Of a stretch of 64,000 nt of DNA, positions 1-64,000 are shown piece by piece. The stretch is taken from positions 558,001 through 622,000 of the forward strand of contig NW_002476237.1 of the NCBI RefSeq assembly GCF_000189635.1, written 5' to 3'. The notes below the pieces were generated by a model, which did no database searches, was not told where the DNA came from, and saw only the letters and a list, made by a program, of their open reading frames with translations. The DNA comes from Tetrahymena thermophila SB210. Lineage: Eukaryota; Ciliophora; Oligohymenophorea; Hymenostomatida; Tetrahymenidae. The position numbers were made by a program, and so were the translations under genes. Position 1 is the first letter of the stretch. Every line of letters begins with the position of its first letter.

Positions 1-2
1 AA

Positions 3-330
3 GAAGCCGAAGATAAAAAAAAGTTATAAGAAGCAGAAGAGAGAAAAAAATAATAAGAGGCTGAGGAGAAAAGAAAACAATAAGAAGCAGAAGAGAAAAG
101 AAAATAATAAGAAGCTGAAGATAAAAAAAGATAATAAGAGGCTGAGGAGAAGAAAAAATAATAAGAGGCAGAAGAAAAGAAAAAAATATAAGAAGCTGAA
201 GAATTGAAATTGAAACAACAGGCTGAAGAAAATAAGAAGTTATAAGAGGCATAGGAAAAGCAAAAATAACATGAAGCTGAAGAGAGAAAAAAATAATTAG
301 AGGCTGAGGAAAAAAAGAAGTAATAAGAAA
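3..330 (+). repeat. E/A/K/Q-rich short tandem repeat in the TPR protein
   Basis: Degenerate units of roughly 27-39 nt encode variants of QQEAEEKRK (with TAA/TAG as Gln). They form a charged helical or coiled-coil segment at the visible N-terminus of the TPR protein. Unit boundaries decay downstream of about 330. Confidence 0.75.
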
Positions 331-3300
331 TGGATGACAAAAAAAAGAAGCAAGAAGAAGAGGAATTAAAAAAGAAGTAACAATAGGATGAACAATAAAA
401 ACTCTTAGAAGTTTAAAATAAAAAAATTTAGGATGAAGAAATGAAAAAAAATTAAGAAACTTAAAATGATAAAAATAAATAGCTTAAAAATGAGTAATCT
501 TCTGATAAAAATAATTAAATTGTTGGTATCGAGTTAGATTAAAATGAGAAAAATAAAGGAGAACATAGCTTAAATAAATAAAATATAAAAAATTCAGAAA
601 ATGACAATAAAAAGTAGATTGAATCAAATAATTAAAATACTCAAAATAAATCAATTTCTGCTCAAAATGTTTAATAAAAAGAAAGTTAAAGTAGTGCTGA
701 AGTAAATCAAACTGCTAAAGTTTAAGAAGCTAGTGTAAAATCAGAATCTTAAGAAAATCAAAAAAATAAGAACTAGTTAACCTTATTAAATAAAAATTAA
801 ATAAACGAAGTAAACAGTGAAGAGGAAAAATCTCCCTCTAAATAAATTGTGGCTAATCAAAAGGATTCTAACAAAAATTAATAAAACCTTGAAAATAATA
901 AATAATAAAAGGTTATCAGTAATAGTTAATAAGGTGCTCATGCAGAAGCTTCTTCAAATAAATCAAATAATACTGCTGCTATAATTGAAGTAAATGAAAG
1001 TGGACAAAATATTGATAAAAACCATCAAAAATCTTTATCATAAAAAAACAGTAAAGAAAACCAATAGGAATTATAAAATTAATAATCGTCAGAAAAGAGT
1101 ATCAAGTAATAATCGAGTGATAAAAATATTTAAGAGAGAAGATCTTCTAAAGCAGATTCTAGCAACAAGCAAATTGCTGCTGCTGCTGCAAATGCCTAGC
1201 CTATTCTCACAAATGTAGAGTTAGATAATTAGTAATCATAAGAAATTAAAATTGAATAAGTTGAGTAAAGCAAAACTTCACCACCCCCTCCACCTATCGA
1301 AAATGAAACAGAAAATGATGCAACTCTTGAGAAGAATGAAATCAATAAAAATATAGAAAAAAAGAGGAAGTAAATTCTTAGAAATCACATGAGTATTGAT
1401 GCAAATTATAGCAAATCCATAAATGATAAAACTCCAAGAAGAAATTCACACTCAGACTTAAATCGCTCTAACTTTTCAGAAAAGTCTTAGAAAGAAATTA
1501 TGAACATATAAAAGTTAAAAGAATCATTTATTTCTAAAGAAGAAAAATCTAAAGGAAATAACAAAATGACTCTTGAAGAAATTGAAAATAATAAAGAATA
1601 TGATGAAAAAAACGAGGTTCATGAAGTGAAAGATGGAGACGAAACTATAAATCCTAAAGATCAATCTAAAAATTAAGAATTCTTTGTTGTAAATGGTGAA
1701 AAGCAAGGAGATCAGTTAGTTAAGAAGAAATCAATAAATGATAGCTTGACTCCTAAAAAGAAAAAGAAAGGAGCTAAAGAAAATCTTTTGCCATCAGATT
1801 TTGATCAGTGGACTGAAGAGAAATGCCATCAAATGATATAAGAAAATCCTAAAAGCTACTTAGCTTACTACAGACTAGCATATATTTGCATGCTAAAAGA
1901 ACCTGATGTCGATATTGAAGGAACAAAGTCAAATCTTCTCAAAGTTTAAGAGCTCAATCCAGATTTTAAAATAGAAAAGGTAATAAAAAATAATTTTAAT
2001 TTGTATTCTCAATTTAATAAATTATAATCTTAATAGATTAATATAACGCTAGGAGAAATCTTCGAAATGCAGAAAAACTATGAGCAAGCTCTTGTTCATT
2101 ATAAAAATTTATTAACTGTGACTTAAGACAAGCAAACTTGCTTGCTAAAGATTGCACGTTGCCATTAAAAATTAAAAGTTTATGATTAAGCATAAAAGAA
2201 GTATTCTGAAGCAATTAAAGTGAATACAAAGAATTATCTCCCATATTTAAAGTTGGGATGGATGTAGGTTAAACTCTCTAATATTAAGCATTAAGAAGCC
2301 CTTGAAAAAAATAAATAAATTGATAGTGCAACAAAGACTGATATACAAAATACTCTCAAACAAGGAATAGACAACCTATAAAAAGCACATTCATTAGAGC
2401 CAAACAATGTTGAAATCAACATTAAGTTAGGAGAAGTAAGCATATTTACTAGTTTAATAAAAAAATGATATATTGAATACAATAATTAGGCATATTTAAT
2501 GAATGAAGAAGACAATGAAGGAGCAGATGAAGCTATAAGCTATCTTACTAATGCTCTTAATTTAGATGATAAAAATTATGACTGCCTAATTGGATTGGGA
2601 AAAGCTTATGAAAGGAAAGGTGATTTACAAAAAGCTATTTAATTTTCATAGCTTGCAATTGATCTACCAAATCCAAATCCTAATTTAAATTCCATTTTCT
2701 TCTTGGGAATGCTCTATTTGCAAAACAAAGAAATTAAAAATGCTGAGAAATAATTTAAGAGTGTTTTATGTAAAACTTTTTTTGAATTTTGGTTTTTTAT
2801 TTATTTTTATATTTTTTTCAGCTAAAAATAGTGAGCATGTTGGAGCCCTTATTGAGTATGCCACAACTTTGAGTTTATAAAATAAATATGATAAAGCCAA
2901 AAAATATTTTAGGTAAAATTATTAATTTATTTTGATAAATTGAAATTGAATTTTATTTAATAGACATGCTTTGAAGCTAGACAAGAATAACGTAATTGCC
3001 AATTTGAGGTTGGGTAAAATATATCAGACAAAGCTTAATGATATTGATGGAGCTATATCATGCTATAAAAAGATAATAGAAGTGTAGCCTAAATTTGCAA
3101 AAGCACATTATTAACTTGGTTTAGCTTTATTAGAGAAAAAGGACTATAAAGGAGCTACAGAAGAGTTTAAAGAAACAATTAGAATTAATGAAAGATTTAC
3201 TGGAGCATACAAGGCAATAGGCTTAATTTATTATGAAAATAATAATCCTTCAAATGCTTGCAAATACTATCTAAGAGCTTTAGAATGTGATCCATTTGAT

Positions 3301-4096
3301 ATGGAATCTAAGCTTGGATTAGCTAATTGTTATTATCTAATGGAAAACTTTGATGCTGCCATACAAAATTACGAAGAAATTTCTGGAATAGATTAAAACG
3401 ACGAAATTGAATATAATTTGGCTAACTGTTACTATATGAAAGGAGAAATCAATGAAGCAATCAATCATTACAAAAATGCTCTCAATTTAAAACAAGATAA
3501 ACCTGATTGCTTATATAATTTAGGTATTTAAAAATATTCAGCCATTTTTATTGAATTGAAATATATTCTAATAATTTATAAAGGTAATGCTTACTGCATT
3601 TAAGAAAACTTTAAAGAGGCATTAATTTGCTTTGAAAAGGCGATTCAATATGATCCTTAAAATTCAGCTGCTATGTACAATCTTGCTAACACATACTATG
3701 TCCTTGAGGATCATGAAAAGGCTTCTGACTATTTCGAAAAAGCCATACAATTAGAGCCTAACAATATAGAGTGGCATAATTACATAGGTGGAGTTTATTT
3801 TGGAAGAAATTAATTCAATGAAGCAAGGAGACATTTTGAGTAATCATATAAATTAAGTTCTGATAATATAGATACAAACTACCGTCTTGCTTAACTTAAC
3901 CACTCTGAAGGAAATAACGATGCTGCTTTACATTATGTTAATGTAAGCATTTTACTTTAAAATAAAATATTAAAAATTTCTATTTATTAAAAAACAGTTT
4001 GTAATCTCTAAGCAACCTGAAAATGAAGAAGCAAACTAATTAAAAAGAGAAATAAATGAGCTTTTGAATGAAAGCTAAAGAGAATAAGAGCTATGA
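3..4096 (+). CDS. TPR-repeat protein, 5'-truncated by the window edge
   Basis: Read with TAA/TAG as Gln, the frame is open from base 3 to the TGA at 4094-4096. Exons are 3-2435, 2490-2769, 2822-2912, 2964-3523, 3584-3942 and 3998-4096; they sum to 1,274 codons including the stop, a multiple of three. The first about 110 visible residues are Gln/Glu/Ala/Lys-rich imperfect repeats, followed by a disordered Asn/Gln/Ser/Lys stretch with a PPPPP run near 1284. From about 1800 on the protein consists of tandem tetratricopeptide repeats; typical TPR signatures are ALxxYxxAIxxxPxNxxAxxNLGxxY-like positions, for example AMYNLANTYYVLEDHEKA and AIQLEPNN. TPR arrays are protein-interaction scaffolds, common in ciliary and trafficking complexes. 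The true start lies upstream. No catalytic domain is visible, so the partner and process are unknown. Confidence 0.9.
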
Positions 4097-5148
4097 AAAT
4101 AACTCTCTCTGAACTGATTTTCTCAAGAATTCATTTATTAAAACTATATACAAAAATTAAACTATTTATTATAAAAATAAAACTATTAATTAATAAATAA
4201 ATCACTTATTTGAAATATATTTTGTAAAGTAAATGTGTTTATGATAATAAAATACATTCTAATATTCAATTACTACGAAATTATCATAAAAGCAATTTCT
4301 TTATTGTAATCTTTTGATTCTTTTTTTATGGTCAATATTTAATCAATTTAATTGTATGGATAATCAAGATATATTAATTAAAATTTAATTAGAGTAAGGC
4401 TTATATATTTTTTAACTATTCAGATCATTACAATCATAATCATAATATGATTTTTTAAAACTAAATCCAAAAATACATAAATTTTAAAAAAGAATTTTTC
4501 GAAAAATCCAGAAATATTCTATGAGTTATGAGTGAAAAGTATTTTTTTATTTGAAGTAATATGAAAAAGTAAATTAAACTTTTCAAATATAATTAAAAAT
4601 TTTAATTTGATGCTTTGTTTTATAATTAAATACCACAATTTGCTTCCGATTCTGAAAGGATATTTATAAAATATTATAACAAATGATATTGATATATTAC
4701 TTAAAATTTGTTAAGCTTTTGGTATTTATCAAAATTTAAAAAAAAAAGTAGATTTAATTTAATACTTTTTTTATGAAAATTGATTGCTTTGATGAGATTA
4801 AGATTAATACATCCATACATGCGATTATGTATTCATCTAATAAAAATGTAAAAGAATTTTTTTATTATCAAAATCATTCCCACATGATATTTTTATTGCG
4901 AATAATTAATTGAATATGACTTATTACTTTTCCTATTTCTTTTATTATTTGTTGTAAGATTAGTATAAATTAATCTTTTTTACTTGAATTTATGGTTCTT
5001 CAATAAGCTAATTAAATATTTTATATAAATAAAGTGGAAGAACAAAAGAAAACAAATAAAATACGAATATTATCCAATATTTTACAAAAAACGTAATTAT
5101 TTTTGCTTATTTTTATGTAAATATATTTTATTTCCTTATTTAAGAGCA
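4097..5148. other. Intergenic, AT-rich, no gene seen
   Basis: About 1.05 kb between the TPR gene stop and the start of the mini-exon gene. It is very AT-rich with long A/T runs and no extended TGA-free frame with protein-like composition. It must hold the 3' UTR of the upstream gene and the promoter of the downstream one; no specific element could be recognised. Confidence 0.6.
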
Positions 5149-8100
5149 ATGTAAACATCTAAGAGAACATCTAATTCTATATGCTAACCTCAGTCCAAAG
5201 AAAATATTTTGAATTTCCTTTGGCTTGACAACACTACTGATAATAGTATTGTAATTGAAAAAATATGTGAAAGAAATTTGTGCTCAGCTGAAGAAGCTCA
5301 ATTTTAGCTGAAGGAATATCATAAATTCTTGTACTGCTTGGGTAAAGAGTTCAGACTTAATGAACTTCTTCAAGATTAAATGCTTTTATTCCCATCAGCT
5401 ATAGTAAGATTTTTTCTTAAATAATTTTTGTCAAAAAAATATCATACGCACATATTAAGAGATATTCTTAATTATCATTTGTTTTTTGATTACTAAATAT
5501 ATAGTTTTACTTAACAAATACGTATTTTTTTTTTCAATTACTATTTCTTATGAGTAATTTAGAAAAAACTCGATAAATTGCTAATCTTTGTGCTACAAAA
5601 ATTGTATCAAATTATAAATATTAATTTTTTTTGTTATTAAGATAAGCAGAATTTGGAGAATGCATTAACTCTTCACTATTGAATATCCATCTTTGTGCAG
5701 AGATTTAGGATTTAATTTTATTAGCTTCAATCCTGAGAAAATTTGCTTCTGGTCATAGACTGAAAATTAAATTAATAAATTCAGATCAACTTATGAGAAA
5801 ACTTTGGAATCGTTAAAATAAGAATTCAAAGAAGATTTGAATTAAGAAATTTGGCCAAGCAATTTTGATGATATGGTTAAATAGCATTTACTCTCTTTCC
5901 ATGTTAATTTGACCACTTTCAAAGCCATCGAAAACACAGTCAATAACTTGAATGGAGCTATAAACTTTTCTGAAATGTCTATTTCTGATATTAAGAACAA
6001 AATTATTCCTGAATTAAGAAAAAATCTTCATTAATTTAAGGAAACCAAATTTGAACTCGTTAATTAAGATTCTTAAGATTAACGTACCAAGGAAGTATAT
6101 CAAAAAATGAACAACTTAGTTTTCCCATAAGAAATGGTTTCCCATATTTAAAATGTAAAGTCTTTAATTTATTTATTTACTATTGTTAATATTTTATACT
6201 TTAATAAGGAATATCTTTTAACTCCTGAAAGCACTCAATATCTTATTATGGAATATAAAAAATTCTTCATGATATTTTTAGTCAATAACACATTCTCTTA
6301 AGTTCCTTCTGCCTTTGTAGATGAAGTATGGCATACTCATATCAATTTTGCAAAAATTTATTCCTATTCTTGCAAAGTGTTAACTGGAGGATTTATAAAT
6401 CATGTTCCAGCTACTAATTTAAGAGAAAATGAATAGGAAATAATGAAGGAGGAATTTAATTAAACTATGGAACTCTATGAAAAATTATTTGGTCCAGTCA
6501 ATGAAGAATACTGGCAATTAAAAGGAGAATTCAGAGATGATCAACAAAATTTCTTTTGGATAGATCTATATTCCTTAAACAAGAAATCTTAGGCTGAATC
6601 ATAAAGTAAAATACTTGTAACAAAGGACTACTTAATTTTTTAATTTTACAATTCTTTTAGATTCCCTTAATGTTAAGGTATAAGAAGGCTAAGATTTAGA
6701 TGATTCAATTTCAACATAACCTAATTCAGTTAACTTAGATAGTAATTTTAAAAAATATTTATTACTTTAATTATTTATTTCAAATTACTATTAAGATTAA
6801 AATATTTAATGCACTGATTGTACTAGTGACTGTTTAGCAAGAATTACCTAAACTAAAAGTAATTTATTAATTAATTATTAATTTAAATCTAATAATTTTT
6901 TTTAATTTACAAGATACATAAAATTCTTGTGATGGTTGTGATGGCACTTGTAATGCTAATAGAACAGGAACTGGTACTGGAACAACCTAAAATAACAGTA
7001 ATATTTATATTAGTATAAAATATAACATCTACATAATTTCATATTAGAGCTAAAGAACTCATGTGATGGCTGTGATGGTTCCTGCAATGCTAATGGAACT
7101 GGAACTGGTACTGGAACAACATAAAATAATTGTATTACTTAAATTCAAAAGATATTTAATGTCTTATTCTTTCATTTTTAATTAGAGCTAAAGAATTCAT
7201 GCAATGGATGCGATGGTACTTGTAACGCTAATGGAACATCATAAAATAAAAGTATCATTTAGAAAAATATTCATTAGGATATCTTATTTATAATCTTTAA
7301 AAAGAGTTAAACAACTCATGTAATGGCTGTGATGGAACTTGCAATGCTAACGGAACAGGAACTGGTACTGGAACAACCTAAAATAACAGTATTATTTATT
7401 AGTATAAAGTATAATATCTAAATATTCCTTTACTAGAGTTGAAGAATTCTTGTAATGGATGTGATGGAACTTGTAACGCTAATGGAACTGGTACTGGAGC
7501 AACATAAAATAATTGTATTACTTAAATTCAAATAAAATTAAATGTCTTATTATTTCATTTTTAATTAGAGCTTAAGAACTCCTGCAACGGATGTGATGGT
7601 ACCTGTAATGCTAATGGAACTGGAACAACATAAAATATGAGTATTATTTATAAAAAATTTAAATCCTGTATCATTTATTTATGTTTAATTAGAGTTAAAG
7701 AACTCATGTAATGGATGTGATGGTAGCTGCAATGCTAATGGAACTACATAAAATTGTATCTTTTAAATTCAAAAAAAAATTAAATATCTTAATATTTAAT
7801 CTTTAACTAGAAATAAAAAATTCATGCAATGGATGTAACGGAACTTGTAACGCTAATGGAACTGGTACTGGAGCAACATAAAATAACTGTATTACTTAAA
7901 TTCAAATAAAATTAAATGTCTTAATATTTGATTTTTAATTAGAGCTTAAGAACTCCTGCAATGGGTGTGATGGTACTTGTAATGCTAATGGAACTGGAAC
8001 AACATAAAATAAGGGTATTATTTATAAAAAATTTAAATAATGTATCATTTATTTATGTTTAATTAGAGTTAAAGAAATCATGTAATGGATGTGATGGTAG

Positions 8101-10173
8101 CTGCAATGCTAACGGAACAGGAACTGGTACTGGAATAACATAAAATAATTGTATGATTACACATTCAAAAAAAATTAATTTTATTAATATTAAAACCTTA
8201 ATTAGAGTTAAAGAACTCCTGCAATGGATGTGATGGTACTTGTAACGCTAATGGAACAGGAACTGGTACTGGAACAACTTCAAACAATTGTATTACTTCA
8301 ATTAATATTAAATATTATATTTATTATTTAATTTGTAAATAGAGTTAAAGAACTCATGCAATGGATGTGATGGTACTTGCAACGCCAATGGAACTGGAAC
8401 TGGTACTGGATAAACTCAAAACAAAAGTATTAATTAAACTAATATGAAATATTATAATTGATAATAATTTAACAATTCATAAGATTTAAAAAACTCATGT
8501 GATGGTTGTGATGGTAGTTGTAATGCTAAAGGAACTGGCACTGGAACAACATAAAACAAGAGTAATTACTATTTATTTAAATAGGGAATATTTTATCTTT
8601 TTTTTTAACATTTAATAAGAGTTGAAAAACTCATGCAATGGTTGTGATGGTACTTGCAATGCTAACGGAATAGGAATTGGCCCTGGAACAACTTAAAATA
8701 ATTGTATGATTACACATTCAAAAAAATAAATTTCTTAATATTTAATCTTTAATTAGAGTTAAAGAATTCATGCAGTGGATGTGATGGTACTTGCAATGCT
8801 AATGGAACAGGAACTGAAACTGGAACAACTTAAAATAATAGTATCATTTAAATTCAAAAGAAATTTAATGTCTTATTATTTCATTTTAAATAGAGCTAAA
8901 GAATTCATGCAACGGATGTGATGGAACTTGTAATACTAATGGAACAGGAACAACCTCAAACAAGTGTATTACTTCAATTAACGTTAAATATCATATTTAT
9001 TATTTAATCTATAATTAGAGCAAAAGAACTCTTGTAATGGATGTGATGGTAATTGCAATGCTAATGGAAATGGAACTGGTAATGGTTCTGAATAAACTTA
9101 AAACAAAAGTATTAATTAGATTAGCTCGAAATATTATTTATTTTTATCACTTAACTTCTAATTAGAATTAAAGAACTCATGTGATGGTTGTGATGGTACT
9201 TGTAATGCTAATGGAACTGGTACTGGAACTACCTAAAATAAGTGTATTACTCATATAAACATAATATAAAATCTATATTATTTAATTTTTATTAGAGTTA
9301 AAGAACTCATGCGATGGCTGTGATGGTAATTGCAATGCTAATACAACTGGAACTGGAACAACTTAAAATAAAAGTAAAATATAGAAAAATGTTTATTTTT
9401 GATAATTTACTTTATAATCTTTTATTAGAAAGCAAGAACTCATGCGATGGTTGTGATGGTAATTGTAATGCTAATGGTACTGGATCAACTCAAAATAATA
9501 GTATTTTTATTGATATTAATAAATTTGTTATAAAATGATATTTCAATAGAAAATAAAAGTTCTTGTGTTGGTTGTGATGGTGATTGTTTTGCTAAACAAA
9601 CTTTTGAAAAGAAGGACTAGAGTAATTTATTTTTTTTTACTTAAAAATATAATATTTTAAACATTAAAAAATATTATTTAGAATGGTGCTTTGATTGCTT
9701 AAGCTAGCCAGGAAAAAAATAAAAGAATCAAATTCATTCTAATAAATTGAAGATCTAACAATAATAAAAAATGATCTGTAAAATTAAAATTTTTAGCAAA
9801 AATAATATTAAAATTTTATTCAAAAATTAGAATTGTGTGGAAATTGTTTTGCTATAGATGACAAAGCTTTGAATAGTAAAAAACAATTTTTAAATATCTT
9901 CTAATTTTATTTTAATCTAAATAGGCTCATAATAGAATCTTGCAAAGCTTTTGTGTATTGCAAAACAAAGTAATAATTTTTTTATTTTTTATTTAAATAT
10001 TAAAGTATTTATTTATTAAACAAATCAGATAATCAAGAAGAATAGGAAGATTTTTAAAACAAAAAAAGTAAATAATTATTTTTCATAATTTTAAAACTTA
10101 AAAATATTTAATATAAATTTAAGCTGATATTCTAGAATTGGTTCAAGGAATGAACAAAGTAATTGTTTAGTGA
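5149..10173 (+). CDS. VDEVWHTH-domain protein with about 21 Cys-rich mini-exon repeats
   Basis: A 31-exon model: 5149-5403, 5642-6154, 6209-6605, 6661-6741, 6796-6858, 21 repeat exons from 6914 to 9621, then 9682-9777, 9831-9875, 9925-9969, 10029-10067 and 10124-10173. Exons total exactly 1,075 codons including the TGA, so all 30 introns are mutually consistent. Residues about 260-390 contain VDEVWHTHINFAKIYSYSC and then FINHVPAT, which resembles the core of bacterial and eukaryotic glycine-rich-domain-containing proteins (conserved D-VWH-H). In bacterial relatives this core precedes a Cys/Gly-rich tail, and here it precedes Cys-rich repeats of the form SCDGCDGTCNANG(TG)nTTQN. Each repeat supplies a CxxCxxxC triad, about 65 cysteines in all, suggesting metal binding or disulfides. 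No signal peptide was seen at the chosen Met. Catalytic function is unknown. Confidence 0.88.
6914..9621 (+). repeat. Tandem array of 21 phase-1 mini-exons, one Cys-rich repeat each
   Basis: Repeat exons (63-90 nt): 6914-6997, 7048-7131, 7186-7251, 7305-7388, 7437-7514, 7569-7640, 7693-7755, 7811-7888, 7943-8014, 8067-8150, 8206-8289, 8343-8426, 8484-8561, 8620-8703, 8757-8840, 8894-8965, 9019-9108, 9166-9243, 9296-9373, 9429-9500 and 9550-9621. Each is flanked by introns of about 48-58 nt that begin GTA and end AG, and every exon begins and ends in phase 1, so any exon can be gained, lost or skipped without a frameshift. Lengths differ mostly in steps of 6 nt, i.e. one Gly-Thr dipeptide in the linker after the CxxCxxxC core. 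A diverged first unit (6796-6858) and Cys-containing units after 9682 flank the array. Confidence 0.92.
7437..8150 (+). repeat. Duplicated three-exon block within the array
   Basis: The exon order 78-72-63 nt at 7437-7755 recurs as 78-72-84 nt at 7811-8150, and the intervening introns are nearly identical: intron 7515-7568 matches 7889-7942, and 7641-7692 matches 8015-8066 with only a few differences. Introns normally diverge fast, so this points to a recent unequal-crossover duplication of a three-exon unit. The block includes intron sequence, so the event was at the DNA level. Confidence 0.8.
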
Positions 10174-10626
10174 TTCTAATAAACTTAATTTTATAACAAA
10201 TTTAAAAAATAAAATATTTTGTAAAAATGTTTTTAGAGTTTAAAATTTAGATACCTTTTTATGAAAATAAATATTTGTATTTATATTTGAAAAATTAGTA
10301 TTCAATTTGAAATTTATATCAAAAACAAAAATAAATATATTAAAAATACATCATTAATTAATCTTTTTATAATTTAAAAATTTTTACTTGTTACTTATAT
10401 TCTGCAATATGATAACAATCTACAGTAAATATAAATAAGCTAAGAAAAGTGTTAGAAATCATTTCATTCATTATTTAAATTTTTAATTAATTTTAGATTT
10501 AAGTTTTACTTTTTTTCAAAATTGAAATGAATTAATTTATTTATTTACTTAATTTATAATTTTACAAGTATTAATAGAGTTTAAAATAGTTTAATTAATT
10601 ATTATGATAATAAATAAGTGCAATGA
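10174..10626. other. Convergent intergenic region, nothing recognised
   Basis: About 450 nt of A/T-rich DNA between two convergent gene ends (plus-strand stop at 10173, minus-strand stop at 10627). Presumably holds both 3' UTRs and polyadenylation sites; no RNA gene or open frame is visible. Confidence 0.6.
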
Positions 10627-13600
10627 TCAGAATTCATCATCTGATTCTTCATAGAAGAGTGTATTTGAGCGAACCTTGTTAAATTGGCTTTGTGATTAAA
10701 GCATATGATTTTTGAAATAAGGCTGTCTAGATTCAATTATAGAAAATTTTTAGCTGTATCTTGGTGCATTTTAAGAAATTATAGTAGTTTTTTTTTAATT
10801 TTTAACATTGCTGTTTAGAATTAAATTTGCAATTTTGGAAATTTAATTAGGGTTTGATGATCTTGAATTTGCTGGTGTAACAACATGGAATGAGGTAACA
10901 TTTTCAAATCCTCTTTTTTTGGTATCTCTGTAATAAATATGGTATCTTCTGTCACGTTTTATAAATGCATTAGGCTTGTAATTTAAGAGTCTATTCAAAA
11001 CAGCTGGGCAATTAAAGTCTACATAATACGATTTGAAATTTTTCATTCTGTCAGTGTTTAAGGAAGGGAACTCAAACACCATTTCTTTCTTAGCAGCTGC
11101 TATTTGTGTCAATTTTTTAGCTTTTTCATTAATTTACTGTAATTCTTCGTAAGCTTCAATATTTTGCTAATTTCCATCTTCAAAATTAATCACACCTTCT
11201 TGTTCTAAATTTTAAAGTATTGTGTTTTAAATTTGCTGCAACAATAGATTTTTTTATATGTATCGACTCTGTTTGCGCTATATTCCAATATTTTAATAGA
11301 CTTCATTTATTTTTCTCAAGATTTTTTAATTTTAAGGAGTGTTTTCTGTTGTAAAACTTTTCTGTTTATTTAAAACTGGATGTTTATATGATCTCTAACG
11401 AATGTATTCGTGACTGTAAGAGGACTAATCACTGGCATTTTTATCTTCATTATTAGCTTCCGAAGAAATAGATTTATCAAAGCTATCTCCTAAAGCAGCT
11501 GCAATATCTTATATAAGCACTCTATTTTACTAAGGAGGTTTATCTAAAAACTTTACTTAGTTTCCTTTGTCTAAATCAGATTAATTATTAAATGAAATAG
11601 ATGACTTATTTTGTAATCTACGTCCTTAAGACGATTTTTGCTTTTTGTGTAATTATTAGTCTATTTTTATATTCAATTAAGCAGTATTCAAAAACGAGTT
11701 TGTTTTATCATGCTTTGGAGAAATCAAATTTTTTACTTCTAAAACATTGTTTCTCTTTTATTATTCTTATTAATATCTATTAAAATCTTATTCGTTATTA
11801 ATCTCTTATATTTTGAGAGGTATAAATTTTTATGTTTGCAATTAGGTACTGTTTCCTAATGGATTTTCGTTATCATCTTCAAATATAACCTACTCTTTTG
11901 TGAGACTTCCTCTTATTTTTGATTAGAAAGAAGAATAGAAATTCTGTATCTATTATTGATTAGGATCATTTTATTATTCCAAAAAGCTCTATCTCTAATT
12001 ACTATTCTAAGTATTTAGTTAAAGATTTTACTGTGTCTATTGCTTTTAGACCAGAATATTTGCTGGAAATACATTTTAAATATTATAATTGAAGACATTT
12101 TGTTAAGGTGCAAGAAGAGGAGAAGGCGGAATGTAAGTGTCTTAGTCAACTATTTATGTTTACATAGTTTGCAACTATCGCAGAGTTAATTTCTTTTAAT
12201 TTTTACGGATATCATTCATATGATTATTAGTATTAGAGTTAAACTTTTGTTGTGATGGAGTATTATTATTTGAATTACTATTATTTTTAAAATGAGTATT
12301 TTAATTACCTTGCAACTATAAATTATTAGCTTAACCACCTGACAATTAACTTTGATTTTACAATGTTGCTTCAATTTTCTTTTGAGCAAATACTATTTCT
12401 TTGATCTAATTAAGACACTTTACTTTTTGAACTCTCCTCCAAGCATCTTTATTCCTTTCATATTAAAATCCATCTCTGAAGTTTTATCTCAAAATGACTG
12501 CTTCTTTATCAGGTTAATAATGAATTTTATTACACTTCTAAGTTATATGACCATATCTATCGCATGAGTAGCATTTAATTTAGAGTGAATTCAAATTATC
12601 ATTGTTCACTATTTCATCATGAATTTGGCAATAAATCTCATAGTCAGATGGAAATTCTTTAAGGAGTTTAATAAAATCTTTCTTTTTTATTGAAAGGACA
12701 GAACAAGGCCCTAGAGATTTAGCAGAAGCACATCTTGGCTTTTCTGTGAAAAATGAAAATTCTCCGAAAAGTTCTCCTTTTTTTAGTTCTTTTATTGGTT
12801 TTGTTGTTACTTCCTCCATAGCATATTTGAAACACTTTGTATAAAGTTAAATGCTACCTTTTTCAACAATATAAAAAGCAGTTTCTGATTATGATTATTG
12901 CAAAGTCTAAACATAACAATAGTCTTCAGTACCACTCTAAAATTATATTTATTACTAAAATGGATTTTATTAAATATTTTATCCGTTATTTTAATTAGTA
13001 AAAGATTGAGGTTCGTTGAGTTAGTTATTCAAGTAAGTTTACTATGATGATTATTAATTATTTTATGAGTTTGTTTACTACATATTGACACCAGAATATC
13101 TAAATTAGTTATTTCCATTATTTAAATTATTTTAAATTGGCGAACTTAAATTATTTTAATAATTTAAGGGCTATCCTATGTTTAATTAAACTTGACTTCC
13201 ACTAAGTTTTTTATTGTGATTAGGGACTTAAAGCATATTTTATTAAGCAGATAAGTTTTAGTTAATGTTAATTAACGGAACATTCAACTAAAGAGGGTTA
13301 TTGTATATTAAACCAACACTGTTAATCTAGTTTTAAGTATTTTGTTGCTATTAATTAGTATAATTTTAGTTAATGCCATAAGGTAATTGAACTGATTAAG
13401 AACCTATAAAATTTTATTACTATTAGGGATATAAAAGTTAATTTGATTGCTGCTAATATACAATATTATGCTAAACATTTTGAAAAGGACCATTATTAGA
13501 GATATTTTAAGGGTATGCATTTTAATAATATATAGGCTATTAAAGCATTTACTGCTGTTATTGTTATTATTATAGTTGCAAGTATAACTATGGTATGGGA

Positions 13601-16152
13601 TTATTTTGTTGATTCTAAATTAAATACTGGCCATGTATGAGTGGATTATTTGTTACATAAAAATCATTTTCTTCAAAGATAATTTCATTGTTCAAATAAG
13701 TTTCCTTTTGCATTTATAGAGCTAATTTGCTCAAAAACCTACGTGAAAAATTGTTGATAAGAAAGGGAACTTGCTTAATCAATTATATATTTGCAGATAT
13801 TGTAATTTTATCTCTTATATTAGGTCCTAACTTGTCTAATACTTCTTTTTCTTCTTTTGTACTTAACTCTGCTTCAGCACGATGCTTATACTCCATATAT
13901 TTGATAACCTCAAGTTAAAGGTTTTTTTTTATATTCAAATTATTGAGATATCTGCTAATTAAATTGATATCTTTTTAAAATTCTGTATTCTTTGTATTAA
14001 TTTCGGACACAATATAACCAATTTAGTTAAACGAATATGCAAATACACCACCTGCAAAGATCATAGTAAATGCACAGAAAGTAGCCTCGTAATTATTTGA
14101 AGCAGCTATGTCTCCATATCCTGTTGTAGTCATTGTTGTTACACTCCAGTAAAAAGAATAAATATATTTAGAAAATACAGTGCCATTCATCAAATCAGCA
14201 TCTTAATTTTTCTAAGATTGCTGCTATGAACTATAATGCTAAATCCAAGTTACATTAGTAAAATTATATACTTCCTCTAATTTGGCTAGTCCTAAAAATA
14301 AGCAAGCAAAAAAGTGGCCAACGAAAAGGACTAAAAAACTGAGTTATAGTAGTTTTATATAAGGAACAAAAGATTAATTTTAAAGCTAACATAACTCGAG
14401 GTACTTCGCTAGGATAGACCGCAAAGTTATGTATTTACAGACTACAAAGACATTTACAATCCTCCAAGCACTTTCAAACTGTGCCATCGAATCAATAACT
14501 GGAAGCAATGCAAGTAAATCCCAAATAAATCCTTTCATGAAGTAGTTAACCATTACCTACTTTCTATCCATTATGCAAATACCTCTATCATAAAATCCGA
14601 TATTAAAATTTAGAATTATGTGAACTATAAAAATTGTAAAGCAGAGGTATGGGAAAACTTTCCAAAAATAATCACTGTATTCTAACTCCATGTGAGTATA
14701 AGTAACAAATTCAATTGGCTGAATGAGCAAATTCAATATAATCATAGTCGAATGGATTATATCCCAAATATATAAAATTTATGATTAAGGATTGATAATT
14801 GGAACACAAATTAACGTTTAAAGTATCCATGTCATCAAAAGTGAATCCTCTTGTTTTTTTCTACCTTAGATACTGGTGTAACTTTTATAGATAGTATCTC
14901 TGGAACCGGAAAATGATGTTCCAAATAATTTACGTTTCCTGTTATGGAATGAATTTGGGTCGAAGTGAGTTGAATCATCTATCATTTCAATCTATCTTGG
15001 TGTGACCAAATTTGATTTCCAAATCGTTGAAACCCTCTTCAAATTAGAAATAAACCTCCAAGAATTTAAAACTAAATTAAATACAATATTATCACTTTCT
15101 TGAGTTAAAGTTCTGGAAAAGAAATTTTTTATTTTGGCTGTTCCTTATCTCAAGTTTAGAAATGTTTTTCTCTTTTAAGAACGTGTCATCTAAGCACCTC
15201 CAAACTCACTCCCACCTCTCCGTTATGCTGAATTGTTATTATTTATTTAAGATTCTTCTTTATTTTACTTCTCTATATTATTTTGATATTCATTAATTGA
15301 AGTTGTCATCTTATTTGAAATATTAAATTTTTTTGCAGTCCCATGCTCAATTGTTGTTTTTATTTATCTTAGCAATTTACTTCCTATAGAATCAGCCTTA
15401 TTACTCTAACCAAAATCATGTGGTTCTTACTAAATTGTTGTTAAAGATTTGTTGGCTTATCTCAAGCCTTTATTTACTTTAACAGGACTCTGCTAATTTC
15501 TATTTTTTACTGAACCACTATTATATCCTTAATTTGCAGCATTTTCACTAAATCCCAATTCAACCATTTCTATATTAATCGGTTTATCTGATTTTTTAGT
15601 GTTAGATTATAATTTAGAATTTTTTTCTTGCCTTTATTCCATTTCTATTCTTTCAATACTTTCTAAATTGCTATGAAACTCTATATTATCTGATTGCTAG
15701 TAGCTATCTTATTCTGAATTTTCTTCCAAATTTTACTTTTTACTTCTATCTTAGTTTATTTAATGATCCTATTTCTCTTCAAGTGTAATTTCCTTTGCTG
15801 GAAATTTAGTCTATTACTAATAAGTCATCATTTCAGAATTAATATGAATTATTTAGCTGATTTCATCATCCTTATTATGATTTTGTTATTCTTCTAAAAT
15901 TAAATCCTTCTTCATTAATTTACTTAATTTTTTAGAAGGAGATAACTTTTCATCGTGCTTTGTTTCTAATGCATCGCTTTCCTCTGACTTAAAATTTAAA
16001 ATATTAAAATTACTATCAATAAGTTCTTTATCTTCTCTTCTTTCATTCTCTTCAGTAATTAAATTGCCCCAACCACCACGGTCAGTAATTATACCCTCAC
16101 CTTTTTAAGGAATACTGTATTACTATTGAAGATAATTATCTTTACGACTCAT
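10627..16152 (-). CDS. Voltage/cyclic-nucleotide-gated-type K+ channel with CNBD and zinc knuckle
   Basis: One uninterrupted TGA-free frame of 1,842 codons from ATG at 16152 to TGA at 10627-10629; no intron is needed. Residues 1 to about 420 are low-complexity and charged. A six-TM channel core follows (about 430-750), with the pore filter TTMTTTGYGD near residue 675 (about 14.1 kb), a K+-selective signature. A C-linker leads to a cyclic-nucleotide-binding domain (about 810-1185): its start has EIIFEEND, its end has SETAFYIVEKGSIQLY and the phosphate-binding-like GELFGEFSFFTEKPRCASA. A roughly 235-residue Gln/Asn-rich segment (about 12.95-13.66 kb) interrupts the CNBD. Directly after it comes a CCHC knuckle, CYSCDRYGHITQKC. 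The remaining about 630 residues are Gln/Asn-rich with helical stretches. Most similar to EAG/HCN/CNG-type channels; acts in a membrane, ciliary or plasma. Stop choice: TAA triplets near 10.84 kb are read as Gln and the frame continues to the TGA. Confidence 0.93.
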
Positions 16153-17990
16153 ATCTACAAATATTTGAAAAAGAAAAATGCAAAATTTGTACCTATTTTT
16201 GAGAGAATTTATCTAATTTAATGATTACTTATCTTTTCTTATTATACTGTTATTTTTAAATTATTTGTTTACTTTCAGAAATAAGAAAAAAAGTAAAGCA
16301 ATAACTAACTTATCATATAAAATTAATTTTTGATTCATGATTTTTATTATTAACCCATATATTAATTATAAATAATTATCAAATTCACTATATTCTTATT
16401 AACTATTGAACAAATTACTCTATAAATTCAGTAATACTTTCTTTATTACTAATATTAAAATGATAATTGATTTTTCTGAACCCTTAATTTTTAAAGTATT
16501 GCAGAATACTTTTATAAATTAAAAATAATCATATTTTAATTTGCTTTTTACTAGTAAATTTAATTTTTTCTTTCTCTAATATGTTAACTTTTTTGTTTGT
16601 ATTTTTGTTTAGGATTTTTTTATTTTTCAAATTTTTTGCTCAATTCTAACAATAAAATTCTATTAATTCTTTATAGACCTACACAATTTAACAAAGCAAA
16701 GTGCATATATATAAAAATAATTAACATTAAAGCAAATATTCATTTATTTTTCTTAAAATATTGGGAAGTCATTTAATTTATTGTAATTTCATAAAAAATT
16801 CCCACATTCGATAAATACAAAAAAAAAATAGGAAGTAGAATAATATTTAAGCTGATAAACATAAATTTTTTTCTTTTTTAAAATTGATTTTTCAATATAA
16901 TTTATTTATAAAAAAATAATTGTTTTTTAATATTTAATTAAATTAAAATGTTTGTTAAATTCACTTTTTGCTTCTCTATTAATTATTTTAAAAATAAGTT
17001 GGAAAAATATTACTTGAAATAATAAATAACAAAATTAAATTAAATCTATTTTAATTTAACTCATAATTTTTAACATCAATTGTTTATTATTGTATTAAAA
17101 AACTTTTAAAATTTTGAAAAAAAGTGAATTCCAGTCTGGATTTTATTTTACTGCAAAAATAAATATAAAATCTTGATAGATAGACTTGATTAACTTGTAA
17201 AATTATATTAACATGCAAAGAATAGTAATTGGTATATATAAACTTATTGGCATATATTTTAATAAAAATATTAATTAAAAATAATAATAAATTTAATAGG
17301 AGTAAAATCTTAAAAAAGTTTTTTAAATAATATGATAAAAATATTTTTATTTTACATTAAATTAGCAATTTAATTAACTGCTGGATAAAAATTGTAATAA
17401 TTTTTTCAGTTGCTTATTATAAATTTAAAAATTTTGGAGATAAGTAAGGGAGGATGTTAATGAGAATTTATAATATTTATTTATTAATCAGAAAAAATAT
17501 ATTTTACAATATTCTATTTTTAAAATTCAATTTATTTAATTAGCAATTAACTAATCATAATTATGATATTTTTCTAAATAAAATAATCATAAATTATCTA
17601 TATTTTAGATTTAATTTTTCATTTATAAAATATAATTAATTATTTCAAAAATTAAAATGAAACAAATAAAATTATATTAATTAATTAGTTCGTTAGAAGG
17701 AAAAAATGAATTTATACAAACCTAGGAATTACAGTAATTAGGATTTTACTGAAAAAATGTAATTTATTTAGCTGTTCAAAACTTAATTAATTCTAAAATT
17801 TAAATATTTATTTTTTCAAAAGCAAAAAATTAAAATATAATTCAACCTTAAAACCTTAATTGAATATTTAAAAAAATTTATCTTATTTTTTAATTTAATA
17901 AAGAATAATATTTTTATTAATTTTCTTTTTTTTTTACTTTTATTCAAATAACTTATTGTTAAATTAAATATTTTCGAATTTATAAATTAA
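16153..17990. other. Long AT-rich intergenic region, nothing recognised
   Basis: About 1.8 kb of extremely A/T-rich DNA with homopolymer runs upstream of the K+ channel gene. Frames are open for modest lengths only because few triplets can be TGA; their composition (F, I, K, L, N, Y) looks like random AT DNA. No RNA gene or repeat was recognised. Confidence 0.6.
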
Positions 17991-18000
17991 GTGTCTTTTA

Positions 18001-19200
18001 CCTCTTCCAAGATAAAAGATCAAAGATTAAATCATCATAAGAAAACTAACCAAACTTGAAACTTAAAAAATATGATAATTGCAAGCTAAAATAAATTAAA
18101 ATTTGCTATTTTAAACATTTATTATGATTATTTTTGTATAACTGTTAAAATATATTTAAATTTTTTAGCTTTATTGAAAAGCTTATTTTATTTTAAAGTA
18201 GACTTCATTGATTAAATGAAAAATCTATTAAATACATAAAGTATTTTGTTTAAAGTAACAAAGAAACTAATTTTGAAAATGTATGCTTTATCAAAAAAGT
18301 TTTATCCTATTTTTTCATGAATTATTTAAAAAAATTGATTCTTTTTTATAATAAAAATAGTTTTTTTATTAAGAATATAATGAAAGATTTTGACTAAACT
18401 ATATTGAAAATATTTGTAAATATACTTTCTTGTATATGACTAAAAATTGAACTACATAAATGAAAGCCTGTTTTTTAAATGCTTCACATTTTAAAGAACA
18501 ATCTTAGGATATGCCTTGGATAAACTTAAATAATCTTATTTGATATGCTTTTAATTATTAACTATTTTAATTTACTATAGGGCCTTTCATTAAAATTATT
18601 GAAACAGAGAATACTAAAACCATGTTTAAATATTTTAATAAGTAACTTATACTTGATGAACACTTAAAAGATCCAAGTTAGATATTTTAATTTTTTGAAA
18701 ATTTTGTAAAAAATAAAAATTTTAAAATAGATGATATTATATGGTTGGTGATTGCTGAGACTAACTTTTAGCTAAAAAGTTTATATTGAAATAAATTAAA
18801 TGATAATGAGAAATAAAACTAGTAAGCATAGGTATATATGATTAACTATAAATTTGTTGTTGCTTAAATTTAATGATGTTCCGCGATATTTGTTTTAAAA
18901 ACTTGATCAGATATGCATAAATTTTATTATGAAGTAATATATCAATGTAAGAAAGATATTTATAAAGATTCACACATCAATGACGATATTTTGCAACACC
19001 CATTCAATCTAGAAATAGTATAGGACTTTAAATTTTAAACTAAAGAATGATTTGCACGTCTTTAGAGATTCTAATTTTGTAATCCTTATATTGTAAAAAA
19101 CATTATATTTTTCCCATCAATTTTATATTGCGTAATCTTTTTCATGTGAGGTATTTTAAATCCATTCTATATACAGATTCATCTTACAGTTATTAAATCA
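18001..19200 (+). pseudogene. Possible decayed gene: protein-like frame interrupted by about 12 TGA codons
   Basis: In the frame whose codons start at 18001, a protein-like translation runs about 400 codons with TAA/TAG as Gln, interrupted by TGA at 18073, 18175, 18217, 18274, 18391, 18448, 18541, 18787, 18874, 18904, 19048 and 19147. The best segments, 18542-18786 and 18907-19047, have coding-like composition, e.g. IIETENTKTMFKYFNKQ and HINDDILQHPFNLEIVQDF. Several TGAs sit where Trp would be plausible, and TGG occurs at 18517 and 18742. G-to-A decay of Trp codons in a pseudogene is one explanation; chance AT-rich reading is another. I do not recognise the family. GT-AG introns bridging all of these TGAs could not be found. 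Confidence 0.35.
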
Positions 19201-19356
19201 ATGATTAAGATTTTATTATAAGATTTGCGTGATATTAAATACATTTTTGCTCTATCAGTCATAATTTTTTTTAGAATAATTAAAAATAAGTAAAAATAAC
19301 TAACACACAACAACTTTATTTACCTTATCAAAAAATTTAAAATTTAGTTGATAGAA

Positions 19357-21713
19357 ATGGCTGAAATTTTTGAATAAGAAAAGAAAAAAATTAACTTTAA
19401 CCCAAAAGAGCTTTAGCGCTTTTTCTATTTCAATTCAGAATAGATCGTTAAAGATGTTACATAGGGTTTTCAAGATTTTTCTGCTAATCCTAAATTAACT
19501 ATTTAACCTAACTTCCATTCAATGAGTCGTATTGACTAAATCAAGCTCTCTGGCGAAACATTAAAGGAAATCAATTCGTATAAAGATTAAAAGTATAATT
19601 ACAACACTTCATTAGGCAAAATGATTGGTGAATTTTAATTTCCCTTTGTCATTCCTTCTGGTGTCCATTAAATGATGTTTATTCCTACTATCAAGTATTT
19701 AGGAACTGAAGAGCAATGTAGATATTCAATTTTATTATAACTCCTATCTCTCTTTATTAAAATCATTTTTTTATTTAGAAAAGAAATGGCTACCTCGTAT
19801 TTATTCTTACGAAATAGTTGGATGCTATTGTTAGACTGAGTTAGGACATGGTTCTGATGTTCAAAGTCTTGAAACAACAGCTGAATATGACGTCAGCACT
19901 TAAGAATTCGTAATTAATTCTCCAAGTTTAACTTCAACTAAGTGGTGGGTTGGCGAATTAGGAGTTTGGGCTAACCACGCTTTAGTTTTTGCATAGCTTC
20001 ATATCAAAGGTAAAAATTATTCGCTCTTAGCTTATTATTAAAATGGCTTTTACTCATATCCTATTTTACATTTCTAATCTTTTAAAAAAATAAAATAGGC
20101 AAAAAGCATGGAGTTCATCCTATTTTGGTCTAAATTAGAGATTTAAAAACACACTAACCTCTTCCCGGAATTGTAGTTGGTGACATTGGTCCAAAAGTTG
20201 GATACAACGTCAAAGATAATGGATTTATTAGATTCAACAATATCGTAAACAATCATTTTTATATTTTTTAAAACAGGTCATTAAATAAATAATAAATAAA
20301 AAGAGAGTTCCAAGAGAAAATATGCTCATGAAATACTCAAAAGTTTCCAAGGATGGCTTGTTTACTCAAAGAGGCAATCCAAAAATTGCATATGCAGGTA
20401 TGCTTGAAACTCGTTTAGGAATTAGCTGTCTTTTCCATCGTTCTCTCGGAAGAGTAAACTAAATTGATTATATTTAAATCAATAGAAAATTTTATTTAAC
20501 TGTATTTTTTTTTTTTTTTAAATTTATTGTTTTTAAATAAAGGCTTTAGCTATAGGTGTAAGATATAGTTTATTTAGAAAATAATTCAAAACTAGTGATG
20601 GAGTTGAAAGATAAGTTATTGATTATCAAACATAGCAAGAAAAATTATTTATTCCTCTTGCTGACTCTTATGCTTTTTGTGCTTCTTCAAGCTAAATTAT
20701 GAGCCGTTTTGCTGAATTCTAAAAAGAAATAGAAGGTGGAGACTTTTCTAATTTAAATGAAATGCATATTATCTGTTCTGGTGCTAAAGCATACCACACT
20801 GAATATCCATTGGCTCATATGGAAAATATTAGACTCTCTTGCGGTGGACATGGTTTCTCTCATTACTCTGGTCTTCCTAGTATTGTTGAAGGTTTTAAAC
20901 CTTTAGTTACTTTAGAAGGAGAAAACACCATCATGTATTTATAAGTAAATTTTTTAAGAAAATATAAATTGGTTTTAAGATAAATTTTAATCAAATTAGG
21001 TTGCCAGATTCTTAATTAAAGGATTAACTGCTACTCTTAAGGGTGCTGAAAGAGTTCCTTCTTCTATATAATATCTTAAAGCTGGATTAGATTTTGTAGA
21101 AACTAAATTAGAAGCTGATACAATCTCTTAAATTTTAGATTTGGATGTACTTAAAAAAATTTTGGTTGTTAATGCAACTTATTAGATTAAGAATGTTGGA
21201 ATGAAAATGCAAAAGCTTTCTCTTGAAGGTAAAACTAATTAACAAATTTGGGACACTTTGATTGGAATATAGCTTGTTGATGCTGCTAAAGCTCACATGC
21301 TTTACTATACATTCATTAATTTTTACCAATAAATTGTCACTAATGATTATCTTAGTGAAAATTCAAAGACCATTCTTAAATAATTGTGTCGTCTCTTTGC
21401 TATTGCTAAGATTAATGAAAAACCTCACGGATTAATTGAGTCAGGATTTATAAACCCATCATAAATTTCTTTACTCAAACAAGCTCAACATTCATTATAC
21501 CCATCAATTAGAGAATAAGCTTTAGGATTAGTTGATGCATTTGGTTTCAAAGACGAGCAATTAAGAAGTGCTCTTTCTATCTCAGACGGTAAAGTATACG
21601 AAACTCTCTTGGATTGGGCTAAAAATCAAAATCCTTTAAATGAGAGTTACTTTGCTCCTGGATACGAAAATATCTAAAAAATGGGACAAATTACCCCTAA
21701 ACCTCTTCTTTGA
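19357..21713 (+). CDS. ACOX: Acyl-CoA oxidase (peroxisomal type)
   Basis: Six exons: 19357-19717, 19779-20009, 20099-20244, 20304-20453, 20543-20944 and 21000-21713. They sum to 668 codons including the TGA. Family features are clear: the flavin/substrate motif [16 protein letters not shown], the [10 protein letters not shown] motif of the middle beta domain, the C-terminal [12 protein letters not shown] segment and [15 protein letters not shown], where the family's catalytic Glu lies. The length of 667 aa matches eukaryotic acyl-CoA oxidases (about 650-700). Known family role: FAD-dependent first step of peroxisomal beta-oxidation, acyl-CoA + O2 to trans-2-enoyl-CoA + H2O2. The C-terminus is PKPLL, not a canonical SKL-type PTS1, so import may use another signal or a partner. 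The 59-nt intron 20245-20303 was preferred to a 32-nt alternative because it restores the conserved FNNIRVPRENM. Confidence 0.95.
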
Positions 21714-22241
21714 TAAAAATTAATAAAAAATTAAGATAAATATGTTTAAATTTTAATTTATAAAAAAAGCATTTAATTTTATGATTTATACAATTCAAAA
21801 AAATTCGAGTTTCTTTTTGTAAAAGAAAAACGAAGCTTTCTATTTTTTATTTGATGAAAAATTTAAAAAAGTTCACTTTATTATAAATCAATAAAAAAAA
21901 TATTTTTAGCATCACAATTAATAAAAATCATTAAAGCGATCAAGATAACTAATAAACTATATATTTATACTACTATTTATTCTATTAATTATATAACCAA
22001 ATAAAAAAATTTCAGATAAACATACAAGACTTAAATTAATTTTCAATTTTCATAGTAAAATATATTGTTGAAATAAGAACGATTTTTTATACTACGTTAA
22101 AAATTTTTTCTCAAATAATGATTGTTTGAAATAGAAGTGTAAAATACAACGAAAATGAATAAGAATACTCTTAGTTTTTTTAATTTTAAATTTGGTTGAT
22201 TATAAAAAAAAATTAGCATAAGGAGAAAAATATTAAATTAA
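21714..22241. other. Convergent intergenic region, nothing recognised
   Basis: About 530 nt of A/T-rich sequence between the convergent acyl-CoA oxidase and giant membrane protein genes; presumed 3' UTRs only. Confidence 0.6.
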
Positions 22242-25200
22242 TCAGTTTGATTTAAATTATTTTTGTCCAATTTTGATATCCAAAGTTCTATTAATACCTT
22301 CAATTGTAATATCTTTTGATTTCTATTCTACTTCGTTATTTAAATCACCAAAAGCATTTGATTATTGAGATATTTCCATTTCATTACCATCTAATTATGA
22401 AGTTTCTTTTATACTGTCTTGTTAGAAATCGAAATCATTAATTTTATTTAAGGCATTTTATTTTTTTTCAAATACAGTGTTATCTAGTTATAATATTTCA
22501 TCAGATTTTTGAATTTCGGAAGATACTTTATTTATTTTTATTATGTTTTTACTTGATAAAAGATTGTTACTTTTTTTAGATATCATAAAATTATTGTTTG
22601 AGTTTGATTTACTTTTTTAATTTGACATTTAATCTTTCGATTATAACTAGTCATCAGAGCACTAGTGAAAATTAAAAAGACCTGAATTAGATTATCTACT
22701 CTCTCTCTTTAAAGGAGAAGGTGTAATCGATTTTAATCTTATTTAAGACATTTTCTTTTTATATTCTTTGATAATATCTAAGTTAGTAATGGAAAAATTA
22801 TCTCCTTGATGCAATTTTTAGTTTGTTTAAAATGAATGATTATTGTAAGAAAATATTTCTTATTAGTCATTTGAAGTTAACTCAAAGGTTTATTAAGGAT
22901 TTAGATAAAAAGAAGGTTGTCCATCTAATAACGTAGTGTTTCTCTTTTTATTCGAGATTGACATCTTATGAGCACTTTAGCCTATTTAATAAAATATTTC
23001 TTTTTAAACATTGAAATATAAAGCAAAATATTAATTAGTTTAAATAATTTAATCCAATTTTTATTTTTCCTTTTAAAAAAATCTAAAATAAATTTAATTA
23101 ACAATATAAAAAAATAATATTTACTAATTAAGTTTTGATTAGTTTGAAGATTATTCAGATTATTCTGTAATTAAATCAAATCTAACTTGCTACCAAATAA
23201 ATTCTTTTTCACTTTCCTCCAGTTATATTAAACTCTTTGTGTGTTAATCTGAGATTGATAATAACTTTTAAATTCTTGGGGAATAATGATTTTTATTTTT
23301 TTAAAAATTAAATAAAAAATTCTTCCAATATATGTTTTTGTTAAAGAGATTTCAATAATAATTAGAAACAGTATTTTAAGGCAGAATAGAATATGACTAA
23401 ATTAGCTCACTAAAATTAAGAAATATTCCTAAGAATAGCTAGCTTAAAATAATCCATTATCAGAGTATTCATTTATTTAGCTTATTGTATCAGTTATATT
23501 TAAGATAAGTATTTATATGAAGAACTAGATAAGAATAGTTAAATTACTCTAAATGCATAACTTTTAAAGCTTTTTATTCTTGAAAGGCATGTGCTTCATT
23601 AGCAAATATAAATAGAGAAGATTAAAAAGAGTAAAAATCAGGCCTTTGAAAAAGAAATTCCCTTCAATAATATTAAAAGTGAAGCAAAAAGCTAAACTGA
23701 AAGCCGTTTACAACATTGTCCAATAATAATAATTATCTTTAAATTCTACGTATATAATACCCATATAGTTTTAATTACAGATAAGATGTAATTTCTTTCG
23801 TATTTAATAAAGTTTAAATCCAATTAATACTACTGACAGTGTTGTGAGTAAACAAATAGGAAAAATTAAAAAGAGGAAATACTGAATATGATTTGGAGAA
23901 TAGCATTCAAATTAAGTATCGAAAGATATCCTGTAAGTATTTCCAATCAGTTAGCACTAAAGAGGCATCAAAATTACTTCTAAAAAGCTTGAATGATACA
24001 TCATAAAATATATTAGTACTACATTTATATAGAAATACTTTTTTCTTTCGGCATACTTCAGTTTGATTAGAATTTCATAAAATACATAAATAATCGCTAT
24101 AGGTAGTAAAGGATAAATAAAGGCTCTTATTATTTTTTGATAAATAATTGGTATAATTGTTGATCTAGTAGGGTATTCGTAGAAGTAGAAAATAGGGATT
24201 TAAGCAGAATTAACCAACATAGAATTTAATTAATCGTATTCAGAGATATTAGTGAGACTAATTTGATGGATGCGAAAGTGCAATACATAATAGACAAATC
24301 CTTGTTTAATATAAAAAATGCTCTAGTAGTCTACCACAGATTTGTTAAGCATCATGATACCTGTCACTTTCAAAATATGTTTAATCCTGTAGCAGCTAAT
24401 TCTTCTCATAGAAAAATATGCAAAAAGTCCTATCAAAATAGAAAGAGCTATGCTATACAATATTCCTTTTATTAAAACAACCTAAAATTCTATTAATAAA
24501 CATATTTTAGAATAAAGTTTAATAAATTTTACTAAATGCATATCTTCGGAAATACACTCTGTTTTTGAGATTTTATAGAATTTAGTTTACCATACTTTTC
24601 CAAACTCATCGCAGCTCATGCACAGCGGACCTTTATTCAAATTTCAAAATAATTCATATAGATAATTTTTTAATTTTCAAATAAAATTTACCTATGTAGC
24701 CAGGAAGACAGTAATTTACATAGTTTTTAGATTCAGGACCAGGTAAAGTTTAATTATTAATACAGTGATTTGGAGCCTTTTCACAATAATAAATATCATC
24801 TGAATAGTAACTTTCCCTCCAATAGCCATTCAACAATTTTAAATAATCTTTTTCACAATATTCAGCTGTCTAAGGGCATAAAAGACAAGAGTGCTATTTA
24901 TTGTCTGTCATTTGATATTTCTATATACTATACATCCCTAAAAATTAATATTAAAAGTATTAAAATCAAATATTCTTAAGCAGATAAAGAATGTATATTA
25001 AAATCAGTCATATATAAATAACTATCTTACCTAATTAGCACTACAAACATTCCATGTAATAACTGCTAGCAGTAGGCTGAAAGGGAACTTCTCCAATTTA
25101 GCAATCTCTAAAATTTATTTTGATAGACTTTTATATTTATCCTATGCTAAATTATTTTTGCCTAAGATCTAATACAACAGTCTAAGATGTCTACACCACA

Positions 25201-28200
25201 AACATAGATTATTTGAGAGGATATCCTGAAAAAGAGACATTAAATTAGAATCCTTATAGAGTTGTGTTAAACTGATCTAGATCTTTAATTGATTTACCAT
25301 TTATAAGTAATGGAGCATATTCATTTTGTTGTTGTTATGTACCTTTTTATTGCTAAATTATACTATTATAGTCGACTATTTAAATAGTAAAAGATATCTC
25401 TTGATATTTAGTCAACTGCTCTAACACTTTTTAAGATATCTTTAGCTAATTTCCTTCTTCATCTAGTAAAAATATAGTTAAATTTTATTTGAGATAGGCA
25501 CCACTTTAAAAATTTGCCAACTCCTTGTTGTCATACTATACTATGATACTATGAATTACCGATCCAATATTAGCACCATATAAATTTGCAGTATTGTTTT
25601 AAATATAGCTTAAATTTTACTTAGATGTTTAATTATTTTGCTCATGTGAAACAAGTTATTTACCTCCTATGAAAACTGTTTAATCATAAATAAAATCTGG
25701 AACTATATTAATATATTTAATTCCTCCTCCTACAAGTGAAGTATTATTTTTAATAATTGTGTTTATAAGTTTTAAATTAGATGTGTGAAGATAGATCGCC
25801 CCACCTTCTCCTTATCTTACAAGGTTTGATGTTATGTTTGAATTCATAATTGTATTTGTTTCTTATATTTGTTAGTTATTATAAAGATAACTATATAAAC
25901 AACCTCCGCTAGAGATTTAATTTATATTTAAATTGCAAATCAGATTGTTAATAATATATTGAGAAGAAAAGATATAAATCATTGAACCTAATATATGATT
26001 TTTCTGAAAATCGCATTTATTCATTGAGAGTTCCTTTGAATCAGATACTAAAATGAGAAACTATTTGTAATCTTATAAAATATAATCCAAACTGTTATAA
26101 TTTTTTATTTTGATTTATTTGATCAATTGTATGTTTTGCAAGGCTGTGTTTGCTTAAAAGTTTAAATTATCAAAATAGACTTGGGTAATTTACAAAATTT
26201 GAATTATTCCTTTTGTGATTTTGTTACTAATAAATACTCCATTTGTAAAGTTTAAAGTTAAGTTATCATAAATACTATCATTTCCTAGCACACTGAAAGC
26301 GTTACTCATTTCTATAAACTACAACTAAGAATTCATAATAAATAAGACTTAATAGATCTTTACTGTTTGTGTTGCATTAAATTAAAGAGCAATAGGAGAT
26401 AAATAATTTGCAGTGTTATTATTCTAAGTGATGTTTGCTACTGTATTATTTTATATTACAATATTCTGTAAAGATACCTCGCCAACATCAATAAACGAAA
26501 TTATACTGCTTAAGTCATAAATTATATTATTAATAAAAGTAAAACCATTAATGGTTACGTTTTAGCATTTTATAAAAACCAAAAGAGGGTTTTTAGTGCT
26601 TATTTATTTATAATTCATAATCATGATATTGTTAAAAACTACATTTTAAATGTTATACATACCAATCAAAAAATGATCATGATTTGTTAGATCCTAACCA
26701 TCATATTCAGTTAATTCCCCACTCATTTAAATTTTATACTTGTAAAGCCCATCTAATACAATCTAATCGAATGCGACATTGTTCACATTTGATACCAAAA
26801 TAGAGACTTAATCTAATTCCTATTGTACAAGTCCATCACTTATTATAAGCTCATTGAGCCAGTTATCTTAAGAATCAACGATGAACCCAGAATTTGGTGT
26901 AAAAATGAAAAATACATGCTGGATAAATAGCTTCGCCATAACTGGAGTCTCAAATGAATATGACTAAGTCACATAAATATTTATTCTTTCTTAAGGGGTA
27001 AAGTAGTAGTTTTCTATTTCAGAAGTATTAGTGTTTCGAATCAAAACAACAGTGTATACATTCTACTAGTCAATTATAAATGAAAAAGTATCTAATGTTT
27101 AGAATTCATAAACAATCCTTTAAGAAGTCCAACCTTAATTTCTATTTTCAATTTATAGTTATGATATAAGTGATACTATGTATTTATTATCAGAAACTTA
27201 ATTGGATTATTTAATAGTAAATTTGCAAACATTTTAAATATAACCATCTGATAAATGAGAGTTATCTTCTATCTAGTTTGCGAATAAAATAGTTAGTGTT
27301 CCTTCGTAGTAGTTTTCTAATGAGCTTGCTATCAAATTTATTTAAACACTTGATAGTTCGTTTTAATTTGGTTGCTACTAGATTGAGTTTACCTATGCAA
27401 AAGTACCTATAATTTAGTACAAAGTGTTGATAGGATTTGTTATAATTGTTTAATTCCAATCTTAATAAATCTAAAATGCTACTTCTAACTTCATCATCTA
27501 AATAAAATTATTGTCAATAGAAAAAATTTATAATTAATTGTGCAACTCTATTAAAAACAGATTTTCTTAAAGAATATAAATTTCATCAATTTGTTGTAAA
27601 GTTGGAGAGAAGAAATTCATCATAGTAAAATCTCTTAAGTAAATCAATAAAAACTAAACTTTATTGAATACAACAAAAGTATAAAGACCAATACTTATTT
27701 TATAGTCATTATAGCTTGGAGGAATAATACTTTAAAGTGACAGATAAAAGAGAGTTTAGAATATTTCAATTTTTCCAGGTTGTAAAACAGCGATAATATA
27801 TAATTTATCAATGATAACAATTTATAAAACTGACTAAAATGTTGCTATACTTTAATCATTGTATTACAAATAAAATTTCTATGGGTCACTGCTTATTGGA
27901 ATTCCTTATTTTAAAAAAACACTTAAGTCTACTACAAATATTGTTCCATCACTTTAGTAGATACATGTAGTTCCTAGTGGAAACTCAGTTTAGGAAGGAT
28001 AAGAAAATTAAGAGTATTTAGTAAGCTTCATAAAAATGAATTAGGATGTATCTTAGCTTTATTTAAACTATTCATAATTATAGCTAATTTTGATGTAAGA
28101 GAGATCTGCCTAGCTTAGTAATTGCAATATTTACTATTAAGAATTGTTTTTTAAGTCAAAAACAATCAATTTTTAACTTTCTAAAATAACCATCCAAAAG

Positions 28201-31200
28201 TATCCATTTATATCTGAAATAGTTTTTGACTCGTAGAATAAAACATCCAAAAAATCTAATTAGTTTTTATATAAAATTTGTGAAGAGCTATCTGTCAGAT
28301 TTACTCTAATCAATTCATACTTATTAGATAAATATATTATAGACTATTCAAACATCGGATAGTATAACATCTAACAACAATTTTATAGATGTATTATAAT
28401 TTTTTATTTAAAGAGATTTTCATTTAAATTACCAGAAGAGTCGATTCGGTCAACCTGAACGTTTAAATATACAAGCAATGTTGACTCAACCAAAATGTAA
28501 AGATTGTTTCCTACTATATGCATGTTAATTTATCCCCCGTTTTTTATTAAATCACTTAAATTATCTTATAACTGATAAATAGGTCTGAAACTATTAAGCT
28601 TGTAGTTCAAATAATTATAATAAAAAAACTAATTTTAACCTAAGGTACTATCTTCATTTTGCTGTCTTAAAACAGCAGTTGGTAGTTTATGGTAGTAAGG
28701 AATCAAACTATCATTTTATTATAATTATCTTGTTATTAGGATTTAATTCATATCAATTATTTGTAGTTATCCATTTTATAAACAAAAATATGCCTTTTCA
28801 TTGGATTTAAATATTTTAAAAACGATTATGGGTGAATACAGTTTAATAACTTAAATTGTGTTAAGGCTATACAAATCTAAGATATCAACAGAATACTAAT
28901 CAAATTATACTTGTATAAAGCTAAGTTCAAAAAATACATCCAAAAATATGATATCCTGATTAAAAATTTTTTAGCTGACTATAGCCTTTGATGTTAAATC
29001 GATAACATTAATGCCTAGTATTTTATTCATTAAATTATAAAAGTTAATATTTAATTTTATATTTAAAAAAAAAAAAACCTTTAAAGCTTGATATTAAATA
29101 AGGGCTTCTCCTATTAAAAAACAAAAATTAATCTCCTTTGCTAATTCCTTTAATCGAATACACTAGATTTAATTACGGAAATTTATAAAAAAGAATATCT
29201 CCTGTAGTTAAAAGTAATACCACCTAGTTTAATTCATAAATTTAATAAATATAAATAAAGTTAATAGGGATCAACGAGGAATACAAACTTAAATTATCTA
29301 TCAAGTGCAAAGCTACAACATTATTCATTTGATATAACCTAATTTAATTTCAAATAAATAATTTTTTAATTTCAATCTCTTTTATTTTTTAATTCTAAAA
29401 GATAAAAATTCAATTTAAATTTAATAAAAAATTAAATAAAATTTTTTTATGCTAAAATTTTGAAATTATTTTAATTAATTTTTGTGTTTTTATTTTTATT
29501 CAAAGTTTTTTTAATTAAATTACATAAAATAATCAGCACTTGCCTAACTTATTTTAAAATCTTATATATTTCCACTAGGCAATGTATTTTATTTTGTTAT
29601 ATTTTTCAAAATAAGATCATATTTAAGTAATTAAGACATTCCATCAGTTATTATAATCACATTATGGTTTTGATTTAAAATAAACTAATAAGAATAGAAA
29701 TTAGGTATTAAAATAGTCCAACTTGTATTCCAATCTAAGCAACTTATTAACTATATAGTGCTAGGATTACCAAAAGAGAAAGAGAAAATAGTTTAATTTA
29801 AAAGTTTTTGATCTCTGAATGTGTAAGAAGGAAATATAGGAGCAATTTCATTTGAGAAAGTAAAAGTATTTAAACTAATTAACAAAATTATTTTAAATAT
29901 GCTTTTTTTGAAAAAAAAAAATTGAATTTTACTCAAAAACTCTTAAAGAGGAATCTGAGCAAACTAAAACTACCTAATTCAAATAATTATTTAAGACTAA
30001 ATTAATTGTATAAGAGTTTAAACAATATCCTTGCAAATAAACTTAGCTTATATCGTTTTCATTTAAAATTAAAAGATATTATTACTGTTAAATTGGTATA
30101 TTTTAAGTTTTATTTTATACTAACAAGAAAATCATCTGCTTTTAATCCAAGACAATCATTTAGCTAATAACTGAATTTTAGAGTTCAGTTTCTTAAATAA
30201 TTTTGTTTGGGGGATACAAGTGAAATCTAGGGGTATTGCTATTATCTACCGAGATAATTATATTGTTTTCAAAATCAGCAAATATTTAAAAGATCTAAAA
30301 TGGAGTTGTGTTATATTCAACAATTAATTATCCAGATACATCATACATTTAAACCTAACCATTTTTTCTTCCAACAATCAAAATTGACTTTTACTATATC
30401 ATATTTTTTTTAATTTTTATAATTTGCATTTAATTTAGTTTAAAATCAACTAACATTTAAACAAAATATTAAAAATTTTTAAATAAAATAAAACAAATTT
30501 TGTTAAAATTACTTGGTCATATTAGTAGGAAATGACAGGACTTGCTGATGTATTCTCAAAATTTTAAATTTAGATTGGGTTAGAATTCATTAAATTAACA
30601 ATTTTACCTTATTTCATAATCATAATTATTTGTTAACTTGATGTAGATATTACTTAAGTGATTAAATCCTAGAGAGCTATAGGATTTTAAATGAGAGAAT
30701 TGCTATCAAGTTGATAAATAGCAAGAGTTTTTAATTTTGTTTACATTAATATTAAATTAAGATTTGAAATATAACTATAAAATATTATTTAAGAGGGTAG
30801 AGTTAAATTTAGAGTTTAAACATTCTTACTGTTCACGTCATTTATTTATAAAACTTATATGGAATCATTCTAAAGAAATATTTTATTGTCATAAATGCTT
30901 GACTTCATAAATATGTTTACTTAGTAAGTAAAAATAAAACTTCCCTATATAGTAAAGAATAGAAAATTCTGTTTATCTACAGACAAAACTATGTAGGTAT
31001 TGTTAACAACTTAGAAAAAATTGAATTATTTAAAATTAATTGAAACTTAGTTAACGATTGAAAAATCCGATGAATTAAGCACTTGAAAAAATGTCTAATT
31101 TAGCATGTAAATTAATCCTTTTTCAATATTTTACTAAGCAAACTAGCAAGATGTTAGTCCAAATGTAATTAAAAAATCAAATGATGGAAAAGAATACAAA

Positions 31201-33035
31201 TAATTATTAGAATTACCTATTAAAGCTATTGTTTAATTGAATATATTTGAAGAGCTTTCTATTTTAAAAAATGTTTAAATTGAATCTTTAAATGCATTAG
31301 TCCTCTTAATAAAATTTAAATTTGTATAAGACCAAAGAGATATAGAATTAGGAATTTCAAGGACTACTAAGTAATTTTTTATCACAGCTATTGAATTGGG
31401 ATTATATATTTATACAGAAGGAAAAATATCTTAATGACTCATAATATCTGGTTGAATATTAATGTACTCTCTGCCTGAAAAGTTGTACACTTCAACATAA
31501 TCTCCAAAAACATATATTTTGCCATCATTTATTTGCACTTGATAATTTTTTTAATAAGAAACACCAAACTGAGTTATAATTGTCTACATATCTTCATTGA
31601 ATAAGCTCAAAGTTTTATTATTTATAATGCAAATATACTGTTACTATCCTTATGAATTTTAGTTGCTTAAAAAAAAAAAGTTTACAATTACCTAATTATA
31701 GTAGTCATTTATTATTTGTAATATTTAGGATTAATTATTGTTAGGGTTAATCAAAAATCTAATTATTTGGTTTTTAAAAGTTTACCCTACAAAACTCAGT
31801 AGCATTTAATCTTGAGTAATAACTTGCTTTATAAAGGATACCAAAGAGAATTCGAATTAACCTAATTAAGCTGAATTAGCTAAAACTTTATTGGTGTAAT
31901 CAACTAAAATGTATTCTACACCTTAGTTATAGCAATAAATTAAAATATGGTTTGCTATCTTAATAAAACCAACATTAAGAGGATTAGTGATATTTTAGAA
32001 TCTTTAATTAATAAATGGCTTCATTAATAAATTATTTCCATTTTATTAAACATCAAATAAGGGTTAATAAATATTTACTGCTCCTTATTAATCAAAAAAT
32101 AAAGGAACTATATCACCTAAAGAAATCTCTAAGCTATTCTGATCTAATGCACTAATATCTAATTAAATAATTTGATTGTTTTCTAAGTTTTAGAAGAAAT
32201 ATTAATTGTCATAAGTTTTAAGAATCAAAACTTGCCAGTCATAACAAATGCTCGAGCCAATAATCAATTTATTTTCAGTAGGGATAATTTACAATATTGT
32301 CCCTGTAAAATATAACCATATTACAGCACGAAGAGAATCATAACTGACCAACAGCAATTATCCTTCTTTAATAAGTAAGAATGCTTCTACTATACTGTTA
32401 ATATGAAAATTTAAACTTTTTATTAGCAGTTTTGTTTCTTAATTCCAAATTTAAAGTCTTCCCAAAGAGTCATAAGTTATGAATTATTTAAATTAATTAA
32501 TGAAAACTATTCCTTATATTTAAGTATTTAAAAATGTATTTAAGCTGTAAGACTAAATTTAGTAGCAGTCTATTATCCTTTGACAATAATTTGAAACCTT
32601 ATTCTCTATTTCGTTTTCTCTACAGATAAATTTGCATTTATTTGTTTACAAATCTAATACCATTCCATCTTAACATGAGCTTTTACACATTAATAGATCT
32701 ACATCATAAATAAAATTTTTACTGCATTATTTGCAGGTAAACTCATCTTCACAGTAATCGCAGTTGTCAATACATCTTTTACAGATAAGAGTTTATTAAT
32801 CACTAAAGTATTAAATAGGGCAAGCTTAAATGCATTTACTATCTAAAAGATAATAATTCTACTTACATCCATAGCATTAATCTCCAGGTCCATAGCAATA
32901 AAGGCACTACTAATCACAGGGCGAACATTAAATGCTCTATATGCTAGGATATTATCCTAACTCACAAATTTAAGTATTTACACACCGCGCTAAAGCAAAA
33001 ACCAATAAAAGAAAATTAGCCACTTAATTAAACAT
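22242..33035 (-). CDS. Giant surface protein: Cys-rich, propeller-like, beta-helix, multi-TM
   Basis: ATG at 33035 starts a signal peptide (MFNQVANFLLLVFALARC), then furin/growth-factor-receptor-type Cys-rich repeats (about 32.6-32.95 kb; many CxxC pairs such as CSPCDQQCLYCYGPGDQC). About 27.5-32.6 kb encodes repetitive beta-rich sequence with weak WD-like blades (VSYDSLRAVIWLY). About 25-27 kb encodes right-handed beta-helix coils (GGAIYLHTSNLKLINTIIKN). A GPLCMSCDEFGKVW Cys segment at about 24.6 kb precedes 8-9 hydrophobic TM segments (23.4-24.5 kb). The Ser/Asn/Gln-rich cytosolic tail (about 240 aa) lies on a last exon, 22242-22981, after an intron at 22982-23124. Other introns include 31644-31691 and one ending near 24,604; several between 27 and 31 kb were not resolved exactly. 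Probably about 3,200 aa. Similar large ciliate membrane proteins have no established function; an adhesin or receptor role is a guess. It could be two genes, but no internal stop-plus-start pair was found. Confidence 0.7.
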
Positions 33036-34326
33036 TTAAAGTCTTTTTATATAAGCTCCTTCCTGTTAAAGTATACTTTTTTAAATTAGCTAAAATCTAT
33101 TAGTATCTAAAATTACTTTGAATTTTGATGCACACTATAAAGCAAACAAATGTACACTTAACTTATTTGATTAATTTAAATATAAAGCCTTTCAAATTTA
33201 GTTAATTGCCAATAGTTTTTCTTTGAAAAAACTCAAAAAAAAAAAAATCTTAATTATTTAAGTAAAATAAACAAGCAAAATTATTTTCTTGTTTATATTT
33301 TTAAAAAAATAATCAAAAACTAAAGAAAATCAATCAAAAATATTCATTAGGTATTTTGAAATTAGTGATAACTTTGCAATTTTTTATTTCTTTATAACTT
33401 TTAGGGATGATAAATGAAATTTTTTTGTACTTTAATTATCTTTCAAAACAAATAAAATGATTTTAAATAATTGCAAATTTTCTTTTTTTTTTAAAAAAAT
33501 AAAATTGAGATTTTAAATTTTAAAGCAAATAATTAAGAGATTAATAATCTTATTATTTACTTTTATTTGAACGATTTAAATACTAAATGTTTTAGTTCTG
33601 TTGATTGATTTCATTTATTTCAAAGGAAACAAGACCAAAGTATTATAATTTGATATTCCTTAATTTTATTAAAAAATAAATAATAAATATTTCGTAAAAT
33701 CTAAATGGCTATGTAGGTTTAAATTAATAAATATTTAAATTCATAAAATAAATCAAAATTATTTAAATCAGCCAGAAAATTTTGATGAAAAAGTATTTTT
33801 ATGAATTATAATTTTACATAAATTATTTCTAATATTTAATTACTTAGAAAAATATGTCATCTATCTATGATAAAAATACATAAATTAAATTATTTTTCAA
33901 AAGATTTATTAAAAAATATCTTTATTAGGATTAAATATGGAAATAATATTAAGCTTGTAATTAATAGCAGCTCTAGTAAGATATTTTTAATTTAAAATCT
34001 ATTTATTTACTTATTATTTTTTTATTAAGAAAATTAAATTTAAAGCCTAATAAGTTAAACGAAATCCAACCTTCAATAAAAAAATACAAAACACTTGCTC
34101 CAAAAGGAAAAGAAAAATTATTAAGCATTACAGTGTCTAATTTTTAAAATAATAATTATTAATAGGAATTTAGATATTTGTATATTATCCTTTTTAAACT
34201 TAAATTTCTGAATTATTTTTGTAGCTTCTTTATATATTTTAATGATTTAAAACATGAATATTATTACAGTTGTTTTAATTCAGGTAATTTTTTTCAAAAA
34301 TATTCTGATTTTCAATAAAAAAATTA
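33036..34326. other. Intergenic, AT-rich, nothing recognised
   Basis: About 1.3 kb upstream of the giant membrane protein gene (divergent with the gene at 35.2 kb). Very A/T-rich, with no protein-like frame. Confidence 0.6.
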
Positions 34327-34454
34327 ACCGTATCCTCTCAACCTCGTCCCTCACTGTGTGTACCGAATTATTTGCCAGCTAGAGATTTTCAAAAATGCAA
34401 TAGCTCGGTACAAAATGCCGAATCGCACAGTATGAGGTTTAGAAGTTATGCGGT
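34327..34454 (-). ncRNA. Putative structured non-coding RNA of about 128 nt, family unknown
   Basis: A sharply bounded island of about 45% GC in 2 kb of roughly 20% GC intergenic DNA. It has nested complementarity: ends ACCGTAT/ATGCGGT (34327-34333 with 34448-34454, one mismatch), CCTC+ACTGTG (34349-34358) with CACAGT+GAGG (34426-34437, two-base bulge), and GTACCGA (34360-34366) with TCGGTAC (34405-34411). On the minus strand, a T7 run (34323-34317) follows the 3' end, like an RNA polymerase III terminator, and a TATA-like stretch (34456-34480) lies upstream, so the minus strand is favoured. It does not match tRNA, 5S, U1, U2, U4, U5, U6, SRP or telomerase RNA as I know them. The strand is inferred; the folding is seen in the sequence. 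Confidence 0.6.
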
Positions 34455-35210
34455 AAATTATAAACAAATCTATAAGAAATGATAAAACTTACAAAAAATA
34501 AATGGTCATTTGCTTATATTTTTATTTCAAAAGCATTGTAAAGAAATAATTAATATTAATCACTCTGTATTATTAAGATGCTTAAGACTTTAATTAGTTT
34601 TTTCTAGCATGCTTAATAATATATGAATCTCATCTACAAGGATTGTACAATATTTATAAATAAATAACAAATTAATTAATTAATTTTCAATCATCAATTT
34701 TGATTGGGAGGTTTTTGTCAAAGATTACTTATTTATGAGTATATTGTGGATATTAAAATTTGATTAAAATATATGTTCTGGTAAAGGATAGTTTATACGA
34801 GAAAATAAGCAACTGAATAGGGAGGAAAATTTGCTGATCTAAAGTCTACAAATTTAAATCATAATTATATTTTTAAAAATAAATATACTAATTTAATTAA
34901 ACTGTAGATACTCCTTTATACTACTCATTAACGCATATTAACTAACAAAGTTATTAAATATTAAAAAAATGTTTTGAATTTTAATATTGGAATACCTGCG
35001 TTGACGGAATTCAATAAATGTATATTGATTTGCAAAAATCTTGGTGGTTTTAGTTCTTATGAACATTGAAAAATTTAAGAAAAAATGTGAATTAATAAAA
35101 ATTAATTGATTTAAAAAAAATCTTAATCCCTTAATTCTTCATAATTTCAATCAAAAAAAAAAATCAAAATTTTTATTTTGCAAAAGGAAACAATAAATCT
35201 CGTATTAATA
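34455..35210. other. Intergenic, AT-rich, nothing recognised
   Basis: About 750 nt between the ncRNA-like island and the plus-strand gene at 35211; no protein-like frame, repeats only of A/T runs. Confidence 0.55.
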
Positions 35211-36506
35211 ATGTAATTTAACACTTTTCATAATTATAATTAAGTGTAAGAAGGCTATGCGCTTGGTAGAACATTCTAAAATGATTCAATTAACTATCCA
35301 AACGAGGTACAACCATTCTATTAATTTTAAAATGAACTTGAAAATGGGTACAATCAAATTGATTATGCTATAAGACCATAAATTCATGATTACCCCAGCT
35401 TTTTACCTTAAAACTATCAAATAAGTCCAAATGGCCAACCTATAGAACAAAGAAGTTTCTTAGAATTGGAACCAACAATCGCAGTGAGTAATATCTATGA
35501 TGCTTTTAATCCTTTTGAAAGCCCTAATTATATGGGCGATCATTTGGAATTTAATGAATAAGGTAGAAATAATGAAATAAATGATAAATTTAATATCGCC
35601 TTAATGTAAGAACAATAAAGAAATTTATAATAAATTTAAACTACTCACAACTAAAACTCGTATTAATAACCCTTATAAGAAAATTCATTTACTACCATGC
35701 AAACTTAATTAAGAAATCATATTGCAGCTGATATTTATCAAAATAAAGAGTCTCAAATTGCTAATAACTAATAATAGACAACTCAAAATTTTTATTAATC
35801 TTACTAAGTTATTAATAAATAAATAAATTCTTAACAATAAAATGAAGTGTAAGTGGTAGGAAAAGAGAGTGCTAAATGTGAAAAGAAACTTGAAAGAAAG
35901 CCATCTAATAAAATATACACTTAACTTAAATATAAGGAAGACGAAACTAAAAATCTGCTTAGAAATTATGGTGATTAATTAAAGAAAGAGATAAAATAAA
36001 TGAGCTTAGAAAAGAAAGATGATTCACTTTGGATTGAATAAATTTTAGATAATTATATGGATAAAAAAAATATAGACAATCAAAACAAATTCAGAGAGAA
36101 CTTTATATTAAAATACAAAGATTTCAGCTTTTCTAATTTCTAAGTAGTGAGAGAAGAATGGACTGTATCCCCAAACTAACATGATTATCATTTAAAAAAT
36201 GTGTATAGATAAGTGTGCTTCCACTTCTTTACTAAATAGCCTTTGCGATATATTTACAAAAACTCAAATAAAATTAACAATAAAAATCAAAGATTTACCC
36301 ATTTATACTATTTGAAAGTATTTATTCAAGGAATATTAGATCCCAAGAAGTTTTAGAAATTCAAAGACAGCAAAAAAAGCAAAAAGGATTAAACAAAGGA
36401 CTCATAAAAAAACAATTAAGATTGATAAAATAAATAATAAATTTAGTTAGTAACATAACAAATTAATATATAATCAATTATATATAAACATAAACTTTAA
36501 ATTTGA
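35211..36506 (+). CDS. Gln/Asn-rich hypothetical protein with basic C-terminus
   Basis: Single-exon frame of 432 codons from ATG 35211 to TGA 36504-36506, with many TAA/TAG Gln codons. Residues 1-200 are Gln/Asn/Pro/Tyr-rich and look disordered (QTTQNFYQSYQVINKQ). From about 220 the protein becomes Lys-rich and predicted helical, and a more globular segment around residues 290-390 includes REEWTVSPNQHDYHLKNVY and HLYYLKVFIQGILDPKKF. I do not recognise a family and see no signal peptide or TM segment. Divergent from the giant surface protein and convergent with the next gene; the 3' ends are only about 270 nt apart. Confidence 0.8.
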
Positions 36507-36644
36507 ATTATTTTGTATGAAATTATAAATTTATTTTATTATTGTTTTGTAAGAAAATATTTATTTTATTATAAAATTAATTTAATTTATCTTAATCATT
36601 TGTTATTATTTATTTATTTTTACAAAATATAGCTTTTCTTTTAT

Positions 36645-36662
36645 TCATCAATCAATCAATCA
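36645..36662. repeat. (ATCA)n microsatellite
   Basis: About four tandem ATCA units in the short convergent spacer 3' of both neighbouring genes. A second (ATCA/ATCT)n tract lies at 38699-38721, on the other side of the minus-strand gene. Confidence 0.8.
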
Positions 36663-36779
36663 CTTTTAAGAAACACTTTTCACGATTTTATTTTATTTTT
36701 ATGGTTTTTTTATTATTGCTTGCACATTATTTCTAATGTTAAATGTATTGTGAAACTTTAAAAATTTACTTGGTTTTGT

Positions 36780-38641
36780 TCAGTAATAAGTTATTTTTTT
36801 TTCTTTATTTACCCATTCAACCTAAACATTAGATATGTCATTGAGTTTTTGTATATTTTCTTTCTGTTTAATTACAGGCTTGAGTCTCTTGCTTATTGAG
36901 TATTTGTTTATCACATAAACATCATACTTATTAGGTTCAGGGTACTCAGGGATAAATGAAATATTTTAATAATTTGTGCTTCCTTATACATGATTCGCTG
37001 CTGTTGGAGTAAAACTTTGAGAATGAGGAGATGAATTCCCATTGAAACTTGTATTTTAATTTTGGAGATAATCGTATAGCATTCTATTATTTTTCAGATT
37101 GTCTTGCATATATTCTTTGTATTTTTAATTTTGGATCTTTTAGATTTGCTTAACAATTTCCTCTTTTTCAAATGTTTCCATCCTTCTACTTTAAGAAGTC
37201 TTTGCTCTTTTAGGCTTAAATTACATGTGTTATAAAGCCATTTAAGTCTATTATTTTCCATTTTGCTGGAATTCTTACTAGACTACTTATTTAACTGGCG
37301 TTATAGGTTCTAAATTTAATCTTTATTTATAATCTGTATCATACATCTTGCTTGTGTTAATGGGTGACTTCTAATTGCTGGTTTCTGTAATACATCTCTT
37401 TTGAAATTGATTAGTGGTGTTTAGCATGTAATTTTGATTTAATGCTACTGACTATTCTGTAGATTGTCTTAATGATTCATCAACTAACTCTCTCTTTTAG
37501 TAAGGACTAAATCTAGTTTACAAAGGAGTACTTTCAGAAGAATTGTTTATAGAGCCTTAAAAGTAATTATTATTATTTTAATTGATAGGATGCTGTTGTA
37601 ATGATGAATACACTAATTTCTTTTCTTACTGATTTTCTTAGTTTGAGCTTTTAATCTAATTTGTCATCTAAGAAACAAAATCTTCATACTATTTTAAACT
37701 TATTCTTTACTAACCTTTTATAATAAAATATTATTCAATCAATTTTTTATTGTTAATTATGTATGTACATACATTATTCTTGTAGGCCAAATTAATTCTT
37801 AAAATGCTATTATTACTTGGCTTAGTTTTGGTTATTTTCAGAAAAATTGTTATGAGCGAATTAATTGCTTGCATAAAAAGTCTGATTTGTTGGACATGTG
37901 CTTTGCCTTGAACTTTATCGACTTTTACACTTTCTTGAATCTTTATTCTTCAAATATAATTATATTTTTTCTCTTTCCAACTTAATAGGCACCTTTCTTG
38001 ATAAAATACCTATCACATCATTGTGGACACCTATAAGAATATAATAATAATAAAATAAATTAAGAATTTATTAGATTCTATTTATTACCAATATATTTTA
38101 TGGAAACACTTTTTTAATTATTATCGTCTATTTCTGTAAGAGCGTTTCTATTCACAGGTAAGCTAGTTTCTTTATATTGAGAGTTTTTATTATGTGTTTA
38201 TTATAAATGAGGTCTATCATTTTACTTTCTTTCAGGAGAATTCTAGGCTTAAGTCATTACTGCAGAAGTCCAATTTGAAACTGAATGCTTTTTAGTTTAT
38301 GATAAGATGAAAAAATCATTTGTTTTTAACCCCTACATTTTTTCTACACTCAACGGATTGTCACCTCTTTGCGTTGAAAGCATGCTATTATTACAAGAGT
38401 TATTCCTTGAACGAAATATATTCTTTGGATCATTCTTTAAATTTAAATTAACGTCTCTTATAACATGTGGTATCGAGCCTTGCCATCTGTATTTTCTCTA
38501 AATTTATGATGTATCAATAATCTCTTTCTTGCATCTAGAGAAAATTTTGCAGTTATTCAACATTTTATCTGTGTTTGGCTCTTAATTTTATAGAGTCTCA
38601 TAATTTGGAAGCTCCTCTTTTTACCTCAAAAAAGTAATCAT
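36780..38641 (-). CDS. Hypothetical Gln/Asn/Ser-rich protein with short coiled coil
   Basis: Three exons on the minus strand (38641-38089, 38030-37773, 37714-36780) separated by two 58-nt GT-AG introns (38031-38088 and 37715-37772). They total 582 codons including the TGA, a multiple of three. The protein is hydrophilic, rich in Asn, Gln, Ser and Lys, without TM segments. A helical, coiled-coil-like stretch lies near residues 420-470 (ETFEKEEIVKQIQKIQ, MQDNLKNNRMLYDYLQ). The last about 70 residues are more ordered (VYVINKYSISKRLKPV). No domain is recognised, so no function is proposed. Confidence 0.8.
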
Positions 38642-39770
38642 TTTAAATCACAAGAAAGACTAGCCTTATTATTATTTATAAATAGATAGAAATGAGATAA
38701 TCAATCTATCAATCAATCAATATTTAATAACTATAATTTTAATAAAAGATGTTTAAAATTAGTAATTAATAGTTAGTAATTTGCAATATTAAGTATTAAA
38801 AAATAATAGGAATTGCCGATAGTTAACCTTGATCAATAATTAAACAAAATCTTATTAATTATATTAGCTACCATTAATTAAATGAAATAAAATTTATCGC
38901 TAACCATATATTCAATTTTCAATTAAATTTTCAAAACTTGTTTTTTCATAAAAATTTATTATTTGTTGAAATTAATGAATGTAAATTTTTTTATTCAAAG
39001 ACCTCAATTAAATAATGATAGGTGACTTAATCGTTTAATTAATCAGCAGATTTTGCTAATTAAACTAAAAAAAAACACATTCAAAATTTAGAATTTTTAA
39101 TAAATATATTATTAATTCATAAATGAAATTTGGAAAATTATTAAAAATATTCAAGAATTTAAATGAAAATTTTAATAAAACTCAAATAACTTTAAAAATA
39201 AATTTTAATTCATTTTTGAAAATTAGATAATAAATTTGCTTAATTTTCTCTTTTTTTAATTGTGTTTGAGTATTTTATAATTAATAACTTACAAATGTTG
39301 ATTCATATTTTATTAAATTAATTTATTTTTACTATTATCATAGAACAAATAAACATTTATTATATACTTTAATTACTTTTAATAAACCTAAATAAGTAAG
39401 AAAAGAATAAACCTAATTCATTCAACCATAAAAAAATAAAATAAATATTTTTTTAATATCTAAGCTCATATTAAAAATAATTCTTTATGTAAATTTACTC
39501 AGCATAATGTAGTAATAAATGTATGTAATAGATTTTGAATCAAATTTATGATGATGATAATAATATTGTTTACTATCAAAACATTCTTAAAGTTTAGAAA
39601 TATATTATATATTAATTTAATATTCTCTAAGACACACACAAAGTTTAAGATGTAGATTATTCTCATTTATTGTTACTAAAGTGGTTTCATTGTTATAATT
39701 TAAATTAATTTTAATAATTAAGTTGCATGTTATTTATAAATTTAAATGAATTAAAAGCTTTTAAAAAGCT
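38642..39770. other. Intergenic, AT-rich, with (ATCA)n tract
   Basis: About 1.1 kb between two minus-strand genes. It contains an (ATCA)n-like microsatellite at 38699-38721 and otherwise A/T-rich DNA without a protein-like frame. Confidence 0.55.
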
Positions 39771-41425
39771 TCATTTGCTGATAATTTCAAGATTTATATA
39801 AATCTTTTGGTTTTTTCCAAATTATCTAAAGTTATGATCTTAATACATTAAAAATTATAGCCTCTCAGATGCTAAAATATAATCTATAAAGCTGCTAAAA
39901 TACAAAATAACTTAATCATTGTTGTCTTCACCCTTACACGATATTCCTACACTTATGTCTTCAAAGTACTTTTGAAAATTCAGCAAAGATTCTTTATTGT
40001 CTATCAAGTTACTTATAGTTATTTTCATGTTATCACTAATTCCATATCTAACTTCTACATTTTTAAAGCTATATTTAGTTAGAATTTTTCTTTTTTTATT
40101 TAAAAAATTCCAAGCTTCTTTAAGATCATCTACTTAAATCATAAAATTATATTCTAAAGGGAGTATATAAATGTCTCCCATTTCATTTAGTAAAAACTAT
40201 TTTAAATTCTGTATCTTAGATCTATCAATATTTTAGAAAATTATTACCTTTTAAGCAGGTATATCTACTTAAAATATTTTTTGTTACTAGAACGTAATCC
40301 TAATAAGACTTTCATGATGTTAATTATACAATTCTTACTAACTTGAGAGTACCTCATTAGCCAACTTGCATTATTTTCTCTTTTTTATATTAAAAACAAC
40401 TTATTTGTGCTGAGATATCTTTGTGAATTCAATGCAGTTTTAAGCCAAAATGTTAGATATAGCTCTTGTCAGCTAATTGACAGAATCATTACAATTTTGT
40501 AAGAACTAAACAAATATTTTCTAAGTATTTTCATGGTATATTTATTAACTTTCTTTATTTTCATTATTCTAGATAGATTCTGTATGATTTTTTTCTAGCT
40601 CGCTCACATAACAAGATTGTTTAATTCCCTCAATATTTTCCTAATTTTTTAATTTTATGGTTTTAAATTTTGTTCTTTCAAATGTCTTTTACTTATTTAC
40701 AAAAATGAGGTGGGATTTTAAGAATAGGAAATTTAATTCTGTTTTATATTTCATTCTTTATGTGCTCTTGTTTTAAAATAAAGCATGATGATTATCTTCT
40801 TACTGAAGCAAGCATTTCGAAATTATCAGAACTAAATGTATAAACTTCATCAGTTTTTCCTTGCTAAATCAATACTCTTATCACATATAAATTTTTTTTC
40901 CACACATCCCCCTATCTTATAGGAATAAAGGTAACTTAGACTTCATTTTTTACAATAGGATGTATAAAACAAAGTATTTTATCATCAATCTAATTGTTTT
41001 AATTTTTTATCTCATTTTTCAACAATCAACTAAAATAAATTTTATTTTACATATTTTTAAAATTCTTCTCTTTACTTAGTATTGAGTTGTATCCCTTTAA
41101 CTTTATAATCTTAATCATTTATTCCAATTAGCAAAGCCCCGCCACTGCAGTTCAAAAAACTTAAAATTTCAACTGCAATCTTTTTTGTAATCTAAGGAGA
41201 AATGATAGGCCAATTATAGTGTTTATAATCAATATGTAAAGATTCTGGAAATATCATCTACTCATCTAGTTCAAACTCTGATCTACAGCATGCTCTTTAT
41301 TCATAGCTATCAGTAAGTTTTATTTAATTGTATATATTGTTTCTTTAAAAATCCACACATATTTCTTCACCCTCTTCTATTTCTATTTCTCCTTCGCTTT
41401 GATTTTCTATATCATTTTAACTCAT
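39771..41425 (-). CDS. Schlafen AlbA_2-type protein with RRM-like C-terminus
   Basis: Three exons: 41425-41051, 40989-40693 and 40640-39771, with introns of 61 and 52 nt; total 514 codons including the TGA. Residues about 58-200 match the Schlafen AlbA_2 fold: PESLHIDYKHYN, then the hallmark ILSFLNCSGGALLIGINDQ, then YVIRVLIQQGKTDEVYTF followed by a basic VRRQSS. In vertebrate Schlafens three acidic residues of this core form an RNase site; here the E of PES, the D of HIDYK and the D of INDQ fall in comparable positions, which is an alignment by eye. The middle is coiled (about 230-330). Two C-terminal segments (KVIIFQNIDRSKIQNLKQFL and KITISNLIDNKESLLNF) look like RRM beta1-alpha1 starts, suggesting RNA binding. 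No helicase domain. Alternative: an AlbA_2 module used only for nucleic-acid binding. Confidence 0.8.
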
Positions 41426-41530
41426 TACTTTCTTAATTAAATATCTAATTTTATCTTAAATAAAAAATTATATGTCTATTTTGAGGTATTTATTGCTACT
41501 AAAATAAAACTAGTGAATATTATAATATTA

Positions 41531-41887
41531 GTGCTAATTTACTTAATTTTAAAAATTTTTTAAGATATTGATCTACTTTCTTTCTACTTAAACAACCTAT
41601 TTTTAAATACTAAAAGCATTTCTTATTTAATAATTTCTTTTTAGTCTTACATTATAATAATTTTAGGTTCAAAAAATTAATAAAATCCGAATGTAAATTA
41701 ATAAAATAAGGCAGTGCTAATTTACATAGTTTTTAAAATTATTAAAGAAATTGATCTACTTTCTTTCTACTTAAACTACATATTTTTAAATTCTAAAAAT
41801 ATTTCTTATTTAATAATTTCTTATTAGTCTTACATAATAATAATTTTTGGTTCAAAAAATTAATAAAATCCGAATTTAAATTAATAT
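41531..41887. repeat. Tandem direct duplication with 183-bp period
   Basis: Copy 1 starts with GTGCTAATTTAC at 41531 and copy 2 with the same at 41714. Both contain the shared string TTGATCTACTTTCTTTCTAC and end at AATAAAATCCGAAT. Copies are about 90% similar by eye over 170 nt. They lie in the 540-nt spacer between the Schlafen-like start (41425) and the TTL-like stop (41967), probably upstream-regulatory or 3' UTR DNA; no frame is shared. Confidence 0.85.
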
Positions 41888-41964
41888 TTACTGAAAACAA
41901 GCAGTTTATGAAATTTCAATACAAAAAAATTTTTTTAAAAAAAATAAATTATTTATTTATTAAA

Positions 41965-44120
41965 TCATAATTGATTTTTATACAAACATTCTTTGGGAAG
42001 ATACCCCATAAATTTTTATTCTCCTTCTAAAGATTCATCATATATTTTAACATAGCTGCTATCTTTTCTTATTTGCTATTCAAACTCGGGCTCTAAAAAG
42101 TTTTTATTTGCTTTTTCGAATTTAATTTTATAGACTTTTTAGTCAAAAGTGTTATTTTGGATTTCTTCTGCCATTTCTTTGGCAAGCTAATTTAATCTTT
42201 AAGCACGACTACGAAGGTATGCGAATTGGATTTAAAATAAGTCACCAAACATTACATAATGTCTCATTGTTCTTTTTACAGAGCTTCTTAGTACTTGAGG
42301 ATTAGGATTATTTTCTAAGAACCATACTTTTGAATCTTCATCTATCAAAAAGTCTAAAGCAAAGTTTTCATTCACACGAGAGTCAATCAAAAAATCATGA
42401 GCTCCAGATCTTACCAAATGTGTGACTGCTCTGTAAATTTATGGATAAATTTCTTCTTCTAGCCACTTAGGGTTAGTGATTTTATTGTTTTCTAGTAAGT
42501 ACTTTTCTAAACCTTCTAGAGCAAATTCAACTACGAATGAGTCAGTTATTTATTTACTAATTGAGGTATTGCAAACATGTCTAGAAAAATCATAATCGAA
42601 TTTATTATAATCGCTGGCACATTTTTTAAGAAGGGCTAATTTCTAAACATAGATTATCAAAGGATCAGTACTTGCAATAAAAAAGTAAATACGAACTTCC
42701 AACTTCTTGTTATCATGCAATATAGGATTATTAACGTACCTGTTGCATTTAAAAATATTTTTAAATTTAAAAAAAATTATATTGTGTTTTATCTACCTTT
42801 GAACTTGATAAACTTCATGAATAGAGTCACACTTGTTTCCGTTATTGTATTTCTTCATCAAATCTTACAAAATTTAAGGAGAAATTAAATTAATTCCTTA
42901 ACCACGATGAATATCTCTTCCCTACTTCATTATAAATCCTATTCCATCTTTTTTGATTAATTCCTTGTATTCATCTGATTAAAGAAATTTGAAAAAACTC
43001 TTGCATTCGTTTGAATTGTATAAACGATAAGACTCTGGCATAAATGTAACATGCTACCAGCATTTATCCTTGTTAATAAATGGTTTTTACTAGTAAAGTC
43101 TGTAATTATCTATGACTAAATCTTTTCCAGTGATAGACCATTTACCTGGAATATGATTTGCTGATTAATATGTGCAAATAATATTCTTATTAAACTCAAA
43201 AAAATGGTGTATTCTAGATATTCTAGAGTGAATCAAAGCAGTTTCGACTGGTAGATTATATACTCTTTCTTATTATTTTCTATCACTCATTTACTAAGAA
43301 ACTTAAGGAAGTAAGTCAACACCAAATTGCTAAGCAACCTCTCTTGGCAATTCATTATATCCAAAATCTTTTTAAATTATTGATTTAATTAATAACCTAA
43401 ACATGATATTTTAAATGATAAAATTTGCAAAGATACATCAGATATTAATTTTATTATTAACTTTTAATTAATTTATTAATATATTTTGATTAAGATATTT
43501 TTTGGTTATATTTAGGGGCATTAAAATCATCAAAATAACTTTTTAAAACATATCAGAAATATCTTCAAAAGAGGAAAAAGAAACATTTTAATGTTTATTT
43601 ATTTACCTGTAAATATCAAATAGTTTTTTTAAATTGACTCAGGATGCAAAATATGATGCATATTACTTTTTTTACAATACTCAGGATCACTGATTATACC
43701 TAAAGAGGGCCTATCATAGTTTCTGCTATTTTCAAAATGTATTTGCAAATCCATTTATTTATAATTAAATTCGTTAAAGAGAGAAGCAATTCTTTCTGCT
43801 ATTTTTTCCTTTCCTTACCAAAATTAATCCAAAGGTTAAGAAACTCTCTTTTTATATTTTCCAACATCAGGGTGTGCCAATTTTTTGAGATTATCTTTAA
43901 GCATATAATTTGCTTCCCCATGCATATTTTCTACATAATAATCATCTTAAGAAAACTCATTTGAATTCTGCTGCTATGGATGCAAATCGTTGTTTAAATA
44001 AAAATTTCTGGCCAATAATATGACAATTATACCTAGTATAATTTGCCATAGTTAAATTGACCTCAACCTGTCTACTAAGCTTTTTGTTTATTCTACTTTT
44101 TTTTAAGTCTTTTTTTTCAT
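41965..44120 (-). CDS. Tubulin-tyrosine-ligase-like protein with N-terminal membrane anchor
   Basis: Exons 44120-43607, 43367-42797 and 42739-41965, with introns 43368-43606 (239 nt) and 42740-42796 (57 nt); total 620 codons including the TGA. The TTL domain spans about 190-560: VNKWSITGKD-like WSITGKDLVIDNYRLY region, KKDGIGFIMKQGRDIHRGQG (ATP-grasp), DFLIDSRVNENFALDFLIDE and the nucleotide/Mg-binding FLENNPNPQV. TTL-like enzymes ligate Tyr, Glu or Gly to tubulin or other proteins; the exact activity cannot be told. The N-terminus is Lys-rich (MKKKTQKK), followed by a hydrophobic stretch at residues about 24-37 (LWQIILGIIVILLA), a likely short signal anchor that would place the domain in the lumen or outside. 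A Met at 43404 inside the second intron region would drop this part, but exon 1 is protein-like and fits the frame. Confidence 0.85.
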
Positions 44121-45071
44121 AATTAATTAACTGAGTAAATATTTTGATTAATATAAAAAGGTTTATATGAATTTTATCTTTTTTTTCTAAATACAAAAAT
44201 TAATAAAACAACAACAAAAAAAGAAATGACTTTGAAAATATTTTCATTTATTAATAAAATAAATTTTTTAAAAATATTTTTTTACAAGTAAAAATAAACA
44301 ATTTGTCCATTTATTTTATTTTCTTTAAACAGTTAAAGTAAAAATAATATTAATTTCATTTACTAAATATCTACCTTAAAAATCAAAACAATAAAAAAAA
44401 TAATTGGATTTTTCATGATTAAATATTATTTTATATTTAATTAATTTAAAATATTTTATGATTTAAATTCAAAAATATATTATTAATGTTTTCAAATAAA
44501 AAAATTTATAATATAAAAAAAATATTCATAATTAAAAGATATTTAATAAATAAACTTATATATTTTTTAAAATGAATGAATCAATTAATAAATAAGTAAG
44601 TAAATAAGTAAATAAATAAAATAATAAATATTGTATATTCTCATTAATTAAATCTATCTTTCCTTAAAATTTTTATAAGAAATCAGTCAAATTTAATCCA
44701 AATTGAATTTTCTTAAGGTCATATGGCTCGAAATCCTTTTTGAGGAATTATAAAAAGGAGAACCTAAAATAAATAAGTAATAAAGTAGATTTTTTAAATT
44801 ATTTTTAATTTATAAGAACTTAATTTTATTGCTTTTAAAATTACTCAAATATATATCACTGATTTGGTTGAAGATATGCATGCAAAAATTAAATTTTTGG
44901 AAAACAAATTTAATATGATATATGATCTTAGTTATTAGAAAGAATTATAAAAGATAGATCAACTTCAATTTTTAATAAAAAATGATATTAATTATAAAAA
45001 AAAAAAAACATATAAAAATGGTAATATTATTTTATTTGATTATTAAATTAATAAATTATTATTTGGCAAAG
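44121..45071. other. Intergenic; weak plus-strand ORF only
   Basis: About 950 nt of A/T-rich DNA upstream of the TTL-like gene. A plus-strand frame from ATG near 44877 to TGA near 45111 (about 78 codons, MHAKIKFLENKFN start) is open, but overlaps the 3' end of the minus-strand gene at 45072 and has AT-typical composition; not called as a gene. Confidence 0.5.
44571..44630. repeat. (TAAG/TAAA)n tetranucleotide microsatellite
   Basis: About 60 nt of tandem tetranucleotides drifting from AATG through TAAG and TAAA units in intergenic DNA. Confidence 0.8.
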
Positions 45072-46423
45072 TCATTAGATACTTTCACTTTGATTGTTGT
45101 AGAGTTAATTGATAGTTTTTTCAAATTATTCAAGATTCCTATCTTTCTAAAAGTTTTAACCTAAAGTAATAGGATCAATAATATTCATTAGATATGAAGG
45201 TACTAAATCTAACTATAATTTTCTTGTTTCTTTTTGCACTCTAATATTATCTAAGAATAGATATATAGGCATTTTTTCTGAATAGAATATAAATGAAAGT
45301 TCTCTGAACCATGATTTTAAGAGTTTTTATAGTTGATCCAAATCTGAAGGTATTTGGTAAAGTTGTATAAAGCGGTTTCCATTAAAATTATTTTTTAAGT
45401 CTATTTATTCTGCAAATTTTTTAAATTAAACTATAAAATTTGTTATGCTCATGTTGAGTTCATTTAATTCTTTTTAGAACATATGTCTTATGCTTTTGAT
45501 TGGCCAATCCTCTTCATTTTTTATTTTTCTTATAATTTATTTTAACTTTTGCATGTAATTTCTGAGATGATTTTTTGTCTATTCGCTTTTGCTAATCTGT
45601 TTAATTTAGTTTTTTAATCCCTTATCAGAAGTAGATCCCTTATCAGAAATTGTTTTTTACTTTTATTTTTATTTTTAAATCTTTTAAACTTTTTTATTTA
45701 TAGGCTTATTTTCTTCTGTTTTATGTGATTCACCATCTTCATAATTTTCTTCTAAATTTTAGTCTTCAAAGTATTCACTATGCTGAATTTCATTAGTATC
45801 ACTTTATTGAGAGCTTTCATTAGTGCTTTTAAATCTTATAGAATCTTAGTCTGAATTGCAACTTTACAAACAGCCAATATTTCCTACGCAAGGCTCGCTG
45901 GTTTGAATTAAGTTTTCTGAGAAATTTTATTATATGCTAAGCTAGCTACAATTATAGTTCTATGTAAATGAGCTTTCATCACTTTAGTATTAGGTCATCT
46001 AAAAGTAATCTTATTAGCAAGACTAGTGAAAGTTATTACCATAACTAGAGTAGTTTTAACTATAATTAATATTGTTTTAGCAAGTAAAAAGACTTTTTAG
46101 CTCTGCCTGATCAGTGAATTTTCTCTCTTTGTAAAAGTTATCATTAGAAATATGTTCATTGTGAGAGGTTTCAAACTCGCTTTGGTTACGTATTTCGTGT
46201 GGGTCTTGATCTTTGGAATTTTGTTTTGTCAAAATAAGTTTATGTGATTCAATTATTATTCTTTTAGAAGAGTACTCATCATGAAAGTCATCAATATTTT
46301 TTGGTAGCAAATCGAAGTCATCATCTTTAGTTAAGTGTTAAAAATAAATTAACTAAAAAAAAAATTGTTTATTTATCTACCTTCATCATCAATAATGTTA
46401 TTTTAAATATAGCTTTCTCTCAT
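45072..46423 (-). CDS. Acidic, Ser/Gln-rich hypothetical protein
   Basis: Two exons, 46423-46381 and 46324-45072, with a 56-nt intron; 432 codons including the TGA. The N-terminus (MRESYIQNNIIDDEDDDFDL) is acidic; the first about 230 residues are Ser/Gln/Asn/Glu-rich and probably disordered, with four scattered Cys. A Lys/Gln tract (KKVQKIQKQKQKQKT) precedes a helical region of about 150 residues containing KIKNEEDWPIKSIRHMFQ and LQKLLKSWFRELSFIFY, which may be a globular interaction domain. No family is recognised and there is no signal peptide or TM segment. Confidence 0.75.
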
Positions 46424-47240
46424 AATTTTTAAATTAATTTGCCTTTTTTGTTGTTTTATTTGTAATTTGAATAATTTTAATTAAATATAAATTAAATTAG
46501 GTAATCACTTGATGAACAAGTAAATTTTAACTTACACATTAGGTAAATAGAACATAAATAAGCAAATTCTCAATAAATGATTATAGAAATTCATTTTAAT
46601 AAAAATCTAACTTACATAAAAAATAAAAATTCATTTTTTAATATTAAAACAAATGAATTATGTTAATTAGCTAATAAATATTTATTCAAGGTAAAATATC
46701 AATTTTTTATTTAAAAATGAACTTCATTTTTTTTTTTGAATGTATTTATATTTAACAATATTTTTCCCCATAATTCTACCACATACATGTAATAAATGAG
46801 GGATTATAGTATTAGTTCATGCATAATTTCAAATTTAAATTATATTAGTTTAGCTTTCATTTTAAGAAATAATTTAAAAATAGGTGGAAATTTCAATTAA
46901 TTATTTTTAATAAATATATTTTAAACTTTAATAAATAACTAAAATTTTTATATAAAGATTAAAGATATTACTTTTTTCAATTCAAAAATATTTATAAGAT
47001 TGATTGTAAGAGGAAAATAAAAAATAATTAAGAGATTAACCAAATATATATTAATATATAATATGCAGTATAATATTTTAATGAATATCTTGCTTGAAAG
47101 AAGATTTATTTTTTTTAAATTATCTTTTCTAACCCATGTGTTTGTTACAGTTTAATTATATACCTTATTTTGAAAATGTTTACTTAAATTATCTATTTAT
47201 ATCTTGTTATATATATTAAATCTAATAATTTAGTATTTAT
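46424..47240. other. Intergenic, AT-rich, nothing recognised
   Basis: About 820 nt between the acidic hypothetical gene start and the Rab11 gene stop (both minus strand). No repeat, RNA gene or protein-like frame was seen. Confidence 0.6.
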
Positions 47241-48235
47241 TCAACAACAAGATTTTTTATTATCCTCTGATTCTTATTTTTAATCTTTATTTTTAAGCTT
47301 ATTCTCTAGTGACAAAGTTTGAATATTTTTACCAAATTTTGCTATACTTTTTCTCTATGTATTTCCTGAAATAGTTGAATCGTAAATATCTATGGATTTA
47401 AAAATATAGTTAGACTATATAGCCAATATTTTATTAGTTAATTAATGTATTTATTTATTTATGAAGAATTTAATTGAATTATTTTGATTGGATATTATTT
47501 ACATTTAATTATTTAATGGAAAGCTTATTCGACATTTGTACTATGTAAGGCACTAGTTTCTAAATAGGCCATGTCATATTCTTATGCAAACTTTGAAGCG
47601 GCATCTTTTGATATATTTCTTTAGTCAGCCAAATCACATTTATTTCCTATAAGCATTGTTACTATTTAAACATCTGAATGCTCTTGAAGTTCTTTATACC
47701 ATTTTGCTAGATTCTCAAATGAAGTTTATTTAGTTATATCAAAAACGATCAAAGCTCCAGCTGCACCTCTATAATAAGCTGAAGTAATTGCTCTATACCT
47801 CTCTTAACCAGCTGTATCCCAAATTTGAGCTTTTATAATTTTATCTGATATTTTTATTGTCTTGGTTGAAAACTCCACCTAAATATATGATAAAAATTAT
47901 AGTGATTAAGCATTATTCCTTAAAGGCATATCAAAATCAAATCAAGCTTCATTAATTTCTTAAATTTTTTACTCCTATTGTTGGTTGCTATTCCATTGAA
48001 AATTAATCTTTTGTGAATCTAGAAATTAAACAAGATTTTCCTACACCTGAATCACCTTTATATAAATAAAATAATCATTTATGATGGATGCAATTGAATT
48101 ATAATTGATTTTTTTTATAGAGTCTAAATTATATCATTTAATTCTAATTCATATTTGACTAAAATAATTCTTTTTACCTATCAAAACGATTTTAAATAAA
48201 AAATCATAAACGTCTTCCTCTTAATTTCTTTACAT
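47241..48235 (-). CDS. RAB11: Rab11-family small GTPase
   Basis: Four exons: 48235-48178, 48055-47973, 47878-47503 and 47389-47241, with introns of 122, 94 and 113 nt; total 222 codons including the TGA. Guanine-nucleotide motifs are all present: P-loop GDSGVGKS, switch I [32 protein letters not shown] (the Rab11 subfamily form of switch II), GNKCDL and ETSA. The C-terminus is KKSCC, a double-Cys geranylgeranylation site. Length of 221 aa is normal. In eukaryotes Rab11 controls recycling-endosome traffic, and in ciliates also delivery to the oral apparatus, contractile vacuole or cleavage furrow; which applies here is not evident. The acceptor at 47390, rather than the TATAG site about 23 nt upstream on the transcript, was chosen because only it keeps the frame to SCC. 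Confidence 0.95.
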
Positions 48236-49273
48236 TGCCTACAATTTACTTTAAATAAATTTCCTTAAAATTTACACAAATTATTTTTACAATTTTTTTT
48301 TGAATATAAAGTGTTTATAGTTTATGAGATACAAAATTTATTCTTATATGTAAATTTATTAACTTTAGAAAATTGATTACATACATGCTAGTTAGTTGCT
48401 ATTATTTAAAATCTCTAAAAATTAAATTGAGAATAATCCTAATAATATTTTTAAATGAATGATGAATAAATTTAATCAATATATACTTCAGTAAAATAGT
48501 TATACACATAAATTTTACTAAAGGATAAAAATTGATTGTTTGAAGGTATCTAAATAGAAGAAATTATTCCAAAAATATGCTTAACTGTTCTTTTTATCAA
48601 ATATTATAAATACCCAAATATTTTTATACAAATCAAATTTAATTCATTAAATTAAAATAAATTACTATTGAAATAGTCAACAAAATTAAATGTAAATTTA
48701 TTGAAAGAAAATTAAGCATTTTTAATTTATTGAAAACCAAATAAATATTTTTAATTTATATAAAGCGAAATAAGAATTTTTAATTTCTAAATCTAAAAGA
48801 AAGAAAGCATGAAAATTAATAAAAATAAATTAGAATCCAATATATTTGCTTTCAAAATTATATAATTTTAATTTTCAATTTTTTCATTTTTAAGTTTTTA
48901 TTTGGCTAGAATTTTAAAAATTTGCATTCTTTCTTACTTTATAATAATTCAGTTTTAGTTAATCATACTGAGTGAGGCTAATATTCTAAAATTATTAGAA
49001 ACTATTTCATACATTGATTTTATAGTACAAATGTAAGATAAATTTATTTCAGAAATTAATTATAATCAAACTAAAAATTTTTTAAGTAAAATTAAAATTT
49101 TTTTTCGTATTTAAATTTAAAACGTAAAATGAAGTAAGAAAATCAAAAATATTTTGGTAATTAAGCTTTTAAAAGAAATTGCTTTAAGAATATTTAAGAA
49201 TATAGATAAATAATATAAAATTAAGTACTTTAAATTTAATGAATTAATAACAAATCAAGAAAATATTTTAATA
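48236..49273. other. Intergenic, AT-rich, nothing recognised
   Basis: About 1.04 kb between the Rab11 start and the stop of the tandem-CNBD gene (both minus). A/T-rich with long A and T runs and no protein-like frame. Confidence 0.6.
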
Positions 49274-52200
49274 TCAATTTTATTGCTGTTAAGTTATACT
49301 TTAATCATTTTATATACTAAGATTTTTAGGCGTTTCTCCGATACATGTTTATTAAATTTTTTAAGAAGATATATTCTTGCATTTTGGAGTAGCAAAGCTT
49401 TAACTAATTAGCTACTTTAATTTTCCAAAATTTTTATTATTAATTTATTTTATATTTTAGTTAAAATGTTGATATTTAGTGATTTGTTAGAGTAAATGAT
49501 AACTAGAAGACTACTAGTTCGAATGTATATTGTTGAACTTTTAAGAGTTATTTTAATTGCTTTTTGCTGTTTTATCTGATTCTTTATCAAGATTCGTATT
49601 TATTGGAGTTTTTGAAGCTGTTTATGGTGTTTCATTAATTTATTTAAGACGATCCTGTGTTTAAGGGGAAGTATCAGTTTAAATGTGAGCTTGCGAGCTG
49701 TTTTAAGTATCATTGTTAAAAAATTTCAATTCATTAGTAATATACTAGGTAGCCCTTTAAGTAATAGAAGGTTTTTAGCTCTGCTCAGTTAGAATTTTGT
49801 CTATTCCAAACATTTATGACTACTATTTTTCAAGTAAACTTTTAACATCTTATTAAAGTGGAGAATTCAAAAATAAATTTTAATATTCTAACTTGTTGTT
49901 TAACTAGCTTCCTCCTACTATTTTTTCTAAAAGCTATTAACCTTTACTTTTTTTACTAAATTTACTATGAGAAACGCTTGAAGGAGTAAATAAATATTTT
50001 GGTTTATTACTATTCATATTTTCTTCTCCAGAAAACTTTCTTCTTAACTTATTTATTTTTTCTTGGTTTGAAGTAGATATTTATTTTAAGTTTTCAAAAG
50101 AGTTTGACAATAGCTCACTTTTAATTTTATAATTTCCAAGTTTAAAAGAATATTGTGAGAGCGCATTAATATTACCCTTTTTATTTAAAACAGAATATTC
50201 CTTTTTCAAATTTTTTCTTATGCTATCTTTTTCTTTGATTTTACTGTATATCATATTGCTATAGCATGAAAGAGATTATGTCTACTATTATTATTGCTAT
50301 TTTTAAGATAAACTTTTAGATAAAATTTCTTTTTTAGATTTTAAATTGTGATTTTCCTTTAGCTTTTCAAGCATTTCTTATTTAAAGCTATGAAATTTTT
50401 AAAAAGTTTATTAATTTTCTTCTTAAATGACTCCTGAGCTTTAATTCAAATATATGCCATTAGATATTTTTGCACTTTAAACTGAAATACTACTGCTATT
50501 GTTGCTGTTTAAAATTAATTTTTAATTTATACTTTTATTATTTTATGTACTATGACTATTATTAGTGTTAGTTAAATTTGCACTATTTGATGCTTGGAGA
50601 GCCTGCAAAATACAAACTCCTTCAGAATTATTAGTTCCTTAACTTGCACTTTCGCTGCTACTTTTTAAGACTATTGCTTTGTCCGATTAAATCGGGCTAA
50701 CTCTGTTTGCTTATCTCTTTAAAACTGCATTTTAACTATTATTTTTTTTTATTGTTCTTCTCTCTGAAGTTTAAGGAAAATTAATCTCTGAAAAGTTTTG
50801 TAAAGAATTTTTGTTTGGCGATTAAGAATACTAAAAATTATTAGTTTTTAATTTTTTTTGTTTAGCTATTAATGAATTCGAGTCTTTAAGTGAAGGTGAT
50901 ATCTACTAAAACGAAAAAGAGGGTTCAGAAATTAAATTTTTTTATCTCTTTTTTATTCCAATAGCTGTTTCTGATTTAGGGTTGTTGAATGTATGACTGT
51001 TATTTTTTATTGAGCGAGAAGAAAAAGTTTAAGAGACTTGATATTCAATTAATTTGTTAAGGGAGTTTTAAAATGATTATTCAAACTCCTCCTTTTAAGT
51101 AAAGGATAAAGAATTTGTTAAATTTTATTGTAATAACTTTTAAACTTTTTAATTTAAATTATTGCTTTAGCTAACTTCTATTTATTTATTTTCTATAATA
51201 TTTTGTTCTAACCTGTTTACATTACCTATATTATCATATCTTTTTGTATTTAATCTTGCTTAAATACTGTTATTAATTTTTTTGTTCATTTATTATGGTT
51301 AATTTTGAGCATAATTTGATTTATTTAAAATAAACTAAAAAAGCATTTTATTTGAATTTTTATGTTCTAAATTGCTTTTTTAGCTTTCTTATTTTGAATT
51401 TTGTTGAGTGAGCTGACTTGAGAGTCCTTATTGTAATATTAAAGCATCTTTTTTTTCTTTTTAACTAACATTAGTACAAAAATTATCAGGAGAAACAGAA
51501 GGAGATGATAATGATTACTACTTTTATATAAACTGCACACTATTATAGCTATCTTCTAAGGAAATTTCCTTACATTCTCTTGATATGGGTTGTGTAGATT
51601 ATAAAGATGGAGAGACAATAGTAAAGTTTTTGCCTTATTAATTTCTAATTTAATTAATTCTTTCATTAATGAGCTTTTCTTTATCCTCAACCAAAACATT
51701 AAAGTAATTCTTCAGCATAGGATATAAGCAATAAAGAAAATAGTTTTTTTGTATTGTTATAAGTTGGCCTGACACACTATTACATATAACATCAAAGCAT
51801 CTTTATCTGCAATTAAAAATAATATCATCTTCACCAAATATTTCCTTAGATTCATAAACTCTCAAAGACCATCTTCTAAGCAGGGAATTTTCTTAGTCTA
51901 AGTTTGAAAAGAATATAGATTATCTTTACTAATTTATAGAATAGTCTCTCCAAAAAACCTATAATTTTATTTATATTTTAAAATATTTTTTAAAAATTAA
52001 AATTTAAAAAATAAATTAGATCTAACAAATATTTAAATCATAGAATTATTATAATAGATTATTTTTAATACAAGTAAAACGACTCTAAAAAATAATTAAT
52101 TACTTAAAAACTTCCTTTTCTAACAATATAGACATAATTAGATTCTTCTTTATTTAGAAACACAGGTTCTTTATTTGAAAAATTTCTAATTTAAGAATGA

Positions 52201-53110
52201 AAAAGAATTTATCCTATCTAGATCTCTGAGAGATATTGTGTAAAACCATAATTTAATTTCATTAATGATATTTCTTTCTTTATAATGCTATCATAATAAT
52301 TAAATATAGATGATTTATAATTTGCTGTTTGTAATTAACTTTTTATCTCTTTCTACAACTATAAATTTAAATAGCCAACTTCTATATTGTCAAATTTTTG
52401 TTTCTATTCACTTTCTCCCAGGACATTCATTAAATCGTTTTGACCTGAAATTGTAATTTTTGAACCTTCTACTTAATACTGAATATCGTAAAAGCTGAAA
52501 AAGCTACCCTTTTTAAACTCTTTTAATACTACTATACTTTTATCAATACTTTTATTTTGAATATTTTCATTTTATATAATCTTTTCAAGCGTTATTTTTC
52601 CAGATAGTAAAAGGCAAATCCCTTTATCGTCTCTTACTAATACAAAGAAAAAAAAATTTAGTGTCTTAGGTTTATATTTTGAAATATTTTTAAAAAAATC
52701 CATATTTAATTAAAGAAAAGAAATATTGCTATCGAAATACTTTTATTTTGAATGTCAATATTTGAATCGAATACCAAGTATTCTAGCTATGAAGCTATAA
52801 AATAATCTATTTTATCTTGATAATTGCCTATTTAGTATCCCAATACATTTTAAGATGAAAAGTAGTTCGGAAGAACAGATAATTATTTAATAATGCTAGA
52901 AATTTTGCTGATCTACTCTTAGTTTCTATTTTCTACTTATGTTTTAAGCAAATCTTTTAGCTAAAAAACAAAAAATAAGTATAAACTGTATAAAGAATTG
53001 ACATTTATAAAAAAAATGCTGAATTAGCCATATTGAAAAGATCTTACCCCTGCAAGCTTCATTTGTATATTTTAATTTTCATTTATTGAAGATATTTTCA
53101 CATTACTCAT
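49274..53110 (-). CDS. Soluble tandem cyclic-nucleotide-binding-domain protein
   Basis: Four exons: 53110-53048, 52960-52741, 52636-52104 and 51958-49274, with introns of 87, 104 and 145 nt; total 1,167 codons including the TGA. Two CNBD-like modules are visible in the first about 380 residues. The first contains DDKGICLLLSGKITLEKI (beta-roll with the GK turn) and VVLKEFKKGSFFSFYD. The second contains EESNYVYIVRKGSFQVFW, then WSLRVYESKEIFGEDDIIF, where FGEDD resembles the phosphate-binding FGE motif. The residue that normally follows (an Arg binding the cyclic phosphate) is not obvious, so cNMP binding is uncertain. The last about 780 residues, on one exon, are Ser/Asn/Lys/Gln-rich and probably disordered with short coiled coils. 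No TM segments and no kinase domain. It lies directly downstream of the guanylyl cyclase on the same strand, 700 nt apart. Confidence 0.82.
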
Positions 53111-53809
53111 TTATATTTATGTTAAAGTTTAAAAATTGCAAATTTATCTATGTTATTTGTTAATAATAATCAAATAAAAAAATTTATTAACACTCTTTTC
53201 ACCCAAATTTCAATTTTTAAGAACTATCTAAAAGTATAGTTAATAGTTAGTTATGTTCCATATAATTACATATTGTAGTACAAATGCTTATCCTTGCTAT
53301 CTATCAATCAAGGAAATTCAGTAAGTAAATTCGCTAAGGTTTTTCTAATAAAATACCTTATTCAGAGCCACCAAAAAAAAATAAATAAATAAAAATATCT
53401 GCTCTGGCGAATGAAATTTAAATTACTAGAAGTGTAAATGTAACACATCTTTTTAAGATGATTATTTCTTTTAAGCATATTTTTTTTCTATTTTATTTTG
53501 TAAAATTTTTGGAAAAAAATGAGTTTTATTTAAAACTTACGATAAATTAATATTCTTAACATTCAAAAATGTAATTTGGAATTTCAAAAATGATTAAGTT
53601 CAAAAAATAAAGTTTTGAAACTCAAAAAAATTAAAATAAATCAAATATTAGTAAAATAAACATAAAATTTAGAATTACATTGTTAGAATTTATTTTTAAT
53701 TTGGATAGTTTAAAATTTTCAGCAGTTAATGCAATAAAATAAATTATCTATGCACGAAATTATCAATTAAAATTAAATATTTATTTATTTATATATTGAT
53801 CACAATTAA
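53111..53809. other. Intergenic, AT-rich, nothing recognised
   Basis: About 700 nt between the CNBD gene start and the guanylyl cyclase stop; A/T-rich with no protein-like frame. Confidence 0.6.
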
Positions 53810-56800
53810 TCAGTCTTTTTTGTAATAAAGTACCCTTTGATAGGTTCGTTTCTTCCTTTTACACTTACTTCATTACCTTCAGTTATATTATATTCATTGA
53901 CTTCTCCTTTTTCAAGCATTTATTTGGTGCTTTCACTGATCATTACTTTACCAGGTTCACCATTAGACTCCATCTTGTTAGCAATCATAACATCCTTGCC
54001 ATAAACATCGTATCTGACTACATCTGTACCCATAATACCACCAATTATTTTACCCTTAATTTAAATTTTAAAATTTACTTTTTATCTAAAAATAAAAATA
54101 AAAAATCAAAATTATTACTGTGTGAATACCAATTCTCATATTCAAGAAGGGATATGCAGTACCTTTAATAATGTTAATTGTCTCAATCATATCTAGACCC
54201 ATGTTAATTACTTTTTTTAAAATATTAATTTTGTTATTTTTTTGTTGAAATTACTTTAATTTTTTTACCTTTTTTAGCTTCTTCAATTTTTTCAGCTATT
54301 GTGTCCTGTCTTTCAGCCGTGATAAAACTAAGTACTACATAACAATCACCAATAGTGTATAACTTAAAAACTTGATGTTTCACACACAGACCATCGAAAG
54401 ATTCGAATAAATTTTTAAGCATAAGTAGTACTTTCTTAGGATCTACAACTTTATCAGAGAATTCTGTAAATCCTTTTATATCAGCAAAGAGGACTGTGAC
54501 ATCATCAAAACAATCTGTTAATCCTTTTTTATCACTAAAGTTTCCTTAGTTTCTCATTTTATTGAGAGCCTTTTAATTTTAAATTTACAGGAATTTTTAA
54601 ATTATTTATTTATTTGATTAAAAATTTTATTTTACCACAGCAGGAAGGAGTTAGTCGACTAATTCTTTCATTCTATTCTTTTTAGAACTAATCTTTGACA
54701 AGAAGTTAAAGCTCTTGTACTAGGAACGGAGGTTGCTGTATGATTTTTGTAATATAAAAGCTATGTATGTAAAGAAGAAGAAGCAATAACTTAGATTAAG
54801 ATAATTCCAAACTAGACCTATAAACAAGCAGCTTTGTGCAAGTGAGTAAATGACAACATCTATGAATTAGAAAGCGCTACATAAAATAAAAATATGTTAA
54901 CGAAATTTAAAATAAAGTCAAAAAGTAGATAGAAATTACCATAAGTAGGAAACAGTTGTGAAGATGCAGTGCATTTCAATAATTTATATGATGATAAGAT
55001 CTTCATAATCGCTGAAATCAGCTTGTATAAAAGTAGGAACTATTCCATAAAGGAATAATCCAAACATTAGATATTTGTATATTTGCATGCTATAAGCTAG
55101 AGGTTGTATAACAACTATAATGATTAAAGCTCCACAGAAGATTGCTCTTAAAACAAAGATTGCTGAAGAATTATCGATGATATCCTTAACTGTAATTAAA
55201 ATCAAGGTACTCATAAAGTATAGTAAGATAAGGAGCAAGACCATTATCTTATTACTCTTGATGTTGTCTTTTTTTATATTATCTTTAAATTTAAAAACTG
55301 TTTCATCACTTACTGATTATTTAATCATAAGCAATCCATTATATTTTAAATCTCCTTCTCCAGAGAATTCATTCTCATCGAAATCGCTATCAGAGTCATA
55401 GTCATCATCGTATATAGTTTCCAACTATAAAAAATAAATAATAAGTTTATGTAATTATTTAATTTAAATATTTTATAATATAATAATAAATTACATTATT
55501 TTATTGAGTGTGATGTTCTTCTACTCCATTGATAACAACTTAATCTACATTAATATTTTTTTAAGATCCTGGCTTACTTCCATTTTCTGCATTGGCTCCA
55601 TTCTGTCTAGAAGAAGGAATATTATCTAATTGTTTGGATTTTTGAGTTTTTAGTGCAGTTACTTTCGCTTTAGGAGTTTGTACAGATTTGAAGATTAAAT
55701 TAACGACATTATTCTGTTTCTATGCTAAAGTTTAACCTGCACCTGTATTAGTTAAAGAGTGTCTTGGTGCCATTTGATTATTAGCAGAAGCCAATAGTTT
55801 ATTTCTATTGATTTTTCCTAACGCACTATGGAAAATTGCAGATGTCTACAAATCTTTTATGAAATAAGCACAAAGTTCAGCTTTACCTTTAGGAGTAAAT
55901 TTATGGGGAACTAATTTGAATTTCATGCTCTTAACTTCTTCTTTAATAGATTCTGAGACTAAAATTTCATTGGGTTTGCTTTCAGCACAAATACGAGAAG
56001 TAGTATTTACAGTATCGCCTATTAAAGAGAATTGAGGTTTGGGATTACCTATAACACCAGCCATAACTTTACCCTTATTAATACCAATCTTCAAGCAGAA
56101 TGATTTATATCCATTACCATATTTCTTATTTTATGCTACATCAATCATTTCTTTTGCCATATTTAGAAGTCTCACACCTTTTCCTTTCTATTTCAAGTTA
56201 TTATCTAAATCGACTTCACATTCAATAATACCAGTAGCAGCCATATAAGTTTTACCAACAGTTTCAATCTTTTAAGCACCGTGCTTTTCGCAGATGAAAT
56301 CAAATGCTCTGATTTTATTAATAAAATTAATAAGAATTGATTTTTTTTGTTTAAAATTATTATATTATTATTTATTTTAAATATATTATACCTGAAAAGA
56401 TCGTCAATTAGGTAAACAATGTTATTTCCTTCTTTTTCCATGATTTCATCCATATCACAAACATCAGCAAACAAGATAGCAACTTCATCTTGATCGTCAG
56501 CCATTTCGAACTTGCCAGAATTAAGCTTATTTTATACGAATTTAGGAACTAAAATTGAAAGCAAATTATCATTCTCTGTCTTTTGTATTTTTATTGTCTA
56601 TTAAGAAATGAAATATTTTCTTTTCTCTCTCTCACTCTTATAGTAAACATAAACTGAAATGAGGAAGACATATACTACCATAATTATAAAAGAAGCGATA
56701 GCAAAGAACTTTCTCAATGTTGTTTTATCACTCTAACTGTTATCGTTCACATTAACTTTGTTATACCCTTCAGCATAATACAAAACCACAATACGTATGA

Positions 56801-59800
56801 TAAAGTTTACTGAATTGAGTAGATTAAGGAATAAAGTATGAATAGTACCTAAATTAAAATTAAATGTTAAAAGACAAGTTGCTATCACAGTTGTCATAGC
56901 AATAGAAAATTCGGTCTGTATCCAATCTAGTACGATTTTGCATATTACACCAAGCAGTAATAAGAAAAATGAAAAAGAGTAGTATTTATTTTGGAAAGAC
57001 TAGTGCAGCACTAAAATAGTACAGAGGAAAAAGAATATAACAAAACCTGCTCTAATAAATCCTACAATCTAATCAAGGCTTTTATCTGTAAGTGAGTCAA
57101 TCAAAACATATATTGCCATAGGAAGCATATTCTTTTTTTAATAAAAGTAATATTTTTAATTTTTGTTCTAATTTAATTATTTTTTTAAAAGCTAAAAAGC
57201 AAAGATTTTTAAACAAAAATCTAAAAATTATTAAGAGAATTATTAAAGTAAATTAATTACTAAAATATAAACGAGTCTGAAAGTCTGAGAACTAGATTGG
57301 GTTCTTTCATATTTATATTTTACTTCATGCTTCTCATCCTAAAATTTAAGACTCCATCTATGCATCTACATTTCACTTAGATCTGAATCGCTTGCATTTA
57401 TCACTATAAAAATATTTCAAATTAATTATAAATTAATATTTTAAAAATGTTTACTATCTCGTACTGAAGGTTCAATTGTGCTTGATTTGCTAAAAACCTT
57501 TTTAATTAAGATACTAAAGTCTATTTTTCTATTTAAACTGCACTCTAGAACTGTTTCATTGGTGAGAACTCTCCAGTCATCTTTAAATTAATTAATTAAA
57601 TATAAAACATTTATTTATGAATAAATTCTTACTCTCTTCATCTTCTTGGATTTTTTATCCCATAGCTTAATACACATTAGGGAAAAAGACTTCAATAATG
57701 AAAAGATTAAAAAAATGAGATACTATGATACAAGTTATACAGTTAAATATGATTGCACAAAAAGAATCCCCACGCTTGAAAATTTAATCAGTAACGACTA
57801 CCCAGTTATAGACACTAAAAGTTTATGAACCGTTGGCGAAAATAAAGCACACGACAAAAATTATTGCAAAGGCTTAACCAATCCATGTTAAGTAAGTGTT
57901 TGAAGTAAATATAACTCTAAAATTGAAAACTAAAATGATACTATAAATTGTAACTAGGGAGATCATACCAAAATCTGAAACTTCTCCAAATTTACTAACT
58001 GAACGGGACACAATGTAAATACTTACATAGTAAATAATTGTTCCTTGTATAATACCTTCGATGAGGCACTTAACAATATAGTTAGAAAAGACACGGTCCT
58101 TTTCAACCTATCCAGAAACATAGAGCGAAGGGAAAGTTTTTAATACCACAGTTGAAAATGGTCTCTCAAATATTCCGTATGTGAAAACTGTAATAAAGTT
58201 AAACAAGAACTAGTACAAAAATACCCAAAGTGATTCGAAAAGCGAAGTTCCGGTGAAAGCACAATACCAGTTAAAATAGAATAGAGGTAGACCAAAAAGA
58301 AGGCACTTGTAAAACATAAAGAAGATAAGATTCTATAATTTGAAGTAGGTGTTTGTGCCCTCAACTAAGATGAGATCATAAATTTACTCAATATTAGAAA
58401 GTTAGATATCTCCTGTATTGCTATAAATCAAATTTTCCACCTATTTATTAGGACTACTAGGAGATTAGCCAGCAATATCTTTTTAATGAACTAATTCAAT
58501 AGAAATATCAGCTTGTCTCATCATGTCAGTATCCTTATATCCATCACCTATTGCACAAACAGTAGGGTTGAATTACATATAATTCTGAACTACTTTGACT
58601 AGCTCTCCTTTCAAGTAAGGGCTCATATTATAACCTATCACAACTTTGCAAAATTATAGAATAAAAGCAAAATGCTGGAGTAGATTAATATCTCTTAAAA
58701 TCTTTTACAAACTATTTCCGTTTAGTTATAATTAATATTTTTATTGTCTTTTATCTGATTCATATTTTTTCAATGATATTCCTTTAATGATCTTAAGTTG
58801 CTCAGGATCAAGCTTATTGTCAGCCTATTCAAAATATTATTATTTTTAATTAAAATTAATATTGAAATTAAAAAAAGTAAAATGATGAATTTTCAATCAA
58901 AATATTTTTTTATTTTAATTAATAATTTTTACAGGAATTTAGTTAAAAGATTTCTTTATTTAATCATCGCTTGACATTTTAGCCCCTGCATATTCTGGAC
59001 TCTGCTGAGCCTTTTTATCTCCCTCTGGATTAGAATCAGAGTTTCTTTTATTTTATAAATGATCTTTTTCCTCTTCAATTTATGCTAAGGTTCCTGTAGG
59101 CTTTTTTTCTCCATCTAAGTTAGGATTTGTATTGTGTATTTCTTTTTAATCGCCATGTATATTAGTAACTGAAAATAATTTTGTTTCTTTTTTGCTAAAT
59201 TTCTCCTTTAATTCATTCAAAATACTTCTAGTTTAAGACCAAATTTCATCTACACCTTCTTCTGAAATGCAGAAATATTCTTTATTTGCATTTTTACCTT
59301 AGCCATCAGTCAAGCTCAAATTTCTTTTTTTGAAATTAAAATGCTATCAATTAATATCATTAAATTTTTAAAGTAATAATTTTACATTGCTGTGTTAAAA
59401 GTAGAATCTACATTCTCATAAGAAAGCAAATAAGTATTTATATTTGCTTATTATATAAACTAGAATAACTGTTATGATTTAGGGTCAATCTAATCTATCA
59501 AACCAATAGTTCCAATATATTCAAGGGTATGCTCAAACTCAATACCAAGCTATTTCATTTCTTCTTCTTAGATCTGAGGATCACTTTTGAATCCTTTATA
59601 TGCAGATAAAAATTTGGCTAACTCTTCTCCTTGTAGCTATCTTCTTGCAAATATTATAGGCTAAACTCCCCTCTTTTTAAATACTGTGGAAATGCTATCA
59701 AAGTAAGAGTCATCTATTTGCCAAAGTTTATTTCTTATAATATTAGCCTCACCTCTACAGTAAATGTAATATTTCGATTCCCTGAAATTCAAGCTCTATT

Positions 59801-62800
59801 CACCTTCAATTTTAACAACAGTGGAGAATATTTTTTTCTCTTAACGAGGGTAGTTTATCATTTTCTCAGTTATCTTCAAAATTTATTTTCCCTGAATAAA
59901 ATAAGAAAATTAAAAATTATTTTTTTCAAAAAACTAAAAAATCTATGTACAAATGCATTGATGTAGAAGTTGTTTTCATCTCTTTTCATGATAAATCCAG
60001 ACTTTTGAGTGAATTAAATGATTTAATCATCAAATGGTGAAGAGGCTTCATTAACTGTTTGCTTTTCAAGGTTTGCTAACGTAGACAGCTAAACATTGTT
60101 ACATGAAAGCATAGCGATCATTAGTTGAGATACAGGATCAAGAGACACCAGATCTTCAGGTAGTGAAGATAAATCTTGTATCTTTTACACAAATTTCTGA
60201 GTAGTGTAATTTCTGTTTATTTTTGAAGGATCTATAGCTGATTTATCATATGATAAACCAATTTTGCTGAGAGCCTAATTGGAAGAATTAGCTGTACCAA
60301 GTTTATTTAAAGGAGTGAGATTACTTTAAGATGAAGAAGTGGTGTTGTTATTATTATTCAATGAATTAAAAAGTCTTTTAGTTTTATCTTGTTCTTAGTT
60401 AGCTTTTTAAGTTTGTGTCCCATCTTCCTACTTTAATTGTTGCTTTTGTTAAAATTGTGTTATTTCTTTTTAATTTTGAACACTTTATGATTTTTTAGAC
60501 AATTTAGATTCCTTCTCAATAGCTGAAGTAAAATCTTCAGGTTTTTAAGGGACTTGTAAAGGACTTTCTGTTTTTTTTATGCTGTCGGCCTTTATAAAAT
60601 TAATTTCATCATTAGCTTCATATTCATCATACTTTTTAACATTCTCACCATTTTATTAAAGCTTTTCATCTTGTTTATTTTAGAGATATTCAAAGGAGTA
60701 TAGTTTATCTATATTAACAATAATTATAATTTTAAATACAATCAATATAAAAATTTTATTTATTTATTCAATACCTCTTGAAAAAACAATTTAATTATCA
60801 ATAGGCTTGCCACTTTTAACATCTCTTTTCTCGCTTCCTATGTTATGCTCTGAAGGAATCGACTCCAATTTTTCTTAAGGTCTGTCTCTGTCAGTGTTAA
60901 GTTAATTGAAACTAATTTCATTTTTTTAAGTAAAGTTGAAATTATTATTAAGCTACATATTTGTGGTGTCAACTTTATTTGCTTCAATGTCTTTGAAATC
61001 ATTATTATTGAAATTTGTCTTAGTCGCAACAGGAGATTACTAAGTATATTTTGTGTCTTTAATTTTATTCCAATCTTTTTCTACTAATTCTTGTTTAAGT
61101 TCTTTTGGATTGAATATGTAGTCATCTTGCTGCAATAAAAGCTAGCATATTTTCTTTTCGCCTTAAAATGGTACACCAATTTTATCCATGAAAATGTAGT
61201 CAATCTATTTAAATTAATTTGTTAAAAGTTATTATTTATTTTTCTTTATTATTAATTTGAAAAATACTTATCCAAGGTTGCATAGTGAGTCAGAATTTTT
61301 AATTTTGAAGAAATCAAATTTATTGACGGAAGCTTATTTCATTCTTTTTTCTGTCATAAAGCTTGAACCTAATTACACTACATCTAATATGAAGTATACT
61401 GAAAGTGGTATCATTTATGAGTAAAGGATGATATAAGTGAAAAACCTGATACTATCTGAAATCGTTGGTTCTACCTTCAGCAAAAATGCAATATCCTTTG
61501 ATTTAGCGACAATGACGATCATACTAATAATAGCCAATATTGCTATAAAACATATATTAGCTAAGAAGTAATAATTTGTAATTTTTTCAATATGGGAGTA
61601 TTTAGATGTCTTCTTAGGTTTATTGAGCATAATTTTAGTGTCCATTCCAGTATAAACTACTAAACCGAAAATCCTGTTTTATTTAATTTTATAAAATTAA
61701 CTTTTATAATTTATGTTTAAATTGATTTTTACCAATCTTTATCTTTATTCATTTCAATTTTACATCCCCTTGGAATAAAGTTTTGAATTGTTAATTCTTC
61801 CTCCTTAGGATCTTTTTTTAGACGCATGTTTCCATAAAATTGCTCCAAGTTTGGGTTGGGAGTTTCATAAATTAACTTCAAGTTCAATTTTGTTTTGTAT
61901 TTATTGAAATAAGATTTCTTAGGATCTTTCACTTAACTAACTATTTTAAACAAATAAAAATTACAATTAAATGTATTTGATGACAAAAAAGCCGTTTTAC
62001 TTCTTGTTAAGATACTCGCTTTTACTTCTCTGCTACATTCTTTACCATCTGTCTGCATTGTATTTATATAACAAACAGGAAGCTTATCACGGATAAAGTT
62101 TGAATCTAATAATATCATGTCTGCAGGAGCATACTCACCATGCTAAACTCTTAAAATATCACCTACTTGAACATCAGCCCATTTAACTTCTTCTACATGG
62201 CTTACATCAGTTTACTTCTGATGCTTAAATATAAAAAACAAATTTTATAACTCCTTTAAAATGAAAATTCAAACAATAATTTTTACAACTGCTGCAGTTG
62301 CAGATCTAAGGAAACCAACCTAATTTGCATTTGGATTTTTTAAAGTTTCAGTTTTAGATAGAGTATTATGTTTAGTTAATTCTTTCTAAAGCTATTTAAT
62401 TTCGTTTTTCTTTTTTTTCTATTATAAGATAAAGTAAAAATATTAAAAAAGTAAGTTTCTTAAATTATAAAATTGATTTAAAAATAATTTTTATTTTAGT
62501 TTACCAAAACCTAAACATCTTCAAGAAAGCCCCTCTATTTATTTTTAAAGATAAAAAATTATTATTAAAATAAATAAATATTAATAATTAATTACTATGC
62601 ACTTTCTATCATTCCAGCATTTATCGCTTTGGTAGCGCAAATATTCATAGTATCCTTCTTTCAGAATAAAAACGATTAGATAAAAAATTAAGGGCGAAAT
62701 GAGAATCCATCTAATTTATTTATTATATTTAAAATTGCATATTAATTATTTCGTTATGTTAAAAATTAAGCAGTTGTTTGATTGATAGTTTCACTAAAAA

Positions 62801-63772
62801 TTGATTAATTGTAATTAATTAAATCAAGTAAATATTACGATTTAAATGGCGATAGAGAGTTCCTTATTAACATGACAAGAGATACGGCTAGGAAGAATAA
62901 ATTGCCAGTTTTCTTGAAAAATTGTATTAACGTTATAGGCAGGAAAGAAAATTTCTATTAACAAAAACAATTTAAATTAAAAAATCAGCTCTGGAAAGCA
63001 AGAGCAAATAAATTCTTGAATTAAAGGAAGTCTTTATTTCTCTTGGCTTTGAAGCTAATATATTACTGTATATAATCTTGTTGATATTTTATTTGACTTA
63101 TCTGAAGAATGGTTCACCATTCTACCTCTTTTGATGTCAATCTATTTTTATTAATTACAAATTATGTAGAAAAATGAGAAATAAACTGAAACTAGTTAAA
63201 GATCATAATAACCAATTTTTTATCATTATAAAATATTTGTTACTGTTAACTTCTTTTCTTCTTCCTAACTGCATTTTGGACATCTAAATTCGTTTGATTA
63301 CTAACCTTTAAACATTTCTTGAAACAAATTCTCTGTTATTTCCTTCTTCTAAGAAATGTTGAATCTTTTTTTATTACAAATATTTTTATAGAATCGATAA
63401 ATTCAATTAATTTTAATCAAATTCTTTTAAAAACTACTTTTCAGAAATAGAACTACTTCTTTCAAGTAATCTCAATGTCTTATTTTTTATTTTCTCTTGC
63501 TATTTTAATTTGCGGGGCTTTACATTCAAGAAACTATGTTTCACGCTCGACTTATTTTTAACAATCAAGGAATTTATAAAAGTACTATCTCCTAAAAGAA
63601 GTTGATGCAAATCAAAAATTAAAGCAGGAAAAAGTAATCATATATGCTAAGGTTCTTTACCAGCTTAATAATCTTTTGCAATTATTTATTTGCAATAAAA
63701 CTAAAGATTTAAAGTTTAATTACAATTTATTTTTAAATACTCTTCCTTTTAAACTGAAAAAAATAAATTCAT
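53810..63772 (-). CDS. P4-ATPase-like / guanylyl cyclase fusion protein
   Basis: A multi-exon gene of about 10 kb, by eye about 2,600-2,900 aa; the 5' exons (63.2-63.8 kb) are tentative. The N-terminal half is a type-IV P-type ATPase: SNKISTRLYT then FLPITLIQFFKKTGNLFFLA, EEVKWADVQVGDILRVQHGE (A domain), M3-M4 with MIPLSVYFILDVVQL, FMDKIGVPFQG at the phosphorylation site (61.17 kb), the hinge CAIGDGYKDTDMM (58.5 kb) and LILVEGTNTYFKLQNLIFFM. Two TM blocks each precede a class III cyclase domain. The first (56.5-55.85 kb) is C2-like: VAILFADVCDMDE, KIETVGKTYMAATG, LIGDTVNTTSRI. The second (54.5-53.8 kb) is C1-like with both metal Asp positions: VLFADIKGFTEF and LYTIGDCYVVLSF. The Glu of IETVG is the guanylyl-cyclase specificity residue, with Ser at the second position (QFSLIG). 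This architecture is known from Paramecium, Tetrahymena and apicomplexan guanylyl cyclases, acting at ciliary or cell membranes to make cGMP. Confidence 0.88.
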
Positions 63773-64000
63773 AATATCTTATTTCACTATAATAAAATGC
63801 ATTAGCTAGATTAAATAAAATCCCAAACATTTTAATTTATTTTTAAATATAAGTATTTAATTCCTATTAGTAACATTTAAAAATTGAAAGGAAAATTTAT
63901 CGTTTTTTCAAATGACCTAAGTTATAAATTATCTGTTTTTTATTTATAAAAATTATTATCCAATACTCTAATCGTCAAAAAGGGAAAAATTGCTTTAAAA

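What the first reader, a model, noticed from the sequence alone, without database searches (positions are those of the whole stretch)
6914..9621. 21 tandem symmetric mini-exons, each encoding one CxxCxxxC repeat
Every repeat of a Cys-rich tail sits on its own 63-90 nt exon bounded by phase-1 introns of about 50 nt, giving a 31-exon gene whose exon sum is exactly 1,075 codons. All array exons are interchangeable, so alternative skipping could generate tails of many lengths without frameshift, and unequal crossover can change copy number. About 65 cysteines in a regular lattice suggest a metal-binding or disulfide rod. I know of no described ciliate gene built like this.
Basis: partly seen in the sequence, partly recalled or inferred. 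Interest (0 to 1): 0.88.

Follow-up and report, generated by a model that had tools for sequence, protein, structure and literature searches.

The report
Cysteine-tail gene built from mini-exons
A ciliate gene carries 21 similar small coding pieces in a row, each adding one three-cysteine unit to the tail of a protein whose front end resembles little-studied bacterial proteins, many of which also end in cysteine-rich tails.

Summary
The window comes from a Tetrahymena-like genome (101 Mb, TAA/TAG read as Gln). Splicing 31 exons between 5149 and 10173 gives 3,225 nt, exactly 1,075 codons with the stop. Exons 6-26 (6914-9621) are 21 copies of one 63-90 nt unit, each phase 1 and a multiple of 3, separated by 48-58 nt GT-AG introns. 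Coding is well supported: pN/pS is 0.13 in the coding frame against 0.66 and 1.84 in the others (20 copies), and 14 of 20 introns would shift the frame if retained.
Exons 1-3 encode two copies of a GRDP-like 'WHxH' domain related to bacterial proteins. In 36 of 77 complete bacterial relatives the last 60 residues hold at least 4 cysteines, against 12 of 208 control open frames. So domain plus Cys-dotted tail recurs; here the tail is cut into exons.
Tandem mini-exon arrays are known in Tetrahymena (90-bp, phase-2 LRR exons; PMC6564038); this is a phase-1, Cys-rich variant found at one locus. Combinatorial skipping is possible in frame but unlikely. Metal or thiol binding is inferred, not shown.

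The parts
5149..5403 (+). Exon 1: start codon and first part of GRDP-like domain 1
   Evidence: model; residues 1-165 (exons 1-2) match a profile of 8 bacterial domains, E 4e-10, 20-shuffle control
5642..6154 (+). Exon 2: rest of domain 1 (IISRIWRMHQLFTIEY) and linker
6209..6605 (+). Exon 3: GRDP-like domain 2 (PSAFVDEVWHTHINF...CKVLTGGFINHVPA)
   Evidence: tblastn to bacterial plasmids, best E among the 20 listed records 1e-7; hhalign E 1e-19
6661..6741 (+). Exon 4: linker, phase 1-1
6796..6858 (+). Exon 5: degenerate repeat CTDCTSDC, phase 1-1
6914..9621 (+). Exons 6-26: 21 tandem CxxCxxxC mini-exons, all phase 1-1; introns 48-58 nt
7423..8096 (+). Duplication with a 374-nt step, 7423-7722 against 7797-8096, 93-94% identical, exons and introns together
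9682..9777 (+). Exon 27: KWCFDC..., one further CxxC, phase 1-1
9831..10173 (+). Exons 28-31: LCGNC and Gln/Lys-rich C-terminus, stop TGA

Best explanation
A live protein-coding gene of a Tetrahymena-like ciliate, found at one locus. It encodes a probably soluble protein with two GRDP-like (WHxH) domains and a long flexible tail of 22 Cys-triplet units spaced by Asn/Gly/Thr-rich linkers. Shown on sequence: the gene structure, purifying selection on the repeat, and homology of the domains to bacterial proteins. Inferred: the array introns are removed constitutively by intron definition; repeat number grew and changes by unequal exchange or conversion between exon-intron units in the germline; the tail works as a multivalent thiol array, most likely binding soft metal ions or forming thiol cross-links, presented by the WHxH domains, as the Cys-dotted tails of bacterial relatives may be.
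For: 31 exons splice to 1,075 codons. pS 0.571, pN 0.072 in the coding frame over 20 copies; minor-base counts by codon position 21/11/74. Six residues, S-C-G-C-G-C, are invariant in 21 of 21 repeats. 0 of 210 exon pairs differ in length by a non-multiple of 3; 132 of 190 intron pairs do. Duplication at 93-94%; intron 10 most resembles introns 13 and 7, and 11 resembles 14. Exon 3 finds 60 bacterial plasmid records at E up to 1 (the 20 listed run from 1e-7 to 0.2). hhalign scores 105 and 56 against at most 17.7 and 13.8 in 20 shuffles each. Cys tails in 36 of 77 complete relatives against 12 of 208 control open frames. No strong hydrophobic segment (maximum Kyte-Doolittle mean over 19 residues 1.27).
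Against: No transcript or protein data. No metal-binding or redox test. Three thiols per unit is not a standard four-ligand zinc site (recalled). The bacterial tails are Gly/Ser-Cys repeats, not CxxCxxxC, so the likeness of the tails may be convergence. 41 of the 77 complete bacterial relatives fall below 4 cysteines in the last 60 residues. Two of 4 relatives scanned carry a TIGR04222 membrane domain, which the ciliate protein lacks. Pfam GRDP-like stays below its cut-off on the ciliate protein and has no match at E up to 1 on the tailed relatives L030-L032. Repeat number may be affected by assembly.
Confidence: 0.6

Rival explanations
1. Splicing-tuned tail: symmetric array exons are skipped in combinations, or in-frame cryptic donors inside the Gly-Thr stretch are used, so one gene makes tails of many lengths.
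For: 21 of 21 array exons are phase 1-1. In-phase GTA sites inside 10 of 21 exons were picked by my first naive model and keep the frame.
Against: Introns of 48-58 nt favour intron definition; cassette events are 139 of 1,474 in T. thermophila, with introns averaging 279 bp (PMC3274533). No reads were available here.
Confidence: 0.1
2. The array is a near-neutral by-product of unequal crossing-over: a minisatellite of exon-intron units tolerated because it stays in frame; the number of cysteines matters little.
For: A visible multi-unit duplication and a Gly-Thr stretch whose length varies, mostly in two-residue steps.
Against: Strong purifying signal in the coding frame; cysteines invariant in 21 of 21, while introns vary in length without regard to frame.
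Confidence: 0.15
3. RiPP-like tail: cysteines are modified by an MNIO (DUF692) enzyme to copper-binding groups, as proposed for some TIGR04222 proteins (PMC12452194).
For: 2 of 4 bacterial relatives scanned carry a TIGR04222 domain, a family with Cys-rich tails and partial MNIO linkage.
Against: No MNIO (PF05114) match in the ciliate genome; the control rang in 2 of 14 known genomes, Caulobacter included. MNIO found in 3 of 35 genomes with Cys-tailed relatives and in 3 of 14 with relatives of 0 or 1 tail cysteine: no link at genome level. Gene neighbourhood was not examined, and some genomes may be incomplete.
Confidence: 0.03
4. Pseudogene or assembly artefact.
For: Single locus, high repeat content; no transcript data.
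Against: 31 exons in frame with one stop, at the end; purifying selection; the units differ from each other.
Confidence: 0.04

Closest known systems
[quoted passage not shown] 2019, PMC6564038)
   Same: Tandem arrays of symmetric mini-exons of one phase; growth attributed to unequal crossing-over; same kind of genome.
   Different: Those exons are exactly 90 bp, phase 2, encode LRRs, and number about 72,000 over 10 species; here 63-90 nt, phase 1, Cys triplets, one locus found.
GRDP-like proteins (Pfam PF07173; Arabidopsis AtGRDP2 with its DUF1399 domain, PMC4299439, passages read; that the two names mean one domain is recalled)
   Same: A PSxxVDxVWHxHI...Y...C...HHxP core shared with bacterial members; a low-complexity C-terminal part.
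   Different: Below the Pfam cut-off; two domain copies; the tail is CxxCxxxC repeats; an RNP motif was not looked for.
Bacterial WHxH-domain proteins with Cys/Gly tails, some with TIGR04222
   Same: Homologous N-terminal domain; at least 4 cysteines in the last 60 residues in 36 of 77 complete relatives.
   Different: Bacterial; TIGR04222 types are membrane proteins (PMC12452194); tail units are mostly CGG- or CGGG-like.
Collagen, elastin and titin-PEVK exon arrays (recalled; one paper search, listed nothing)
   Same: Many small symmetric exons of one phase, each encoding a repeat.
   Different: Animal structural genes, not built on a cysteine repeat of this kind.

Membership tests
Tetrahymena 90-bp LRR exon arrays | Exons exactly 90 bp | tested here: not met
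   1 of 21 array exons is 90 nt, range 63-90
Tetrahymena 90-bp LRR exon arrays | Phase-2 introns | tested here: not met
   Array introns are phase 1
Tetrahymena 90-bp LRR exon arrays | LRR coding content | tested here: not met
   No Pfam match to a 175-aa stretch of seven repeats at E up to 10
GRDP-like PF07173 | Pfam score over the gathering cut-off | tested here: not met
   12.6 bits against 22.7, E 0.23, residues 55-100 of a 420-aa query; no match when exon 3 or the first 163 residues were scanned alone
GRDP-like PF07173 | Homology to proteins that pass for members | tested here: met
   Of 7 bacterial relatives scanned, L033, L034 and L037 pass the Pfam cut-off, L036 scores below it and L030-L032 have no match; a profile of 8 relatives matches exon 3 at E 1e-19 and exons 1-2 at 4e-10
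TIGR04222 membrane proteins | TIGR04222 domain | tested here: not met
   No TIGR04222 match in NCBIfam for three segments of the ciliate protein (256, 133 and 175 aa)
MNIO-modified RiPP precursors | MNIO enzyme in the genome | tested here: not met
   No PF05114 match; control rang in 2 of 14 known genomes
Metallothioneins | Small protein with dense CxC or CC clusters (recalled) | tested here: not met
   1,074 aa; the repeat unit SCxGCxGxC has no CC or CxC
Metallothioneins | Binds Zn, Cd or Cu through thiolates | not testable with these tools
   needs a bench assay

The most novel reading that the evidence does not exclude
A bacterial-type domain-plus-cysteine-tail architecture has been rebuilt in a ciliate with the tail broken into freely exchangeable phase-1 exons, so that thiol (metal) capacity is a dial set by exon number, in the germline and possibly by splicing.
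Probability: 0.25. Interest if true: 0.75.

Novelty: new variant of a known kind. Interest (0 to 1): 0.52.

Why it matters
It shows that mini-exon arrays in this kind of genome are not confined to LRR genes, and gives a countable case in which exon number sets the number of thiols per protein. It also ties an orphan ciliate gene to a group of little-studied bacterial proteins whose shared design, a WHxH domain with a Cys-dotted tail, has no function that I found in the papers searched.

Tried and rejected
Rejected: reading the spacers as coding (14 of 20 shift the frame, 3 of 20 hold TGA). A first naive donor choice put donors inside the Gly-Thr stretch of 10 exons; replaced by the later GTA donor. 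A 30-exon model with a 209-nt intron was replaced by 31 exons. RiPP/MNIO modification: no enzyme match in the genome and no genome-level link in bacteria. Paralogues: the repeat query gave 20 matches, all in this locus; the exon-3 query gave one, itself; a bacterial domain query found only exon 3; the tail-end query found only this locus. The PF07173 genome search rang nowhere, controls included, so it is uninformative. Of the three pattern hits outside the array (contigs C17, C57, C91) I read only C91: an intronless Cys-rich ORF with no WHxH domain by eye. PDB by sequence: one weak match of exon 3, to 6y3z chain P (named as tubulin-tyrosine ligase PBY1), E 0.005; not followed up. NCBIfam gave one match of the N-terminal segment to a sigma-factor model at 14.7 bits against a cut-off of 306, taken as chance. 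In the 374-nt duplicates introns look more alike than exons (102 of 106 against 136 of 150 bases for units 10/13 and 11/14; exon and intron 12/15, only partly inside the duplication, were left out); untested and possibly chance. The 'mid' segment scored 55 against the bacterial profile, but it holds the first 44 residues of exon 3 and is no clean control. Structure prediction: one job was interrupted, then the tool was off. Paper searches: none held both a GRDP name and a ciliate; none for animal exon arrays with the terms chosen.
Full report
WHERE IT IS. The window is part of a 101.02 Mb genome held in 445 contigs (G000:C269:558001-622000). It is AT-rich (GC 0.16-0.29 in 2-kb steps), and TAA and TAG read as Gln give long open exons. 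That fits Tetrahymena or a close relative; the species was not identified.

THE OBSERVATION. A scan of 6781-9700 finds 22 CxxCxxxC cores. Twenty-one of them, 6914-9621, coincide with a 21-copy direct-repeat family, and Tandem Repeats Finder reports overlapping arrays over most of the same stretch. With AG acceptors and GTA donors each repeat becomes an exon of 63-90 nt, phase 1 at both ends, and the 20 introns between them are 48-58 nt. My own first model missed exon 27 and gave 1,043 codons.

IS IT CODING. In the first 16 whole codons of 20 array copies, pS is 0.571 and pN 0.072 (ratio 0.13); the same stretch read in the other frames gives 0.66 and 1.84. Minor-base counts by codon position are 21, 11 and 74. 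With all 21 copies pS is 0.54 and pN 0.097. None of 210 exon pairs differ in length by a non-multiple of 3; 132 of 190 intron pairs do. Exon GC is 0.36, intron GC 0.14. This is what spliced, translated exons would give. No transcript was available.

HOW THE ARRAY GREW. A block is duplicated with a 374-nt step (7423-7722 and 7797-8096, 93-94%), introns included. Intron 10 is closest to 13 and 7, 11 to 14, 16 to 21 and 15 to 19, so blocks of several units seem to have moved together. This is the unequal-exchange pattern proposed for Tetrahymena LRR arrays (PMC6564038: abstract, section 25 and passages seen). The Gly-Thr stretch inside the exons also varies, mostly in steps of two residues.

WHAT THE PROTEIN IS. 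Exon 3 finds 60 plasmid records by tblastn at E up to 1. Only 20 were listed, with E from 1e-7 to 0.2, so some of the 60 may be chance; among the listed names are 'glycine-rich domain-containing protein-like' and 'TIGR04222 domain-containing membrane protein'. I fetched 8 of the 60. A profile of those 8 domains matches exon 3 (E 1e-19) and, more weakly, exons 1-2 (E 4e-10). The scores are 105 and 56 against at most 17.7 and 13.8 in 20 shuffles each, and at most 14.7 in 6 segments of a neighbouring protein. So the protein has two copies of this domain. Against filing it as GRDP-like, the Pfam model stays below cut-off (12.6 against 22.7 bits) and gives nothing on the shorter pieces. Of the 7 bacterial relatives scanned, 3 pass that cut-off and the three with Cys tails give no match to it. 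By sequence, the one PDB match of exon 3 is weak (6y3z chain P, E 0.005).

A SHARED DESIGN. Three of the 8 plasmid-borne relatives end in Cys-dotted tails: L030 in GGCGCGC, L031 in a long CGGG run, L032 in Ser-Cys runs. Four are short with no tail, and L035 has a glycine-rich stretch with few cysteines. A scan of bacterial genomes with three of these domains found 155 relatives and kept the best 80. Of the 77 with a complete end, 36 have at least 4 cysteines in the last 60 residues and 15 at least 6. Of 208 other open stretches of 180 codons or more in the same loci, 12 and 4 do; these controls are stop-to-stop stretches in six frames, not all of them genes. The sample leans to relatives of the query, two of whose three rows have such tails. 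The tails differ in pattern from the ciliate's, so shared descent of the tail is not claimed.

FUNCTION. I found no known activity for the domain. For TIGR04222 proteins, Cys-rich tails have been proposed as MNIO substrates, next to copper-binding bufferins (PMC12452194, passages seen). I tested that link. There is no MNIO family match in the ciliate genome. MNIO occurs in 3 of 35 genomes with tailed relatives and in 3 of 14 with relatives of 0 or 1 tail cysteine. For this I gave 35 of the 36 tailed loci, 49 genomes were searched, one locus was not held, and gene neighbourhood was not examined. So that chemistry is unlikely here. The protein starts with no evident signal sequence (judged by eye) and has no strong hydrophobic segment, so free thiols or metal thiolates in the cytosol seem more likely than a disulfide rod. 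This step is inference.

SKIPPING. Any array exon can be dropped in frame. But in T. thermophila cassette events are 139 of 1,474 and involve long introns (mean 279 bp), and the authors infer intron definition as the commonest mode (PMC3274533, passages and section 9 seen). With 48-58 nt introns I expect constitutive splicing.

NOVELTY. Tandem symmetric mini-exons in Tetrahymena are known (PMC6564038). This array differs in phase, exon length, encoded unit, copy number in the genome and partner domain. The listings of the paper searches for ciliate exon arrays or such domains showed no description of it; the listings were capped and most subscription papers are not in the library. I rate it a new variant of a known kind.

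Noticed in passing
L120 (G000:C91:681192-684215), minus-strand gene near 682692: Intronless ORF of about 130 aa with a Gln/Asn-rich start and a dense Cys tail (..CDCNGCDGSCHNCSCDGGCDLNGCDCPISCL, then stop): another small Cys-tailed protein in the same genome, with no WHxH domain by eye.
   Followed up: partly
window 1-4150: Gene with a Glu/Lys/Gln-rich coiled-coil-like repeat (27-nt period, 1-329) followed by what look like TPR repeats by eye.
   Followed up: no
window 41530-41886: Two 183-nt direct repeats, 91% alike, that read as two similar stretches of about 61 residues in one minus-strand frame.
   Followed up: partly
window 6914-9243: In-phase GTA donor-like sites lie inside the Gly-Thr stretch of 10 of 21 array exons; their use would shorten the exon without frameshift.
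   Followed up: no
G000:C4:387677-427461: A dense series of CxxCxxxC-type DNA matches on one strand (capped listing), perhaps a tandem family of Cys-rich surface proteins.
   Followed up: no
window 6209-6605 (exon 3): Weak PDB sequence match to 6y3z chain P, named as tubulin-tyrosine ligase PBY1, E 0.005; meaning unknown.
   Followed up: no
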